Source: Microbacterium sp. T32 (GTDB lineage Bacteria > Actinomycetota > Actinomycetes > Actinomycetales > Microbacteriaceae). Taken from it: a stretch of 64,000 nt of DNA. Each line of letters opens with the position of its first letter. Positions within the stretch are counted from its first letter, which is position 1. The translations under genes were made by a program, and so were the position numbers. Under the pieces are notes generated by a model. That model saw only the letters and a list, made by a program, of their open reading frames with translations, was not told where the DNA came from and did not search any database. Shown in pieces: positions 1 through 64,000 of this stretch. The DNA lies in NCBI RefSeq assembly GCF_001619615.1, contig NZ_LQQP01000016.1:124001-188000 (forward strand). Reading direction: 5' to 3'.

Positions 1-145
1 GGTGTCGGCGCGGAGCCTGCTGGCCCTCATGGCCCTCGGCGTCCGCCAGGGCACGAGAGTCCGGGTGACGGCATCCGGCCCGCAGGCTCAGGACGCGCTG
101 AACGAACTCCGCGCGCTGATCGACGAGGGTTTCGGCGAGGTGTGA
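1..145 (+). CDS. HPr-domain protein, C-terminal end (probably DhaM)
   Basis: Open from the window edge in frame 2, with 47 codons to the TGA at 143-145. The visible residues run SLLALMALGVRQGTRVRV and then end in a helix with ALIDEGFGEV. This is the C-terminal half of an HPr phosphocarrier fold: the hydrophobic helix after the regulatory Ser region, then the last strand and helix. The catalytic His lies upstream and is not visible. Because the neighbours are a SorC-type regulator and glpD-glpF-glpK, the likeliest full gene is dhaM, the EIIA-HPr phosphotransfer subunit of PTS-dependent dihydroxyacetone kinase. A free-standing ptsH is the alternative. The domain call is solid; the DhaM identity is inferred from context. 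Confidence 0.75.
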   Translation, partial: VSARSLLALMALGVRQGTRVRVTASGPQAQDALNELRALIDEGFGEV

Positions 146-149
146 CGCG

Positions 150-188
150 GCGTCGTCTGCTCAGCGCGTGACGCTGAGCAGACGACGC
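150..188. terminator. 17-bp perfect hairpin between convergent genes
   Basis: Arms 150-166 and 172-188 are perfectly complementary over 17 bp around a 5-nt loop (CGTGA). The hairpin starts 4 nt after the stop of the HPr-domain gene and covers the stop codon and last codons of the converging SorC-type regulator. It has no T-tract, as is common in actinobacterial terminators. It probably works in both directions. Confidence 0.75.
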
Positions 189-1126
189 GCGAGCGCCTCC
201 TCGACCACGAGCTCGGTGACGAGGCCGGCGGCCAGCGCGCCTCGGAGGGCGGTGAGCTTGGACAGGCTCGACACGACGCAGAACCGGCGCGGGATCCGCC
301 GCACGGTGTCGAGGTCCGGTCCGCTCGAGCGGGCGTTGAGTTCGGGGATGTCCCAGGATCCGTCGACGCGATAGAACACCGTCGCGCAGTCGCCGACGAC
401 GCCCTCCCGCTCGATGATCGCGCGATCGCGCTCGTCGAAGTAATCGCCGCTGTAGACATGCGAGGGCACATCGGCGTGCGGCGACCCGAGGCCGAAGACG
501 AAGAGCCCGACCCGCTGCTGGATCTCCAGCACCGACCGCACCGAGCGTTCCCGCCACATCGCCTGCTTGGTCCGCGGGTCGTCGAAGAGGGCGGGCACCG
601 GGAATTGGTGCACCGAGGAGGACCATGCCGCCCCGAGTTTCGACAGGATCTCCCCCGCATACGGGATGCCGGATGTCCGGAGGTTCGCGGCCCCGTTCAT
701 CTGCACGATGTGGGTGTCGTGCACGTCCTTCGAGGGCACGTGACGCGCGATGGCGGAGAGGGTCGACCCCCAGGCGATACCGATCGTCATCGACGACTCG
801 ATGCGCTCGGCGAGGATGCGCGCCGCGGTGAGGGCGGTGCGCTCGAGCCGCTCGGCCTCGGACGTCCGCGCCGGTGTCGGCACGACGTGCGCGGTGATTC
901 CGAACCGGTCGGCGATGCGCTGGGCCATCTGGCCGCGGGCGTCATCGGGAGGGCTGATCGAGATGGTGACGAGCCCGACGTCGCGCGCGTGCTGAAGCAG
1001 CCGCGACACGGAGGACCGCGAGACTCGCATCTCGTGGGCGATGGCATCCATCGTCAGGTCCTGCATGTAGTAGAGCTGCGCGGCACGCAATGCGTCCCGG
1101 GAGCGCTCCTCGGTCTGGGTCGTCAT
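161..1126 (-). CDS. SorC/DeoR-type sugar-binding transcriptional regulator
   Basis: Encodes 321 aa, the usual length of SorC-family regulators. A helix-turn-helix lies at about residues 25-48 (MDAIAHEMRVSRSSVSRLLQ). It is followed by a phosphosugar-binding domain of the SIS/NagB-like fold with the typical GIAWGSTL and GLFVFGLGSPHADVPSH segments. A GAAAGGGCGG ribosome site precedes the ATG. It sits divergently to glpD, and a 16-nt-arm inverted repeat in the shared intergenic region is the likely operator. The sensible inference is control of glycerol or dihydroxyacetone catabolism and of its own gene. The effector is probably a phosphorylated triose, but that cannot be read from the sequence. 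Confidence 0.85.
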   Translation of the reverse strand: MTTQTEERSRDALRAAQLYYMQDLTMDAIAHEMRVSRSSVSRLLQHARDVGLVTISISPPDDARGQMAQRIADRFGITAHVVPTPARTSEAERLERTALTAARILAERIESSMTIGIAWGSTLSAIARHVPSKDVHDTHIVQMNGAANLRTSGIPYAGEILSKLGAAWSSSVHQFPVPALFDDPRTKQAMWRERSVRSVLEIQQRVGLFVFGLGSPHADVPSHVYSGDYFDERDRAIIEREGVVGDCATVFYRVDGSWDIPELNARSSGPDLDTVRRIPRRFCVVSSLSKLTALRGALAAGLVTELVVEEALARRLLSVTR

Positions 1127-1153
1127 GACCGCCCTTTCGTCGAATGCTCATTC

Positions 1154-1188
1154 TGCACGTTTGTTCAAGGGGCTTGCAACAACGTGCA
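1154..1188. promoter_or_regulatory. Inverted-repeat operator in the sorC-type/glpD divergent promoter
   Basis: TGCACGTTTGTTCAAG (1154-1169) and CTTGCAACAACGTGCA (1173-1188) form a dyad with 13 of 16 matching positions around a GGG centre; the outer 8 bp and inner 4 bp are perfect. The right arm contains TTGCAA (1174-1179), a plausible -35 for glpD, with CATTCT (1197-1202) as -10 after a 17-bp spacer. Binding here would block the glpD promoter. On the minus strand, TTGAAC-17-ATTCGA is a possible promoter for the regulator. The size and placement fit a SorC-family site. Confidence 0.7.
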
Positions 1189-1236
1189 GGGGCGCGCATT
1201 CTTTCAGGCGTACTCCAACGAAAGGTCGCAGTCGAC

Positions 1237-2955
1237 ATGTCGTCCCCCGCTTCTTCGCTCCGCGCCGACGTCCAGGCGCTCCGTGACGCCGAAGACCTCG
1301 ACGTCCTCATCATCGGAGGGGGCATCAACGGCATCGCCACCCTCCGCGACCTCGCCCTCCAGGGCGTGAAGGTCGCGCTCGTCGAGCGCGGTGACTTCGT
1401 CTCCGGCGCCTCCTCGGCCTCGAGCCACATGGTGCACGGCGGCATCCGCTACCTCGAGAACGGCGAGTTCCGCCTGGTCAAGGAAGCCGTGACCGAGCGC
1501 AACGACCTGCTCAAGACCGCACCCCACTACGTCAAGCCGCTCGAGACGACGATCCCGATCTACAAGACGTTCTCCGGCATCCTGTCCGCTCCGTTCCGTC
1601 TGCTGGTCACGCACGGTCGCGGCAAGCCCAACGAGCGCGGCGCGCTGCTGATCAAGGTCGGCCTGATCATGTACGACACCTTCTCGCGCGACGGCGGCAC
1701 GGTCCCCCGGCACAAGTTCCTCGGCAAGAAGAAGTCCCTCGCCGAGCTCCCCCGCCTGAACCCCGACCTCGCCTACACGGCCACGTACTTCGACGCCTCG
1801 ATGCACGACCCGGAGCGCATCGCGCTCGACGTACTGCACGACGGCATCGTCGCGGGCGGCGGCCGCACGCAGGCCGTCAACTACGTCTCGGCCGTCGGGG
1901 CCGACGAGAACGGCGTCCGCGTGCGCGACGAGGTCTCCGGCGAGGAGTTCTCGGTCAAGGCCAAGGTCATCCTCAACACCTCGGGTCCCTGGACCGACCT
2001 CACCAACGGCGCGCTCGGCCTCCAGACGCAGTTCATGGGCGGCACGAAGGGCTCGCACATCGTGCTGGACAACCCCGAGCTGCTCGCCGCCACCGGCGGG
2101 CGCGAGATCTTCTTCGAGCACTCCGACGGTCGCATCGTCCTCATCTACCCCCTGAAGGACCGCGTCCTGGTCGGCACCACCGACATCGACGCCGACCCGT
2201 CGACCCCGGTCGTCTGCACCGACGACGAGATCGAGTACTTCTTCGACCTCATCGGCCACGTCTTCCCCACCGTGGCCGTGGACCGCTCGCAGATCGTCTA
2301 CACGTTCTCCGGCATCCGTCCGCTCCCCCGCCACGACGACACCGCGCCCGGGTTCGTCTCGCGCGACTACCGCATCGTCGACGACGAGATCGGCGGCATC
2401 CCGGCCATGAGCCTCGTCGGTGGGAAGTGGACCACGTTCCGCGCGCTGGCCGAGCACCTGAGCATGAAGACGCTGCAGAAGCTGCGCCGCCCGCACCGCG
2501 TGAGCACCCAGGGCTTGCCCATCGGCGGGGGCAAGGGCTTCCCCGCGTCGCGCGAGGAGCGGCGCCGCTGGGTCGCCGCCCGCACGAATGCTCACTCGGC
2601 CGAACTCGTGGATGCCATGCTCGAGCGTTACGGCACGCGCGCCGACGCGATCCTCGCCGTCCTCCCCGCCGAGCCCACCGCTCTCGAGAACGTGCCCGGC
2701 TACTACCGCGAAGAGCTGGTCTGGATCGCCGAGAACGAGCAGGTCGTCCACCTGATCGACGTGCTGCTGCGCCGCACGCACCTCGCGTTCGTCGGTGGGA
2801 TGACCGAGCGCACGCTGCGCGAGGTCGCGGAGGCCGTCGCAGGTCCGCTCGGCTGGGACGCCGCTCGCGTCGACGAGGAGATCGCCGCCGCGACGGAGTC
2901 GCTGCGCACCGCGCACCGGGTCGATCTGGCCGAGGCCGGGGTCGCCCGAATCTGA
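1237..2955 (+). CDS. glpD: Glycerol-3-phosphate dehydrogenase, FAD-dependent
   Basis: Encodes 572 aa from the ATG at 1237. A longer reading frame opens at 1144, but GAAAGG at 1220-1225 places the start here. The FAD-binding GGGING sits at residues 27-32, followed by the ASSHMVHGGIRYLENG region typical of aerobic GlpD/DAO-fold enzymes. Later GGKWTTFR and a C-terminal all-helical domain complete the family pattern. It oxidises sn-glycerol 3-phosphate to dihydroxyacetone phosphate at the membrane and passes electrons to quinone. It is followed by glpF and glpK, so uptake, phosphorylation and oxidation of glycerol are clustered. Expression is probably controlled through the inverted repeat at 1154-1188. 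Confidence 0.95.
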   Translation: MSSPASSLRADVQALRDAEDLDVLIIGGGINGIATLRDLALQGVKVALVERGDFVSGASSASSHMVHGGIRYLENGEFRLVKEAVTERNDLLKTAPHYVKPLETTIPIYKTFSGILSAPFRLLVTHGRGKPNERGALLIKVGLIMYDTFSRDGGTVPRHKFLGKKKSLAELPRLNPDLAYTATYFDASMHDPERIALDVLHDGIVAGGGRTQAVNYVSAVGADENGVRVRDEVSGEEFSVKAKVILNTSGPWTDLTNGALGLQTQFMGGTKGSHIVLDNPELLAATGGREIFFEHSDGRIVLIYPLKDRVLVGTTDIDADPSTPVVCTDDEIEYFFDLIGHVFPTVAVDRSQIVYTFSGIRPLPRHDDTAPGFVSRDYRIVDDEIGGIPAMSLVGGKWTTFRALAEHLSMKTLQKLRRPHRVSTQGLPIGGGKGFPASREERRRWVAARTNAHSAELVDAMLERYGTRADAILAVLPAEPTALENVPGYYREELVWIAENEQVVHLIDVLLRRTHLAFVGGMTERTLREVAEAVAGPLGWDAARVDEEIAAATESLRTAHRVDLAEAGVARI

Positions 2956-2963
2956 GAGAACGT

Positions 2964-2991
2964 GCGGGCGCGCCTTCTGTTGCGCGCCCGC
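2964..2991 (+). terminator. Hairpin after glpD
   Basis: GCGGGCGCG (2964-2972) pairs perfectly with CGCGCCCGC (2983-2991) around a 10-nt loop, 8 nt after the glpD stop. It could terminate or attenuate transcription before glpF, setting different levels within the glp cluster. There is no T-run. Confidence 0.55.
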
Positions 2992-3074
2992 GCGGCGGTC
3001 ATACATTCGGGATACCGAGCCGCATTACGTCCGAGCCGATGGCGGCCGGGTAAAACAGAAAGGTCGATGACGAC

Positions 3075-3833
3075 ATGCAAGATGTGAATCTGGGGCTGTA
3101 CTTCTTCTCCGAGGTGGTCGGCACCGCCATGCTGATCCTGTTGGGTTGCGGTGTGGTCGCCAACGTGGCGCTGGCCAAGACCAAGGGCAATGCCGGCGGA
3201 TTCCTGCTGGTGAACTGGGGGTGGGGTCTCGCCGTCTTCGCCGGTGTGATCGTGTCCGCCTACTCCGGTGCACAGCTCAACCCCGCCGTCTCCATCGGAC
3301 TCCTCGTCGCGGGCAAGATCGGCTTCGTCCAGTTCCTCGTGGCCGTCGCCGCCCAGCTGGTCGGTGCCATCGTCGGTGCCGTGCTCGCGTGGGCCTCCTA
3401 CAAGCAGCACTTCGACGACGAGCCCGACCCCGCCGCCAAGCTGGGCGTGTTCTCCACCGGACCCGCCATCCGCTCGTACGGCTGGAACCTCCTCACCGAG
3501 ATCATCGCGACCTTCGTCCTGGTGTTCGTGATCTTCGGATTCGCCGACTACGGCGTCGCGGACATCGGTGTCCCGGGAGGCATCGGTGGTCTCGCCGCCG
3601 TTCCCGTCGCTCTGCTCGTGGTCGGTATCGGCGCCTCCCTCGGTGGCCCGACCGGTTACGCGATCAACCCCGCGCGTGACCTCGGTCCCCGCATCGCCCA
3701 CGCGATCCTCCCCATCAAGGGCAAGGGCTCCAGCGACTGGGGCTACGCCTGGGTGCCGGTCGTCGGCCCCCTCGTCGGTGGTCTCCTCGCGGGTCTGCTG
3801 GCCCCGGTGCTCCTGCACCTCGCCTCGAAGTGA
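3075..3833 (+). CDS. glpF: Glycerol uptake facilitator, MIP/aquaporin family
   Basis: Encodes 252 aa with six predicted membrane helices and two NPA half-helices: LNPAVS at residues 68-73 and INPARDLGPR near residue 200. The Asp after the second NPA (NPARD) is the aquaglyceroporin signature. The protein lets glycerol diffuse across the cytoplasmic membrane, where GlpK traps it as glycerol 3-phosphate. AGAAAGG precedes the ATG with suitable spacing. It lies between glpD and glpK, each separated from it by a hairpin, so the three genes may be transcribed together with partial termination between them. Confidence 0.95.
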   Translation: MQDVNLGLYFFSEVVGTAMLILLGCGVVANVALAKTKGNAGGFLLVNWGWGLAVFAGVIVSAYSGAQLNPAVSIGLLVAGKIGFVQFLVAVAAQLVGAIVGAVLAWASYKQHFDDEPDPAAKLGVFSTGPAIRSYGWNLLTEIIATFVLVFVIFGFADYGVADIGVPGGIGGLAAVPVALLVVGIGASLGGPTGYAINPARDLGPRIAHAILPIKGKGSSDWGYAWVPVVGPLVGGLLAGLLAPVLLHLASK

Positions 3834-3839
3834 TCCTCC

Positions 3840-3867
3840 GCGGGGGCGTCGCCACCGGCGCCCCCGC
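3840..3867 (+). terminator. Hairpin between glpF and glpK
   Basis: GCGGGGGCG (3840-3848) pairs with CGCCCCCGC (3859-3867) around a 10-nt loop, followed by a pyrimidine-rich CCCTCTTCTTCTCC stretch. It sits 7 nt after the glpF stop and is likely a partial terminator or mRNA-stabilising hairpin ahead of glpK. Confidence 0.55.
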
Positions 3868-3919
3868 CCCTCTTCTTCTCCTTCCCACAACCTCCACCCA
3901 CTGACAAAGGAGTCCATCC

Positions 3920-5431
3920 ATGGCCGACTACGTCCTCGCCATCGACCAGGGCACGACCTCGACGCGCGCGATGATCTTCAACAAGTCCGGCGGCGTCGTC
4001 TCCGTCGGACAGAAGGAGCACGAGCAGATCTTCCCGAAGGCCGGGTGGGTCGAGCACGACCCCCTCGAGATCTGGCGCAACACCCAGGAAGTGATCGGTC
4101 TGGCCCTCAGCCGCGCCGACATCACCCGCCACGACATCGCCGCGGTCGGCATCACCAACCAGCGCGAGACCGCGGTGGTCTGGGACAAGAACACCGGCAA
4201 GCCGGTGTACAACGCCATCGTCTGGCAGGACACGCGCACGCAGTCGATCGTCGACCGCCTCGCCGATGGCGACACCGAGCGCTACAAGAGCATCGTGGGC
4301 CTGCCCCTCGCGACCTACTTCTCGGGCACCAAGATCGTCTGGATCCTCGAGAACGTCGAGGGTGCGCGCGAGAAGGCGGAAGCCGGCGACCTGCTGTTCG
4401 GCACCACCGACACCTGGGTGCTGTGGAACCTCACCGGCGGCATCGACGGCGGCGTGCACGCGACCGATGTCACCAACGCCAGCCGCACGCTCTTCATGGA
4501 CCTCGAGACGCTCGAATGGCGCGACGACATCCTGGCCGACTTCGGCGTTCCGAAGTCCATGCTCCCCGAGATCCGTTCCTCCTCCGAGGTCTACGGCCAG
4601 GTCGAGTCCTCGTCGCTCCTGCGCGAAACCCCGGTGGCCGGCATCCTGGGCGACCAGCAGGCCGCGACCTTCGGTCAGGCGGCGTTCGATCCGGGCGAGA
4701 GCAAGAACACGTACGGTACCGGCAACTTCCTCATCTTCCAGACGGGTGAGGAGATCGTCCACTCCAAGAACGGCCTGCTGACGACGCTCGGTTACAAGCT
4801 CGGCGACCAGCCCGCCCGCTACGCCCTCGAAGGCTCGATCGCGGTGACCGGTTCGCTCATCCAGTGGCTGCGCGACCAGCTGGGGATCATCTCGTCGGCC
4901 CCCGAGGTCGAGGCGCTCGCCAGCTCGGTCGACGACAACGGCGGTGTCTACTTCGTGCCGGCGTTCTCGGGTCTGTTCGCTCCGTACTGGCGTCCGGACG
5001 CCCGCGGCGCGATCGTGGGCATGACCCGCTACGTCAACAAGGGCCATATCGCCCGCGCCGCGCTGGAAGCCACGGCCTTCCAGACGCGCGAGGTGCTCGA
5101 CGCGGTCAACGCCGACTCCGGCGTCGACCTCACCGAGCTCAAGGTCGACGGCGGCATGACCGCCAACGACGCGCTGATGCAGTTCCAGGCCGACATCCTC
5201 GGCGTGCCCGTCGTGCGTCCGGTCGTCGCCGAGACCACCGCGCTGGGCGCCGCGTACGCGGCCGGCCTTGCGGTGGGTTTCTGGGACAACCTCGACGACC
5301 TCCGCGCCAACTGGCAGGAGGACAAGCGCTGGGAGCCCGACATGGACTCCGACGAGCGCGACCGCGAGCTGCGCCTGTGGAAGAAGGCCGTCACCAAGTC
5401 GATGGACTGGGTCGACGACGACGTGCGCTGA
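3920..5431 (+). CDS. glpK: Glycerol kinase
   Basis: Encodes 503 aa, the standard length for the FGGY-family glycerol kinase. [12 protein letters not shown] near the N-terminus is the phosphate-binding loop. GITNQRET and WQDTR follow as in family members, and [15 protein letters not shown] and [21 protein letters not shown] form the C-terminal ATP-binding domain. It phosphorylates glycerol with ATP to sn-glycerol 3-phosphate, the substrate of GlpD. A strong AAAGGAG site lies 7 nt before the ATG. It is the last gene of the glp cluster and is followed by a strong hairpin. Confidence 0.97.
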
Positions 5432-5445
5432 GCGCTCCCGTCACA

Positions 5446-5482
5446 ACGGAACCCCGTCGGCCCCGTGCCGGCGGGGTTCCGT
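5446..5482. terminator. Terminator after glpK
   Basis: ACGGAACCCCG (5446-5456) and CGGGGTTCCGT (5472-5482) form a perfect 11-bp stem with a GC-rich loop that can extend the pairing. It lies between convergent glpK and the small membrane gene ending at 5519, so it probably serves both strands. Confidence 0.8.
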
Positions 5483-5518
5483 CATTCCCGAGGTGTTCGG
5501 CGTCCGGATGCCGACGCC

Positions 5519-5998
5519 TCACCGACCCGGCTTCGGAAAGGCCGCGCGCACGGCATCCGACTGAAGATAGTCCGAGACGCCGATGAGCAGGATCGCGAAC
5601 AGGATCTGCTCCGTGACGACCCAGAACGGGTACAGGCCCGGGATGGCCGCAAGGATGAGCGCCACCACCGGGAAGATCCGGCTGAAGAGTTGCAGGCGAC
5701 GGAACGCCCAGTACCAGCCCGCCCGCGCACGCCAGAGGAAGTAGAAGAGCGTCGTGGTGATGGCGAGGACGACGAGGCATCGCATCCAGACGGCGAAACC
5801 GACGTCGTCTCCCCCGAGAGTCATCACCGCGGCGACAACGACGGTCGCCACCCCGAGGAGGAAGCCGGCCGCCAGCAGGATCGTCACGGCCATGAAGGCG
5901 CGGCGGACACGGGGGTCCTCCGACGGCGGGACACGATGATCGGCCTGACGGCCGCCGGCGAGACGGTCGAGGCGTCGCAGGGCGGGTTCGAGCTGCAC
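5519..5998 (-). CDS. Small integral membrane protein, unknown function
   Basis: Encodes 159 aa from a GTG at 5998. A hydrophilic N-terminus of about 34 residues precedes four hydrophobic segments (near residues 35-62, 70-88, 105-122 and 125-143). I do not recognise a family. The start is supported by TAGGGT (complement of 6005-6010) exactly 6 nt before the GTG, the spacing expected if the mRNA begins at the start codon (leaderless). It is convergent with glpK and upstream of nothing obvious. Confidence 0.65.
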   Translation of the reverse strand: MQLEPALRRLDRLAGGRQADHRVPPSEDPRVRRAFMAVTILLAAGFLLGVATVVVAAVMTLGGDDVGFAVWMRCLVVLAITTTLFYFLWRARAGWYWAFRRLQLFSRIFPVVALILAAIPGLYPFWVVTEQILFAILLIGVSDYLQSDAVRAAFPKPGR

Positions 5999-6024
5999 AT
6001 GCTTACCCTACGACCGCGGCAGCG

Positions 6025-6504
6025 TCAGGCCGCAGTCACCACCGGCTCGTGCCGCACCGGGAAGTTCACGGAGTTCGCGATGAAGCACCATTCGCGGGCC
6101 TGCCGGTGCGCGGCGACCGCGGCCTCGATCATCGACTCCTCCGCCACCACGACACGCGGGCGCAGGAGGACGTCGGTGAACGCTCCCCCGCCCTTGCCGT
6201 CCTCGACCATGGTCCCGGTCGCCTCGTCGGTGTACGAGACGACCGTCACGCCGGTCGTCACGCACGCGTGCAGGTAGGACAGCAGGTGGCATTCACTGAG
6301 GGCGCCGAGCAGGAGCTCTTCCGGGTTCCACTTCCCCGGATCGCCGCGGAACGGCTTGTCGGCCGACGCTTCCAGCAGTGGCTTGCCGTCGACCTCGAGA
6401 GAGACGGAGCGGTCGTAGTCGCGGTACCCGCTGGTCCCGGTCCCTCGGTCGCCGGTCCACGTCGCGTGCAAGCGGTACTGGTGCTCTCCGATCATGGTCT
6501 CCAT
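6025..6504 (-). CDS. OsmC-family peroxiredoxin-like protein
   Basis: Encodes 159 aa from the ATG at 6504; a second in-frame ATG at 6495 is possible. The GGGGAGAGGG purine stretch fits the first. The body shows the OsmC/Ohr fold: a leading beta segment (EHQYRLHATWTG), NPEELLLGALSECHLLSYL with the first conserved Cys, and HAC with a nearby second Cys. OsmC proteins detoxify organic hydroperoxides using paired cysteines, although in many relatives the substrate is unknown. The gene is divergent from the asparaginase gene. Confidence 0.85.
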   Translation of the reverse strand: METMIGEHQYRLHATWTGDRGTGTSGYRDYDRSVSLEVDGKPLLEASADKPFRGDPGKWNPEELLLGALSECHLLSYLHACVTTGVTVVSYTDEATGTMVEDGKGGGAFTDVLLRPRVVVAEESMIEAAVAAHRQAREWCFIANSVNFPVRHEPVVTAA

Positions 6505-6565
6505 CCTGCCCTCTCCCCGGCGCCCGGGCGCGCCAGCGGGCCCGGCGGCGCGCAGACCCGGCGGA

Positions 6566-6577
6566 TACCATGGACGG
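6566..6577 (+). promoter_or_regulatory. -10 element giving a leaderless asparaginase mRNA
   Basis: TACCAT (6566-6571) stands 6 nt before the ATG at 6578, and no ribosome site lies upstream of that ATG. This spacing puts the transcription start on the A of the start codon. The same layout recurs at several genes in the window. Confidence 0.5.
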
Positions 6578-7561
6578 ATGCCTGACACCGCACCGGATGC
6601 CGTCGAACTCGCCGTCGTGGAACGCAGCGGATTCATCGAGTCGCGCCACCACGGCGTCGCCGTGGTCCTCTCGCCTGACGGGTCCGAGCATCTCGTTCTC
6701 GGCGACCCGGCGGCGCTGTTCCTGCCCCGATCGAGCATGAAGCCCCTGCAAGCCCTGGCGTGCCTCTCCGCGGGCGCCGAGCTGACCGGCGAACGCCTCG
6801 CGATCTCCATGGCGAGCCATTCCGGCACGGACCGTCACGTCGAGGTGGCTCGCGGCATCCTGCAGTCCGTCGGGCTCACCGAAGACGACCTCGGGTGCCC
6901 GGCCGCGTGGCCGGGTGACCAGAAGACGCGCGACGAGCTCGTTCGCGATCACGGCGGGCCCTCCCCGCTTCGTATGAACTGCTCCGGCAAGCACGCCACG
7001 ATGCTGCTCACGTGCGTCACGAACGGGTGGCCGACGGCGGGCTACCTCGACCCGCAGCACCCGCTCCAGGTGCACATCCGCGAGGTCATCGAGCGGCTGG
7101 TGGGTGAACGCATCACCGCCACCGCGGTCGACGGCTGCGGCGCCCCGGTCTACGCGTTGAGTCTGATCGGACTGGCCCGCGCCATTCAGCGCATCGGGAC
7201 CGCGTCGGAGCGTTCGCCGTTCGCCCTTCACCGCAGCGCGGGCGCTCTCGTCCGCGCTGTGCGCGAGAACCCGTGGGTCATCGACGGACCGGGCCTGGAG
7301 GACGCCGTCGTCATCGAACGGCTCGGCGTCTTCTCGAAGAAGGGTGCCGAGGGTGTGCAGGTCATGACGGCGCCCGACGGCACCACCGTCGCGCTGAAGA
7401 TGCTCGACGGCTCGAACCGTGCCGCCCACGCCGTCGCCCTGCGCCTGCTCGAGCGAGCGGGTGCACTGGAGTCCGCGGCGGTCGCGGACACCCTGGCGGC
7501 TCTCCCGCTGAGCGTTCTCGGCGGCGGCCAGCCCGTCGGCGTCATCCGCGCCGCGGTCTGA
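6578..7561 (+). CDS. Asparaginase (asparaginase II-type family)
   Basis: Encodes 327 aa. It matches the PF06089-type asparaginase family rather than the classic bacterial type I/II enzymes. Typical features are FLPRSSMKPLQALA near the N-terminus, ASHSGTDRHVEVA, MNCSGKHATMLLTC, and VDGCGAPVYALSL. The family hydrolyses L-asparagine to aspartate and ammonia, though few members are characterised. The start is at the ATG that follows a TACCAT element by 6 nt; the longer open frame from 6494 runs through intergenic sequence. A 12-bp terminator follows the stop codon. Confidence 0.88.
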   Translation: MPDTAPDAVELAVVERSGFIESRHHGVAVVLSPDGSEHLVLGDPAALFLPRSSMKPLQALACLSAGAELTGERLAISMASHSGTDRHVEVARGILQSVGLTEDDLGCPAAWPGDQKTRDELVRDHGGPSPLRMNCSGKHATMLLTCVTNGWPTAGYLDPQHPLQVHIREVIERLVGERITATAVDGCGAPVYALSLIGLARAIQRIGTASERSPFALHRSAGALVRAVRENPWVIDGPGLEDAVVIERLGVFSKKGAEGVQVMTAPDGTTVALKMLDGSNRAAHAVALRLLERAGALESAAVADTLAALPLSVLGGGQPVGVIRAAV

Positions 7562-7567
7562 AGCCGC

Positions 7568-7604
7568 CTCGCCGGTCCGCCCCTTTCGAGGACGGACCGG
7601 CGAG
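7568..7604. terminator. Terminator between convergent asparaginase and APC permease genes
   Basis: CTCGCCGGTCCG (7568-7579) and CGGACCGGCGAG (7593-7604) form a perfect 12-bp stem with a 13-nt loop, placed 6 nt after one stop codon and 5 nt before the other gene's stop. Probably bidirectional. Confidence 0.85.
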
Positions 7605-7608
7605 AAGC

Positions 7609-9129
7609 TCAGATCCCGCCGTCCACCGAGCGCGGGTACGTGATGGGTTCCTCGGGCACCAGAACCTCGGTGTCTCGGTTGAGACTCTCGCCGCGGAAGA
7701 ACGCCTTGGCGGCAGGGAACAGGTACCACAGCACCATCAGGACGACGCCGAACGCCAGCGACCCGATACCCAGCACGAACGTCCCGCCCACGCCGAGCAG
7801 CTCGGTGTTGCCGTAATCGACCGCGAACATGTCGATCGCCGACTGGATGAACGCGTACGTGAGCATCAGCGCCCCGAGGAGGGGCAGGATGCCGCGGTAG
7901 ATGAGGTTCCGCGCGGAGGTGAACAGGTCGCGGCGGAAGTACCAGACGCACGCGTAGCCGGTCAGGCCGTAGTAGAAGGCGATCGCGAGCCCGAGGGACG
8001 AGATGGAGTCCTGCAGGATGTTGTCGCTGATGAGCGTCATCCCGATGTAGTAGAGACTCGCGACGATACCCATCACGATCGTGGAGAATGACGGCGTCTG
8101 GAATCGCGGGTGCACCTCGGCGAACCGCTTCGGCAGCGCCTTGTAGGCGGCCATGGCGAGCGTGCCGCGCGCGGTCGGGAGGATCGTGGTCTGCGTCGAC
8201 GACACGGCGGACACGATGACCGCCAGGACGAGGAGCCACCCGAACGGTCCGAAGAGCCCGTCCTTGAGCGCCAGGAACACGTCGTCGACGTTGTAGATCG
8301 CGCCCTCCTCGCCGACGCCGGCGTACATCATCGCGGCGATCGTCACCGCGACGTAGGTGCCGAGCAGGATCACGGTGGTCAGCAGCGCTGCGCGGCCGGG
8401 AATGCGCTTGGGATCCTTCGTCTCCTCGTTGAGGGCGAGACACGTGTCCCAGCCCCAGTAGATGAAGAGCGCCAGCAGCACGGCCTCCGTGAAGCCCTCC
8501 CGGTCCTGGAACCCGAAGGGGTTCAGCCACTGAAGGTCGAACGGCGTCGGGTCGGGGGCCGTGCCGTCGAAGAACTTCCAGAGGGCCAGCACGACGAACA
8601 GCGCCAGCACGAGGTACTGCAGCCCGAGGAGGATGTTCTGGATCCGCTCGCCGATCTCCACACCCCGGTAGCTGACGTAGGTCATCGCGGCGATGAAGAA
8701 GACACCCGTGGCGGTCACCAGCGGCACGTTCTCCGCGAGTGAGCCGTCGCCGATCAGCGTCCAGACATAGATGCCGGCGATCTGCGCGAGGTTCGCCAGG
8801 ACGACGGTCCCCGCGACGGCGACACCCCAGCCGCCCATCCAGCCGACCCACGGGCCGAACGCCTTGGTCCCCCATGTGAACGTGGTGCCGCAGTCGGGCA
8901 CCTCGTTGTTCAGCTCGCGGTAGGCGAAGGCGATCAACAGCATCGGGATGAACGCGAGGATGAAGGCGATGGGCGCGGACCCGCCGACGGCCGCGATGAC
9001 GAAGCCGAGCGTCGCGACGAGTGAGTACACCGGGGCAGTGGATGCCAGGCCGATGACGGTCGAGCCCCAGAGGCCGAGGGTACCTGCGGCGAGGCCTTTG
9101 CCGGCCGTCCGTTCGGGTGCGGTGGTCAT
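7609..9129 (-). CDS. APC-superfamily amino acid permease
   Basis: Encodes 506 aa from the ATG at 9129. About 12-14 hydrophobic segments span the protein. The N-terminal GLWGSTVIGLASTAPVYSL and FAYRELNNEVPDCGTTFTWG match the APC family of amino acid/polyamine transporters (YjeH/PotE-like group). The substrate cannot be read from the sequence. Being convergent with an asparaginase suggests amino acid use but does not prove a link. A clear promoter (TTGACC, 18-bp spacer, TACGTT) lies immediately upstream, with 6 nt between the -10 and the ATG, so the mRNA is probably leaderless. Confidence 0.88.
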   Translation of the reverse strand: MTTAPERTAGKGLAAGTLGLWGSTVIGLASTAPVYSLVATLGFVIAAVGGSAPIAFILAFIPMLLIAFAYRELNNEVPDCGTTFTWGTKAFGPWVGWMGGWGVAVAGTVVLANLAQIAGIYVWTLIGDGSLAENVPLVTATGVFFIAAMTYVSYRGVEIGERIQNILLGLQYLVLALFVVLALWKFFDGTAPDPTPFDLQWLNPFGFQDREGFTEAVLLALFIYWGWDTCLALNEETKDPKRIPGRAALLTTVILLGTYVAVTIAAMMYAGVGEEGAIYNVDDVFLALKDGLFGPFGWLLVLAVIVSAVSSTQTTILPTARGTLAMAAYKALPKRFAEVHPRFQTPSFSTIVMGIVASLYYIGMTLISDNILQDSISSLGLAIAFYYGLTGYACVWYFRRDLFTSARNLIYRGILPLLGALMLTYAFIQSAIDMFAVDYGNTELLGVGGTFVLGIGSLAFGVVLMVLWYLFPAAKAFFRGESLNRDTEVLVPEEPITYPRSVDGGI

Positions 9130-9135
9130 GTGCTG

Positions 9136-9165
9136 AACGTAGGAGCAGCGACGCTCCCCGGTCAA
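9136..9165 (-). promoter_or_regulatory. Promoter of the APC permease (leaderless)
   Basis: On the minus strand TTGACC (9165-9160) and TACGTT (9141-9136) are separated by 18 bp. The -10 ends 6 nt before the ATG at 9129, so transcription should start at the A of the ATG. This is the best-formed -35/-10 pair among the leaderless candidates in the window. Confidence 0.65.
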
Positions 9166-9176
9166 GTTCTGCGCCG

Positions 9177-10007
9177 TCAGGCCCCGCGGCGGGCGACGTC
9201 GAGCACGACGATGGTGATGTTGTCGCGGCCCCCGTTTTCCAGCGCGGCGGCCATCATGGCCTCCACCGCTGCGGACGGGTCGGGATTGGCATCCAGGAAA
9301 TGACGGATGCCGAAATCGGTGAGTTCCTTCGTCAGTCCGTCCGAGCAGATCACGAAGCGGTCGCCGTCGAGCACCTCGAGCCGGAGGTAGTCGGGCTTGA
9401 CGCTGTCGCTCGGCCCCACCGCGCGGGTGATGACGTTGCCGTACGGGTGGTTCTCGGCCTCTTCCGGACTCAACCGCCCCGCGGCAATGAGTTCCTGGAC
9501 CACCGAGTGGTCGGTCGTGATCTGCACGATGTCGTCGTCGCGGAGGAGATAGACGCGCGAGTCCCCGATGTTGAGGGTGACCCAGTGCGGCTCGTCGCCC
9601 GAGGCCTCGAGGTAGAGGCCGGTCAACGTCGTCCCGGTTCCCTCATCCGTCGTCTCGGGGTGGGAGACGATGTCCTTCACCGCGCGGGCGAGGGCCTTCT
9701 CGATGTGTTTGGGCGAGACGGAACCGCCCTCGACCACAGCGCGGAGCCGATCCACCGTGCTCGCACTGGCGATCTCCCCACCGAGGTGACCGCCCATGCC
9801 ATCAGCGACCACGAACAGGGGGAACTCCGCGAGCACGGCGTCCTGATTGACCTCGCGCCGCTTACCCGTGTCGGTGATCGCCGCCCACGAGAGATCGAGC
9901 GCTCCATCCGACAGCGGAACGGTACGCGTGTGCGTGGTCACCTCGGGCACGAACAGATCCTCCGGTTGGCCGACATCTTCGCCGGCGGAACCGCGCGGCC
10001 CTGTCAT
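9177..10007 (-). CDS. PP2C-family serine/threonine protein phosphatase
   Basis: Encodes 276 aa. The metal-binding and catalytic motifs of PP2C/PPM phosphatases are present in order: NQDAVL, VADGMGGHLGGE, GTTLTGLYL, NIGDSRVYLLRD, CSDGLTKEL and GGRDNITIVVLDV. It removes phosphate from Ser/Thr using two metal ions. It probably counteracts eukaryotic-type kinases such as the one at 38597-39733, but it is not adjacent to a kinase. The ATG at 10007 overlaps a TAGGAT hexamer, so the real start could lie elsewhere, for example at a downstream GTG before TTHTRTVPLSD. Confidence 0.92.
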   Translation of the reverse strand: MTGPRGSAGEDVGQPEDLFVPEVTTHTRTVPLSDGALDLSWAAITDTGKRREVNQDAVLAEFPLFVVADGMGGHLGGEIASASTVDRLRAVVEGGSVSPKHIEKALARAVKDIVSHPETTDEGTGTTLTGLYLEASGDEPHWVTLNIGDSRVYLLRDDDIVQITTDHSVVQELIAAGRLSPEEAENHPYGNVITRAVGPSDSVKPDYLRLEVLDGDRFVICSDGLTKELTDFGIRHFLDANPDPSAAVEAMMAAALENGGRDNITIVVLDVARRGA

Positions 10008-10069
10008 CCTAGTCGACGCGGACACGGTCCTCAGGGATGCCGTGGGCGCGGCGCTGTGGGCAGAGACGA

Positions 10070-10102
10070 CGATGGGCTCCCCGCCGTGCGAGGAGCCCAT
10101 CG
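10070..10102 (-). terminator. Terminator of the DUF5684-like gene
   Basis: CGATGGGCTCC (10070-10080) and GGAGCCCATCG (10092-10102) pair perfectly over 11 bp. On the minus strand the hairpin is followed by TCGTCTCT. It lies just after the stop of the gene at 10109-10804 and before the PP2C gene. Confidence 0.7.
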
Positions 10103-10108
10103 GTGATG

Positions 10109-10804
10109 TCAGACCTGCGGACCCGCGGGGGGCGGAGGCGTGGGCCCGGCCGGGGGCGCCGGCGGGGGCGGCGTGGTCCCCGCGGCGGGCGGGGCCGGAG
10201 GCGGCGTGGAGGGCTGCGCGGGCGGCGCGTACCCGGCGGGTGCGCCGTAGCCGGCCGCGGGGGCCGGAGCGACCTGCTGACCGGGCTGGACGGGGACGCC
10301 GTTCCACACCGTCTTGTCGGCGAGGAAGGAGTTCGCCCACGGGGCGGGCGGGATGTTCGGGTTCCACGAGGCCGATCCGAACGCGAGGATGCCGAGCCAG
10401 ATGATCGTGCCGAGTCCCGGGATAAGCCACAGGAGCAGGTACGGCCAGTCCAATCCGAACTTGAGACCCACACGGTAGCCGATGAGAACTGCCGCGGCGA
10501 GGCCGACGAGCCCGAGAAGCCACCCGATCACCGGGATGTTCGTGAGTACGCCGGAGGCGACGGCCACGCCCAGGTAGACCCACGGCGAGAAATCACCCAG
10601 CTTCGCGAGGATCAGGGCGTTGTAGACGGGTACCCATGCCCGCCACTTTCCCTCGACGCCGGCCTTCTCGAAGATCTTCATCAGGAGGAAGGACCCGATG
10701 ACGTATCCCGCGGCCGCCAGGATCAGGACGAGCGGCAGAAGGATGACGAGCAGCGCGAGAACGCCCAGCCCGCTGCCGCCATCGGAGTAGTAGGAGTCAC
10801 CCAT
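10109..10804 (-). CDS. DUF5684-like membrane protein with proline-rich tail
   Basis: Encodes 231 aa. Four or five hydrophobic segments occupy residues 10-150. The motif KAGVEGKWRAWVPVYNALILAKL is the hallmark of a family of small membrane proteins (DUF5684/signal-peptidase-like region) whose function is unknown. The last 75 residues are a low-complexity tail rich in Pro, Ala and Gly (VAPAPAAGYGAPAGYAPP, PTPPPPAGPQV), probably a disordered cytoplasmic extension. AAAGGGAA precedes the ATG. A shorter, apparently truncated relative is encoded at 42929-43156. Confidence 0.8.
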   Translation of the reverse strand: MGDSYYSDGGSGLGVLALLVILLPLVLILAAAGYVIGSFLLMKIFEKAGVEGKWRAWVPVYNALILAKLGDFSPWVYLGVAVASGVLTNIPVIGWLLGLVGLAAAVLIGYRVGLKFGLDWPYLLLWLIPGLGTIIWLGILAFGSASWNPNIPPAPWANSFLADKTVWNGVPVQPGQQVAPAPAAGYGAPAGYAPPAQPSTPPPAPPAAGTTPPPPAPPAGPTPPPPAGPQV

Positions 10805-10906
10805 AACATTCCCTTTCCAGGAGAGCGTCCGACGCGCTACGGCGCGCGACGTACGTCTGCCATCGTAGCGAGGCTGAGTGTTCGCTGAAAGGTCCGGCTC
10901 AGCGGA

Positions 10907-11656
10907 TCAGACGACCACCTCGACGATGCCCGGCCCGACACTGCGCATCTCGTGGCCGGCAGAGCCGCCCCAGGTGAGGAGATCGTCGACGGAGCCGATC
11001 CGTGCGTGCGATCGAGCCAGGCTTCGGGTCAACTCCCCCTTCGCCTTCTTGTTGAAGTGGTTGAGCGCGCGTACGACCCCGTCCGAACCTCGAGAGACGA
11101 CGCGCGCGTAGACGCCGTCCACGTCGGCGGGCACTGGCCCGAGAGCCGCGTACGCCTCGGAGCGCAGGTCGAGGACGAGGTCCGGACGCGCGTCGCGGAT
11201 CGCCGCCGTCACGGCATCCGCCCAGATCTTCCGGAGGGAGGGCAGACCGGGTAGGGACGTCGACGCGGCGAGACGATAGGCCGGGATGCCTTCGAGCGCA
11301 CCAACGGGACCGAACGGCGCGGAGTGGATGAGCACATGCGCGCCCAACCACGCGCGAGCGGGCCCGTCGAGGGTCTCGGCATCCAGCGCGTCGAAAAGGA
11401 CACCGGTGTAGCGATCCACCGCGGGCAGGGTCGGCGCAGACCGCAGCGCGGCATTGTCGGCCACTTCGTGCCGACGGCGCGCGCTGAGCTTCAGGACACG
11501 AGCGGCCGCCTCCGCGTCGGCGCTGAGCGCCACGAGACCGTCCACGACCTGCTCACGAGGAGCGCGAAGGGAGGGAAGCGCGAGCGCGCCGAGGTCGAGC
11601 GGCGGGCCGTCGCCGCCCGCACGCTTGGTCTCGGACGGCGGAAGGAGAACGAGCAT
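10907..11656 (-). CDS. yaaA: YaaA-family peroxide stress protein
   Basis: Encodes 249 aa. It begins LVLLPPSETKR and contains YTGVLFDALD, IHSAPFGPVGALEGIPAYRL, DLRSEAY and NHFNKKAKGELTR, the conserved blocks of the YaaA/DUF328 family. In E. coli YaaA lowers free iron during hydrogen peroxide stress and its fold can bind DNA; the biochemical role here is assumed from the family. The gene follows the ATP synthase terminator by only 9 nt, so its own promoter probably lies within or near that hairpin region. Confidence 0.9.
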   Translation of the reverse strand: MLVLLPPSETKRAGGDGPPLDLGALALPSLRAPREQVVDGLVALSADAEAAARVLKLSARRRHEVADNAALRSAPTLPAVDRYTGVLFDALDAETLDGPARAWLGAHVLIHSAPFGPVGALEGIPAYRLAASTSLPGLPSLRKIWADAVTAAIRDARPDLVLDLRSEAYAALGPVPADVDGVYARVVSRGSDGVVRALNHFNKKAKGELTRSLARSHARIGSVDDLLTWGGSAGHEMRSVGPGIVEVVV

Positions 11657-11673
11657 GAGACTCCGGGAAAAGG

Positions 11674-11713
11674 ACGACGCGCGCCGCCCGGCGAACCGGA
11701 CGACGCGCGTCGT
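11674..11713 (-). terminator. Terminator of the ATP synthase operon
   Basis: ACGACGCGCG (11674-11683) and CGCGCGTCGT (11704-11713) form a perfect 10-bp outer stem with a GC-rich inner loop. On the minus strand it is followed by CCTTTTCCC. It sits 12 nt beyond the atpC stop and just before yaaA. Confidence 0.8.
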
Positions 11714-11725
11714 GAGAAGAAGCGG

Positions 11726-11986
11726 TCAGGACACGAGCGACGCGTGACCGGCGACGATCGTCAGCTCGCCGCCCGCCATGGACAGGAACCCGTCCTCGGC
11801 GTTCGCGAGGGTCTTGCTGCCGTCGACACCCGTGATGCGGACCTCGCCCTGGGCGAGGATCGCGAGCACGGGCTCGTGTCCCTGCATGAAGCCGATCTCG
11901 CCCTCGACCGTCTTGGCGACGACGAGCGACGCCTCCCCGGTCCAGACCTCGGCGTCGGCCGAGACGAGGTTCACGCGCAGCGGCAT
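11726..11986 (-). CDS. atpC: F1Fo ATP synthase epsilon subunit
   Basis: Encodes 86 aa, the short actinobacterial form that keeps the N-terminal beta-sandwich and lacks most of the C-terminal helical hairpin. MPLRVNLVSADAEVWTGEA, GEIGFMQGHEPVLAIL and GGELTIVAGHA are the family blocks. The ATG at 11986 is one nucleotide past the atpD stop codon at 11988-11990, so the two genes are translationally linked. The short form implies that the inhibitory role of the epsilon C-terminal domain seen in other bacteria is absent. Confidence 0.95.
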   Translation of the reverse strand: MPLRVNLVSADAEVWTGEASLVVAKTVEGEIGFMQGHEPVLAILAQGEVRITGVDGSKTLANAEDGFLSMAGGELTIVAGHASLVS

Positions 11987-11987
11987 G

Positions 11988-14358
<2,371 letters not shown>

Positions 14359-14383
14359 GATTTACGTTCTCGTTTCGTCGCTC

Positions 14384-16015
<1,632 letters not shown>

Positions 16016-16076
16016 TGTCTTCCTTCGTTCGTGGGGCGCGAGCCCCCAGATCTCCACCCGCTCGGGCGGCAAAGTC

Positions 16077-16868
16077 TTAGCCGGCGATGCGCTGGCGAAG
16101 GTCGGCGAGACGTGCGGACACGCTCGCGTCGATGACGTCGTCGGCGACCTGCACACGCAGTCCACCGACCACCGTCGGGTCGATCACGGTGTTCAGGGTG
16201 ACCGCCGAACCGTAGCGCGCACGGAGCGCGTTCTGGAGGCGCGTCTGCTGCTCGGTACTCAGCGGCGCCGCCGCGTAGACCGTGGCGACGATGCTCGAGC
16301 GCTGGTCGGCGACGATGGACTCGGCGCGGCGCAGGAGCGCGCGGACGCGGCGACCGCGCGAGTTCTGCACGAGCGAGGCGACGATCAGCGCCGTGGCGGC
16401 GCTGGCGCGGCCGTCGAGCAGCGTGGACACGAGCCCCGCCTTGCCGGACGCATCGCCGAGGCGACCGCCGAGAGCCAGCTCGAGCTCGCCGCTGGAGGCC
16501 ACCGTGCGCGAGAACTGGAAGAGCTCGCCCTCGATGTCGGCCGACGGGTCGGCGACGGTGGCTGCGCGCACGGCCAGTTCTTCCAGCCCCTCGACGAACT
16601 CGTGCGCGTTCGACCAGCGCTGCTCGGCCGCACGACGCAGAAGTGCCACCGTGGTGTCGCGGTAGCCGGACCCGAAGACCGCGGTCACCAGCGCACCACG
16701 CGCGTCGGCCGGTGCGGACGAGTCGGAGAGCGCGCCGCTCAGCTGCGCCGATCCGTTCACGGCGCCGACGGCCGCGAAGAGCTCGCGGGCGACGTCGAGG
16801 TCGACGCCGGAGGCGGTGGTGAGCGCCTCCGTCGTCGCGGTCCGCGCCTGAGTGGTCGCGCTGCCCAT
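16077..16868 (-). CDS. atpH: F1Fo ATP synthase delta subunit
   Basis: Encodes 263 aa, the longer actinobacterial delta subunit. The C-terminal part ([23 protein letters not shown], then [22 protein letters not shown]) is the conserved OSCP/delta region that joins the F1 head to the b-subunit stalk. The first ~170 residues are helical and Ala-rich. Its ATG overlaps the atpF stop codon by one nucleotide, so translation is coupled. Confidence 0.95.
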
Positions 16869-17428
16869 TACTGAGCCGCCTTCTCGGATGCCTCGAGCTC
16901 GGCGAGGAAGCGGTCCACCACGGCCTGCGCGCGAACATCGTCGGTCAGGGTCTCCCCGATGACGTTGCCGGCGAGGTCGACGGCCAGCGTCCCCACCTCG
17001 GCACGCAGCGACACGAGGGTCGACTGGCGCTCGGCCTCGATCTGCGCGTGCGCGGCGGCGGTGATGCGAGCGGCCTCGGAGGACGCGGCATCCTTCGCCT
17101 CGGCGACGATCTTCTTGCCGTCCTCGCGGGCGGCCTCGCGGATCTCACCGGCTTCCTTGCGAGCCTCGGCGAGCTGCGCCGTGTACTGCTCCAGCGCGGC
17201 CTCGGCCTCGCGCTGGGCCTCATCGGCCTTGGCGATGTTGCCCTCGATGGCCGCACTGCGCTCGTCGAGCAGCTTCGCCATGCGGGGCAGGGCCACGCGC
17301 CACACCACGAAGATGATGATGACGAAGCACACCAGCGACCAGACGATGTCGTACACCGCCGGGATCAGCGGGTTCTCGGCCGCCCCTTCGGCGGGCTCCG
17401 CGGCGAGAGTGACAAGAGCGTTCAGCAT
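16868..17428 (-). CDS. atpF: F1Fo ATP synthase b subunit
   Basis: Encodes 186 aa. A single membrane helix (VYDIVWSLVCFVIIIFVVWRVALPRM, about residues 25-50) is followed by a long charged, Ala/Glu-rich coiled coil to the C-terminus. This is the peripheral stator stalk. It starts with an ATG after AGGAGA and ends overlapping atpH. Confidence 0.96.
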   Translation of the reverse strand: MLNALVTLAAEPAEGAAENPLIPAVYDIVWSLVCFVIIIFVVWRVALPRMAKLLDERSAAIEGNIAKADEAQREAEAALEQYTAQLAEARKEAGEIREAAREDGKKIVAEAKDAASSEAARITAAAHAQIEAERQSTLVSLRAEVGTLAVDLAGNVIGETLTDDVRAQAVVDRFLAELEASEKAAQ

Positions 17429-17462
17429 CCTGTCTCCTTACAGTGAGTCGAGAGCGGCCGGA

Positions 17463-17741
<279 letters not shown>

Positions 17742-18572
17742 TCAGTGCTCTTCTGCGACCGCGAGCTGGATGTAGACCGCGGTGAGGATCGCGAAGACGT
17801 ACGCCTGGAGGAAGGCGACGAAGATTTCGAACAGGGTGAAGGCGAGGCCGAAGGCGAGGGAACCGACGCCCAGGGCCGTCCACCAACCACTGAGTTCCAC
17901 GGCGAAGAACCACGTGGCGGAGAAGAACAGCACGAGCATCAGGTGGCCGACGACCATGTTCATCAGCAGTCGGAGCGTCAGCGTGACCGGGCGGATGATG
18001 AAGGTCGACAGGAACTCGAGCGGCACGATGATGATGTACAGCGGCCACGGCACGCCCGACGGGAGCAGCGCGTTCTTGAAGAAGCCGCCGGGGCTCTTCT
18101 TGATACCGGCGTAGATGAAGGTGACGTACGCGACGATCGCGAGGATCAGCGGCACCGCGATGACGCTCGTTCCGGCGATGTTCAGGAACGGGATGACACC
18201 CGTGATGTTCATGAACAGCACCATGAAGAAGATCGTGGTGAGGATCGGCAGGAAGCGCTTGCCATCCTTGCGGCCGAGGATGTCCTCGGCGATGTTCACA
18301 CGGACGAAGTCCAGACCCATCTCGACGACGCTCTGGAAGCGACCGGGAACGATCTTCATCCGCCGGGTGCCGACTACGAGCAGGACGACCAGGACCGCGG
18401 TCGCGAGGAACTGGACCAGGTTGATGCGGGTGATCTCGAACGGCGCGCCGAACAGGTAGAGCCCCGGGAACGTGATGACCGCGTCGGGGAAGAACTCGTT
18501 GATGGAGGGCGGGTGAAACTCAGCACCCGCGGACGCGAAGTTCGTGATCAGGGTCGCAGCTTGAGTGGACAG
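17742..18572 (-). CDS. atpB: F1Fo ATP synthase a subunit, probable CTG start
   Basis: Family-like sequence reads continuously from AEFHPPSINEFFPDA through FEITRINLVQFLATAVLV to the essential Arg region LTLRLLMNMVVGHLMLVLF and a C-terminus QAYVFAILTAVYIQLAVAEEH. The first in-frame ATG (18359) is inside the protein and would delete the first membrane helix. Between it and the upstream in-frame TAG (18687-18689) there is no ATG, GTG or TTG. The best start is a CTG at 18572, with GGAG placed 6 nt before it, giving 276 aa. The a subunit forms the proton half-channels. A TAGGGT (complement of 18684-18689) about 110 nt upstream may be the operon's -10. Product certain; exact start uncertain. Confidence 0.9.
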   Translation of the reverse strand: MSTQAATLITNFASAGAEFHPPSINEFFPDAVITFPGLYLFGAPFEITRINLVQFLATAVLVVLLVVGTRRMKIVPGRFQSVVEMGLDFVRVNIAEDILGRKDGKRFLPILTTIFFMVLFMNITGVIPFLNIAGTSVIAVPLILAIVAYVTFIYAGIKKSPGGFFKNALLPSGVPWPLYIIIVPLEFLSTFIIRPVTLTLRLLMNMVVGHLMLVLFFSATWFFAVELSGWWTALGVGSLAFGLAFTLFEIFVAFLQAYVFAILTAVYIQLAVAEEH

Positions 18573-18784
18573 CGCTGGCTCCAGCTTCGGGGCATCGGTG
18601 TGAACCGTTGCGACGATGGTCGGTGAGAGGCACCCGAAGTGCGAGCCTGGAAAGAGTCCCAGTCGCGGGTGGGTACTTCTCCCACCCTATCAAACTCCCG
18701 GCTGATCCATGAGTACGAGACCATCGTTCGTCTCGCCGACGGAGTATCGTGCCCCGCTCTCTCCGGCGCCGGGTTATAGGGGGG

Positions 18785-19273
18785 TCAGCCCCGTCGGTCG
18801 CCTTCATCGGGATCCGTCGGGAGCGTCACGTCGCTCGCGCTGGGGACCCGCATCCGCAGGAGGACGACCACGTCGACGGCCAGAGAGGCGACGACACTGA
18901 CGACCAGAGCGACGTAGAACACCACCGGGTCGACCCATCCCTGGCCCCGGAGGATCACGATGGCGACGATGAAGAGGACGAGCTTGAGCAGCCATCCGCC
19001 GAGCACGATGCCGAAGAAGATCGGAACGTAGAGCGGGTCGCCGAACCACCGGTTGGCGATCAGGATGCTGGCTGCTGTCACCGCGAGGAAGATCGCGCTC
19101 ACCGCAACGCCGCTCAGGGCGCTCGCCAGTCCCCCGCCGCCCGCGACGAGGAACCCCACCACGCCACCGGCGACGAGGAGGACGACTGTGACGATCCCGC
19201 CCCAGACGAGAGCCGTCCGCAGGATCGGCGTGCTCGAGAGAGGGCGTCGGGCGGCGGGGGAAGCGGTGCTCAT
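18785..19273 (-). CDS. AtpI-like membrane protein upstream of the ATP synthase operon
   Basis: Encodes 162 aa. Four hydrophobic segments are spaced as in AtpI proteins: VWGGIVTVVLLVAGGVVGFLVAG, ALSGVAVSAIFLAVTAASILIA, VPIFFGIVLGGWLLKLVLFIVAIVIL and VVFYVALVVSVVASLAVDVVVLL. AtpI is thought to help c-ring assembly. Sequence similarity in this group is weak, so position (directly before atpB) is the main evidence. The ATG overlaps the end of the wecA-like gene by four bases. Confidence 0.75.
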   Translation of the reverse strand: MSTASPAARRPLSSTPILRTALVWGGIVTVVLLVAGGVVGFLVAGGGGLASALSGVAVSAIFLAVTAASILIANRWFGDPLYVPIFFGIVLGGWLLKLVLFIVAIVILRGQGWVDPVVFYVALVVSVVASLAVDVVVLLRMRVPSASDVTLPTDPDEGDRRG

Positions 19274-20442
19274 GAGGAGGTCTCCGTGGAAGTGTGCTGC
19301 GCGCGGCGACGCAGGCGCAGGATGCGCTGGGAGGGCAGGAACGTGAGGACGAGGCAGGCGACGACTCCGACGGCCCCGAAAACGATGCCGATCGCGTAGT
19401 CGCCGGGCCAGCTCTGCTGGGTGCCGATGTACATGAGCAGGAACGACAGGCTCACCACGGCCGTCCACGCGTAGAAGATCAGGACCGCGTCGCGGTCGCT
19501 GTGACCCATGTCGAGCATGCGGTGATGCAGGTGCTTCCGGTCGGGAGAGAACGGAGAGCGCCCCGCCCACTGCCGCCGGACGACCGCGAGCCCGAAGTCG
19601 AGGAGCGGCAGGAGGACGATCACGACGGGCAGCAGGATGGGGATGAAGGCACCGAGCAGCTGCGATCGGCCGAGCTGCTGGGGGTCGAGCACGGCCGGGT
19701 CGAGCTGCCCCGTGATGGCGACCGCGGAGCTCGCCATGAGGAGACCGAGCATGAGCGCTCCGGCATCCCCCATGAAGAGTTTCGCGGGAGTCCAGTTCAT
19801 CGGCAGGAACCCGAGGCAGGCGCCGATGAGCACCGCCGCGATGAACGAGGCGAGGTTGAAGTACGTACTCGCACCGGTGTCGCGGACGAGGAGATACGAA
19901 TAGGCGAAGAAGACGCCGTTCGCGATCAGGCATACGCCCGCGACCAGGCCGTTCAGCCCGTCGATGAAGTTCACGGCGTTCATGACCACCACGAGCGCGA
20001 ACACCGTGAGGAGGAAGCTCGCCCAGCTCGACCCGACGGTGAGGGCACCGATGGGCAGCGACAGGATCTGCAGCTGGCCGAACCAGGCGATGATGCCGGC
20101 CGCGATGAACTGGGCGCCGAGCTTGATCATCCAGTCGAGGTCCCACAGGTCGTCGGCGACGCCGACCAGGACGATCAGCAGGACGGCGCCGAGCAGCGAA
20201 AGGACGGGGACCGGGTCGGTCCAGAAGATCGCGAAGTAGGGGTTGCGGCTTGACAGCGCGAAGGCGGCGACCACACCGAGGAACATGGCCACGCCGCCGA
20301 GGCGCGGCGTGGGGGTGTCGTGCACGTCGCGATCCCGGATGCCGGGATAGAGCTTGAAGCGCAGCGCGAGCTTCCACACCACCCACGACAGCGCGAGAGT
20401 CACCGCAGCCGTGAACAGGATGGTGAGGAGGTACTGGGTCAC
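19270..20442 (-). CDS. wecA: UDP-GlcNAc/undecaprenyl-phosphate GlcNAc-1-phosphate transferase (WecA/TagO family)
   Basis: Encodes 390 aa from a GTG that overlaps the tsaC stop as GTGA. It has about 11 membrane segments. The MraY/WecA superfamily motifs are present: DTPTPRLGG, GVADDLWDLDWMIKLGAQ with the Asp pair, NFIDGLNGLVAG, and RKHLHHRMLDMGHS with the His-rich loop that separates WecA from MraY. It transfers GlcNAc-1-phosphate to undecaprenyl phosphate, the first membrane step for wall polysaccharide or teichoic-acid-type linkage. Location next to atpI is typical of actinobacteria. Confidence 0.9.
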   Translation of the reverse strand: MTQYLLTILFTAAVTLALSWVVWKLALRFKLYPGIRDRDVHDTPTPRLGGVAMFLGVVAAFALSSRNPYFAIFWTDPVPVLSLLGAVLLIVLVGVADDLWDLDWMIKLGAQFIAAGIIAWFGQLQILSLPIGALTVGSSWASFLLTVFALVVVMNAVNFIDGLNGLVAGVCLIANGVFFAYSYLLVRDTGASTYFNLASFIAAVLIGACLGFLPMNWTPAKLFMGDAGALMLGLLMASSAVAITGQLDPAVLDPQQLGRSQLLGAFIPILLPVVIVLLPLLDFGLAVVRRQWAGRSPFSPDRKHLHHRMLDMGHSDRDAVLIFYAWTAVVSLSFLLMYIGTQQSWPGDYAIGIVFGAVGVVACLVLTFLPSQRILRLRRRAQHTSTETSS

Positions 20443-21179
20443 GGACCCGGCGCCTCGGCATCCGGAGCGACGGTCGGCTCTGAGGAGGCGACCTCGGGGG
20501 CCGATGCCGTCTCGGGGTCGGGCTCGAGGAGGTCGCCGAGCACCTCGCGCAGGCGGTCCCGCGAGATCGTGCCCTCGCGGAGCACGCGCACCCGCGGCTC
20601 GGCACCGCCCACCAGCGTCGTCGCGTCGACGATCGTGGAGGCATAGCCCCACTGGCTGGGCCCGGCGTCGAGGTAGACCGCGACGCTGTCGCCGAGCATG
20701 TCGCGGGCCTCGTCGATGCTGACCGCCGCGGGCATGCCCGTGCGGTTGGCACTGGACACCGCGAGCGGCCCCGTCTCCTCGAGCAGTTCGAGCGTGAGGT
20801 TCTGCGCGGGCATGCGAACCGCGACGGTGCCGTGCGTGTCGCCGAGATCCCACGACAGCGAGGGCTGTGCGGGGAGGACGATGGTCAGGCCGCCGGGCCA
20901 GAAAGCGTGGACGAGGTCGTCCACCGCGGGCGGGACTTCGGCGACGAGGGCGCGGAGCGTGCCGACGCCGGGCACGAGGACGGGCGGCGGCTGCTGGCGG
21001 CCGCGGCCCTTCGCCTCGAGGAGGCCCATGACGGCGCGCGCGTTGAACGCGTCTGCGGCGATTCCGTAGACGGTGTCGGTGGGGAGCACGACGAGTTCGC
21101 CTCGACCGATCGCCTGGCGCGCGTGGCGCGTCCCGGAGAGCAGCTGCGACTCGTCACGGCAGTCGTAGACGGGTGACAT
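20439..21179 (-). CDS. tsaC: L-threonylcarbamoyladenylate synthase (Sua5/YrdC family)
   Basis: Encodes 246 aa. The YrdC domain occupies residues 20-205: LVVLPTDTVYGIAADAFNARAV, FWPGGLTIVLPAQ, VAVRMPAQ, LAVSSANRTGMPAA and ASTIVDAT. It makes threonylcarbamoyl-AMP for the t6A37 modification of ANN-decoding tRNAs. The last ~40 residues are acidic, Pro/Glu-rich and probably disordered. A TAGACT element lies 10 nt before the ATG. It starts an overlapping series tsaC-wecA-atpI. Confidence 0.93.
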   Translation of the reverse strand: MSPVYDCRDESQLLSGTRHARQAIGRGELVVLPTDTVYGIAADAFNARAVMGLLEAKGRGRQQPPPVLVPGVGTLRALVAEVPPAVDDLVHAFWPGGLTIVLPAQPSLSWDLGDTHGTVAVRMPAQNLTLELLEETGPLAVSSANRTGMPAAVSIDEARDMLGDSVAVYLDAGPSQWGYASTIVDATTLVGGAEPRVRVLREGTISRDRLREVLGDLLEPDPETASAPEVASSEPTVAPDAEAPGP

Positions 21180-21218
21180 GTCGCGCGACAGTCTACCGAC
21201 GCCGACGGTGTGCGACGG

Positions 21219-22103
21219 TCAAGGATGAATCGCGGTCGTCGCGCGATCGCGCGTCGTGAGGTCGGGGTGGGTCGCGGCGGCACGCCATCCGTCGGCGGTG
21301 AGGATCTCGCGGATCGCCGCGCCCTGCCACTCGCCGTGCTCGATGACGATCGTCCCGCCCGGGTGCGCGAGGCGGAGTCCGACGCGGCTGAGCACGCGCA
21401 CGGCATCCAGTCCGTCCGGACCGCCGTAGAGCGCCGCGGGCGGGTCGTAGAGGCGCACCTCGGGATCCCGCGGGATCGCGTCGTCCGGGACGTAGGGGGG
21501 ATTGGATGCCACGACCGACACGGTCCCGTCCAGCTCCGGGAAGGCGTCGGCGAGGTCGATGAACGCCAGCGTCAGGTTCGTGGCCCCGATCCGCGCGACG
21601 TTCTCCTTCGTCCAGATGAAGGCGTCGACGGAGTTCTCGGCGGCGAAGACCCGCGCGTGCGGGACCTCGGTCGCCATCGCGAGGGCGATCGCGCCGCTCC
21701 CCGTTCCGAGGTCGACCGCGATCGGAGACGGGGATGCCGAGGACCCCAGGGCGTCGATCGCGAGCTGCGCCACCATCTCGGTCTCGGGACGCGGGACGAA
21801 GACGCCGGGTCCGACGGCGAGCTCCATCGAACGGAACGGCGCGCGGCCCGTCAGGTGCTGCAGCGGCTCGCGCGCGCAGCGGCGGTCGACGAGCGGGGCG
21901 AGCGCGGCCGCGGCGGCCTCGGGCAGACGATCGCCCCGGATCGCGGCGGCCTGCACTCCCCCGCGCGACGTCGACAGGACGTGGGCGAGGAGGAGTTCGG
22001 CATCCACTCGGGGATCGGGGATGCCGGCGGAGGAGAAGCGCGCCGCCGTGTCGCGGAGGACGTCGGCGACGGCGAGCGGGGCGGAGTGTACGGAGTCGGG
22101 CAT
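21219..22103 (-). CDS. prmC: Release factor N5-glutamine methyltransferase
   Basis: Encodes 294 aa. An N-terminal helical domain is followed by an AdoMet-binding Rossmann fold (VDLGTGSGAIALAMA) and the catalytic NPPY (VVASNPPYVPDDAI). LQHLTGRAPFRSMELAVGPGVFVPRPETE is the family's conserved linker. It methylates the Gln of the GGQ motif in RF1/RF2. In many actinobacteria prmC sits directly beside prfA; here cysK, cysE and an amidase separate the two. TAGGCT lies 11 nt before the ATG. Confidence 0.94.
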   Translation of the reverse strand: MPDSVHSAPLAVADVLRDTAARFSSAGIPDPRVDAELLLAHVLSTSRGGVQAAAIRGDRLPEAAAAALAPLVDRRCAREPLQHLTGRAPFRSMELAVGPGVFVPRPETEMVAQLAIDALGSSASPSPIAVDLGTGSGAIALAMATEVPHARVFAAENSVDAFIWTKENVARIGATNLTLAFIDLADAFPELDGTVSVVASNPPYVPDDAIPRDPEVRLYDPPAALYGGPDGLDAVRVLSRVGLRLAHPGGTIVIEHGEWQGAAIREILTADGWRAAATHPDLTTRDRATTAIHP

Positions 22104-22202
22104 GACGGATCACGAGCCTAGTCGCGCGGCGTCACACACGGCCGCGGGGATCGGCCGCTCACCTAGGATTGTCGCGATCCGACCGACGGCGAAAGGCGAG
22201 CC

Positions 22203-23141
22203 ATGCCCGGCATCCACTCCGACATCACTTCCGCGTTCGGCGACACGCCGCTGGTGCGGCTCAACCGTGTCGCGGAGGGCACCGGGGCCCAGATCCTGGC
22301 CAAGCTCGAGTTCTACAACCCCGCCTCGAGCGTGAAGGACCGACTCGGCATCGCGATCGTCGATGCGGCCGAGGCCTCCGGCGAGCTGAAGCCGGGCGGC
22401 ACCCTCGTCGAGTCCACCAGCGGCAACACCGGAATCGCCCTCGCGATGGTCGGCGCGGCGCGCGGGTACAAGGTCATCCTCACGATGCCCGCCTCGATGT
22501 CGAAGGAACGTCGCGTGCTGCTCCGGGCCTTCGGCGCAGAGCTCGTTCTCACCGACCCGACCAAGGGCATGTCGTTCGCGGTCGAGGAGGCCAAGCGCAT
22601 CGTGGCAGAGACGCCCGGTGCCGTGTGGGCGCGGCAGTTCGAGAACGAGGCGAACCCGGCGATCCACCGTAAGACGACCGCCGAAGAGATCCTGCGCGAC
22701 ACCGACGGCAAGGTCGACTACTTCGTCGCCGGCATCGGCACGGGCGGCACCATCACGGGTGTGGGCCAGGTCCTCAAGGAGCGCGTCCCCGGGGTCAAGA
22801 TCGTCGCGGTCGAGCCGGCCGACTCCCCCATCCTCACCAAGGGTCACCCCGGCCCGCACAAGATCCAGGGCATCGGCCCGAACTTCGTGCCGGCGATCCT
22901 GGACCGCGACATCCTCGACGAGGTGATCGACGTCGAGTTCGACGACGCGATCCGTCTCGCGCGCGAGACCGCGGCGAAGGACGGCATCCTGGTCGGCATG
23001 TCGTCGGGCGCGGCGATCTGGGCCGCTCTCGAGATCGCGCGCCGCCCCGAGGCCGAGGGCAAGAACATCGTGGTCATCATCCCCTCGTACGGCGAGCGTT
23101 ACCTCTCCACCGCTCTGTACGAAGACCTGCGCGACAACTGA
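22203..23141 (+). CDS. cysK: Cysteine synthase (O-acetylserine sulfhydrylase)
   Basis: Encodes 312 aa. The PLP lysine is in [16 protein letters not shown] near residue 45, the substrate loop is [12 protein letters not shown], and the phosphate-binding loop is [10 protein letters not shown]. The C-terminal [21 protein letters not shown] resembles the tail that binds serine acetyltransferase. It converts O-acetylserine and sulfide to cysteine. GAAAGGCGAG is the ribosome site, and TAGGAT at about 22164 is a possible -10. cysE follows after one nucleotide. Confidence 0.97.
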
Positions 23142-23142
23142 C

Positions 23143-23712
23143 GTGGGGGTCCTCTCCCGCATCCGCGAGGACGTCGCGGCGGCGAAGTTCCGTGATCCCG
23201 CGGCCCGCGGCGGCCTCGAGATCGCGCTGCTCTACCCGGGCCTGCACGCCGTCTGGTCGTACCGCGTGGCGCACCGCCTGTGGGTGCGCGGCTTCCGGTT
23301 CCCGGCGCGGGCGCTCTCGCAGGTCACGCGCTGGCTGACCGGCATCGAGATCCACCCCGGCGCGACGATCGGACGCCGTTTCTTCATCGACCACGGTATG
23401 GGTGTCGTGGTCGGCGAGACGGCGGAGGTCGGTGACGACGTGATGCTGTACCACGGTGTCACGCTCGGCGGGCGCCAGCGCGAGGGCGGCAAGCGCCACC
23501 CCACGCTGCACGACGGGGTCGCGGTGGGTGCGGGGGCCAAGATCCTCGGACCGATCACGATCGGCGCCCACAGCCTCGTCGGCGCGAACGCCGTCGTGAC
23601 GCGCGATGCGCCACCGGAGAGCGTGCTCGTCGGCGTCCCCGCGAAGGCGCGTCTGCGCCGCGCGAGCGAAGACACCCGCGCGCTGCTGACGGCGCCGGAG
23701 TACTGGATCTGA
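23143..23712 (+). CDS. cysE: Serine O-acetyltransferase
   Basis: Encodes 189 aa from a GTG one nucleotide after the cysK stop, so the two are co-transcribed and probably coupled. It is the short form: a helical N-terminus ([17 protein letters not shown]) and a left-handed beta-helix of hexapeptide repeats with [42 protein letters not shown]. The His and Asp of FIDHG belong to the active site. It makes O-acetylserine from serine and acetyl-CoA for CysK. Confidence 0.95.
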
Positions 23713-23752
23713 AGCTCCCCGCCGCAGCGCAGCGATGATCGCCGGGTCGCCG

Positions 23753-23764
23753 TAGGGTCGAAGG
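23753..23764 (+). promoter_or_regulatory. -10 element giving a leaderless amidase mRNA
   Basis: TAGGGT (23753-23758) is 6 nt before the ATG at 23765. The spacing places the transcription start at the A of the start codon, so the AAGG just before the ATG would not be in the mRNA. Confidence 0.45.
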
Positions 23765-25168
23765 ATGACGCGCCCGCACGATCTCTCGCTCGTCGCCCAG
23801 GTCGCGGCGCTCCGCGAGGGAGCGATCGGCCCGGTCGAGCTGACGTCGCACTATCTGGACCGCATCTCGCGTCTCGCGGAGCTGGGCGCGTTCGCCGAAG
23901 TCACGCCGGACGCGGCCCTCGCCCGCGCCGCGTCGCTCGCGGAGGCGGGTCCCGAGGGCTCGCTGTGGGCCGTGCCGTCGGCGGAGAAGGACCTCGTCGC
24001 GCGGGCGGACGTCGCGACGCGCTACGGATCACGCGCCCGGGCCGCGCACGTGCCCTCGGTCTCCGACCCGCTGGCGGAGGCGATGGATGCCGCGGGGGCG
24101 ATCAGCCTCGGGAAGACGAGCACGTCGGAGTTCGGGCTCACCGGCTTCACCGAACCGCTCATCCACGCGCCCGCGCGGGACCCGTGGCGACCCTCCGCGG
24201 GCGCGGGCGGCTCGAGCGGCGGTGCCGCCGTCGCCGTGGCGGCGGGACTCCTGCCCGCCGCGGTCGGTTCGGACGGGGGCGGCTCGATCCGCATCCCGTC
24301 GGCGACGGTCGGTGTCGTGGGGCTGAAGCCCTCGCGCGGACGGCTGCCGATCGGGTCGGGGTTCGACTCCCCCGACGGGCTGTCGGTCACCGGGCCCATC
24401 GCGCGCACCGTCGAGGACGCCGGGCTGCTCCTGGACGCGCTGGTGGGCCTCGCCCCGTTCCCCTACGCCACCGCGGCGCCCGGTCACGGCCCGTTCGTCG
24501 AGGCCGCACGGCGACCCGCCGCGGGCCTGCGCATCGGCGTCACGACCGTCTCGCCGTGGGACGACGACGAGAACATCACCCTCGATCCCGATGCCCGGGT
24601 CGCGTTCGACACGGCAACCGCCTGGCTGAGCGACGCCGGACACGCCGTGGCCGATGCCGACTGGCATCCGGTCGGCTATCCCGCGCTGTTCCGCGTGCTG
24701 TGGCGCGCGAGCGCGGCGCGGATCCCGCTGACCACGCACGACCTCACGCTGGTCGAACCGCTCACCGCGTGGTTGGTGCGGGAGGGGCGCGCCCTCACGG
24801 CTCCGGACCTGCTCGGCGGGCTGACCGAAGCCCGGGCGTTCGAGCGGCGCACGATCGCCGACTTCGCCGCCTTCGACGCTGTGCTCACCCCCGCGCTCGC
24901 GCAGTCGCCGCGGCCCGTCGGGTGGTACGCGGGGTACGACCCGGAACGCACGTTCGCGATGCAGGTCGAATACGCGCCGTATTCGAGCTTCGTCAACGTC
25001 GCGGGGCTCCCCGCGCTGACGCTGCCGGTGACGAGGGATGCCGAGGGACATCCGGTGTCGGTGCAGTTGATCGGCCGCCCCGGCGGCGAGGCGATGCTGC
25101 TGGCGCTCGGCGCCGAGCTGGAGGCTCGTCGCGGCCCGCTCCCCCACCCACCGGCCTGGGACGCCTGA
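23765..25168 (+). CDS. Amidase-signature-family amidase
   Basis: Encodes 467 aa. The Ser-Ser-Lys triad of the amidase signature family is visible: the Lys in PSAEKDLVARADV (near residue 75), the bridging Ser in GAGGSSGGAAVAVAAGL, and the nucleophile in GSDGGGSIRIPS. GLKPSRGRLP follows as in GatA-like enzymes. The substrate is unknown; it is not accompanied by gatB or gatC, so it is unlikely to be the tRNA amidotransferase subunit. It is convergent with prfA. Confidence 0.88.
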   Translation: MTRPHDLSLVAQVAALREGAIGPVELTSHYLDRISRLAELGAFAEVTPDAALARAASLAEAGPEGSLWAVPSAEKDLVARADVATRYGSRARAAHVPSVSDPLAEAMDAAGAISLGKTSTSEFGLTGFTEPLIHAPARDPWRPSAGAGGSSGGAAVAVAAGLLPAAVGSDGGGSIRIPSATVGVVGLKPSRGRLPIGSGFDSPDGLSVTGPIARTVEDAGLLLDALVGLAPFPYATAAPGHGPFVEAARRPAAGLRIGVTTVSPWDDDENITLDPDARVAFDTATAWLSDAGHAVADADWHPVGYPALFRVLWRASAARIPLTTHDLTLVEPLTAWLVREGRALTAPDLLGGLTEARAFERRTIADFAAFDAVLTPALAQSPRPVGWYAGYDPERTFAMQVEYAPYSSFVNVAGLPALTLPVTRDAEGHPVSVQLIGRPGGEAMLLALGAELEARRGPLPHPPAWDA

Positions 25169-25266
25169 GCCCGGCCGGACCCGCACAACTCCTGCGAGCC
25201 CCCGCCGAATCACGCAGCGCAGCACCGAAGGCCCCGAGAAGCCGGAGTTGCGGAGCGGCGGCCGGC

Positions 25267-26358
25267 TCAGCCCTCGGAGAGCGCCGCGAGCCGGGCTTCC
25301 TCGTCGGCGGTGATCGCCGACTCGATGATCGGGCCGAGGGCGCCGTCCATGACCTGGTCGAGGTTGTACGCCTTGTACCCGGTGCGGTGATCCGCGATGC
25401 GGTTCTCCGGGAAGTTGTACGTGCGGATGCGCTCCGAACGGTCCATGCCGCGGATCTGCGAGCGCCGGGCGTCGGCGGCCTGCGCGTCGCGCTCCTCCTG
25501 CTGCTTGGCGAGCAGGCGCGCACGCAGCACGCGCATCCCCGCCTCGCGGTTCTGCAGCTGCGACTTCTCGTTCTGCATCGACACGACGATCCCGGTCGGG
25601 AGGTGGGTGATGCGGACGGCCGAGTCGGTGGTGTTCACCGACTGACCACCGGGCCCCGACGAACGGAACACGTCGATCTTGAGGTCGTTGGGGTCGATCG
25701 CGACCTCCTCCGGCTCGTCGACCTCGGGGAAGACGAGCACACCCGTCGTCGAGGTGTGGATGCGGCCCTGCGACTCCGTCGCGGGCACGCGCTGCACGCG
25801 GTGCACGCCGCCCTCGTACTTCAGGTGCGCCCACACGCCCTGCGCGGGGTCGCTCGAGGAGCCCTTGATCGCGACCTGGACGTCCTTGTACCCGCCGAGG
25901 TCGGACTCGTTGCGCTCGAGCAGTTCGGTCTTCCAGCCCATGGATGCCGCGTACTGCAGGTACATCCGCAGGAGATCGGCCGCGAACAGCGCGCTCTCCG
26001 CGCCGCCCTCGCCCGCCTTGATCTCCATGATCACGTCGCGGGCGTCGTCCGGGTCGCGCGGGATGAGCAGGCGGCGCAGACGCTCCTGGCTCTCGTCCAG
26101 GCGCTGCTCCAGCGCCGGCACCTCCTCGGCGAACGCGTCGTCCTCGCGGGCGAGTTCGCGCGCGGCATCCAGGTCGTCCGACGCCGCCTGCCAGGCCTCG
26201 TACGCGTGCACGATCCGATTCAGCTCGGCGTACCGCCGATTGACGCGCTTCGCGCGCGCCGCATCGGCGTGCACCGCCGGGTCGTTGAGCTCGAGCTCGA
26301 CCTGCCGGTGCTCGTCGATCAGCCCGCGGACGGACTCGAGGATGCCGGAATCCGACAC
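25267..26358 (-). CDS. prfA: Peptide chain release factor 1
   Basis: Encodes 363 aa. The catalytic GGQ is in [18 protein letters not shown]. Domain 2 carries the stop-codon recognition region ([19 protein letters not shown]), and the C-terminus has [22 protein letters not shown]. The length and FPENR motif favour RF1 over RF2. It ends translation at UAA and UAG. It starts 3 nt after the rho stop, so it is co-transcribed with rho. Confidence 0.96.
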
Positions 26359-26361
26359 GGC

Positions 26362-28497
26362 TCAGCGGATGCCGTTGTCGTGCCCGTTGTCTCCGCGCGC
26401 GGGAGTCGGGATCGACTTCTGCATCTGGACGAGGAACTCGACGTTGGACTGCGTCTCCTTGAGCTTGCCGAGCACGACCTCGAGGGCCTGCTGCGGGTCG
26501 AGACCCGCGAGCGCGCGGCGCAGCTTCCAGGTGATCTTCACCTCGTCGGGCGACAGCAGCATCTCTTCGCGGCGCGTGGACGACGCGTTGACGTCGACCG
26601 CCGGGAAGATGCGCTTGTCGGCGAGCTGACGGTTCAGGCGCAGTTCGCTGTTACCGGTGCCCTTGAACTCCTCGAAGATCACGTCGTCCATCTTGGAGCC
26701 GGTCTCCACCAGCGCCGTGGCGAGGATCGTGAGCGACCCGCCGTTCTCGATGTTGCGCGCCGCGCCGAAGAAGCGCTTGGGCGGGTACAGCGCCGAGGCG
26801 TCGACGCCACCGGTGAGCACGCGACCCGACGTCGGCGCCGACAGGTTGTAGGCGCGGCCGAGGCGCGTGATCGAGTCGAGCAGCACGACCACGTCGCGGC
26901 CGAGTTCGACGAGGCGCTTCGCGCGCTCGATGGCGAGCTCGGCGACGGTGGTGTGGTCCTCCGCGGGGCGATCGAACGTCGAGGCGATGACCTCGCCCTT
27001 GACCGTCCGCTGCATGTCGGTGACCTCTTCGGGGCGCTCATCGACGAGCACGACCATGAGGTGGACCTCGGGGTTGTTGTGCGCGATGGCGTTGGCGATC
27101 TGCTGGAGCACGATCGTCTTGCCGGCCTTCGGGGGCGCGACGATGAGCCCGCGCTGACCCTTGCCGACCGGGGCGACCAGGTCGATGAGACGCTGCGTGA
27201 GCTTCTCGGGGGCGGTCTCCATGCGGAGGCGCTCCTGCGGGTAGAGCGGCGTCAGCTTGCCGAACTCGACACGGGCGGCGGCATCCTCGACCGACAGGCC
27301 GTTGATCGAGTCGACCTTGACCAGCGCGTTGTACTTCTGGCGGCTGGACTGCTCGCCCTCGCGCGGCTGCTTGATGGAGCCGACGACCGCGTCGCCCTTG
27401 CGCAGGTTGTACTTCTTGACCTGGCCGAGCGAGACGTACACGTCGCTCGGGCCGGGCAGGTAACCGGTGGTGCGCACGAACGCGTAGTTGTCGAGCACGT
27501 CCAGGACACCCGCGATCGGGATGAGCACGTCGTCCTCGCCGATCTCGCTCTCGAACTCGTCGCCGGTCGTCGCCTGCCCGCCGCGGCGCTTGTTGCGCTG
27601 GCGGTTGCGGCTGTTCGTCTGGTTCTGCTGCTGCGCCTGCTGCCCGTTCTGCGCGGGCGCCTCGGCCTCGTCCGACTCGGCGGCGGCCGCGGGAGCAGCG
27701 GCCTCGGTGTTCTCGGCGCGGTTGCGGTTGCGGCTGCGCGACCGGCTGCGGCTGCGGCTGCGCGACGGGGTCTCGGCGGACTCCTCGGTGCTCTCACCCT
27801 CGGCAGCGGATGCCACGGCCTCGGGGGCGGCGTCGGCGTCGGGGGCGGCGTCGGCCTCGGCGGCGTCGCCGGCTTCGGCGACCTGCTCGGAAAGAGCGGT
27901 CTCGGCCGGCGCGTCGGCGGCGGTGGCCTCGTCGGTTGCGGGCGCGTCGGCCGGAGCCTCGGTGACCGGCGCCTCAGCCGCGACGGGGGCCTCAGCCTCC
28001 GTGACCACGACGTCGGCGGGCGTCTCGTCGGCGGGTGCGCTCTTCGCGCGGCGCGGCGCACGCTTGCGGGGAGCGCGAGCGGGCTTGGCGGGGGCCTCTT
28101 CGTCAGCGGGCGCCTCGGTCGGGGCCGCAGCGGCCTCTTCGGCGGCAGGCTCCACGGCGGGCGCCTCGGCGTCGACGGTCTGCTCAGCAGGAGCGGCGAC
28201 CGCTTCCTCCGCGGCGGGCTCCCCCGCGGGCGCGGCGTCCTCAGCGGGCGCCTCCTCGGCCGGGGCAGCGGCCTCGGCGGGGGCAGCGTCCTCGGCCGGC
28301 GCGTCCTCGGCGGCAGGCGCCTCGGCATCCGGGGTCTCGTCGACCGCGGGCTCCTCCACGGCGGGGGCGTCCTCGCCCTCCGCGTCGACGGGTGTGTCGA
28401 ACAGCGTGTCGCCGGCGGGAGCGGCGGACTGCTCCTCGGTGGGGATGTCAGCGCCCTCGGGCGCGTCAACGGGCTGGGTCTCGGAGATGGACTCCAC
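26362..28497 (-). CDS. rho: Transcription termination factor Rho with long acidic N-terminal extension
   Basis: Encodes 711 aa from a GTG with GAGGAGCACTC before it. The C-terminal ~380 residues are a canonical Rho: the RNA-binding domain ([20 protein letters not shown]), Walker [36 protein letters not shown] and [12 protein letters not shown] with the Q and R loops. The first ~300 residues are low complexity: Ala/Glu/Pro/Asp repeats, then an Arg/Ser stretch ([14 protein letters not shown]) and a basic patch RNKRRGG. Such extensions occur in actinobacterial Rho and are linked to RNA binding and phase separation; that role is inferred here. It is a hexameric helicase that releases RNA polymerase. 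Confidence 0.96.
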
Positions 28498-28650
28498 GAG
28501 TGCTCCTCAGAAATGAAACATGGTCAAATCACGGGTATCGCTGCAGAGCGCAGACGAAGATCACACCAGCGGTTCGGGAGACTGCAGCCGAGACCGGGTT
28601 CGCGATTTGTTGCGGATTTCGCAGGTGGTGCAGAGGCTCAGATTCGCGTG

Positions 28651-29583
28651 CTAAGCGGAACCCTCTGCGCGCTTCACTGTACCACCCTTGACGTCGACGG
28701 CGAGCATGAGCGCCTGCCACGGGGTGTCGACGACGGATGCGGTAAGGTCCGCGGCCGCGACACGCTGGCCCGGACCGTCCGCGAGCACCAGGACGCTCGG
28801 GCCCGCACCCGATACGACCGCCGCATAGCCCTCGGCGCGGAGTGCCCGCACGAGTCGGTCGGTCTCCGGCATCGCCTGCGCGCGGTAGTTCTGGTGCAGT
28901 TTGTCCTCGGTCGCGGCCATCAGCAGCTCGGGGCTCTGGGTCATCGCCGCGATGAGAAGTGCCGAGCGCGAGACGTTGAACACCGCGTCCTCGCGCGGCA
29001 CCTGCAGCGGCTGCAGGCTCCGGGCGACGGCAGTCGACATCGTGAAGCTCGGGACGAGCACGAGCGGCGAGACACCGCGGTGCACGATGAGCTGCTTGTG
29101 CTGGGGGCCGGTGGCATCCATCCACGCGATCGTCAGGCCGCCGAAAAGGCCGGGGGCGACGTTGTCGGGGTGCCCTTCCATCTCGGTCGCGAGGCGCAGC
29201 AGGTCGACGTCGCTGAACGCGACCTCGCCCTCGAGCAGGCCCTTCGCCGCCAGGATGCCGGACACCACCGCCGCACCCGAGGAGCCCATCCCCCGCCCGT
29301 GCGGGATGACGTTGTGCGCCACCAGTCGCAGGCCGGGCATCTCGCGACCGACCGAGGCGTACGTGTGCGCGATCGCGCGCACGACGAGGTGCGATGCGTC
29401 GCGCGGCACGTCGGCCGTGCCCTCGCCGCTCACCTCGATCTCGAGGCGACCGGGCTCCAGGGCCTCGACCGTCAGCTCGTCGTACACGCTGAGCGCGAGC
29501 CCCAGGGTGTCGAACCCCGGACCGAGGTTGGCGCTGGTCGCCGGCACACGGACCGCGACGCGACGCCCGAGGGCTGCGGTCAC
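28651..29583 (-). CDS. thrB: Homoserine kinase
   Basis: Encodes 310 aa from a GTG that overlaps the thrC stop as GTGA. It is a GHMP kinase: [21 protein letters not shown] at the N-terminus, the ATP loop [18 protein letters not shown], and [17 protein letters not shown] in the C-terminal domain. It phosphorylates homoserine with ATP for threonine synthesis. It is the last gene of lysA-hom-thrC-thrB; about 150 nt separate it from the rho start. Confidence 0.95.
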
Positions 29584-30662
29584 TCGGCCACCGGCTTCAG
29601 GTCGAGGACCGAGGCGACCTCGGAGGTGGTCGCGTCGACCACGGTCGGCTCGACCTGGGTGCCGTCGGCCTTGCGCAGCGCCCACTGCGGGTCCTTGAGG
29701 CCGTGACCGGTGACGGTCAGGACGACCTTCGCGCCGGCACGGACGACACCCGCCTCCGCCTGCTCGAGGAGCCCCGCGACGCTGATGGCCGAGGCGGGCT
29801 CGACGAACACGCCGACCTCGCCCGCGAGGATCTTCTGCGCCGCCAGGATGCGCTCGTCGTCGATCGCGCCGAACCAGCCGTCGGTGGCCGCCCGCGCGTC
29901 CAGCGCGAGGTTCCACGACGCGGGGTTGCCGATGCGGATCGCGCTGGCGATCGTCTCGGGGTTCTTCACGACCGCGCCGGTCACGAGCGGGGCGGACCCG
30001 GCCGCCTGGAAGCCGAACATGCGCGGCACGCGCGTCGCGACGCCGCGGTCGGCCTCTTCGCGGTACCCGCGCGAGTACGCGGTGTAGTTGCCCGCGTTGC
30101 CTACGGGGATGAAGTGGAAGTCGGGGGCGTCGCCCAGCTGCTCGACGACCTCGTACGCCGCCGTCTTCTGGCCCTCGATGCGGTCGGGGTTGACCGAGTT
30201 GACCAGGTGCACCGGGTAGTGGTCGGCCAGCTCGCGCGCGATCTCGAGGCAGTCGTCGAAGTTGCCGCGGATCTGGATCAGACGGCCGTTGTGCGCGACG
30301 GCCTGGCTGAGCTTGCCCATCGCGATCTTGCCCTCGGGCACGAGGACCGCGGCGGTGATCCCGGCGTGCGCCGCGTAGGCGGCGGCCGAGGCCGAGGTGT
30401 TGCCGGTCGACGCGCAGATGACGGCCTTGGCCCCGTGCTCGACGGCGCGCGACAGCGCCACCGTCATGCCGCGGTCCTTGAACGAGCCCGTCGGGTTCAT
30501 ACCCTCGAACTTGACGTAGACGTCGGCACCCGTGCGCCGCGAGAGGGCGGGGGCGGGGATGAGTGGCGTGCCGCCCTCCCCCAGCGTCACGACGGTGGAG
30601 GCGTCGGTGACGCCCAGGCGGTCGGCGTACTCGCGGAGGACTCCGCGCCAGACGTGTGCCAT
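29580..30662 (-). CDS. thrC: Threonine synthase
   Basis: Encodes 360 aa, the short class of threonine synthase. The PLP lysine is in [15 protein letters not shown] (near residue 60), and the phosphate-cup motif is [15 protein letters not shown]-like (PVGNAGN). It converts O-phosphohomoserine to threonine. It begins 1 nt after the hom stop and ends overlapping thrB, so the three pathway enzymes are made from one message. Confidence 0.96.
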
Positions 30663-30663
30663 G

Positions 30664-31995
30664 TCAGTTCCCTTCCACGCGCAGTACGGAGACCACGCGC
30701 TCGACGACGCCGCTCGCGGCGAGACGCTCGACGGTCTCGCTCAGGTCTTGCTCACGGGCCTGGTGTGTTCCGATGACCAGACGCGCCGAGCCGCCGGCGG
30801 CGGGGTTCTCGGCATCCGGTTCGATGGTGGTCTGCTCGACGGTCGCGATCGAGACGCGGCCCTCGCTCAGGATGCCGGCGACCGTGGCGAGCACGCCGGG
30901 CTGGTCGTCGACTTCGAGCGTGATCTGGTACCGCGTGATGACGCGTCCGATCGGCACGGTGGGGAGGTTGGCGCGCGTGGATTCGCCGACGCCCACACCC
31001 CCGGCGATGTGGCGGCGCGCGGCCGAGACGACATCGCCGAGCACGGCGGAGGCGGTCTGCACGCCGCCCGCCCCGGCGCCGTAGAACATCAGGTCGCCGG
31101 CGGCCTCGGCCTGGACGAACACGGCGTTGTTCGCGCCGTGCACGCTCGCGAGCGGGTGCGTGCGCTCGACGAGCGCGGGGTACACGCGCACCGAGATCGA
31201 CTCGGTGGCCTCGCCGTCGGCGGCGGGGAGCCGCTCGCACACGGCGAGGAGCTTGACGACGTACCCGGCGTGCCGCGCGGACTCGATGATCGCGGCGTCG
31301 ATCTGCGTGATGCCCTCGCGGTGGACGGCATCCAGCGGAACGGTCGTGTGGAAGGCGAGGCTCGCGAGGATCGCGGCCTTCTGCGCAGCGTCGTAGCCCT
31401 CGACGTCGGCCGTGGGGTCGGCTTCGGCGTAGCCGAGCGCCTGCGCCTGCGCGAGGACGTCGCCGAAGTCGGCGCCCTCGGTGTCCATCCGGTCGAGGAT
31501 GTAGTTCGTCGTGCCGTTGACGATGCCCATGATGCGCACGACGCGATCGCCCGCGAGCGAGTCGCGCAGCGGCCGGATGATCGGGATCGCGCCGGCGGCG
31601 GCCGCCTCGTAGTAGACCTCGGCGCCGACCTGGTCGGCGGCCTCGAAGATCTCGGACCCGTGCGTGGCGAGCAGCGCCTTGTTGGCGGTGACGACGTCGG
31701 CGCCGGAGTTGATCGCCTGCAGCACCTGCGTGCGCGCGGGTTCGATACCGCCCATGAGCTCGATGACGATGTCGGAGCCGTTGATGAGCGTCTCGGCATC
31801 CGTCGTGAACAGCTCGCGGGGCAGCTCTGTGTCGCGCTTTCCGTCCACGTTGCGGACGGCGATGCCCGCCAGTTCGAGGTTCGCGCCGGCACGGTCGGCC
31901 AGTTCGGCGCGGTGCTTGAGCAGCAGGTCGGCGACCTGCGAGCCGACGGCACCGGCGCCCAGCAGGGCGACGCGCAGCGTGCGGTAGTCGGTCAT
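30664..31995 (-). CDS. hom: Homoserine dehydrogenase with ACT domain
   Basis: Encodes 443 aa. An N-terminal Rossmann domain ([15 protein letters not shown]) is followed by the catalytic domain with the conserved [14 protein letters not shown] and [23 protein letters not shown]-terminal ACT domain ([19 protein letters not shown]) probably mediates threonine feedback inhibition, as in other actinobacteria. It reduces aspartate semialdehyde to homoserine. Its ATG overlaps the lysA stop by four bases. Confidence 0.96.
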
Positions 31996-33422
31996 TCGGT
32001 GTCTCCGTGGGATGGGGTGGGGGAAGCTGATGCCGCGACGCCGACGTCGCGGGAGAGGAGATCCTCGACGGTCTCGCCGCGGACGATCACGCGCGCCTCG
32101 CCGTCGCGCACGGCGACGACGGGGGGACGCGGGGTGTAGTTGTAGTTGCTCGCGAGGGAGAAGCAGTAGGCGCCCGTGGCGGGCACCGCGAGCAGGTCAC
32201 CCGGAGTGATGTCGGCCGGGAGGTACTCGGCATCCACCACGATGTCTCCGGATTCGCAGTGGTGACCGACGACGCGCGACAGCGCGGGGGCGGCGGGACT
32301 CGTGCGCGAGACGATCCGCGCGGAGAAGTCGGCGCCGTACAGGGCCGGACGCGCGTTGTCGCTCATGCCGCCGTCGACGCTGACGTAGGTGCGCTCGCGC
32401 TCGTCGCCGATCGTGACCTTCTTCACGGTTCCGACCTCGTAGAGCGTCACGCCCGCCTGTCCCACGATGACGCGGCCCGGCTCGCACGCGACGTCGGGCA
32501 TCGGGATGCCGCGCACCTCGCACTCGTCGGCGATCGCATCGACGATGCCGTCGGCGATCTCCTCGATCGGGCGCGGGTCGTCGACCGACGTGTACGAGAT
32601 GCCGAAGCCGCCGCCGACGTTGAGGAGCGGGATGTCGCCGCCCGCGAGCAGACCGGCGTGGAGGTCGACGAGGCGCGCCGCCGACTCGCGGAAGCCCGCC
32701 GAATCGAAGATCTGAGAGCCGATGTGGGCGTGGAGCCCGACGAAGCACAGACTCGGCAGCTCGCGGATGCGGGCGACCGCGTCCGCTGCCCCCTCGAGCG
32801 AGAAGCCGAACTTCTGATCTTCGTGCGCGGTCGCGAGGAACGCGTGCGTCTCCGCGTGGACGCCGGTGCGCACACGCACGAGGACCGACTGCACGGCGCC
32901 GCGGCGATCCGCGATCGCGGCGAGACGCTCGATCTCGATGGGGCTGTCGAGCACGACCGAACCGATGCCGACCTCGACCGCCCGCTCGAGTTCGGCGACG
33001 CTCTTGTTGTTGCCGTGGAAACCGAGGCGGGCGGGGTCGGCGCCACCGGCGAGGGCGACCTCGAGCTCGCCGCGCGTGCACACGTCGACGGCGAGACCCT
33101 CTTCGGTGACCCAGCGGACGACCTCGGTGGAGAGGAACGCCTTGCCCGCGTAGTACACGCGGGAGCGGATGCCATGCCGCTCGGCCGCGGCCCCGAAGGC
33201 GTCTCGCGCGCGGCGGGCGTGGGCGCGGACCTCGGCCTCATCGAGCACGTACAGCGGGGTGCCGAAGCGGTCGCGCAGGTCGAACACGCTCACCCCGGCG
33301 ATCTCGACGGAGCCGTCGTCGACGCGGTGCGCGGAGGTCGGCCAGACGGAGGCGACGAGCTCGTTCGCTTCGGCCGGGGCGGTGAGCCACTCGGGCACGA
33401 GCGCGGAGTGCGAGGCGGACAC
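31992..33422 (-). CDS. lysA: Diaminopimelate decarboxylase
   Basis: Encodes 476 aa from a GTG at 33422. It is a fold-III PLP enzyme: the Schiff-base Lys in VYYAGKAFLSTEV, GLHAHIGSQIFD, the Gly-rich phosphate loop NVGGGFGISY, ACEPGRVIVG, and the catalytic Cys in GHHCESGDI. It makes lysine from meso-diaminopimelate. The start has no clear ribosome site; TAGACT (complement of 33512-33517) and a CGGCATATGCCG palindrome lie about 85-110 nt upstream. Confidence 0.95.
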   Translation of the reverse strand: MSASHSALVPEWLTAPAEANELVASVWPTSAHRVDDGSVEIAGVSVFDLRDRFGTPLYVLDEAEVRAHARRARDAFGAAAERHGIRSRVYYAGKAFLSTEVVRWVTEEGLAVDVCTRGELEVALAGGADPARLGFHGNNKSVAELERAVEVGIGSVVLDSPIEIERLAAIADRRGAVQSVLVRVRTGVHAETHAFLATAHEDQKFGFSLEGAADAVARIRELPSLCFVGLHAHIGSQIFDSAGFRESAARLVDLHAGLLAGGDIPLLNVGGGFGISYTSVDDPRPIEEIADGIVDAIADECEVRGIPMPDVACEPGRVIVGQAGVTLYEVGTVKKVTIGDERERTYVSVDGGMSDNARPALYGADFSARIVSRTSPAAPALSRVVGHHCESGDIVVDAEYLPADITPGDLLAVPATGAYCFSLASNYNYTPRPPVVAVRDGEARVIVRGETVEDLLSRDVGVAASASPTPSHGDTE

Positions 33423-33522
33423 GGAGGAACCAATCGGGTTTTGCGGCGACGCGACGGCCGCGGATCACGGCTCCTGCCGTCGCGGTGCGTCACGCGACAG
33501 ACAGTCCTTGCAGTCTAGGGCA

Positions 33523-33534
33523 CGGCATATGCCG
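33523..33534. promoter_or_regulatory. Perfect 12-bp palindrome upstream of lysA
   Basis: CGGCATATGCCG is a perfect palindrome in the divergent region between lysA and the kinase/PqqD-like gene. It is 5 nt from a TAGACT that could be the lysA -10. It might be an operator, but a 12-bp palindrome alone is modest evidence. Confidence 0.3.
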
Positions 33535-33659
33535 CCCCCGTCCCACGCCCGGGCCGCAGCGTCCAGCGGATCCGCTCGGCTGGTGAAGCAGGGGGTGAAC
33601 CACCCGGCCGGATCCCGTCTCGCGCCGAAAGGGCAGCGGATGCCACACCCCGCGGCGCC

Positions 33660-33671
33660 TACCGTGAACCG
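33660..33671 (+). promoter_or_regulatory. -10 element giving a leaderless mRNA for the kinase/PqqD-like gene
   Basis: TACCGT (33660-33665) is followed by 6 nt and the GTG at 33672. This is the same -10/start spacing seen at other genes here, and there is no ribosome site. Confidence 0.5.
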
Positions 33672-34763
33672 GTGCCGAGCCCGTCCCCTTCCCCCGTCCT
33701 CGTCGTCGATGCCCTCGGCGTCCATATCGGCATCGAGCTCGGGGGCCTCGACGACGCGGACCGGAATGCGGTGCGTGCGGCATGGACGGGTGCGCTCGCG
33801 GACGAGAACGCCGAGCCGCGCGCGACCGTGACGCCCACGGCATCCCTCGGTCCCGGACCGATGCTCGCCGCCCTCTCAAGCGCCGTCACGCTCAGCGCCA
33901 TCAACGAACGCCGGGGCGACCTGTGGATGCTGCACGCCGCCGGGGTCGCGGGGAGCGACGGAGCGGTCGTGGTGCTCGTCGGTCCCTCGGGCGCCGGGAA
34001 GACGACCGCCATCCGCCACCTCGCGGCCCGGGCCGGATATGTCTCGGACGAAACGATCGCCCTGGATGCCACCGGAGCGGTGCTGCCCTACCGGAAGCCG
34101 CTGTCGGTCATCACCGACGGCGTCGCGCACAAGGTGCAGCACTCCCCCGTCGACCTCGGCCTGGGTGAGCTGCCGACGGCACCCCTCCGGCTCGCGCGCA
34201 TCGTTCTGCTCGACCGGCGCAGCGAACCGACGCCCGCACGCCTGCTGCCGGTGCCCACCTCGGAGGCGATCGCCGAGCTGGCCGGGCAGTCCAGCGCCCT
34301 CGCGCAGCTCCCCGGCGCGGTCCGCACGATGGCGGGCCTCATCGCGCAGACGGGCGGCGTCGTGCGCGCCGAGTACGCCGAGGCCGAGGATCTCGCGATG
34401 CTCGTCCGCGGCCTGTCCGACGCCGGGGCGCCCACGACGGTTCCCTCGGTCGTGACGCCCCCAGCGACCCGTCGTGCACCGGAGGACACCGCGGGGCCCC
34501 GCTACGAACGCACGGAGACTGTGGACTGGTCGCCGCTCCCCGACGGCACCCTCGCGGTGCTCACGGCGAACGCCGACGGGAGCGGCATCCTGCGTGTGCT
34601 CGCCGGCGTCGCGCCGGCGCTGTGGGAGGCCGCCGACGGCGTCTCCCGCGATGCGCTGGTGGCCGACGTGGACGCGCGGTTCGACTGCCCGGATCCGGGT
34701 CTGGTGACCGACACCACCCTCGCGTCACTCGTCGACGCGGGACTGCTCCGGGTGGCCGGCTGA
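33672..34763 (+). CDS. HPr-kinase-like P-loop protein fused to a PqqD-like domain
   Basis: Encodes 363 aa from a GTG. Residues ~75-200 resemble the HprK/PEPCK-like kinase fold: LHAAGVAGSDGAVVVLVGPSGAGKTTA with a Walker A, then AGYVSDETIALDATGAVLPY, the acidic region that usually holds the second metal ligand. The C-terminus (about 290-363) resembles PqqD winged-helix domains: ALWEAADGVSRDALVADVDARFD, then TLASLVDAGLL. In RiPP clusters such proteins act on or carry a peptide precursor, but no radical SAM, protease or precursor gene is visible here. It interrupts the argS-lysA neighbourhood on the opposite strand. Function unknown. Confidence 0.7.
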   Translation: MPSPSPSPVLVVDALGVHIGIELGGLDDADRNAVRAAWTGALADENAEPRATVTPTASLGPGPMLAALSSAVTLSAINERRGDLWMLHAAGVAGSDGAVVVLVGPSGAGKTTAIRHLAARAGYVSDETIALDATGAVLPYRKPLSVITDGVAHKVQHSPVDLGLGELPTAPLRLARIVLLDRRSEPTPARLLPVPTSEAIAELAGQSSALAQLPGAVRTMAGLIAQTGGVVRAEYAEAEDLAMLVRGLSDAGAPTTVPSVVTPPATRRAPEDTAGPRYERTETVDWSPLPDGTLAVLTANADGSGILRVLAGVAPALWEAADGVSRDALVADVDARFDCPDPGLVTDTTLASLVDAGLLRVAG

Positions 34764-34768
34764 TCGCG

Positions 34769-35539
34769 TCAGCCGCACGTGCCGTTCTGCTGCAGCGCCG
34801 GGTCGCTGAGAATGCGCCCGTCGATGTCGAGCGTCGCCACCACGTCCTGGCCCTGGACGCTCACCGCGTTCAGGGTGAGACCGGCCGGCAGCCGGTCGGC
34901 GATGCACAGGCTCCACGTCTGGAGCGCCGCGTCGGCCGCACCCCCGAGCTGACCGCGGAGGGTGTCGGCATCCACGCGGTTCCCGCCGAGCTCGAACGAC
35001 GTCGGCGTGAGCGTGAGGTCGCCGTCGGACGCGCCGGGGGTGACGGAGATCCCCACCGGGATCGGGATGCCGAACACCGAGAACTGCGTCGACAGCGTCA
35101 GGTCGGGGGCGGCCGTGCCCACGGTGTCGGACGGGAAGTTCGGGATCTGCGACAGGAGCGCGCGCAGCTGGTCGGGGTCGAGGCGCACGGAGGCCGATCC
35201 CCCGGCCGCGGGAGCGTTGCCCGCCACGGGGACGTCCTCGAGGTCGACACGGACGTCGCCCGTCAGCGGTCCGAGCGAGACGTCGGGTGCGGAGACCGCC
35301 ACCTGGTCGAGGCGCCCCGTCAGGAGTTGGGGCAGCACCAGACCCGGGACCTGGACGTCGACCTGCTGATCGGCGGGAAGCCCCACCTGCTGCACGACGA
35401 GCGAGCGCACCGTGTTCGCCACGGCAGAACGGGCGATCGCCTCGGCAGCCACGAGAAGCCCCGCGATCACGACGACGACGATGGCGACGATCGCGATCGT
35501 GCGTCCGGTCCGGCGTCGGGGACGCGAGGCATCCGTCAT
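34769..35539 (-). CDS. DUF2993 (LmeA-like) membrane-anchored protein
   Basis: Encodes 256 aa. A basic N-terminus and one membrane helix (TIAIVAIVVVVIAGLLVAAE) are followed by an extracytoplasmic domain. SAVANTVRSLVVQQVGLPADQQVDVQV and the pattern of alternating beta segments match DUF2993. The mycobacterial member LmeA affects lipomannan elongation in the periplasm; whether that holds here is unknown. It starts 2 nt after the argS stop, so it is probably in the argS transcript. Confidence 0.8.
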   Translation of the reverse strand: MTDASRPRRRTGRTIAIVAIVVVVIAGLLVAAEAIARSAVANTVRSLVVQQVGLPADQQVDVQVPGLVLPQLLTGRLDQVAVSAPDVSLGPLTGDVRVDLEDVPVAGNAPAAGGSASVRLDPDQLRALLSQIPNFPSDTVGTAAPDLTLSTQFSVFGIPIPVGISVTPGASDGDLTLTPTSFELGGNRVDADTLRGQLGGAADAALQTWSLCIADRLPAGLTLNAVSVQGQDVVATLDIDGRILSDPALQQNGTCG

Positions 35540-35541
35540 CG

Positions 35542-37206
35542 TTACATGCGCTCCGGAGCACTCACGCCGAGAAGCGCGAGGCCGTTGCGCAGCACCTGAC
35601 CGGTCGCGTCGTTGAGCCAGAGCCGCGTGCGGTGCACCGGCTCGACCGGGGCGTCGCCGAGCGGGATGACACGGCAGTTGTCGTACCAGCGGTGGTACAG
35701 ACCCGCGAGCTCTTCGAGGTAGCGGGCGACGCGGTGGGGCTCACGCACCTCCGCGGCGTAGGCGACGACCCGCGGGTACTCCTGCAGGGCGCCGAGCAGA
35801 GCCGACTCCGTCTCGTGGTCGAGCAGCTCGGGGGCGAACTCCGACCGGTCGACGCCCGAATCGGCCGCGTTGCGGGCGACATTGTGCGTACGCGCGTGGG
35901 CGTACTGCACGTAGAACACGGGGTTGTCGTTCGTCCGCTTCTGCAGGATCTCGGGGTCGAGCGTCAGCGGCGAGTCAGCGGGGTACCGTGCGAGCGAATA
36001 GCGGAGCGCGTCCGTGCCGAGCCACTCCTGCAAATCGTCGAGCTCGATGATGTTGCCGGCGCGCTTGGACAGCTTCGCGCCGTTGATCGACACGAGCTGG
36101 CCGATCAGCACCTCGATTTCCTTCTCGGGGTCGTCACCAGCAGCACCGGCGAGCGCCTTCAGACGGTGCACGTACCCGTGGTGGTCGGCGCCGAGGAGGT
36201 AGATCTTGTGCGCGAAACCGCGGTCGCCCTTGTTGAGGTAGTACGCGGCATCCGCGGCGAAGTAGGTGTACTCGCCGTTCGAGCGGCGGATGACCCGGTC
36301 CTTGTCGTCGCCGAAGTCGGTGGTGCGCACCCAGACGGCACCCTCGTCGTCGAAGACGTGGCCCTGCTCGCGCAGACGGTCGACGGCCTCGTCGACGAGG
36401 CTCGGCCGACCGTCGACGTGCGCGTGAAGCGTGCGCTCGGAGAACCAGACGTCGAAGTGGACGTTGAACCGCTCGAGCGAGGCCTGGATCTCGCCCAGCT
36501 GGAATCCGTAGGCCAGTTCGGTCGCCACCGCGATCTGCTCGGCGCGGTCGAGTTCGCGGATGTCCGCGCGCGCGGCCGCCACCCGGTCGGCGAGGTCGGC
36601 GATGTACGCGCCGCCGTACCCGTCGTCGGGGGTGGGCTCGCCGCGGAGCGCCGCGACGACCGAGCGGCCGAAGCGCTCCATCTGCGCGCCGGCGTCGTTG
36701 ATGTAGAACTCGCGGACGAGCGTGGCGCCGCTCGCGAGCAGCACCCGGGCGATCGCGTCGCCGAGGGCCGCCCACCGCGTGTGACCGATGTGGAGCGGAC
36801 CCGTGGGGTTCGCGCTCACGAACTCGAGGTTGATCGTGTTGCCGCGCTGGGAATCGTTCGTCCCGAACGCCGCACCCTGCTCGACGATCGTCTTCGCCAG
36901 GGCGCCGGCGGCAGCGGCATCCAGTCGGATGTTGATGAACCCGGGGCCGGCCACCTCGACGCTCGCGATGCCGTCGACGTTCTCGAGGCCCGCGGCGATC
37001 TCGGCCGCGAACTCGCGCGGGTTCGCCCCGACCACCTTCGACAGTTTCAGCGCGGCGTTGGACGCCCAGTCGCCGTGGTCGCGGTTCTTCGGCCGCTCGA
37101 GCGGGAGGTCGACGGCAGTGAGCCCGGCGGACGACCCTTCGCGTCGCGCCTCGGCGAGCGGGGCGATGACGGCGAGCAGGGCGGCGGAGAGGGCTGCGGG
37201 ATCCAT
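35542..37206 (-). CDS. argS: Arginyl-tRNA synthetase
   Basis: Encodes 554 aa. The class I signature [13 protein letters not shown] is near residue 125. KLSKRAGN stands in the KMSKS position, and the C-terminal DALR anticodon-binding domain includes [14 protein letters not shown]. It charges tRNA-Arg; the window also holds a tRNA-Arg(CCG). TAGAAT (complement of 37216-37221) lies 9 nt before the ATG, leaving a leader of only a few nucleotides. Confidence 0.97.
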
Positions 37207-37215
37207 AACCCTGCA

Positions 37216-37221
37216 ATTCTA
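37216..37221 (-). promoter_or_regulatory. -10 element of argS
   Basis: TAGAAT on the minus strand, 9 nt before the argS ATG. No good -35 is visible. The transcript would have a leader of about 3 nt. Confidence 0.4.
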
Positions 37222-37245
37222 GGTGAGGCGCTCGCGGCTCCCGGC

Positions 37246-38103
37246 TCAGCCGATCTGCACCAGGGATTCGTGGTCGTCGGGGGACATGGCATCCGGGGTC
37301 TCGTCCTCTAGGACCGCATCGACGTACATCCGCTCGAGGCCGACGTACCCGCCGTGGTAGCTGAGGAAGGCGCAGTCGGCGGCGTCGCGACCCGTGGCGA
37401 TGCGCACGAGCGAACGGCGGTCGGACAGCCGCGTCGCGTCGATGACGTACCAGGCGCCGTCGAGGTACGCCTCGGCGACGGCGTGGAAGTCCATGGGCTC
37501 GAGCCCCGGCGCGAAGCACGCGGCGTAGCGCGCGGGCATGTCCATGGCGCGCAGCAGCGCGATAACGACGTGCGCGTAGTCGCGGCACACGCCCTGACCG
37601 GTCATCAGGGTCGTGACGGCGCTGTCGGTGCCGAGGCTCAGCCCCGGGGTGTACGTGACGCTGGATGCCACGAACGACGACACCGCGGCGATGAGCTCCG
37701 CCCCCGCAAGACCGCGGAACTGGCGGCGGGCCTGCGCGAACACCTCGTCCGACTGGCAGTAGCGGCTCGGGCGGAGGTAGGTGATCGTCTCCAGGTCGCT
37801 CGTGTGCACGGTCGGAGAGGCACCGGCGACCACGGCCTCGTAACGGACGGAGAGTGGGCCCTGCTCGCCGGAGAGACGGTGCAGACGGCTGCCGGACTGG
37901 TCCACGATCTCGGTCGGGGTGTACACGCGGTCGCCGCGGGAGAACGTCAGATGCTCGCTCGCCAGGGGCACCCCCTGGGCGGCGGTGATCTGGAAGATGA
38001 GGTCGACGGACGACCCCAGATCGAGGTCGAGTTCAGCGGTCACTCGGCGCGGCACCGGGCCATCCTCGCACGGCGCAAGGGGGCCGGGGCGCGCTTCGCT
38101 CAT
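37246..38103 (-). CDS. Transglutaminase-like cysteine protease-fold protein
   Basis: Encodes 285 aa. The Cys-His-Asp triad of the transglutaminase-like superfamily is intact: Cys in GQGVCRDYAHVVIALLRA, His in PMDFHAVAEAYLDGAWYVIDATR, and Asp in VIDATR. An N-terminal beta domain precedes it. No signal peptide is seen, so it is probably cytoplasmic; related proteins act as peptidases or amidases. A GTG before PRRVTAELDLD is an alternative start. It overlaps the upstream lipoprotein gene by four bases. Confidence 0.85.
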   Translation of the reverse strand: MSEARPGPLAPCEDGPVPRRVTAELDLDLGSSVDLIFQITAAQGVPLASEHLTFSRGDRVYTPTEIVDQSGSRLHRLSGEQGPLSVRYEAVVAGASPTVHTSDLETITYLRPSRYCQSDEVFAQARRQFRGLAGAELIAAVSSFVASSVTYTPGLSLGTDSAVTTLMTGQGVCRDYAHVVIALLRAMDMPARYAACFAPGLEPMDFHAVAEAYLDGAWYVIDATRLSDRRSLVRIATGRDAADCAFLSYHGGYVGLERMYVDAVLEDETPDAMSPDDHESLVQIG

Positions 38104-38600
38104 CCGTCTTTCTTGCCCGGGCCGCCCGGGCCCGTGGAGTCGTCCTTGCCGCCCTTGCCACCGCCGCCTTTGCCCGGGTTTCCGGGGCCCTTGTCGTCGT
38201 TCTGCGGGGGCTGTTGCTGCTGCGACGGACCCTCGTCGACGACGGTGTCCTGCGCCGGCTCGGGTGTGTCGGCGACCGTCGGCTCGGGGGTCTGCACGGT
38301 CGTGGGCTCGGGGTTCGGCGTGAGCGACGCCAGATCCGCGCGGACGGTCGCGATGCGCGACAGGATCGCGGCGGCTTCGTCGGGAGAGATCGTGCCCGCA
38401 TCGCGCTCAGCCACGACATCGGCCTCGAGCTGGTCGAGCGTCGCCGACGCAGAGGCGTAGTCGCCGCCGGAGGCCTGGCTCGCGAGCGTCTGCACCGTCC
38501 CCTGCCACGCCGTCGCCTCCGGCGCGGGCGGCGTGCAGCCGGCGAGCGCGACGACGGCGGCGAGCGCCACGACGGGCACGCCGATCCACCGGCGCCTCAC
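38100..38600 (-). CDS. Putative lipoprotein with glycine/lysine-rich tail
   Basis: Encodes 166 aa. A lipoprotein signal peptide with lipobox LAGC is at residues ~18-21 (VALAGCTPPAPEA). A helical segment of ~65 residues (TLASQASGGDYASASATLDQ) follows, then a Pro/Thr/Glu linker and a GKGGGGKGGKDD tail. No family recognised. Its start overlaps the stop of the upstream kinase gene, so the two are likely to be made together; a role outside the membrane near the kinase is plausible but unproven. Confidence 0.75.
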   Translation of the reverse strand: MRRRWIGVPVVALAAVVALAGCTPPAPEATAWQGTVQTLASQASGGDYASASATLDQLEADVVAERDAGTISPDEAAAILSRIATVRADLASLTPNPEPTTVQTPEPTVADTPEPAQDTVVDEGPSQQQQPPQNDDKGPGNPGKGGGGKGGKDDSTGPGGPGKKDG

Positions 38601-39733
38601 GGGCCGACCTCCTTCCAGAGGTCGTTCACGTGCTGATCGAGGGGTGCGGGAAGCGAGGGCAGCCCCGGATCGGAGGCGGCTGTCGGGGCGTTGAGCGCGA
38701 CAGCGGCGGTGATTCCCCCCGCAGCCAGCAGAACGGCGAGAACGGATGCCACGATCACGGCGGTCCGGCGGTTCGGCCGCCGCGGCGCATCGGGAACCGG
38801 GGCCAGGACGCGCGTGCGCGTGACGGCATCGGACGGCGGGCCGTCGACGAGCGCCGCGGCGCCGAGGGGCGTCGGCGGCAGTGGCTCGCCGGGCAGGGCA
38901 CGGAACTCCGCGCCGAGGGAGGCGGCATCCGGTCTCTCCGCCGGATCGATGGCGGTCATGCGGGCGAGAAGCGTCCGCCAGGGTCCGGGCAGGTGATCGG
39001 GGATCTCGGGCGGCGACACGAGTCGCGCGGCCAGCGCTTCGTGCGGCGTCCGCCCGCCGAAGGCGCGGCGACCGGTGAGCGCTTCGAGCAGGACGAGACC
39101 GAGCGCGTAGACGTCGCTCGCCGGGGCGGCCGGCATCCCCCGCGCCTGCTCGGGGCTGAGGTATGCCGCTGTCCCCACGACGGTGTCCGCTCGGGTGACG
39201 CGCGTCGCGCCGACGAGTGCGGCGATGCCGAAGTCCGCGAGGGTCGCTCGTGTGCGCTCCCCGGTGTGCGCGGGCGGGCGCAGCAAGATGTTGGATGGCT
39301 TCACGTCGCGATGGACGATGCCCCGCGCGTGGACGACGGACAGCGCCTCGGCGATCTCGCGGCCGTACCGGGCCGCATCGGCCGGGGTGACGGTCCCGCG
39401 TGCGATCACGTCGCCGAGCGTCGGCCCCGCGATGAGTTCCATCGCGAGGTAGGTCGGCGGGCTCGAGAGTTTCGCGTCGTAAAGGGTGACGAGCGAGGGA
39501 TGCGAGAGGGAGGCGAGCAACCGGATCTCGGAACGTACGCGCGCCATGTCCGACGGGTCCGCACCGTCGCCCGTCATGACCTTCAGGGCGACGGTGCGGC
39601 CGAGCTGTGTGTCCACGGCCTCGTATACGCGGGCGTATCCGCCCGTGCCGAGCACCCGCCCGAGACGGTAACGCCCGTCGAAGAGGTCGACGACAGGCGT
39701 GTCGGCCGGTTGAGTCGTGTCGGTGTCGGTCAT
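38597..39733 (-). CDS. Eukaryotic-type serine/threonine protein kinase
   Basis: Encodes 378 aa. The kinase domain covers residues ~20-275: the glycine loop LGTGGYARVYEA, the ATP-binding Lys in VALKVM, the catalytic HRDVKPSNILL, the Mg-binding DFG in LADFGIAALVG, and AYLSPEQARG. A single membrane helix (AVIVASVLAVLLAAGGITAAVAL) lies near residue 335, leaving a short external tail of about 25 residues with no PASTA repeats. It probably phosphorylates proteins in response to an unknown signal. The coupled lipoprotein downstream could be a partner. Confidence 0.93.
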   Translation of the reverse strand: MTDTDTTQPADTPVVDLFDGRYRLGRVLGTGGYARVYEAVDTQLGRTVALKVMTGDGADPSDMARVRSEIRLLASLSHPSLVTLYDAKLSSPPTYLAMELIAGPTLGDVIARGTVTPADAARYGREIAEALSVVHARGIVHRDVKPSNILLRPPAHTGERTRATLADFGIAALVGATRVTRADTVVGTAAYLSPEQARGMPAAPASDVYALGLVLLEALTGRRAFGGRTPHEALAARLVSPPEIPDHLPGPWRTLLARMTAIDPAERPDAASLGAEFRALPGEPLPPTPLGAAALVDGPPSDAVTRTRVLAPVPDAPRRPNRRTAVIVASVLAVLLAAGGITAAVALNAPTAASDPGLPSLPAPLDQHVNDLWKEVGP

Positions 39734-39767
39734 TCGCGTCCTGGGATCGGGGAAGCCCCCGACGGGG

Positions 39768-40022
39768 TCAAACGAGGTCGTCGTTCGACGAGCGCGTGGT
39801 GGACCGAGTGACCTGCGCGCCGCCCACCCCTTCGGTGCGGGTCACGGTGTCGATCTGCCGACGGCGGACGAGGAGCACGAGTCCGATGATGAAGACGATC
39901 ACGCCGGCACCGATCATGATGTAGCCGATCGTGGTGAAGTCGACGAAGTCGTTGGGAAGGTCGACGGCGAACGCGAGGATGGCGCCGATGACGATCAGCG
40001 CGATTCCGGCTCCGATGCTCAT
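39768..40022 (-). CDS. Small DUF6458-like membrane protein
   Basis: Encodes 84 aa with two membrane helices: SIGAGIALIVIGAILAFAVDL and TIGYIMIGAGVIVFIIGLVLLV. These are joined by a short acidic turn (PNDFVDFT) and followed by RRRQIDTVTR. The pattern MSIGxGIxLIxIGAILxFAVD is shared by a small actinobacterial family (DUF6458) of unknown function. GAAAGGA precedes the ATG. The 12-mer GCGGTTGTCAAG lies 62 nt upstream; a near-identical copy precedes the small gene at 41126. Confidence 0.75.
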   Translation of the reverse strand: MSIGAGIALIVIGAILAFAVDLPNDFVDFTTIGYIMIGAGVIVFIIGLVLLVRRRQIDTVTRTEGVGGAQVTRSTTRSSNDDLV

Positions 40023-40226
40023 TACAGGTCCTTTCGGGAGGGTGGGTTCAGGATGACACTCACCGCGCGAGTCGGCCCAAGGTCTTGACAACCGCGCCCG
40101 GGCGGTCGTCGGTCCGGCGCCCGCCACCTGTCGCTTTTCGTACGGACGCGCCTCGCCGGGCCGAGAAACGAACGGGCGGCTCGCAACGAGCGGGGAACCA
40201 GACAGGTCGGGCGTACAGTCGCGAGC

Positions 40227-40391
40227 ATGTGGACCGTACTCATCATTCTGCTCATTGCGTGGGCGGTGCTCTCGATCGTGGGGTTCGCGTTCCAGGGATT
40301 GCTCTGGTTGGGGATCATCGGGATCGTTCTGTTCGTCGGCACGCTGATCTTCGGCCTGGTGCGTCGCAGCGTCGCGCGACGCGCTTCCTAG
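40227..40391 (+). CDS. 54-aa hydrophobic membrane protein
   Basis: Encodes 54 aa: MWTVLIILLIAWAVLSIVGF, a second helix LLWLGIIGIVLFVGTLIFGL, and a basic end RRSVARRAS, giving two membrane helices with a cytoplasmic tail. Codon use is coding-like throughout. TACAGT (40214-40219) stands 7 nt before the ATG and there is no ribosome site, so it is probably leaderless. Similar 50-60 residue proteins are common in actinobacteria without known function. Confidence 0.7.
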   Translation: MWTVLIILLIAWAVLSIVGFAFQGLLWLGIIGIVLFVGTLIFGLVRRSVARRAS

Positions 40392-40769
40392 CCCCACCGC
40401 CCCCGGAGCCGTCGGCCGCCACTCACGGCCGCCCCCGTCTGTCAATGGTCGTGCGCTCGGCCCCCGCGAGGGCGTCTGCTGCGCCCATGACCGTCGACAC
40501 CCCGGCTCCGAGCCGGAACAGCATCCCCGCCCACCTCTGCGCGGAGCAGCACCGATCGTCTCGGCGTACTGACGGGAGCGCGATGTTCCCGACACCCGGC
40601 TCGGACCGTTCGCGTCCTAGGCCATCGTCGTCCGCTACATCAACCGTGTCGGCCTGGGCGAACGTGACGTGTTCACGTGCCCGCTCGTCGACCAGCACGG
40701 GCGCCCGCCGATGACCGGCGCGGGAGCCGCCTGAGGTTCGAGCGACCCGGCCGGCGATCGCACGAGAAA
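40392..40769. other. Gene-poor stretch
   Basis: Between the small membrane gene and the tRNA-Arg terminator I see no complete gene I would support. Both strands have short open frames with mixed codon use. The only coding-like segment is the short plus-strand piece at 40621-40734. Confidence 0.5.
40621..40734 (+). pseudogene. Possible gene remnant (37 codons)
   Basis: Directly after an in-frame TAG the plus strand reads AIVVRYINRVGLGERDVFTC, then PLVDQHGRPPMTGAGAA and a stop, with codon use much more gene-like than the surroundings. No ATG or GTG stands at its beginning. It may be the end of a decayed gene. I do not recognise the family. Confidence 0.25.
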
Positions 40770-40800
40770 GGGGCCGCGGGTCTGAACGACCCGCGACCCC
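40770..40800 (-). terminator. Terminator of tRNA-Arg
   Basis: GGGGCCGCGGGTC (40770-40782) and GACCCGCGACCCC (40788-40800) form a 13-bp stem with one G-T pair and a 5-nt loop. On the minus strand it is followed by TTTCTC, 10 nt after the tRNA 3' end. Confidence 0.8.
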
Positions 40801-40810
40801 TCGTCCCTAC

Positions 40811-40886
40811 TGGTGCCCCCGACAGGAATCGAACCTGCGACCTTTGGTACCGGAAACCAACGCTCTATCCCCTGAGCTACGGAGGC
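40811..40886 (-). tRNA. tRNA-Arg (anticodon CCG)
   Basis: The reverse strand folds as a cloverleaf: acceptor GCCTCCG pairs with CGGGGGC, the D arm is GCTCAGGGGATAGAGC, the anticodon stem TTGGT/ACCAA encloses TTCCGGT with anticodon CCG, and the T arm has GGTTCGAATCC. CCA is encoded (40811-40813). It reads CGG codons. A terminator follows directly. Confidence 0.95.
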
Positions 40887-40952
40887 GGACGCTCAAGGTT
40901 AGCATCGCGGCACCGCCGCTCCCGACCCCGGCGGGAGCGAGGCGGAGCGGCC

Positions 40953-41126
40953 TCACTCCTCGCCGATGACTCCGATGCCGGTCGCCTGATGGTCGGCGTT
41001 CGGGTCATCGCCGGACGGCGCTTTGGACTGCTCGTCGACGTCGTTCGTCTGGCTGGGCGCCACCGTCTGGTCGTCGCCGAGGTCCTCGGCGTCGTCAGCC
41101 GGGGCGTTGTCCTGCGGATCGCTCAT
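40953..41126 (-). CDS. 57-aa acidic, probably disordered protein
   Basis: Encodes 57 aa beginning MSDPQDNAPADDAEDLGDDQ and ending GIGVIGEE. It is very acidic, poor in hydrophobic residues, and likely unstructured. AAGGGA sits 8 nt before the ATG. It resembles in composition two other short acidic genes at 48683 and 52294. Function unknown; such proteins are often stress-related in actinobacteria, which is only an inference. Confidence 0.6.
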   Translation of the reverse strand: MSDPQDNAPADDAEDLGDDQTVAPSQTNDVDEQSKAPSGDDPNADHQATGIGVIGEE

Positions 41127-41201
41127 GGTCATCCCTTCCGTTGCGTGACCCCAGCCTTGCAGCGCGAGGCGACCCGGCGGAGAGGCTTGACGACCGCCGC
41201 G

Positions 41202-41642
41202 TCAGCGCGCTCGACCGACCCACCCGCGCAGCCGCGCACCGAGAGGTCGTGTGAGCGAGACGGTGCGACCGTGGGTCGCGACGGTGAGCCGATCGCCGTA
41301 CCTCACCACGTCACCCCGGACGTAGGCGGCCCCGACCGCGACATATGTCCGCAGCAGCATGAAGGCTTCGTCGCGCGTGGAGGTCGCGTCGTCCAGCCGC
41401 GCGCGGTGCCCGGTGTCCACCCGCACCGAAAACCACCGCGTGCCGGGAGTGGAGACGATCGCCCACCGCTCCCCCGTCGACAGGCGGACGAACGCGTCGC
41501 CGTCCGACAGGCCCGTCTCCGACGGGAGGTCGGGATACTCCCCGACGAGTTCCTCGAGAGCGGCCAGCGCCTCGGCAGCCGTGACGAAATCCTCACGCCC
41601 CGCGCTGAGTCCGCCCCACTCGAACTTCCGCTCACCGGTCAT
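41202..41642 (-). CDS. Hypothetical protein coupled to the exonuclease gene
   Basis: Encodes 146 aa from the ATG at 41642, which overlaps the exonuclease stop (ATGA). It starts MTGERKFEWGGLSAGRED, has a helical first third (AAEALAALEELVGEYPDL) and a basic end (RPLGARLRGWVGRAR). No family recognised. The overlap suggests the two proteins are made together. Confidence 0.7.
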   Translation of the reverse strand: MTGERKFEWGGLSAGREDFVTAAEALAALEELVGEYPDLPSETGLSDGDAFVRLSTGERWAIVSTPGTRWFSVRVDTGHRARLDDATSTRDEAFMLLRTYVAVGAAYVRGDVVRYGDRLTVATHGRTVSLTRPLGARLRGWVGRAR

Positions 41643-42874
41643 GGCTGCCCCAGCAGGTCGCGCAGCCATGCTTCGCCGACCACGGGGATGCCGTAATCCC
41701 GGGCCTTCCGCGCCTTGCCCGACAGCGAATCGGGGTCTGCCGCGACGACCACGGCGACGCGCTTGGTCACGTCGGCTTTGGGCACGTATCCCGCAGCCCG
41801 GAGATCGTCTTCCCACTCCGACCGCACCCGGGACATGTCCCCGGTGAGCACGATCTCGTCGCCGGGCGCGAGCGCGAATCCCTGCAGCACGACAGCGGGC
41901 GATGAGGTCAGCCGCACGTCGCGTGTGGACAGCACCTCATCACGGAGAGCGTCCGGGATGTCGAGGAGAGCGGCGACCAGCTCGAGATCGCCCGCCTCGT
42001 CCTTGGTCAGGATGCCATCGGCCCACGCCGCGTGCCCGAGGGCGATGAAGTATTCCCGGTGCAGCCGAAGCGCGGTGTCCCGGCCGATGCCGGTCCGGTC
42101 GGCGAGTGCCACCAGCTCGGCCTTCTCGTGCTCCGACAGGTATCTGTCGATCAGGCAGCGGTCGATGAGTGCGAGGTACTGCGCCTGCTCTTCGGTGTCG
42201 GAGACATCCGGGATCCGCACGACGATCCGTTCAAGGAAACTGACCGCCGTCGCCGCGGTGGACCCTCGCGCGAGCCACTGAGCGCGTGGCGCCGTCAGTT
42301 CGGGGAGCACCGGAGCAGCCGCGAGCATCTCCGACCATTCCGAGCCGGGGGAACTGGCGAGGAAGGCTTCCAGGAGACGCGCAGTCGCGAGCGCGTCGAC
42401 CGAGGCGCGGTGCGCCCCGTCGAGGGGGATGCCGAAAGCGTCGCAGCAGTCCGCGAGGCTCAGACCACCGCCCAGATGCCGACGGGCGAGCAGCATCGTG
42501 CACGCCGACACCCACGGGTCTCCGCGCCAGTAGTCGAGGCGGTCCAGTTCGGCATCCAGGAATCGCAGATCGAACGACGCGTTATGAGCGACGATGACGC
42601 GGCCGGAGAGGAGCTCGATCAGCTGCGCCGCCACCTCCTCGAAGATCGGCGCGCCGAGGATGTCCTTCGCGGCGATGCCGTGGATCCGCTGCGGTCCGAG
42701 ATCACGCCGCGGGTTGATGAGCGTGTCCCACTGCCCGGTGACGATGCCATCCGGATCGACGTGCACGACGGCGACCTCGACGGCACGGTGGTGATATTCC
42801 GGCAGCAGACCCGTCGTCTCGAAGTCGATGACAGCGAAACCGGGGCCTGCGACGGGCGCGGGAGCTAACCACAT
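41639..42874 (-). CDS. DnaQ-like 3'-5' exonuclease with C-terminal BRCT domain
   Basis: Encodes 411 aa from the ATG at 42874. The DEDDh exonuclease motifs are present: FAVIDFETTGL (Exo I), IVAHNASFDLRFLDAEL (Exo II) and GAHRASVDALATARLLEAFL (Exo III with His and Asp). The middle ~120 residues are helical. The C-terminus (EIVLTGDMSRVRSEWEDDLRAAG ... VAADPDSLSGKARKARDYGIPVVGEAWL) is a BRCT-like domain. The architecture matches actinobacterial DnaQ/epsilon-like proteins thought to act in DNA repair. TACGCT lies 6 nt before the ATG, suggesting a leaderless mRNA. Confidence 0.88.
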   Translation of the reverse strand: MWLAPAPVAGPGFAVIDFETTGLLPEYHHRAVEVAVVHVDPDGIVTGQWDTLINPRRDLGPQRIHGIAAKDILGAPIFEEVAAQLIELLSGRVIVAHNASFDLRFLDAELDRLDYWRGDPWVSACTMLLARRHLGGGLSLADCCDAFGIPLDGAHRASVDALATARLLEAFLASSPGSEWSEMLAAAPVLPELTAPRAQWLARGSTAATAVSFLERIVVRIPDVSDTEEQAQYLALIDRCLIDRYLSEHEKAELVALADRTGIGRDTALRLHREYFIALGHAAWADGILTKDEAGDLELVAALLDIPDALRDEVLSTRDVRLTSSPAVVLQGFALAPGDEIVLTGDMSRVRSEWEDDLRAAGYVPKADVTKRVAVVVAADPDSLSGKARKARDYGIPVVGEAWLRDLLGQP

Positions 42875-42928
42875 GCGCCGAGCGTAACGCGCGCGTCGGA
42901 CCTGGGCTCGCTCGCGATCATCCCGATC

Positions 42929-43156
42929 GTGAACACCGTCTTCCTCGTCAAGGTCGCGGGCTACTCGGGCTGGATGACGCTGCTCTACCTCATCCCGATC
43001 GTCGGCCTGATCTTCCACATCATCGTGTCGATCCGGGTCGGTCGCGCCTTCGGCCACGGCGGGTTCTTCTCGTTCTTCCTGCTCGTGGTGTTCTGGGTCA
43101 TCGGCTACCTGATCCTCGCCTTCAGCGACGACCGGTACCGCCCCGAGCGCATCTGA
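42929..43156 (+). pseudogene. Truncated DUF5684-like membrane protein gene
   Basis: Encodes 75 aa if it starts at the GTG at 42929: NTVFLVKVAGYSGWMTLLYL and two further hydrophobic segments (IPIVGLIFHIIVSIRVGRAF, FFSFFLLVVFWVIGYLILAF). Codons upstream of the GTG (DLGSLAIIPIV) still read as family-like sequence. There is no start codon there, and a TAA lies at 42866. The full-length relative at 10109 has at least one more N-terminal helix. The exonuclease promoter sits in the same bases. It is either a remnant or a protein with an unusual start. Its TGA abuts the TCA stop complement of the next gene. Confidence 0.55.
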
Positions 43157-45712
43157 TCAGGCGGCGGCGGCCCTCTCGCGAGCCGAGGCGCGCAGCCCCG
43201 CCGCGATCCGCGCGGCGCGCGCGACCGTCAGACCCGGCGCGTAGCAGCGCATGAGGGCCAGTCCGATGGCGGGAAGCTGCGCCGGGTCGGGGTACACCAT
43301 CCACATCGGCGCGAAGTCCGGCTGGAACTTCTTCTTGAAGTTCGCCAGCGACCGGAACCCGTACGCGGGTTCGAGCAGCACGCTCAGCTGACCGAGGAAG
43401 CGCTCCACGGCATCCGGTTCGACCTCCGATGCGTCGCGATGGAAGGCGAGCGGCGAACCCGACAGGCTCAGGACGGTGCAGCCTTCCGCTCGGAGCCGCT
43501 CGACGACGGCGCCGATGACGAACTCCATGACGCCGTTCATCGCGTCGTGGCGGCGGCGCATGACGTCCAGGGCGTATCCCTGAACCCCGGATGCCGCGTG
43601 CACGGGGATCCAGCTCGTCACCGCCACGACCCGCCCCTGCACGTCGCGCGCGATCATCAGGCGAACGGCGGGGTCCGTCATCTGCTCCACGCCGCCGAGC
43701 GTGAATTCCATCTCGGGAATGGTCTTGTCCGCGACCCACGCCTCCGAGATCTCACGGATCTGTGCGCGATCACGGAACGACAGCTCCGCCCACGTGGTCC
43801 ACTCCGCGCGCACGCTCTCTCGCGCGGCGCGGTGGGTCGCCGTGCGCACGTCCTGCCGCTTCTTGCCGGCGGGCGTCCACGTGGCGGGGTCGAGTCGCGC
43901 TTCCTCGGCGACCTGCGTGCTGCTCCAGCCGAGTCCGTCGAGCGCGGCGTTCTCGGCGTCGTCGACGCTGTAGAAGACCGGCGTCCAGCCGCGTTCACCG
44001 CAGAAGTCCACGAATGCCCGCGCGACGCTCGGATCGAACCGGTCGCGCCCGAAAGCGCCACCCAGGGTCACCGCGATGCGTCCGCGGACGCGGTACGCGA
44101 TCGCCGCGTCGACGTCCGGCGCGAACCAGTAGGCGTTGCCGGTCCAGGTCGTCATGAACGACAGCGCTCCGCCGCCGCCGCGCTCGAGGACGGCGCGTGC
44201 CCGCGCGCGGTCCCCGGAGTGCGCGGCCGATCCCGGGCTCAGGACGAACCGGATGGAGGCGATGACGCACACGGTCCAGAAGATCGCCGAGGGAAGGTAC
44301 CAGAGCGCCTGCGCCCACCCCGTCGTCGGAACGAAGGCGATCGACTCGGTGGGGAGGAGCGAGGGCGGGAGAAGCCTCAACAGGGTGGCGCGGAAGATCG
44401 CCGCGGGCCCGGGCTCGGGGCTGAAGTGGTGCGAGAAGGCCATGGTCCCCACGAACGCCGTCACCAGGGCTCCGACGCCCGCGAAACCGACGGTCCCGAG
44501 GAACAGGGACCGCGCACCGGGTGCGGATCCGACCCGCGCTGCGCGCCGGAACACGAAGAGCGTCACGGCGACGGCGAGCGGGACGAGCGCGCCCACCGCC
44601 ACCCCGACCAGGATCTGCCACACCGCGGAGGCGGCATCCGCATCCCGCGTGACGGCGAGCGTCGCGAGGGTGTCGGGCTCGGTCACGGCGAAGACGTACA
44701 CCATGCCCACGAACACGAGCAGGTTCACCGCGATCGCGATGCCGAGCGCGCCGCGGCGCCCGCGCAGGATGCCCCAGGATGCCACGAGCAGCACCGCCAG
44801 CGGGAGGGCGGCGATCCAGCCCGCGGACGCCTGCAGCGGACCCGTCGTCCAGCCACCGGCGGGGCACGCGAGCAGTTCCGACCCGGCCACGCAGACACGC
44901 CCGTCCACGACGATGAGCGGGTCGTAGGACAGCCAGCCGTACACCGACAGCAGACCGGCGCCGCTCCCCCACATCGTGGCGATCAGCGGGCCGACGGCCG
45001 TCACCGCGGTGAGGGCCGCCAGCAGGACGCGCGTCTCGTGATGGGAGCTGCGGTGGACCCGCAGCGTCACGGGCCGGCCGCCCAGGACGACGCCGAGCGC
45101 GAGACCGACCGGGAGCGCGATCAGCGTGTAGAGGTCGCTGGCGGATGCCGAGTAGAGGAAGAGCGTCACCGCGATCACGGCGCTGGCCCACCGTACCCGG
45201 CGTCGCCACAGCGCACCGACGAACCCGCTCGCGGTCATCGCGACGACCAGCAGCGCGGCGACCGGCGGAGCACCCGTGAACACCTCGGAGTTCAGCGGCA
45301 GACCGGGGAGGAAGGCGCTCTCGACGGCACCGATCACCAACCCCGCCACGGAGGTCGTCAGTCCACCGGCGAGGTAGGCGACGAGCAGGCGACCGGATCC
45401 GATGACCCGTTCGGCGAGACCGCCGACGACGAGGACAGCGAGGATGACGACCGGAAGCAGCGCGGGACGGTCGACCGTGAAGATGCTCCGTGCCAGTTCG
45501 CGGAGGTCGAACGGCCCATCGCCGACGAGCACCGCCCCGCGGAACTGCACGAGACTCACCAGCAGGATGGCGGCCGCGAGGGCGACGGTGGTCCGTGGCA
45601 TCCACCTCCGCTCTCGGGAGGAGCGCGACGCGAGGACGGGCGCGGAGTCCGTCCGCGGGTGCGCGGGCGCCTCGGCGCGGGGTGGGGCGGGAGTGACGGC
45701 GGTCGGCGGCAT
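43157..45712 (-). CDS. Large membrane protein with DUF2156 (MprF/LysX-like) transferase domain
   Basis: Encodes 851 aa. Residues ~40-500 contain about 12-13 membrane helices, with a rhomboid-like stretch near the front (SGRLLVAYLAGGLTTSVAGL). Residues ~520-850 are a DUF2156 domain, the GNAT-like transferase fold of phosphatidylglycerol lysyltransferases: FMTTWTGNAYWFAPDVDAAI, RGRIAVTLGGAFG, and FRSLANFKKKFQPDFAPMWM. The expected role is aminoacylation of membrane lipid with a tRNA-borne amino acid, giving resistance to cationic peptides, but the amino acid and lipid are unknown. CGGAG precedes the ATG. Confidence 0.85.
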   Translation of the reverse strand: MPPTAVTPAPPRAEAPAHPRTDSAPVLASRSSRERRWMPRTTVALAAAILLVSLVQFRGAVLVGDGPFDLRELARSIFTVDRPALLPVVILAVLVVGGLAERVIGSGRLLVAYLAGGLTTSVAGLVIGAVESAFLPGLPLNSEVFTGAPPVAALLVVAMTASGFVGALWRRRVRWASAVIAVTLFLYSASASDLYTLIALPVGLALGVVLGGRPVTLRVHRSSHHETRVLLAALTAVTAVGPLIATMWGSGAGLLSVYGWLSYDPLIVVDGRVCVAGSELLACPAGGWTTGPLQASAGWIAALPLAVLLVASWGILRGRRGALGIAIAVNLLVFVGMVYVFAVTEPDTLATLAVTRDADAASAVWQILVGVAVGALVPLAVAVTLFVFRRAARVGSAPGARSLFLGTVGFAGVGALVTAFVGTMAFSHHFSPEPGPAAIFRATLLRLLPPSLLPTESIAFVPTTGWAQALWYLPSAIFWTVCVIASIRFVLSPGSAAHSGDRARARAVLERGGGGALSFMTTWTGNAYWFAPDVDAAIAYRVRGRIAVTLGGAFGRDRFDPSVARAFVDFCGERGWTPVFYSVDDAENAALDGLGWSSTQVAEEARLDPATWTPAGKKRQDVRTATHRAARESVRAEWTTWAELSFRDRAQIREISEAWVADKTIPEMEFTLGGVEQMTDPAVRLMIARDVQGRVVAVTSWIPVHAASGVQGYALDVMRRRHDAMNGVMEFVIGAVVERLRAEGCTVLSLSGSPLAFHRDASEVEPDAVERFLGQLSVLLEPAYGFRSLANFKKKFQPDFAPMWMVYPDPAQLPAIGLALMRCYAPGLTVARAARIAAGLRASARERAAAA

Positions 45713-45847
45713 GAGGGCTCCGATGGGGTGAGCGTCGATCGCGGGAATCGATCCGACGACTCATCGTCCCTGTCACGCCGGGCGGACGTCATCCACCCTC
45801 GGGTGTATCCGACCCCGCTGAGCGGCGGGGGCCGGTCGACGGGAGAC

Positions 45848-46480
45848 TCAGGAGGAGCGGAAGACCTCGACGGCCTCGGGACGGTCGGTCGAGGCGGCGA
45901 TGAGAGCGACGACGCCGAGGCCCAGCGTGGGGGCGAGCAGGCCGATCCTCCCGATCGCGCCCGCGGCGACCATCACGCTCTGGTCCGCACCCGCCGCACC
46001 CAGGGCGGTCAACACGCCCTGGATCAGCACGGCGCAGCCGACGCTGATTCCGAGCGCCCACATCGGCGCCCACCGCCAGCGCGCGGGAACCGCGCCGAGC
46101 CGGGCGATCTGCGTCGCCGCGATCACGCCGGCCGCGATGGACACAACCGATGCACTCAGCGACAAAGCGAAGGCCGTCCACGCGGTGGAGTCGTCCGCCG
46201 ACACCACCCGCGGCGAGGCCACGTTGTAGGCGAGGTTCACGACGAGCGGAGCGAACGCAAGGACGACGAGAGCGGACACCCCGAGCGGCCGTCGAGCCAC
46301 GACGCTCGCCGCGCGGCTGAACCCGAACGCGAACACCAGGATGCCGAGTGCCCACGACACGTCGATCACCAGCTGCATCGCGTACCCCGGACCGATCACC
46401 TGCGCTCCGCCGAGGGTGAGGAGACCGCAGACCCCCAGCAGGATGCCCCCGACACGCCACGTCACGCTTCGCTTCCCCAT
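45848..46480 (-). CDS. Six-helix membrane protein, unknown function
   Basis: Encodes 210 aa with about six hydrophobic segments (GGILLGVCGLLTLGG, LVIDVSWALGILVFAFGF, LGVSALVVLAFAPLVVNLAY, AFALSLSASVVSIAAGVIAA, WALGISVGCAVLIQGVLTAL, IGRIGLLAPTLGLGVVALIA). No family recognised. TAGAGT (complement of 46487-46492) is 6 nt before the ATG, suggesting a leaderless mRNA. Confidence 0.7.
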   Translation of the reverse strand: MGKRSVTWRVGGILLGVCGLLTLGGAQVIGPGYAMQLVIDVSWALGILVFAFGFSRAASVVARRPLGVSALVVLAFAPLVVNLAYNVASPRVVSADDSTAWTAFALSLSASVVSIAAGVIAATQIARLGAVPARWRWAPMWALGISVGCAVLIQGVLTALGAAGADQSVMVAAGAIGRIGLLAPTLGLGVVALIAASTDRPEAVEVFRSS

Positions 46481-46512
46481 GGCCCCACTCTACGAAAGGG
46501 CCGTCGCTCGTG

Positions 46513-46866
46513 TCAGGCTTGCGTCGGCTGGTCGAAATCCCAGTCGACCGGCTCGTCCTCTTCGTCGGATGCCGGCTCCACCAGGCGGAGCGACGAACGC
46601 GGGAAGAGACGGTGGTTGCGCAGATCCTCGGCGGACTTCGCGAAGTCGGGCTCCTCGCCCGACCACTCCACCGGCGCGGAGAGCACGTCGTTTCCGACGC
46701 CGATCACGAGTTCCGCCTGCGCGACCTTCTTGTCCTCGGTGACGATGGGGATGCTGACGGCCTCCGCCTGCCCCTCCTTCGCCACCGCGGCGGTCAATTC
46801 GACGAGCGACGTCGCGACGTCATCGGTGGTGATCACGGTTTCTCCGGCATACGTCACGCATCTCAT
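46513..46866 (-). CDS. Small acidic hypothetical protein
   Basis: Encodes 117 aa (start ATG 46866; a GTG at 46857 before TYAGETVITTDD is possible). It contains MRCVTYAGETVITTDDVATS and later PVEWSGEEPDFAKSAEDLRN, and ends in a very acidic tail (ASDEEDEPVDWDFD). No family recognised. The leader GACGCTGGAGGCATGA is identical to that of the unlinked gene at 52294. The GGAGG is too close to the ATG to be a normal ribosome site, so GACGCT may instead act as a -10 for a leaderless message. Confidence 0.6.
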   Translation of the reverse strand: MRCVTYAGETVITTDDVATSLVELTAAVAKEGQAEAVSIPIVTEDKKVAQAELVIGVGNDVLSAPVEWSGEEPDFAKSAEDLRNHRLFPRSSLRLVEPASDEEDEPVDWDFDQPTQA

Positions 46867-46940
46867 GCCTCCAGCGTCGCCCGTCCGGCGGGACAGGAGG
46901 GGGCGGCTTGCGCGGGCCTGACCGGTGGGATACGCGTTCT

Positions 46941-47120
46941 TCAGTCGCGCCGCTGCGCGGACCGGAACATGCGGGCATCCAATTCGAACCATACGGCGCG
47001 CACGGTTTCGAACTCGGCGAACCGTTCGGGCGCCGGTTCGTCGAGACTCAGGCGATAGCCGCGCGGCAGGTCATCCACATGCTGTCCGTCGCGCGGGCCG
47101 CCGACGAGCACGTAGATCAC
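46941..47120 (-). CDS. 59-aa small protein coupled to marR
   Basis: Encodes 59 aa from a GTG overlapping the marR stop as GTGA: VIYVLVGGPRDGQHVDDLPR, then GYRLSLDEPAPERFAEFETV, ending RSAQRRD. Coding-like throughout. It resembles short phage- and actinobacterial proteins that begin with a GGPRDGQ motif, but I would not name a function. Co-translation with MarR suggests a linked role. Confidence 0.6.
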   Translation of the reverse strand: MIYVLVGGPRDGQHVDDLPRGYRLSLDEPAPERFAEFETVRAVWFELDARMFRSAQRRD

Positions 47121-47671
47121 GGCGACGCGTGGGATCCCGCGTCGACGGCCACGCCGTCGACAGCATCACTCATCCGGTGGAGGAAGTTCACGACGACGTC
47201 GGACTCTTCCGGCGACATGTCGATCACGGCGGCCAGCATGCGGTCGTGCATGTTGCCGAGGGTCTGACGGACCTCCGCGTGGGCGCGGTCGGTCGCCTGG
47301 ACGAAGATGCTGCGGCGGTCGTCGGGGTTCGCCACGCGCGTGATGTGACCCGAGCGCTCCAGCCGATCGAGGATGGCGGTCGTGGACGCCGTCGAGAGCC
47401 CCAGATGACGCGTGAGCTCACCCGGCCGCACCTGTCGATTCGGCTCGCGCAGCAGGTAGCGCAGAACGAGGAGTTCGTTCTCCCCCATCGACATCGACTC
47501 ACGCGTGCGACGACGCATCGCAAGCTCTGCCGCCCGATAGACGCGAAGGGCCTCGAGGACGGCCTTGGTGCGGACGCGCCGATCGGCCGGCTCTTCGCCG
47601 TACCAGTAGGTGTCCGCCTCGCGAGATTCGCCGGGAGCGAGGCTCGGCGACACCGCACGCATGTCTGTCAT
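47117..47671 (-). CDS. MarR-family transcriptional regulator
   Basis: Encodes 184 aa. The winged-helix is at residues ~60-140: ENELLVLRYLLREPNRQVRP, LTRHLGLSTASTTAILDRLE (recognition helix) and HITRVANPDDRRSIFVQAT (wing). MarR proteins bind short palindromes and release them on binding small phenolic or oxidising ligands. A promoter (TTGTCG, 17 bp, TATGAT) and an overlapping palindrome in the divergent region imply autoregulation and control of the plus-strand genes from 47787. Confidence 0.9.
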   Translation of the reverse strand: MTDMRAVSPSLAPGESREADTYWYGEEPADRRVRTKAVLEALRVYRAAELAMRRRTRESMSMGENELLVLRYLLREPNRQVRPGELTRHLGLSTASTTAILDRLERSGHITRVANPDDRRSIFVQATDRAHAEVRQTLGNMHDRMLAAVIDMSPEESDVVVNFLHRMSDAVDGVAVDAGSHASP

Positions 47672-47700
47672 GGTGGTGGCCCCTTGCTCTCGATCCCCCG

Positions 47701-47733
47701 ATCATACAACGAAACAAATAGTTCGACAAACTA
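47701..47733. promoter_or_regulatory. marR promoter with MarR-type operator
   Basis: On the minus strand TTGTCG (47729-47724) and TATGAT (47706-47701) are 17 bp apart, about 30 nt before the marR ATG. TAGTT-CGACA-AACTA (47719-47733) is a perfect dyad covering the -35. On the plus strand TTCGAC (47722-47727) could be the -35 of the divergent gene, with TATGTT (47747-47752) as -10. This is one of the most AT-rich spots in the window. Confidence 0.7.
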
Positions 47734-47786
47734 GTTACTAAGCGAGTATGTTCTTCATGCAGCTAAAGCAACGAAGGGAGTTTCTC

Positions 47787-48155
47787 GTGGGTCACCTCTA
47801 CTACGGCACCACGCCGGAACCTGTCCGCATCCCGGACCGCCTCCTCGCGCACATCAAGGTGGTCGTCGCGACCAAACTCCGTCGCGGCGAGAGTTTCACG
47901 ATCAGCTGGACGCACGTCGACGGCACCCCCGGTCGCTCCACCCTGTGGCTGCAGCCCGCGATCCCCCTCCGATTCGTCTTCGAGAGCGCGGAGCCGGAGC
48001 AGCTCCACTCCCCGACGCTGAAGGACATGGCCGACATGGCCAACTCCTCCGCGGGCCTCATCGTGGCGCTCGACATCGAGATCCCCTCCGCGACCGCTCC
48101 CGCACGCACCTCCACGTCGGCGCCTCGGCGCACGACCCTCCGATCGGCGGCGTGA
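47787..48155 (+). CDS. DUF7882-like small protein
   Basis: Encodes 122 aa from a GTG at 47787 preceded by GGGAG with 6-nt spacing; an upstream ATG frame adds residues without a ribosome site. It contains LAHIKVVVATKLRRGESFTI, then PGRSTLWLQPAIPLRFVF and DMANSSAGLIVAL. This pattern is that of a small protein family common in Microbacteriaceae (from memory DUF7882, sometimes misnamed as a ligase fragment) with no proven function. The tail is Ala/Thr-rich. It lies divergently from marR and is probably under its control. Confidence 0.7.
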   Translation: MGHLYYGTTPEPVRIPDRLLAHIKVVVATKLRRGESFTISWTHVDGTPGRSTLWLQPAIPLRFVFESAEPEQLHSPTLKDMADMANSSAGLIVALDIEIPSATAPARTSTSAPRRTTLRSAA

Positions 48156-48156
48156 C

Positions 48157-48501
48157 GTGTCCATCTCGACGACGGCGGCCTCGCTCGTCCCCCTCGCGGC
48201 CCCGCGCGTCCTGTGGGCCAAGGTTGATTCCGGCTTCTGGGTGGCGCACCGTGGCGGCGAGTACTACGGCTGCGTCGACAGCGTGACCGGAGGCTTCGTC
48301 GCGCGCGACGCGCACGGCGTTCCGATCGGCCGCTACGACACTCTCGAGAAGGCCAAGGGCTCGCTCCGCTCGACCGAGGACCCGGCGGATGCCGAACGGC
48401 GGCGTCGCACCGAACGGGCGACCGTCGTGCTGGCCACCGCGGCCGGCAGTGCCGCCCTCGCGTTCGCCTTGACCGCCGGCGCGCTCGCGCCGTACCTGTG
48501 A
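48157..48501 (+). CDS. Small protein with C-terminal membrane helix
   Basis: Encodes 114 aa from a GTG one nucleotide after the previous stop. The globular part contains VLWAKVDSGFWVAHRGGEYY and GYIGRYDTLEKAKGSLR-like sequence (VPIGRYDTLEKAKGSL). A basic segment (RRRRTERA) precedes one membrane helix (VVLATAAGSAALAFALTAGAL). No family recognised. It is the middle gene of a tight three-gene set under the MarR-type promoter. Confidence 0.65.
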   Translation: MSISTTAASLVPLAAPRVLWAKVDSGFWVAHRGGEYYGCVDSVTGGFVARDAHGVPIGRYDTLEKAKGSLRSTEDPADAERRRRTERATVVLATAAGSAALAFALTAGALAPYL

Positions 48502-48599
48502 GCGCCGCCCCGATCGTCGACCTCCGCGACGAGGCCGACGACCTGGAGGATGCCGCCCGCGTGGAGTTCGCGGAACGCGACGGCGTCGCCCCGATCTGA
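48498..48599 (+). CDS. 33-aa acidic peptide overlapping the preceding gene
   Basis: A GTG overlapping the preceding stop (GTGA) opens 33 codons: MSAAPIVDLRDEADDLEDAA, then RVEFAERDGVAPI. Codon use is gene-like and the overlap mirrors other coupled genes here. It is short enough that chance cannot be excluded. Confidence 0.4.
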   Translation: MSAAPIVDLRDEADDLEDAARVEFAERDGVAPI

Positions 48600-48682
48600 C
48601 CGCACCACCCCCTGGACAGCGCTCGGACGGTGTGGAACCGTCGCCCGCGTCGCCATGATCGGCGCTCGACGAAGGGATCCCC

Positions 48683-48844
48683 ATGACCGACCACACCGCA
48701 TCCGACCGCCCCGACGACGGCGCGGCTCCCGACCCGGACTCGAACGGCGCGGGGTCGGAGTCGCCCGACGAGGGCGCCGCCGCGCAGCAGGACGCCGACG
48801 AATCCGCCGACACCGACGCGTCGCCGGGCGGCGAGATCGGCTGA
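48683..48844 (+). CDS. 53-aa acidic, probably disordered protein
   Basis: Encodes 53 aa beginning MTDHTASDRPDDGAAPDPDS and ending DASPGGEIG. It is almost entirely Asp, Ala, Ser, Gly and Pro. GAAGGGA precedes the ATG with good spacing. It is similar in character to the genes at 40953 and 52294. Function unknown. Confidence 0.55.
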   Translation: MTDHTASDRPDDGAAPDPDSNGAGSESPDEGAAAQQDADESADTDASPGGEIG

Positions 48845-48894
48845 CCGAGCGTCCGCTCGGCCGTGCGCGTGCGCGCCGCACGGCCGAGCGCGGA

Positions 48895-50370
48895 TCAGAC
48901 CGGCGCGAGTTGGTCCGGGCGCGGGCTGAGATCCGGACGCAGGCGCGTGCCGAACTCGTGCCGCAGAGCGCTGAGCGCGGCCTGCCACCCCGCGAGACCG
49001 TGGACTCCCGGACCGGGACTCGTCGACGCCGAGCACAGGTAGATGCCCGGCAGCGGCGTGCGCCACGGGTCCGGGCTGTACACCGGACGGCCGACGAGCT
49101 GCGCGAGAGACGGCGCCCCGGCCGAGATGTCACCCCCGGGGAAGTTCGTGTTCCAGGTCGCGATGTCCGTGGCCGTCCGCGACGACGTGGCGAGGATCGT
49201 GTCCCGGAATCCCGGGGCGAACCGTTCGATCTGTGCGATCACGGCCTCTTCCCGGTCCACGCTGCTCCCGGCGGGAACATGGGTGTAGGCCCACAGCACA
49301 TGGCGCCCCTCGGGCGCGCGCGTGGCGTCGAAGAGCGACGGCTGCGAGACGAGCACGTACGGAGCGTCCGGGAGCTCGCCCCGCACGACCGCGTTCTCGG
49401 CGGCGGCGATCTCGGCGCGGCTCCCGCCGACGTGCACCGTACCCGACCGCGCGACGTCCGGATCGGCCCACGGCACCGGGGCGGACAACGCGAAGTCGAT
49501 CTTCGCCACCCCGCCGCCGTAGCGGAAGCGTTCCATCGCGCGGCGGTAGGCCCGCGGCATCCGGTCTCCCACCAGTCCGACGAGCGTACGAGGAGTGACG
49601 TCGAGGAGGATGGCGCGCGCCGGAGGCAGCTGACGCAGGTCCGCGACGTCGACGCCGGTGTGCACGACACCCCCGTGCGCGCGGAGGTCGGCGATCATGG
49701 CGTCGGCGATCGACTGACTGCCGCCGACGGGGATCGGCCAGCCGCGCGCGTGGGCGTAGGTCGCGAGCACGAGACCCGCTCCCGCGGCGGCGAGACCGGG
49801 CTGCCTGAGGATCGAATGCGCCGAGATCCCCGTGATCATCGACGGGGCGACGTCTTCGCGGAATCGCGCGTTCCACCACGGTCCGCCCTGTTCGAGGGAC
49901 CGGATGCCGAAGAAGAACGCCGCGAGCGGGTCGCCGGGGAGGCGGAGCAGCGCGTTGCCGGTGAAGTCCGCGACTCCGCGGACGTGCGACACCAGCGGCT
50001 TCATGAGGCGCTCGTAGGCTGCCCCGTCGCGTCCGATGGCCTCCGCCGCGCGCTCGAGATCGCGGTATCCCAGCCCGGCGCGACCCCCGTCGAGCGGGTG
50101 GGCGAACGAGACCTCCGGGAGGACGAACGGCACGCGCCGGTCGAGCCCGAACTCGCGGAAGAACCAGGACTCCAGCGCCAGGGGGTGCACGGCAGACCCC
50201 AGATCGTGACGGAACCCCGGGAGGGTGAGCTCCCCCGTCGCGGCGGCGCCGCCGAGTGAGGTCTGGCGCTCGTACAGCGCGACGGAGAGCCCGGCGCGCG
50301 CGAGGGTGACCGCCGCCGCGAGGCCGTTGGGCCCCGAGCCGACGATGATCGCGTCGTAGCGTTCGCTCAT
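48895..50370 (-). CDS. FAD-dependent oxidoreductase of the CrtI/PYROXD2 group
   Basis: Encodes 491 aa. The dinucleotide-binding motif is [20 protein letters not shown], followed by [22 protein letters not shown], typical of phytoene-desaturase-like oxidoreductases. A C-terminal [20 protein letters not shown] closes the FAD site. Substrate unknown; no carotenoid gene is nearby. Its ATG overlaps the stop of the SRPBCC gene upstream, so the two are translationally coupled. Confidence 0.88.
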
Positions 50371-50870
50371 CGCTGGATCGGCTCCTTCTCCGCGGTCGAG
50401 GCCTGTCCGATCGCCGCCGCGCCACCGGTCGTCCCCGGCGCCCCGCCCTCGGCGAGGTACGCGAGGCGGTGCAGCGTCTCGGCGTTGCGCCACCGGGTGA
50501 TTGCGTCGAAGACGACGTCGGGAAGGAGCTTCGTCGGGCCGGTCACGGGCTCCTCCTGGAGACGAACGACGCATCCTTCGCCCCGGCGCTTGACGTCGAT
50601 CGCCACGCGCGCAATGCCGATCGGGCCCCCGTGCGGTTCGAGGACGGCTCGGCGCGGCGGATCCCACACGCGCAGGACCGTCGTGTCGTTCACGAGCACG
50701 GGCCACGAGCCGAAGGAGTGGTGCAGCTCCGCGCCCTCGCTCGGCCACTCGTCCGCCACGTCCCGCATGCGCGATGCCCCGACCACCCACAGCGGGTAGA
50801 GCCAGCCGTTCGCCAGCACGTCGAAGACGGCCTCGGGCGAGCAGTGGAACAGGCGGACGTTGCGCGCCAT
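50367..50870 (-). CDS. SRPBCC (START-like) ligand-binding protein
   Basis: Encodes 167 aa from the ATG at 50870, preceded by GGAGG with 8-nt spacing (a GTG three codons earlier is less well placed). MARNVRLFHCSPEAVFDVLA begins the START/Bet v1-like fold, with LVNDTTVLRVWDPPRRAVLE and VRLQEEPVTGP in the beta-sheet. This fold often binds hydrophobic molecules. Its coupling to the FAD oxidoreductase suggests a shared lipid-like substrate. Confidence 0.8.
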   Translation of the reverse strand: MARNVRLFHCSPEAVFDVLANGWLYPLWVVGASRMRDVADEWPSEGAELHHSFGSWPVLVNDTTVLRVWDPPRRAVLEPHGGPIGIARVAIDVKRRGEGCVVRLQEEPVTGPTKLLPDVVFDAITRWRNAETLHRLAYLAEGGAPGTTGGAAAIGQASTAEKEPIQR

Positions 50871-51004
50871 CCGAAACACCTCCGGGTCGCCGGGCGGGGA
50901 AGCACGGCCGGGGCCCGGACTCCCGACCGGATGCCGACCACGTTACGGGCGCGGGCACCGCCGGGTCACGGTGGTTGCGTGGGCGCACGCGGACCGTTAG
51001 GTGC

Positions 51005-52180
51005 TCACGCGGCCGCGGGGAGCACGACCCACGCCCGCGTGCCGCCCGCGGGCGACTCGTCCAGTCCGATGTGACCGCCGTGCGCCTGTGCGATGCGCCG
51101 GCAGGTGGCCAGCCCGATGCCGATGCCCTGCACCTCGGCGTCGTGTCCGCGCTGCATCGGTTCGAACATCCGATCGCGCAGCGCCGGGTCCACCGCGTCA
51201 CCGTTGTCGTCGACGAGGAGGCGCCACCCATCGGGCATCTCCTGGACGGTCACGAAGACCCGCGGCGTGCGGCCGGCCGCCACCGTGAACTTCACGGCGT
51301 TCGCGATGAGGTTCTGCAGCAGCACGCGCAGGAGCGTGTCGTCCGCGCGGACGAACATCGAGGCATCCACGATCACTTCTGCGCCGGCGCCCACCACGGC
51401 GCCATCGAGGTCCTCGAGCACCTCGTCGACGATCTCACCCACGTCGACTCGGGTGAAGCGGGGGCGGGCGCCGCCCACGCGGGCGAAGTCGAGCAGGTCG
51501 GTGACCATGGACGTCATGCGCGCGGCCGCGGACTCGGCGCGAGCGAGGGAGCGCGCGGCGCGCGGGGCGTCGATCATCTCGGGACTGTCGGCGGCGAGCT
51601 CGAGGAACCCCGACAGGGCCGTCAGGGGGTTCCGGAGGTCGTGGCTCACCTGGGCGGCGAACTGCTCGAGCTGCGAATTGGACTCCGCGAGATCGCGCGT
51701 CAACCGGCGCAGCTCGAGCACGTCGATCACCTGGTGGGCGAGGAGATCGAGCGCGCGGGCGCTGGCATCCGAGAGCTGTCCGACCTCGTCGTCGAAGACG
51801 CACAGCGTGCCGATCGCGACGCCCGACGGCGTGATGAGCGGGCTGGAGGCGTAGAACCGGACGGACGCGATGACCCCGGTGACGAAGGCGTGGTCGCGGA
51901 AGCGCGCGTCCTCGCGCGCATCGGACACGACCACGCGTCGAGGATCGACGAGGACCGCGGCGCACATCGAGTCCTCGAGGGAACAGGATGCCGCCTGCAC
52001 GCCGACGGCCGCGACCTGGTGTTGTGCGCGGTCGTCGATGATGTTGATGACCGCGGTGGAGACGCCGCACACGGTCGCCGCGAGCTCCACGAGGCCCTGC
52101 AGATCGGGTTCGGGGAGCGCCCCGACGATGCGGTACTGGTCGATGGCTTCGCGGCGCGTCACCTCGTGAGCTGTGGACAC
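51005..52180 (-). CDS. GAF-domain sensor histidine kinase
   Basis: Encodes 391 aa from a GTG with GAGGGAG before it. An N-terminal GAF domain (residues ~15-155, with FYASSPLITPSGVAIGTLCV) is followed by a HisKA helix with the phosphorylated His in AAQVSHDLRNPLTALSGFLE. The HATPase domain has LLQNLIANAVKFT (N box), LLVDDNGDAVDPALRDRMFE (G1) and GIGIGLATCRRIAQAHGG (G2). No membrane segment, so it is cytoplasmic. The partner response regulator is not in the window. A TAGGCT lies about 34 nt before the start. Confidence 0.92.
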   Translation of the reverse strand: MSTAHEVTRREAIDQYRIVGALPEPDLQGLVELAATVCGVSTAVINIIDDRAQHQVAAVGVQAASCSLEDSMCAAVLVDPRRVVVSDAREDARFRDHAFVTGVIASVRFYASSPLITPSGVAIGTLCVFDDEVGQLSDASARALDLLAHQVIDVLELRRLTRDLAESNSQLEQFAAQVSHDLRNPLTALSGFLELAADSPEMIDAPRAARSLARAESAAARMTSMVTDLLDFARVGGARPRFTRVDVGEIVDEVLEDLDGAVVGAGAEVIVDASMFVRADDTLLRVLLQNLIANAVKFTVAAGRTPRVFVTVQEMPDGWRLLVDDNGDAVDPALRDRMFEPMQRGHDAEVQGIGIGLATCRRIAQAHGGHIGLDESPAGGTRAWVVLPAAA

Positions 52181-52293
52181 GGCACTCCCTCGCGTTTGTC
52201 CCCCCGACGAGCCTAACGGCAGTACGGTTACACCCTCCGGCCGTCGATCGGTAGGCCCTCGCGGTGCGCTCGCCCGCCGCGGACGCTGGAGGC

Positions 52294-52560
52294 ATGACTC
52301 TCCCCACCCCGGAACCCCTGGACCCGCCCACCGCTCCCGACGCCCCCGTCACTCCGGACGAGCCGTCGCCCGGCATCCCCGCCGAACCGCTCGCTCCGAC
52401 TCCCGACGAGCCGACCGTCCCCCTGCCGCCCGAGCCCTCCCCCGACCCATCCGGTGCTCACGAGGTCGACGGCCCGACCGGGAGCGCAGAGCCCGAGGCG
52501 GACAACGCCGCCGAACAGGACATGGTGGATGCCATCGACCCGGGCGGCCGTCCGGACTGA
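52294..52560 (+). CDS. 88-aa acidic proline-rich, probably disordered protein
   Basis: Encodes 88 aa beginning MTLPTPEPLDPPTAPDAPVT; about a third of the residues are Pro and many are Asp or Glu. It ends DMVDAIDPGGRPD. The 16 bases before and across the start (GACGCTGGAGGCATGA) are identical to those of the gene at 46866. A 15-bp terminator follows. Function unknown. Confidence 0.55.
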   Translation: MTLPTPEPLDPPTAPDAPVTPDEPSPGIPAEPLAPTPDEPTVPLPPEPSPDPSGAHEVDGPTGSAEPEADNAAEQDMVDAIDPGGRPD

Positions 52561-52572
52561 CGTGCCGGAACG

Positions 52573-52606
52573 CGAAAGGGCGGGCGCATCAGCGCCCGCC
52601 CTTTCG
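52573..52606. terminator. Bidirectional terminator, 15-bp perfect stem
   Basis: CGAAAGGGCGGGCGC (52573-52587) and GCGCCCGCCCTTTCG (52592-52606) pair perfectly around ATCA. The A-run at one side and T-run at the other serve both convergent genes (ends at 52560 and 52621). Confidence 0.92.
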
Positions 52607-52620
52607 TCATGTCCGCGCGA

Positions 52621-53946
52621 TCAGGGGTTGCCGCGCGTCCAGAGCAGGAGGATCGCCACGGCCTGGAGGACGAGGCATCCCACCAGGATCGCCGTCCGCC
52701 GCCGGGGCGTGGACGACCAGCGATCGTCGGCCAGGATCGGGGCCATCGGCATGAGCAGACGGAACGTGCTCTGCTGCGGCAGGAACACGGCGAAGATGTA
52801 CACGCCGTAGCTGAAGATGTACGAAACCACGATCAGACCGAGGCGGCGAACGGGGCGCGACCACATCAGCGCGACGAAGGCGACGAGAAGGGCGATCACC
52901 AGGATGATGCCCACGACACCGAGGTGCGTGCCCGCCTGACGGAACCACGGGGTGAAGGGGACGAAGCCGTCGTTGCCGACGTAGTCGAGCCACCAGCCCA
53001 ACTCGGTGCGGATGTACGCGTTCTTCGTGCCCGTGACTTCCTGCGCGATGTGGCTCCACGACAGACCCGCGACCGCGATCGTCAGACCCGCGGCCATGAG
53101 CGACGCCCACTCGCGCACGGGGAACGGGTCGACGCGGCGGCGGAAGAACCGCACGAGGAACAGGATGCCGAGCGCGAGACCGAGCGCGAGGACGCCGGGG
53201 CGCGTGTACGCGGCGACCAGTCCGAGCGGCAGGATCCAGAGGTACTTGCGCTTGATCGCGAGGAGCATGCCGCTGAAGACCAGCAGCATGAACAGGCCCT
53301 CGCTGTAGCCCAGGACGAACAGGAACGACATGGGGGCGAAGGAGAAGAAGACCACCGACCACCAGGCGGCGCGCGGCTTGGTCACGGTGCGGAGCAGCAC
53401 GAACAGCACCCACGTCGCACCGAGGCCCGCCGCGAGGCTGATGAGCACCGCGACCGGCTGCCACCCGAGACCCGTCGCGCCGGAGAGGAAGCGCACGAGG
53501 TAGGGGAAGACGGGGAGGAACGCCCAGTTGTTGGGCAGGATGTCGCCCGAGACGTTCATCGGCAGCGACATGGGGTAGCCCTGCGCCGCGATCTGACCGT
53601 AGCGATCGGCATCCCACCCGGTGAGGTAGTCGAAGAACGTGCCGAGGCGCTCACCGTCCGGGCCGAAGCCCCAGCGGGCGGCCTTGGCGATCGAGTAGAA
53701 GCCCCAGAGCAGACCGAAGTTCACGGTGCGGGCGATGGCCCACAGCAGCAGCACACGCGTGAAGGAACCGCGTTCGATGGGCTGCACGCCCTGCGGAGCC
53801 CGCAGCACGTCTTCGCCGTACTGTCGCAGCGCGCGGGCGAAACGCGAGTCGAGGAGACGGCGCCCGCGATCGCGCAGCGGCGCGAGGCGATCGTCGGTGG
53901 GGGCCGGTCGGACCGTGGGGACCAGCTCGCTCGGCGGTGCGCTCAC
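52621..53946 (-). CDS. Polytopic mannosyltransferase-like protein
   Basis: Encodes 441 aa from a GTG at 53946 with AAAGG before it; the open frame extends further but without a good start. About 10-12 membrane helices are present. The first external loop has LTGWDADRYGQIAAQGYP, matching the WDxxxY motif of PIG-V/GPI-mannosyltransferase-like GT-C enzymes. The acceptor is unknown; actinobacterial relatives are often left as hypothetical. Cell-envelope glycosylation is the reasonable inference. Confidence 0.8.
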   Translation of the reverse strand: MSAPPSELVPTVRPAPTDDRLAPLRDRGRRLLDSRFARALRQYGEDVLRAPQGVQPIERGSFTRVLLLWAIARTVNFGLLWGFYSIAKAARWGFGPDGERLGTFFDYLTGWDADRYGQIAAQGYPMSLPMNVSGDILPNNWAFLPVFPYLVRFLSGATGLGWQPVAVLISLAAGLGATWVLFVLLRTVTKPRAAWWSVVFFSFAPMSFLFVLGYSEGLFMLLVFSGMLLAIKRKYLWILPLGLVAAYTRPGVLALGLALGILFLVRFFRRRVDPFPVREWASLMAAGLTIAVAGLSWSHIAQEVTGTKNAYIRTELGWWLDYVGNDGFVPFTPWFRQAGTHLGVVGIILVIALLVAFVALMWSRPVRRLGLIVVSYIFSYGVYIFAVFLPQQSTFRLLMPMAPILADDRWSSTPRRRTAILVGCLVLQAVAILLLWTRGNP

Positions 53947-54110
53947 TCGGAACCTTTCACACAGGGAGGAAGAAGTGGGCTGCTGACGACGGTGTCCGGC
54001 CCGGACAAGTGCATTGGCCCAAATCGTACCGGATGCCGTCAACCCGTCTTCCCGGTTGACATTCAGGAAATGGCCTGGTCAGTGGCCCCGCGGCACCGTC
54101 GTGTCGGGCC

Positions 54111-54983
54111 TCACAGGAGGAACGGCGAGGGCGAGCCGGGGTTGTGCGCGTGCACCAGCACACCGAAGACCACGGCGTCGAACAGCAGGTGCACGGTCAC
54201 GATGTAGCCGAGCGAACGGGTGCGCAGGAAGAGGAAGCCCTGGACCAGGGCGAACGGGATCGTGAGCACCGGCCCCCACGCCTGGTATCCCAGCTCCCAC
54301 AGGAACGACACGAACACGACCGCCTGCAGCACGTTCGCGGTGAGGTCGGGGAGGTGCCGGCGCAGCAGAACGAACACGGTGCAGACGAAGAAGAGCTCAT
54401 CCCAGATGCCGACCGCGCCGACCCCGACGAACAGCCGGCCGATGAGCGACGGGGTGTCGACCACGGGCCAGTTCGTGTACACACCCGAGGTGACGAAGTA
54501 GAACGGCAGGATCAGCCAGCCGAGGATCAGCACTCCCCCGAGCCACGCCCACTGCCACCAGGTCCAGCGGCCCCCACCGCGCCAGGGGAAGCGGATCGCG
54601 CGGTCGCGGAACACGAACCGCGACACCATGTAGGGCAGGACGACCGCGCCGCCGAGGCCGAGGGTGAACCGCACGAACGCGGCGTCGTCGAGTTCGGCCT
54701 TCAGCGGGATGAGGCTCACCACGAACTGGCCGAGCGCGATGAGGAACACGTCGCGCGCGACGCTCGGCCGGGGCGTGACATCACGGTCCGGCACGATCGG
54801 CGTCCCCGCGCGTCGGTCGACGAGGACAGCGGATGCCACGGCCACCGCCAGCACGATCCAGCCGAGCCACACGATCTGGGCGACGAACAGCACGGGCGCC
54901 GCGAGACACACGAGCGCCGCCGGCACAAGCGCGGGCGTCCACGGGCCGTGGACGCGCTCGGGCGGGACGGCGTGCGCAGTCAC
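54111..54983 (-). CDS. CPBP-like membrane protein with degenerate active site
   Basis: Encodes 290 aa from a GTG overlapping the trmB stop (GTGA). Eight hydrophobic segments are present. The region GIWDELFFVCTVFVLLRRHL and later YIVTVHLLFDAVVFG corresponds to the CPBP (CAAX-protease-like) domain. The EExxxR motif reads DELFFV and the FxxxH motif is not clear, so catalytic activity is doubtful. It may be a structural or regulatory relative. Confidence 0.7.
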   Translation of the reverse strand: MTAHAVPPERVHGPWTPALVPAALVCLAAPVLFVAQIVWLGWIVLAVAVASAVLVDRRAGTPIVPDRDVTPRPSVARDVFLIALGQFVVSLIPLKAELDDAAFVRFTLGLGGAVVLPYMVSRFVFRDRAIRFPWRGGGRWTWWQWAWLGGVLILGWLILPFYFVTSGVYTNWPVVDTPSLIGRLFVGVGAVGIWDELFFVCTVFVLLRRHLPDLTANVLQAVVFVSFLWELGYQAWGPVLTIPFALVQGFLFLRTRSLGYIVTVHLLFDAVVFGVLVHAHNPGSPSPFLL

Positions 54984-55777
54984 GGCGCGAGACGCGTGTA
55001 CGTGAGGTCGCGGATGTCGCGGCCGACCCGAATCCCCTTGCGCTCGAAAGCGGTCAGGACACGGCCGTCGAAGCGGTCCGCCCACTCCCCCGCGAATGCG
55101 CGCTCGAAGTCGGGCGCGGCATCGAGGACCGCGCGCATCTGATCGGCGTAATCCTGCCAGTCGGTGGCGAGCCGGAGCGTTCCGCCCGGCCGCAGCGCCT
55201 GGGCCGCGATGCGGGCGAACTCGGGCGCGACGAGGCGGCGCTTGGTGTGCTTCTTCTTGTGCCACGGATCGGGGAAGAAGACCCACAGCTCGTCGACGGA
55301 GGCCGCCGGGAGCAGGTGCTCGAGCACCTCGGGGGCGTTCGCCTCGACGAGCCGCAGGTTGCGGACGCCCGCGCGATCGGCATCCAGCATCGTGCGTGCG
55401 AGACCGGCCGAGAACACCTCCACGGCGAGGAAATCCATGTCGGGACGCGATGACGCGGCCGCGACGATCTGGTGGCCCTGGCCCGAGCCGATCTCCACGA
55501 TGAGAGGAGCCCGGCGCCCGTAGACCTTGGCGGGGTCGACGGCCGAACCCGGCCGGACGCTGGTGGCGGCGGCATCCCGTTCCACCGGCAGGAGGTAGAA
55601 CGGCGAGAGCTCGGCCCACGCGCGGTCCTGCGCCTCGGACATGCGGCCGCTGCGGCGGACGAACGACACCGGGCGGTCGCGGTACACGGGCGTCTCCATG
55701 GCATCCAGGGTAGGCGAGGCCTCGTCGGGCCCGCCCTGTCCGTCGCGCGACTGCTCGCGGGGCTTGCGGCCGCTCAC
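54980..55777 (-). CDS. trmB: tRNA (guanine-N7)-methyltransferase
   Basis: Encodes 265 aa if the GTG at 55777, overlapping the DUF3097 stop, is used; 239 aa from the ATG at 55699. The core holds LIVEIGSGQGHQIVAAA (AdoMet site), VNAPEVL-like LVEANAPEVLEHLLPAASV, and the catalytic FFPDPWHKKKHTKRRLV. It methylates G46 in the tRNA variable loop. It is coupled to genes on both sides. Confidence 0.93.
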   Translation of the reverse strand: MSGRKPREQSRDGQGGPDEASPTLDAMETPVYRDRPVSFVRRSGRMSEAQDRAWAELSPFYLLPVERDAAATSVRPGSAVDPAKVYGRRAPLIVEIGSGQGHQIVAAASSRPDMDFLAVEVFSAGLARTMLDADRAGVRNLRLVEANAPEVLEHLLPAASVDELWVFFPDPWHKKKHTKRRLVAPEFARIAAQALRPGGTLRLATDWQDYADQMRAVLDAAPDFERAFAGEWADRFDGRVLTAFERKGIRVGRDIRDLTYTRLAP

Positions 55778-56607
55778 GGGACGGTCACGAAGTCGATGAG
55801 TTCCTCGACCCGGCCGAGCAGCGCCGGTTCGAGGTCGCGGAACGTCGTCACGCACGACAGGATGTGCTGCCACGCCCGGGCGAGGTCGGCCTGTTCCTCC
55901 GCGGGCCAGCCGAGCGCGCGGCACACCCCTACCTTCCACTCGATGTCGCGCGGCACCTGCGGCCACGCCGCGATCCCCAGGGCTCGAGGTGTGACGCACT
56001 GCCACACGTCCACGAACGGGTGCCCGACGATGCGGACGTGGGCGCCGTGTCGCCCCCGCGCGATCTTCTCGGCGATCCGCGATTCCTTGGAGTTCGGCAC
56101 GAGGTGGTCCACGAGCACGCCGTACCGACGTTCGGCCGTCGGGGGCTCGGCATCCAGGGTCTGCTCGAGGAGGTCGACGCCCTCGAGGAATTCGACCACG
56201 ACGCCCTCGGCGCGCAGGTCCGCGCCCCAGACCTTCTCGACGAGCTCGGCGTCGTGCTTGCCCTCGACGAAGATGCGGCTCGCGCGCGCGGTGCGGGCAC
56301 GCTGGTCCGAGGCGGCGAACGACCCGGACGCCGTCCGGGTGCGTCCCTTCGGCGCCGCCGCGGGCGCGACCAGCACGACCGGCTCGCCGTCGACGAGGAA
56401 GCCGCCGCCCAGCGGGAAGAGCCGACGCTTGCCGAGGCGGTCCTCCAGCTCGACGTGCATGCCCTCGAGGCGGGTCACCGCGCCGCAGAATCCGTCGCCG
56501 GCGACCTCGACGACGAGATCGACGGATGCCGGGACCTCGGCGGCCTTCTTGCGACCGGCGTCGCGCCAGCCGCGCGCGAGCACGTCGGTGCCGTAACGAT
56601 CGTCCAT
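55774..56607 (-). CDS. DUF3097-family protein
   Basis: Encodes 277 aa. It begins MDDRYGTDVLARGWRDAGRK and contains IFVEGKHDAELVEKVWGADL, PNSKESRIAEKIARG and VRIVGHPFVDVWQCVTP, a pattern like the TOPRIM-fold metal-site spacing (E, then D.E). DUF3097 is found in actinobacteria with unknown function; a nucleic-acid role is suggested by the TOPRIM-like segment. GGAGG precedes the ATG at 7 nt, and TAGGCT lies about 22 nt further upstream. Confidence 0.82.
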   Translation of the reverse strand: MDDRYGTDVLARGWRDAGRKKAAEVPASVDLVVEVAGDGFCGAVTRLEGMHVELEDRLGKRRLFPLGGGFLVDGEPVVLVAPAAAPKGRTRTASGSFAASDQRARTARASRIFVEGKHDAELVEKVWGADLRAEGVVVEFLEGVDLLEQTLDAEPPTAERRYGVLVDHLVPNSKESRIAEKIARGRHGAHVRIVGHPFVDVWQCVTPRALGIAAWPQVPRDIEWKVGVCRALGWPAEEQADLARAWQHILSCVTTFRDLEPALLGRVEELIDFVTVP

Positions 56608-56695
56608 GGGGGTACCTCCGAACGCCCGAGCCTATGCGCCGCGCGCGTGCGCTCAGGGCGGACGCGCCGAGCCTTCCTCCATGTCCGGGGCCCTT

Positions 56696-56703
56696 TATAG
56701 AGT
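56696..56703 (+). promoter_or_regulatory. Promoter -10 of the TPM-domain gene
   Basis: TATAGAGT lies about 28 nt before the ATG at 56731, with GAAGGGGA as ribosome site in between. The 5' leader would be about 20 nt. Confidence 0.45.
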
Positions 56704-56730
56704 GGGGGCCTCAGCGCTGAAGGGGAATGC

Positions 56731-58749
56731 ATGCGAAAGCCGAAGACGGCTGCGATCATGGCGGGTCTGGTGATCGCGGCGGCGTCCGTCCTCGGTCTGG
56801 CCGCACCGGCATGGGCCGTGCCGCCGCCCCCGCTCGGGTCCAGCTACGTCCTCGACCAGGCCGACGTGCTGACCAACGGTCAGGAGGCGCAGGTGCAGTC
56901 CCGGATGCTCCGCCTCTCGGAGCAGACCGGACTCGACCTGTGGGTCGTCTTCGTCGACGACTTCACCGAGCCGACGGCCGCGGCGGACTGGGCGAACGAG
57001 ACGGCGAACCACAACAACCTCGGTCCTCACCAGTACCTGCTGGCGGTGTCCGTCCAGGGGCGCGCGTACTACCTGTCGGGGAACGTGGATGCAGGAGCCC
57101 TCACCGCGGACCAGCTCACCGCCATCGAGCAGGAACGCGTCCAACCGGCCCTGTCGGCCGGGGACTACGCCGGTGCCGCGGAGGCGGCGGCGACGGGGAT
57201 CACCGCGGCCGCCCAGGCCACGAAGCCGACGCCGCCCACTCCGGCCGGCAGCGGACCCGATGTCGCGCTGATCGCGCTCGTGGTGTTCCTCGTGCTGGCG
57301 CTGGGCGGTGGGCTGCTGTGGCTGTTCCTCCGCCGCCGCCGCGCCACCGCGAAGACGGCCCCGGCCGAAAGCACCGACGACCTCGCGCGGCGCGCCGGCT
57401 CCGCGCTCGTCGCAACGGACGACGCCCTCAAGACGAGCGAGCAGGAGCTCGGATTCGCGCGCGCCCAGTTCGGCGACGCGGCCGCCGCCCCGTACGCCGA
57501 GGCGCTCGCCCAGGCGAAGGCCGATCTCGACCGCGCCTTCACGATCCAGCAGCAGCTCGACGACGACGTCCCCGAGACCGAGGACCAGCGGCGCGCCGGA
57601 TACACCGAGATCCTCCGCCTGTGCGGCTCGGCGGACGAAGCCCTGGATGCCAAGGCCGCCGCGTTCGACGAGCTTCGTGCCCTGGAGGCCGATGCCCCGG
57701 CCGCGCTGGCGCGGGCGCGGGAGCGGCAGACCGCGGCGACGGCCGCCCTCGAGGGAGCCGCGATCGCTCTGGCGACCCTCGGCGAGAGGTACACCGACGA
57801 CGCCCTGGGAACGATCGCCGACAACCCGAGCCAGGCACGGGCGCGCCTCGACGTGGCGACGCAGCAGTTCGCCGCCGCCGATCAGGCCATAGCCGCGGGC
57901 TCGACGGGTGAGGCCGCGGTCGCCATCCGCACGGGTGAGGCCGCCGTCGCCCAGGCGGAAGTGCTCGAGAAGGCCATTCCGTCGCTCGCGAACGATCTGT
58001 CGGCCGCCGAGCAGCGCGCAGCCGATCTGATCGCCGAGATCGAGGGCGATCTCGCTGCCGCCGCGGCCCTCCCCGACGCGGACGGCCGCATCGCCGGCGC
58101 GGTCGCGACCGCACGGGCGCAGCTGGACGCCGGTCGTGCGGCGCTCACCCCGCCCCGGACGGCTCCGCTCCAGGCGCTGGCCGCGCTCGAACAGGGCAAC
58201 ACCGCGATCGACGCGGTGCTCGGTGCCGCGCGCGACGAGGCGGAGCGGCGTCAGCGCGCGCAGTCGCAGCTCGACGGCGTCCTCGTGCAGGCCCGGGCAC
58301 AGGTGTCCGCCACCGAGGACTTCATCTCCGCGCGTCGCGGCGCCGTCGGGCCGACTGCGCGGACGCGGCTGGCCGAGGCCGGCGCCGCGCTCGTGCAGGC
58401 CGAGCAGTTGCGTGCCGCCGACCCCGCGGCCGCGCTGCAGTCGGCCCAGCGCGCCGCGACCCTGGCCGGGCAGGCCGCGTCGCTGGCGCAGAACGACGTC
58501 GGCGCGTTCGGCGGCGGAAGCGGCGGAGGGGGAGGCGACATGATGGGCGCCATCCTCGGCGGCATCGCCGTCAACGCGCTCCTCGGCGGATCGCGATCGC
58601 GCGGAGGCTTCGGCGGGGGCGGGCTGGGCGGTCTGGGCGGAATGCTCGGTGGCGGCGGCTTCAGTGGCGGCGGCGGCGGATCGCGCGGGCGCTCGGGCGG
58701 CTTCTCGTCCGGCGGCTCACGCTCCCGCGCGGGAGGAGGTCGCTTCTGA
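56731..58749 (+). CDS. Secreted/membrane TPM-domain protein with coiled-coil and glycine-rich tail
   Basis: Encodes 672 aa. A signal peptide (AGLVIAAASVLGLAAPAWA) precedes a TPM domain (residues ~30-150: SYVLDQADVLTNGQEAQVQS and LWVVFVDDFTEPTAAADWAN). One membrane helix (VALIALVVFLVLALGGGLLW, ~residue 178) is followed by ~380 residues of Ala/Glu-rich helices likely to be coiled coil, and a Gly/Ser/Arg-rich tail (GGGGFSGGGGGSRGRSGG-like). TPM proteins act in membrane or photosystem maintenance in other organisms. A PspA gene follows, which supports a role in membrane stress. Confidence 0.85.
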   Translation: MRKPKTAAIMAGLVIAAASVLGLAAPAWAVPPPPLGSSYVLDQADVLTNGQEAQVQSRMLRLSEQTGLDLWVVFVDDFTEPTAAADWANETANHNNLGPHQYLLAVSVQGRAYYLSGNVDAGALTADQLTAIEQERVQPALSAGDYAGAAEAAATGITAAAQATKPTPPTPAGSGPDVALIALVVFLVLALGGGLLWLFLRRRRATAKTAPAESTDDLARRAGSALVATDDALKTSEQELGFARAQFGDAAAAPYAEALAQAKADLDRAFTIQQQLDDDVPETEDQRRAGYTEILRLCGSADEALDAKAAAFDELRALEADAPAALARARERQTAATAALEGAAIALATLGERYTDDALGTIADNPSQARARLDVATQQFAAADQAIAAGSTGEAAVAIRTGEAAVAQAEVLEKAIPSLANDLSAAEQRAADLIAEIEGDLAAAAALPDADGRIAGAVATARAQLDAGRAALTPPRTAPLQALAALEQGNTAIDAVLGAARDEAERRQRAQSQLDGVLVQARAQVSATEDFISARRGAVGPTARTRLAEAGAALVQAEQLRAADPAAALQSAQRAATLAGQAASLAQNDVGAFGGGSGGGGGDMMGAILGGIAVNALLGGSRSRGGFGGGGLGGLGGMLGGGGFSGGGGGSRGRSGGFSSGGSRSRAGGGRF

Positions 58750-58840
58750 AGCTCCTCCCCCGACCTCCCCGGGTCGTCACAGAAAACTCGTAGAAACCGG
58801 CACCAGACTCGACAGGGTCGCCTCAGGAAGGAAATCCCGC

Positions 58841-59593
58841 ATGGCCAAGCAGTCCATCTTCGGTCGGATCTCGACCCTCGTCCGCGCGAACATCAATGCG
58901 CTCCTCGACCAGGCCGAGGACCCGCAGAAGATGCTCGATCAGCTCGTTCGCGACTACTCCAACTCGATCGCCGACGCCGAGTCCGCGATCGCCGAGACCA
59001 TCGGCAATCTGCGCCTGCTCGAGCGCGATCACCAGGAAGACGTCCAGGCCGCCGCGGAGTGGGGCAACAAGGCGCTCGCCGCGAGCCGCAAGGGCGACGA
59101 ACTGCGCGCCGCCGGCAACGCGAGCGAGGCCGACAAGTTCGACAACCTCGCCAAGATCGCGCTGCAGCGTCAGATCACCGCCGAGACCGAGGCCAAGGCC
59201 GCCGAGCCCACGATCGCGTCGCAGACCGAGGTCGTCGACAAGCTCAAGGACGGCCTCAACGGCATGAAGACCAAGCTCGAGCAGCTGAAGTCGAAGCGCA
59301 GCGAGCTGCTCGCCCGCGCCAAGGTCGCCGAGGCCCAGAACAAGGTCCACGATGCGGTGAAGTCGATCGACGTCCTGGACCCGACGAGCGAACTCGGGCG
59401 TTTCGAGGACAAGATCCGCCGCGAGGAGGCCCTCGCGGCCGGCAAGCAGGAACTGGCCGCGTCCAGCATCGACGCGCAGTTCAACGCCCTCGAGGACGTG
59501 GGCGAGCTCACCGAGGTCGAGGCGCGTCTGGCCGCGCTGAAGACCGGCGGTCCGCAGCGCGCCGCGATCGACGCTCCCAGCACCGACATCTGA
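58841..59593 (+). CDS. PspA/IM30 (Vipp1) family protein
   Basis: Encodes 250 aa from the ATG at 58841, preceded by AGGAAGGAAA. MAKQSIFGRISTLVRANINA starts the amphipathic membrane-binding helix, followed by LLDQAEDPQKMLDQLVRDYS and long charged coiled-coil helices. PspA/ESCRT-III-like proteins assemble into rods that protect stressed membranes. Here it follows a TPM-domain gene and is not accompanied by the classic pspB/C, so control probably differs from the E. coli system. Confidence 0.92.
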   Translation: MAKQSIFGRISTLVRANINALLDQAEDPQKMLDQLVRDYSNSIADAESAIAETIGNLRLLERDHQEDVQAAAEWGNKALAASRKGDELRAAGNASEADKFDNLAKIALQRQITAETEAKAAEPTIASQTEVVDKLKDGLNGMKTKLEQLKSKRSELLARAKVAEAQNKVHDAVKSIDVLDPTSELGRFEDKIRREEALAAGKQELAASSIDAQFNALEDVGELTEVEARLAALKTGGPQRAAIDAPSTDI

Positions 59594-59597
59594 TCCG

Positions 59598-59627
59598 GGA
59601 GCGCACCGCCGTCCGGCGGTGCGCTCC
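59598..59627 (+). terminator. Terminator after pspA
   Basis: GGAGCGCACCGCC (59598-59610) and GGCGGTGCGCTCC (59615-59627) form a perfect 13-bp stem with a GTCC loop, followed by TCCCTTCCTCT. It lies 4 nt after the pspA stop. Confidence 0.88.
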
Positions 59628-59651
59628 TCCCTTCCTCTGGACAGGCAGGCC

Positions 59652-60464
59652 ATGACGCGTTTCGTGATCGCCCCGCAGTGGCAGGGCTCGTCGTCCGCGC
59701 GCGCGATGCAGTTGATCGACGGGGCCGAAGCCATCGCCGGCGACCTGCCGCGCGCCGCGACGACCTTCCTGGAGGCCCCGCGGGAGGCCGGCGATTCCCA
59801 GGGGAGCGGCATCCACCGCCTCAGCGCCGTCGTGCGCATGCGCGAGCGCATCGAGGATGCGGTCCGCGTGAGCGACGAGCCCGTCGTGACGATCGGGGGC
59901 GACTGCGGCGTCGCGCTGGGCGCGGTCTCGGCGGTCGCGGGTGACGACCTCGCCCTCGTCTGGATCGACGCGCATCCCGACCTGAACGTCGCCGAGTCCT
60001 CCCCCAGCGGCGCCTTCACCGGAATGGTGCTGCGGAGCATCCTCGGTGAGGGCGAGCCGGTCGTCCGCCTCACCCCCGGCATCGAACCGAGCCGTGTCGT
60101 GCTCGCCGGCACCCGAGCCTGGGATGCCGAGGAGGAACGCTTCGTCGAGGAGCACGGCATCCGCACGGTCGGCGTGAGAGATCTCGCCGACCCCGAAGCG
60201 CTGGCCGAGGCCGTCGCCGCGACGGGCGCTTCCCGTGTCTTCGTGCACATCGACCTCGACGTCCTGGACCCGTCGGAGATCGCGGGCGTCGCGAGCCCCG
60301 TCCCCTTCGGTGTCACGGCGGTCGAGATCGTGGCATCCCTCCGCCGTCTCCGCGAGCGGGTGCCCCTCGCCGGCGCCACGATCACGGAGTTCTTCCCGTC
60401 GTCACCCGCCGCGGCGGTCGACGACCTCGGCACGATCCTCCGGCTGATCGGCGCTCTCGCGTGA
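59652..60464 (+). CDS. Arginase-family hydrolase with an altered metal ligand
   Basis: Encodes 270 aa from the ATG at 59652. The arginase/agmatinase fold is clear: VTIGGDCGVALGAVSAVAGD, LVWIDAHPDLNVAESSP and HIDLDVLDPSEIAGVASP carry the Asp ligands of the binuclear metal site. The first motif is GGDC, not the canonical GGDH, so one His ligand is replaced by Cys. Substrate could be arginine, agmatine, formiminoglutamate or another guanidino compound. The start of the next gene overlaps its stop. Confidence 0.85.
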   Translation: MTRFVIAPQWQGSSSARAMQLIDGAEAIAGDLPRAATTFLEAPREAGDSQGSGIHRLSAVVRMRERIEDAVRVSDEPVVTIGGDCGVALGAVSAVAGDDLALVWIDAHPDLNVAESSPSGAFTGMVLRSILGEGEPVVRLTPGIEPSRVVLAGTRAWDAEEERFVEEHGIRTVGVRDLADPEALAEAVAATGASRVFVHIDLDVLDPSEIAGVASPVPFGVTAVEIVASLRRLRERVPLAGATITEFFPSSPAAAVDDLGTILRLIGALA

Positions 60465-60916
60465 GCCCGATCCCCCACCCGCCCGCCGGCTGGCGCGAAC
60501 GCGCCGACCGCGCCGTCGCCCGGGGCCGCCGTTTCGACCGCTTCATCCCCTCGATGCTGCTGGACTCCCCCGTCAGCCGCGTCGGGTTCTGGTACGGGCG
60601 CACGGTCGGCTGGGTCTGGGGCTCGATGTGGAGCACCGGGCGCATCGAGCGCCGCAACGGCCTCTGGGTCTTCCGCGGGCTTCCGTCGTGGGCGTTCCCG
60701 CGCGGCGGGGTGTGCGTCGGCGACTGCTTCCTGACCGGTGACGTGCCGCCGAGCGACGCCGTCCTCGGACACGAGGCCGTGCACGCGCGCCAGTGGCGCC
60801 GCTACGGCTTCCTCATGCCGCTGCTGTACTTCCTCGCGGGGCGGGATCCGCTGCGCAACCGCTTCGAGATCGAAGCCGGGCTGGTCGAGGGGAACTACGT
60901 CCCGCGCGGAGCGTGA
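60461..60916 (+). CDS. Putative zinc-peptidase-like protein (HEAVH motif)
   Basis: Encodes 151 aa from a GTG overlapping the previous stop. AVLGHEAVHARQWRRYGFLM contains HExxH, and the following PLLYFLAGRDPLRNRFEIEA resembles the C-terminal part of DUF4157-like/peptidase domains where an E is the third ligand. It starts with a basic N-terminus and may be membrane-associated. Homologues are sometimes annotated as Fe-S oxidoreductases, which I see no basis for here. Confidence 0.6.
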   Translation: MSPIPHPPAGWRERADRAVARGRRFDRFIPSMLLDSPVSRVGFWYGRTVGWVWGSMWSTGRIERRNGLWVFRGLPSWAFPRGGVCVGDCFLTGDVPPSDAVLGHEAVHARQWRRYGFLMPLLYFLAGRDPLRNRFEIEAGLVEGNYVPRGA

Positions 60917-60946
60917 GACGTGGCGCGCGCGTCGCGGCGCAGGGCC

Positions 60947-61411
60947 TCAGCGGGCGGTGGCGAGACCGAAACGCGCCGGCGTGTGGATCGCAGCCGCGTC
61001 GACGCCGTGGCGCGACGTCAGATCGTCGACGATCTCGGCCGTTCCGAGGAACCCGCCGGTGAGGAAGATGCGGGTGGCGTCGTCGTCGCAGCACAGCATC
61101 TCGCCGGCCCACCCCGAAACGGCCCGCGTGAGAGCCTGACCGGGAGCGCACGCCCGACCCGTGCCGGGAGCCCCGGCACGTCGCGAACGGTCGAGCCAGG
61201 TCACCGTCATCCGCGCCGGCGCCGCGATCGTGGTGATCCACGACGCGTCGGGAACCTCCACGAAGATGCGGCCGGTCGAGCAGATCGGCAGCGTCGCGAG
61301 GAGCGCCTCCATCTCGGCGAGCGACGTCTCGTCGGCCGTGATGAGGTGCTGCACGCGCGTGTGGCGCGAGGAGCGGCAGGCGGCGGCGTTGTGCTCGGCG
61401 GAGGTGGACAT
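60947..61411 (-). CDS. Stand-alone siderophore-interacting (SIP) domain protein
   Basis: Encodes 154 aa from the ATG at 61411 (the frame opens at a GTG 12 nt earlier that lies in the promoter). It contains HTRVQHLITADETSLAEMEA, then RIFVEVPDASWITTIAAPAR and TRIFLTGGFLGTAEIVDDL, the pattern of the NAD(P)H-binding half of SIP ferric-siderophore reductases (PF04954). It lacks the FAD domain, so it would need a partner or act differently. A DtxR/IdeR-like box overlaps its promoter. Confidence 0.8.
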   Translation of the reverse strand: MSTSAEHNAAACRSSRHTRVQHLITADETSLAEMEALLATLPICSTGRIFVEVPDASWITTIAAPARMTVTWLDRSRRAGAPGTGRACAPGQALTRAVSGWAGEMLCCDDDATRIFLTGGFLGTAEIVDDLTSRHGVDAAAIHTPARFGLATAR

Positions 61412-61421
61412 GATGGCGTCC

Positions 61422-61454
61422 ACTATACCCGCGATGAAGGGTTGCCTAACCTGT
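61422..61454 (-). promoter_or_regulatory. SIP promoter with DtxR/IdeR-like iron box
   Basis: On the minus strand TATAGT (61427-61422) is 10 nt before the ATG. Just upstream, ACAGGTTAGGCAACCCTTC (61454-61436) matches 13 of 19 positions of the DtxR/IdeR consensus TTAGGTTAGGCTAACCTAA, including the core AGGTTAGGC. The box covers the -35 region, so a metal-loaded DtxR-type repressor could block the gene when iron is plentiful. Confidence 0.65.
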
Positions 61455-61478
61455 GTAGAGCCCTTGGGCGCGGGTCCG

Positions 61479-62189
61479 TCACTCGACGAGCGCGGCTCGC
61501 AGGCGGTCGAGTTCGACCTCGGTCAGACCGTGCGCCCGCAGGAAGTCGGCGGGCGAACCGTACCTCGCGTCCAGGCGCTCCAGCAGCGCCCGCATGACGG
61601 GAGCCGGAGAGCGGGTGGCGAGCTCCTCGGCGTGCCGGATCTCGGGATGCAGCGACCGGATGCCGGCGACCACCCGGCGATTGCGTTCGGCGGGGAGGAG
61701 CCCCTCGGTGCGGGCGTAGTCCTCCACCACGGCGTCCCGGTCCACCCCCGCCGCGGCGAGCGCGATCGCGACCGTGACGCCCGTGCGGTCCTTGCCGACG
61801 GTGCAGTGAATGAGCACGGGCTGCGCTCCCGCGATCTGGCGCACGGCGTCGACGATGCGATCCGCGGAACCCTCGACGAGCTCGTCGTACAGCTCTCCCA
61901 GGCTCACGTCCCGCTCGAAGAACGACTCGACCGACCCCAGGAACAGGGGAACCCGCCGAACCTCGACGTCGAGGCCGTCGAGCCGGCTGGGCTCCCACCG
62001 GACCTCGTCGTCATCACGAAGGTCGACGATGCGCCGCAGGCCGAGGCCGTCGAGCGTGCGCAGACCGGCGTCGTCGACCCGCACGAGGTTGCCGGAGCGG
62101 TAGAGCACCCCCGAGCGCGTGCGCCCCGCGCCGGCGGGAAGTCCGCCGACGTCGCGGAAGTTCAGCGCACCCGAGACGAGCGACGTCAC
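61479..62189 (-). CDS. Tyrosine/lipid phosphatase (DSP/PTP-like)
   Basis: Encodes 236 aa. The CX5R signature is VLIHCTVGKDRTGVTVAI with Cys at about residue 129, and the Lys in the loop suggests phosphoinositide or phosphotyrosine activity. SGALNFRDVGGLPAGAGRTR and RIVDLRDDDEVRWEPSRLDG are family hallmarks. Such single-domain phosphatases are common in actinobacteria with unclear substrates. The ATG overlaps the stop of the AhpD-like gene. Confidence 0.88.
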   Translation of the reverse strand: MTSLVSGALNFRDVGGLPAGAGRTRSGVLYRSGNLVRVDDAGLRTLDGLGLRRIVDLRDDDEVRWEPSRLDGLDVEVRRVPLFLGSVESFFERDVSLGELYDELVEGSADRIVDAVRQIAGAQPVLIHCTVGKDRTGVTVAIALAAAGVDRDAVVEDYARTEGLLPAERNRRVVAGIRSLHPEIRHAEELATRSPAPVMRALLERLDARYGSPADFLRAHGLTEVELDRLRAALVE

Positions 62190-62701
62190 GCGGTCCCCCC
62201 GTGTTCGTGCGCCACCGGCGACGGCGCGGCACCGGCGCCCGCGCGCGGCGGTACCGGGTACCGCCCCGCGATCGCGACCCGGTTGAAGGCGTTGATGGCG
62301 ACGAGGATCCAGCTGAGCGCCACGTACTCGGCTTCGCTCAGGATGCCGCCCGCCCGGTCGTACACCTCGTCGGGGATGCCGTCCTCGTGGATGAACGTGA
62401 ACGACTCGGTGAGCTCGAGCGCCGCGCGCTCCCGCTCGTCGAACACCCCCGACTCGCGCCAGGTCGCGATCTGCGCGATGGTGTCGGCATCCACCCCCGC
62501 CGCGACCGCCCCGTCCACGTGGACGCGGACGCAGTAGGCGCAGCCGTTGAGCTGCGACGCGTGGATCTGCACGATCTCGCGGAGCCGCGCGTCGATGCCC
62601 GCGGCGGCCGCGACACCCCCGACCGCCTTCGAGAACGACCGCAGCGCGGCGTACGCCTCGGGAGCCTTCTTCGACAGGTGCACGCGTCGTTCCTCGCTCA
62701 T
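62186..62701 (-). CDS. Carboxymuconolactone decarboxylase/AhpD-like protein
   Basis: Encodes 171 aa. The redox pair is in IVQIHASQLNGCAYCVRVHV (CxxC), with His at the expected distance. This pattern marks AhpD-like peroxidase partners rather than true decarboxylases. YVALSWILVAINAFNRVAIA completes the all-helical fold. TAGGCT (complement of 62708-62713) is 6 nt before the ATG, indicating a leaderless transcript that also carries the phosphatase gene. Confidence 0.88.
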   Translation of the reverse strand: MSEERRVHLSKKAPEAYAALRSFSKAVGGVAAAAGIDARLREIVQIHASQLNGCAYCVRVHVDGAVAAGVDADTIAQIATWRESGVFDERERAALELTESFTFIHEDGIPDEVYDRAGGILSEAEYVALSWILVAINAFNRVAIAGRYPVPPRAGAGAAPSPVAHEHGGTA

Positions 62702-62824
62702 GCGGACAGCCTAGGGCGGTCCTCGGACGCCGGGCGGGGCGGCATCCGAATCCCGGAGGGTCCCGTGTGTCCGTCGGAGTCCGCCCGCTGGCGACCGGCG
62801 GAACCGGGTGGAAGGCTGGGCGGC

Positions 62825-63742
62825 ATGCCCGAGACCGACGAGTTCTCCTTCCTCCCCGCCCAGGCCGCCGGCGCCGGCGTCGATGTGCCGCGCGTCGCCC
62901 GGGTGAGCCTCACGCTGCCGGACGGACGCACCCTCAGCGGGCTGCGCTGGGGCGACGCCCCGCCGGTCGCGACGTTCCTCCACGGCGCGGGACTCAACGC
63001 GCACACGTGGGACACGACGCTGCTCCACCTGGGCGTGCCGGCCCTCGCGCTCGACCTCGCGGGGCACGGCGACTCGTCGTGGCGCGAGGATGCCGCCTAT
63101 GTCGGCCGGGTGCTCGCGCCCGATATCGCTGCCGCGCTCGAAGCCTGGACGGACCGTCCGCAGGTCGTCGTGGGGCAGTCGCTGGGCGGCCTCACGGCCG
63201 CGGCCCTGGCGGCATCCCGTCCGGATCTCGTCGCCCAGGTCGTGATCGTCGACATCACGCCCGGCATCGATCCCAGCGGCGGCCCGGCCCAGCTGCGCGC
63301 CTTCTTCGCCGGCCCCACCGACTGGGCCACGCGCGAGGAACTCGTCGAGAAGGCACTCTCGTTCGGTCTCGGCGGCGCGCGCGAGGCCGCCGAACGCGGC
63401 GTCTTCCTGAACACCCGCGTGCGCCCGGACGGGCGTGTGGAGTGGAAGCACCACTTCGCCCACCTGGCCGCGGCGGCCGCGGCGAGCGGCGCCGACCTCG
63501 GAACCCCGGATGCCGTGCGGGCGGTGCTCGCGTCGACCGGCTGGGACGACATCGAGGCGGTCCGCGCCCCGATCCTCTTCGTCCGCGGCGAGCGCGGCTT
63601 CGTCACGGCGGAGGACGCCGATGAACTCGTCCGGCGGGCGCAGGCTGCGGAAGTCCGGACGGTGGCGACCGGACACAACGTCCAGGAGGAGGACCCCACA
63701 GGCCTCGCGGCGCTCGTGCTCGAACGGCTCGAGCGCGCCTGA
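62825..63742 (+). CDS. Alpha/beta-hydrolase
   Basis: Encodes 305 aa from the ATG at 62825 (the frame is open far upstream). The nucleophile elbow is VVVGQSLGGLTAAALAA (GxSxG), the oxyanion region is VATFLHGAGLNAHTWD, the acid follows IVDITPGIDPS-like segments, and the His is in TVATGHNVQEEDP. Probable ester, lactone or amide hydrolase. It is divergent from the AhpD-like gene; an AAGGCT 7 nt before the ATG is a weak -10 candidate. Confidence 0.85.
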   Translation: MPETDEFSFLPAQAAGAGVDVPRVARVSLTLPDGRTLSGLRWGDAPPVATFLHGAGLNAHTWDTTLLHLGVPALALDLAGHGDSSWREDAAYVGRVLAPDIAAALEAWTDRPQVVVGQSLGGLTAAALAASRPDLVAQVVIVDITPGIDPSGGPAQLRAFFAGPTDWATREELVEKALSFGLGGAREAAERGVFLNTRVRPDGRVEWKHHFAHLAAAAAASGADLGTPDAVRAVLASTGWDDIEAVRAPILFVRGERGFVTAEDADELVRRAQAAEVRTVATGHNVQEEDPTGLAALVLERLERA

Positions 63743-63864
63743 GAGCGCGTCGCGAAAGGTCACACGGGCGCCCGGAGCAACGGGTGAAAGTAGGCTGGAT
63801 CCACCCCACCCCACGGCTCCACAGCACTCGGATGCCGTGGGTCTTGCGAAAGGACACTCCCGCA

Positions 63865-64000
63865 ATGCTGCGCCGTACCGCTCTCGCCACGAGCGCGCTC
63901 CTGATCGGAGCACTCCTGCTGACGTCCTGCACCGGGACCACGTCCCAGCCCACGGCGACGGGCGTCCCCGACCCGAACGCCACCCTTACCGTCCGGTTGT
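63865..64000 (+). CDS. Secreted lipoprotein, N-terminal part (window ends)
   Basis: Opens with MLRRTALATSALLIGALLLT and a lipobox LLTSC, then TGTTSQPTATGVPDPNATLT. This is the start of a lipid-anchored extracellular protein, most often the substrate-binding protein of an ABC importer in this setting, but only 45 codons are visible. GAAAGGA precedes the ATG. Confidence 0.7.
   Translation, partial: MLRRTALATSALLIGALLLTSCTGTTSQPTATGVPDPNATLTVRL

Follow-up and report, generated by a model that had tools for sequence, protein, structure and literature searches.

A fused HprK-type kinase and PqqD-like domain of Microbacterium is linked across genomes to a Tat-type signal peptide of surface proteins

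Our analysis of a 64-kb stretch of the Microbacterium sp. T32 genome (contig NZ_LQQP01000016.1, positions 124,001 to 188,000; hereafter, the window) showed that a 363-aa protein encoded at 33672..34763 on the + strand combines a kinase of the HprK/PEPCK fold with a C-terminal RRE (PqqD-like) domain, as assigned from models and structural matches. Across genomes, this kinase is linked, statistically and in a near-exclusive manner, to a uniform Tat-type signal peptide found on scattered surface proteins. The reading that we favour on balance is that the RRE binds the signal of these surface proteins in the cytoplasm and that the kinase phosphorylates them, probably on a conserved serine of the signal, before Tat export. 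The preliminary description of this DNA had reported an HPr-kinase-like and PqqD-like fusion with no RiPP cluster adjacent to it, and that observation is confirmed.

The gene begins with GTG and was judged to be coding from its codon-position GC. A TANNNT-type -10 box (TACCGT, 33660..33665, + strand) ends 6 nt before the start codon, and a TANNNT box with identical spacing is present in the three orthologues compared, supporting the earlier suggestion of a leaderless start; going by these sequences, the window gene is likely leaderless. The closest named relative, from Microbacterium sp. B19, is 95% identical. Of 247 genomes surveyed in the genus, 96 carry kinase relatives, as do 21 of the 92 genera surveyed across the order, which rules out that the gene is an isolated orphan or a chance ORF. 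The 80 best named loci include representatives of Leucobacter, Arthrobacter, Paenarthrobacter, Pseudoclavibacter, Herbiconiux, Agromyces, Cryobacterium, Brevibacterium, Tessaracoccus and Sinomonas.

To characterize the kinase domain, an AlphaFold2 model of the full protein (mean pLDDT 91.2, pTM 0.87) was compared to solved structures. Over residues 1-310, the best structural matches listed were PEP carboxykinases (2pxz: Z 14.6, rmsd 4.7, 243 residues aligned); HprK itself was absent from the matches listed for this model. By this model, the main part of the window protein has the HprK/PEPCK fold, in agreement with the P-loop region of that type proposed previously, and the comparison did not place it in a different NTPase family. 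The Walker A sequence that had been pointed out, GPSGAGKTT, lies at residues 104-112 (33981..34007, + strand), both in the protein itself and in alignments of relatives. His88 (33933..33935, + strand) and the acidic pair Asp126-Glu127 (34047..34052, + strand) are invariant in alignments of 11 and of 23 relatives; their equivalence to known kinase residues was judged by eye, and the position of His88 is what we take to be the place of the catalytic histidine in HprK-type kinases. YRKPLS at residues 140-145 (34089..34106, + strand) is invariant in the 11 relatives, with KPLS retained in the 23. Altogether, the residues invariant across the 23 relatives are His88, G107, G109, Lys110, Asp126, Glu127, Lys142 and Arg182, and by these alignments the kinase site is intact. 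Lasso-peptide kinases are described as carrying a His-Lys-Asp-Asp motif (PMC9266682); the second acidic residue is Glu in the window family but Asp in the lasso kinases, which counts against our main reading. A PDB sequence search with the single window protein returned only P-loop noise, and model TIGR04352 scored 22.8 bits on the kinase region against a curated cut-off of 200. In a separate observation, a second copy of the fusion in another genome (L032 in G013; 9039-10445, - strand) has kept two PqqD domains while its Walker A is gone, and its sequence suggests that it is probably a pseudokinase.

The RRE domain occupies residues 277-363 (34500..34760, + strand), as assigned from a C-terminal model, structural matches and hhalign, and is joined to the kinase by a disordered linker at residues 254-270 (34431..34481, + strand; pLDDT <50). 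When the C-terminal 94 residues were modelled separately (pLDDT 93.1) and compared using VIA-align, the best of the matches listed were RREs of lasso peptides crystallised with their leaders, namely TbiB1 (5v1v; Z 10.2, rmsd 2.3, 84 residues aligned) and FusB1 (6jx3; Z 9.5, rmsd 2.2, 82 residues aligned). A plain Foldseek search matched nothing to this small domain at E<=0.001, the RREs having surfaced only with VIA-align, and PqqD itself was absent from the structural matches listed. From the model, the C-terminus has the PqqD/RRE fold; the sequence evidence agrees with this but is weaker, the window copy of the domain being divergent. Pfam PqqD was absent from the best 25 of 28 families found at E<=10 for the window protein, and a PF05402 search of the T32 genome yielded three matches, with the window domain, which falls below the Pfam PqqD cut-off, not among them.

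Relatives of the window protein were also compared by profile. A profile of the window domain's family (A2) matched the extra PqqD domain present in relatives with an hhalign probability of 97.8, and in L005 and L006 this extra domain passes Pfam PqqD with 40.0 and 50.3 bits (cut-off 23.4). When solved chains were searched with a profile built from 23 fusion proteins (A3), LppB (9x8z_B), which is the RRE of the linear polyphosphorylated peptide (LPP) system, came up with an E-value of 1.5e-5. With the A2 profile, the matches to PbaB1 (E 0.5) and LppB (E 0.72) were marginal, phmmer with L006 gave no match at E<=0.1, and TIGR04353 scored 18.3 and 20.3 bits on the relatives' extra PqqD domains (cut-off 35). 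Taken together, the TbiB1, FusB1 and hhalign results uphold the PqqD-like winged helix of the preliminary description and do not indicate a C-terminus unrelated to PqqD. The architecture of the fusion varies among relatives: 10 of 50 called fusion proteins are longer than 430 aa, and both of those scanned (L005 and L006) contain two PqqD stretches after the kinase. In the g10 genomes of the order survey (for example L210, L211 and L212), an in-frame TGA often cuts the kinase match short of the RRE part, so the two domains may be encoded by separate genes in these genomes.

The window gene lies divergently between lysA and argS, as stated previously: LysA (31992-33422) is encoded on the - strand, the window gene on the + strand, and the LmeA-like (DUF2993) gene and ArgS that follow are both on the - strand. 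A Pfam scan of 10 neighbours found no RiPP precursor, radical SAM or protease gene, no macrolactam synthetase or B2 protease and no signal peptidase; one neighbour is a transglutaminase-like protein and one has no family. The 249-bp gap upstream of the gene contains only short or overlapping ORFs, and the idea of a short precursor encoded there was rejected on that ground. The gene is less isolated than it had appeared. The same genome has a second kinase copy on contig 6, the end of which overlaps a signal peptidase I gene, in an exopolysaccharide region with DUF4012, Wzz, LMW-PTP, Wzy and glycosyltransferase genes, and the 10 genes scanned near this copy likewise included no macrolactam synthetase or B2 protease. 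The signal peptidase is of the bacterial type (TIGR02227, 117 bits, cut-off 47; TIGR02228, 22.3 bits, cut-off 51.85). The genome's one NTP_transf_5 gene is on contig 45 (PF14907, 42.9 bits, cut-off 31.2). The window gene is itself a second copy located away from the exopolysaccharide locus, and the earlier claim that no RiPP cluster lies beside it stands.

A survey of homologue neighbourhoods, which had been proposed as a check, covered 51 context loci, in which genes were named by cluster, partly by eye, with some names confirmed by Pfam. The kinase lies near argS in 20 loci (window included), usually with lysA as well, and elsewhere in 31, mostly with exopolysaccharide-type genes: Wzz in 24, DUF4012 in 22, NTP_transf_5 in 21, LMW-PTP in 18, an AraC-type gene in 18 and signal peptidase I in 14. 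The 20 loci near argS were found to have none of these six genes. A tree of 53 proteins places the argS-site kinases in two groups, one of 12 that includes the window protein and one of 7. The AraC-type regulator gene, found at kinase loci away from argS, is present in 32 of the 80 named loci. One Microbacterium-like kinase locus (L134) is on a 14-kb contig of an assembly labelled Stenotrophomonas maltophilia P13, a gammaproteobacterium, and is probably contamination. A PqqD domain at the N-terminus of NTP_transf_5, suspected by eye from L046, was dismissed after hhalign gave probabilities of only 23.6 against PqqD2 and 2.8 against A2.

Many of the kinases are adjoined by genes for secreted proteins with a very uniform N-terminus. 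A total of 34 such N-termini, all taken from DNA around kinases, gave a gapless alignment of 31 columns, [SD]RRtvvKGAAWSVPVIAxAVAxPxAAAS, and served as seeds for a signal profile of Tat type (in summary form RRxxxKGAAWSVPVIAxAVAxPxAAAS, 31 residues). The expression used to find the seeds required RR, AW and the first Pro and, more loosely, a small residue further on, leaving the second Pro and the Ser free. Among unique matches to the profile in the loci examined, WxxPx[LVIFA] stands at fixed columns in 137 of 143, the second Pro is present in 138 of 143, and Ser occupies column 28, 17 residues after the Trp, in 128 of 140; for the 106 non-seed matches, the corresponding counts are 104, 101 and 96. 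The 123 full-length signal proteins range from 116 to 961 aa (median 201), and 58 of them have at least two Cys. None of the 123 has an LPxTG-like C-terminus and one has a hydrophobic C-terminal tail. Few of the 67 proteins scanned match known families, and those that do are of extracellular types (M60 peptidase, Big_1, thioester/TQXA domain and choice-of-anchor G).

Genes with this signal are scattered over the genome; in G075, for example, five matches lie on five contigs, with the kinase on one. The T32 genome has three good matches to the profile (E 3.7e-8, 1.0e-7 and 9.1e-7) and one marginal match (8.3e-4), none of them in the window, and no match to the exact DNA pattern RR..K[GA]AAWxxP. 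Three large, repeat-bearing surface proteins of this genome (L257, L258 and L259, on contigs 22, 19 and 13) have similar starts after the signal and are likely its substrates. In some loci, signal genes are numerous: L179 and L187 of Pseudoclavibacter have seven and five in a stretch of about 20 kb around the kinase.

To determine whether kinase and signal occur together, genomes were searched with cut-offs fixed in advance, E<=1e-12 for the kinase and E<=1e-3 for the signal, and co-occurrence was assessed with Fisher tests, which treat genomes as independent although they are related. Within the genus (247 genomes), 94 have both, two have the kinase only, two the signal only and 149 neither (2e-63, phi 0.97). 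The exact DNA pattern, which involves no profile, was found in 54 of these genomes, 53 of which have the kinase. In 297 genomes of the order, the counts were 53 with both, six kinase only, five signal only and 233 neither (1e-45), and leaving out the window's genus gave 47, six, five and 226. Counting by genus (92 genera) gave 19, two, zero and 71 (9e-18). In 182 genomes of the class, nine had both, seven the kinase only, three the signal only and 163 neither (5e-9); six of the seven kinase-only cases are partial matches of one family (E 1e-12 to 1e-15), the three signal-only matches have E >5e-5, and stricter cut-offs, picked afterwards, gave nine, one, zero and 172. Because the agreement is seen inside the genus, outside it and by genus, these searches make pure ancestry unlikely as the cause of the co-occurrence.

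The exceptions in the genus are G003 and G141 (kinase only) and G165 and G185 (signal only). In G165, two signal genes share an 8,080-base contig with Wzz and an AraC-type gene, and its kinase may therefore lie in an assembly gap; in G141, where the search found no signal gene, the kinase is beside Wzz and DUF4012. Signal genes were also found in 49 of the 80 named kinase loci, with 75 matches compared to about two expected under an even spread, a count that is partly circular because the profile seeds came from kinase loci. In the DNA examined, a signal gene is present at 7 of 19 argS-site loci (window excluded) and at 23 of the 31 others, leaving eight kinase loci away from argS in which none was found, which counts against our main reading. 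NTP_transf_5 also goes with the kinase in the genus: at E<=1e-4 for NTP_transf_5, 78 of the 96 kinase genomes have both and the other 18 lack a match, while five genomes have NTP_transf_5 only and 146 neither.

The closest known system is that of the LPP RiPPs of Bacillota, to which it is said to be restricted in its report (PMC13381572), which also supplies the following description. The system consists of LppK, LppB, LppS, LppN and LppA and also includes an MsbA-like exporter. In lasso and LPP systems, the leader motif bound by the RRE is [Y/W]xxPx[L/V/I/F/A], whose Trp or Tyr and small aliphatic residue, flanking a fixed Pro, sit in two hydrophobic pockets. The Ser phosphorylated by LppK follows the Tyr at a distance of 18 residues in the consensus given there, YxxPxVLxHQxIxFETxxS. 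Cleavage by the signal peptidase is assisted by the RRE, follows phosphorylation and is poor without the kinase, and the Discussion leaves open the biological role of the phosphorylated peptides (PMC13381572). Both systems have an HprK-like kinase, a PqqD-type RRE, a signal-peptidase-type enzyme, an NTP transferase and an association with capsular polysaccharide loci, along with the [Y/W]xxPx[LVIFA] motif and a Ser at a similar distance (18 residues after Tyr in LPP, 17 after Trp here). In contrast to LPP, kinase and RRE are fused rather than separate, the hosts are Actinomycetota, the signal peptidase at the paralogue locus is bacterial rather than of the archaeal/SipW type, and the candidate substrates, scattered surface proteins, carry WxxPx[IVL] within a Tat-type signal instead of the LPP precursor motif.

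Other known systems share fewer of these features. Paeninodin-like and pseudomycoidin lasso systems (PadeK, ThcoK, PsmK and PsmN) have a Ser-phosphorylating HprK-type kinase, an RRE and a hexose-adding nucleotidyltransferase, PsmN of pseudomycoidin adding hexoses to phosphoserine (PMC9266682). They differ from the window family in the lasso enzymes, absent from the scanned neighbours here, in the acidic pair, Asp-Glu here, and in the putative substrate, here a surface protein. The HPr-rel-A families of NCBIfam (TIGR04352, HprK-related kinase A, and TIGR04353, PqqD_rel_X) also pair an HprK-type kinase with a PqqD-type chaperone, but all scores are far below the curated cut-offs given above, so the window family was not filed under either. 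Searches of the open-licence literature yielded neither a link of a PqqD/RRE-HprK kinase with exopolysaccharide or Tat signals nor the arrangement seen here, namely a one-chain kinase-RRE, a Tat signal as leader and many surface substrates, in Actinomycetota. Parts of the system are of known kinds, and the arrangement appears to be new.

As the signal has the LPP/lasso RRE motif at a fixed place, together with a Ser, the simplest reading is that the RRE-kinase acts on the signal peptide. The fusion would then supply both recognition and kinase activity in a modification system linked to secretion. Its RRE would bind AWxxPx[IVL] within the Tat-type signal of folded surface preproteins while these are still in the cytoplasm, and its HprK-type domain would phosphorylate the preprotein, most likely on the conserved Ser, which lies at the signal-peptidase site or immediately beyond it. 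Export would be next, and then cleavage by signal peptidase I, and in most such genomes the phosphate may be decorated by NTP_transf_5, a step comparable to that of PsmN in pseudomycoidin. Binding, phosphorylation, the residue modified, the sequence of events, the part played by NTP_transf_5 and the link to exopolysaccharide are our inferences; the Tat route would fit a modification made before export. Against this reading, ordinary signal peptidase I could cut the signal proteins with no special partner. The few profile matches and the missing exact pattern in T32, the weaker class-level counts at preset cut-offs, the relatedness of the genomes compared, the origin of all profile seeds near kinases and the 18 kinase genomes that lack an NTP_transf_5 match also weigh against it. 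The preliminary description had imagined a peptide-directed kinase acting on a remote or tiny precursor; in our best reading the substrates would indeed be remote, while the tiny precursor gives way to candidates that are full-sized surface proteins. In a bolder extension, which we consider less likely than not, the scheme would sort proteins by their N-termini in Actinomycetota: a WxxP code would be read in Tat signals, and a phosphorylated Ser would come to stand at the start of the mature chain in as many as about 20 surface proteins per genome. Through the phosphate and a sugar or polysaccharide attached by NTP_transf_5, the N-terminus rather than a C-terminal sorting signal would then fix these proteins to the surface or matrix; the lack of LPxTG-like C-termini and the single hydrophobic tail among the 123 proteins are consistent with this.

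We consider it unlikely that the fusion instead has short RiPP precursors as its substrates, in the manner of LPP or paeninodin-like systems, with the Tat proteins merely sharing an exopolysaccharide regulon and lineages. Such an explanation would account for the LPP-like set of kinase, RRE, signal peptidase and NTP transferase in capsule loci (PMC13381572) and for the frequent presence of signal genes in kinase loci; however, no short precursor is seen in the window, the RRE motif has its fixed place in the signal itself, and the signal tracks the kinase genome-wide, onto other contigs too, as in G075. A role of the fusion as a regulator of exopolysaccharide synthesis, in which it might phosphorylate partners such as Wzz-like proteins or phosphatases and the Tat link would come from shared ecology or ancestry, appears very improbable: the Wzz, DUF4012 and LMW-PTP genes at 24, 22 and 18 of the 51 context loci would suit it, but the argS-site loci have none of them beside the kinase, seven of these loci have a signal gene, and the RRE domain would be left with no evident use.

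Tat signals are also bound by dedicated chaperones, the redox-enzyme maturation proteins (REMPs), which have a different fold, serve cofactor enzymes and have no kinase. The fusion would resemble REMPs in binding a Tat signal peptide before export and differ from them in fold, in clients and in its kinase. By analogy, the RRE could only escort Tat substrates as a folding or proofreading chaperone, the P-loop part being an ATP-driven switch that transfers no phosphate to the substrate, and the retention of two PqqD domains in L032, which has no Walker A, would be in keeping with such a role. We regard this as quite unlikely, since the His, the P-loop Lys and the acidic pair are invariant in 23 relatives and related kinases of the HprK type phosphorylate Ser in both lasso and LPP systems (PMC9266682, PMC13381572).

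If phosphorylation of the signal-bearing proteins is correct, RRE-guided phosphorylation would extend from small natural products to secreted surface proteins encoded throughout the genome. It would also provide a function for the Tat-type signal motif, on which searches of the open-licence literature yielded no paper, and explain the presence of HprK-type kinases and NTP transferases in exopolysaccharide loci. Should N-terminal anchoring also hold, RiPP machinery would serve general protein secretion, and a system in which an N-terminal phosphate is the surface anchor would be more than a variant of those already known.
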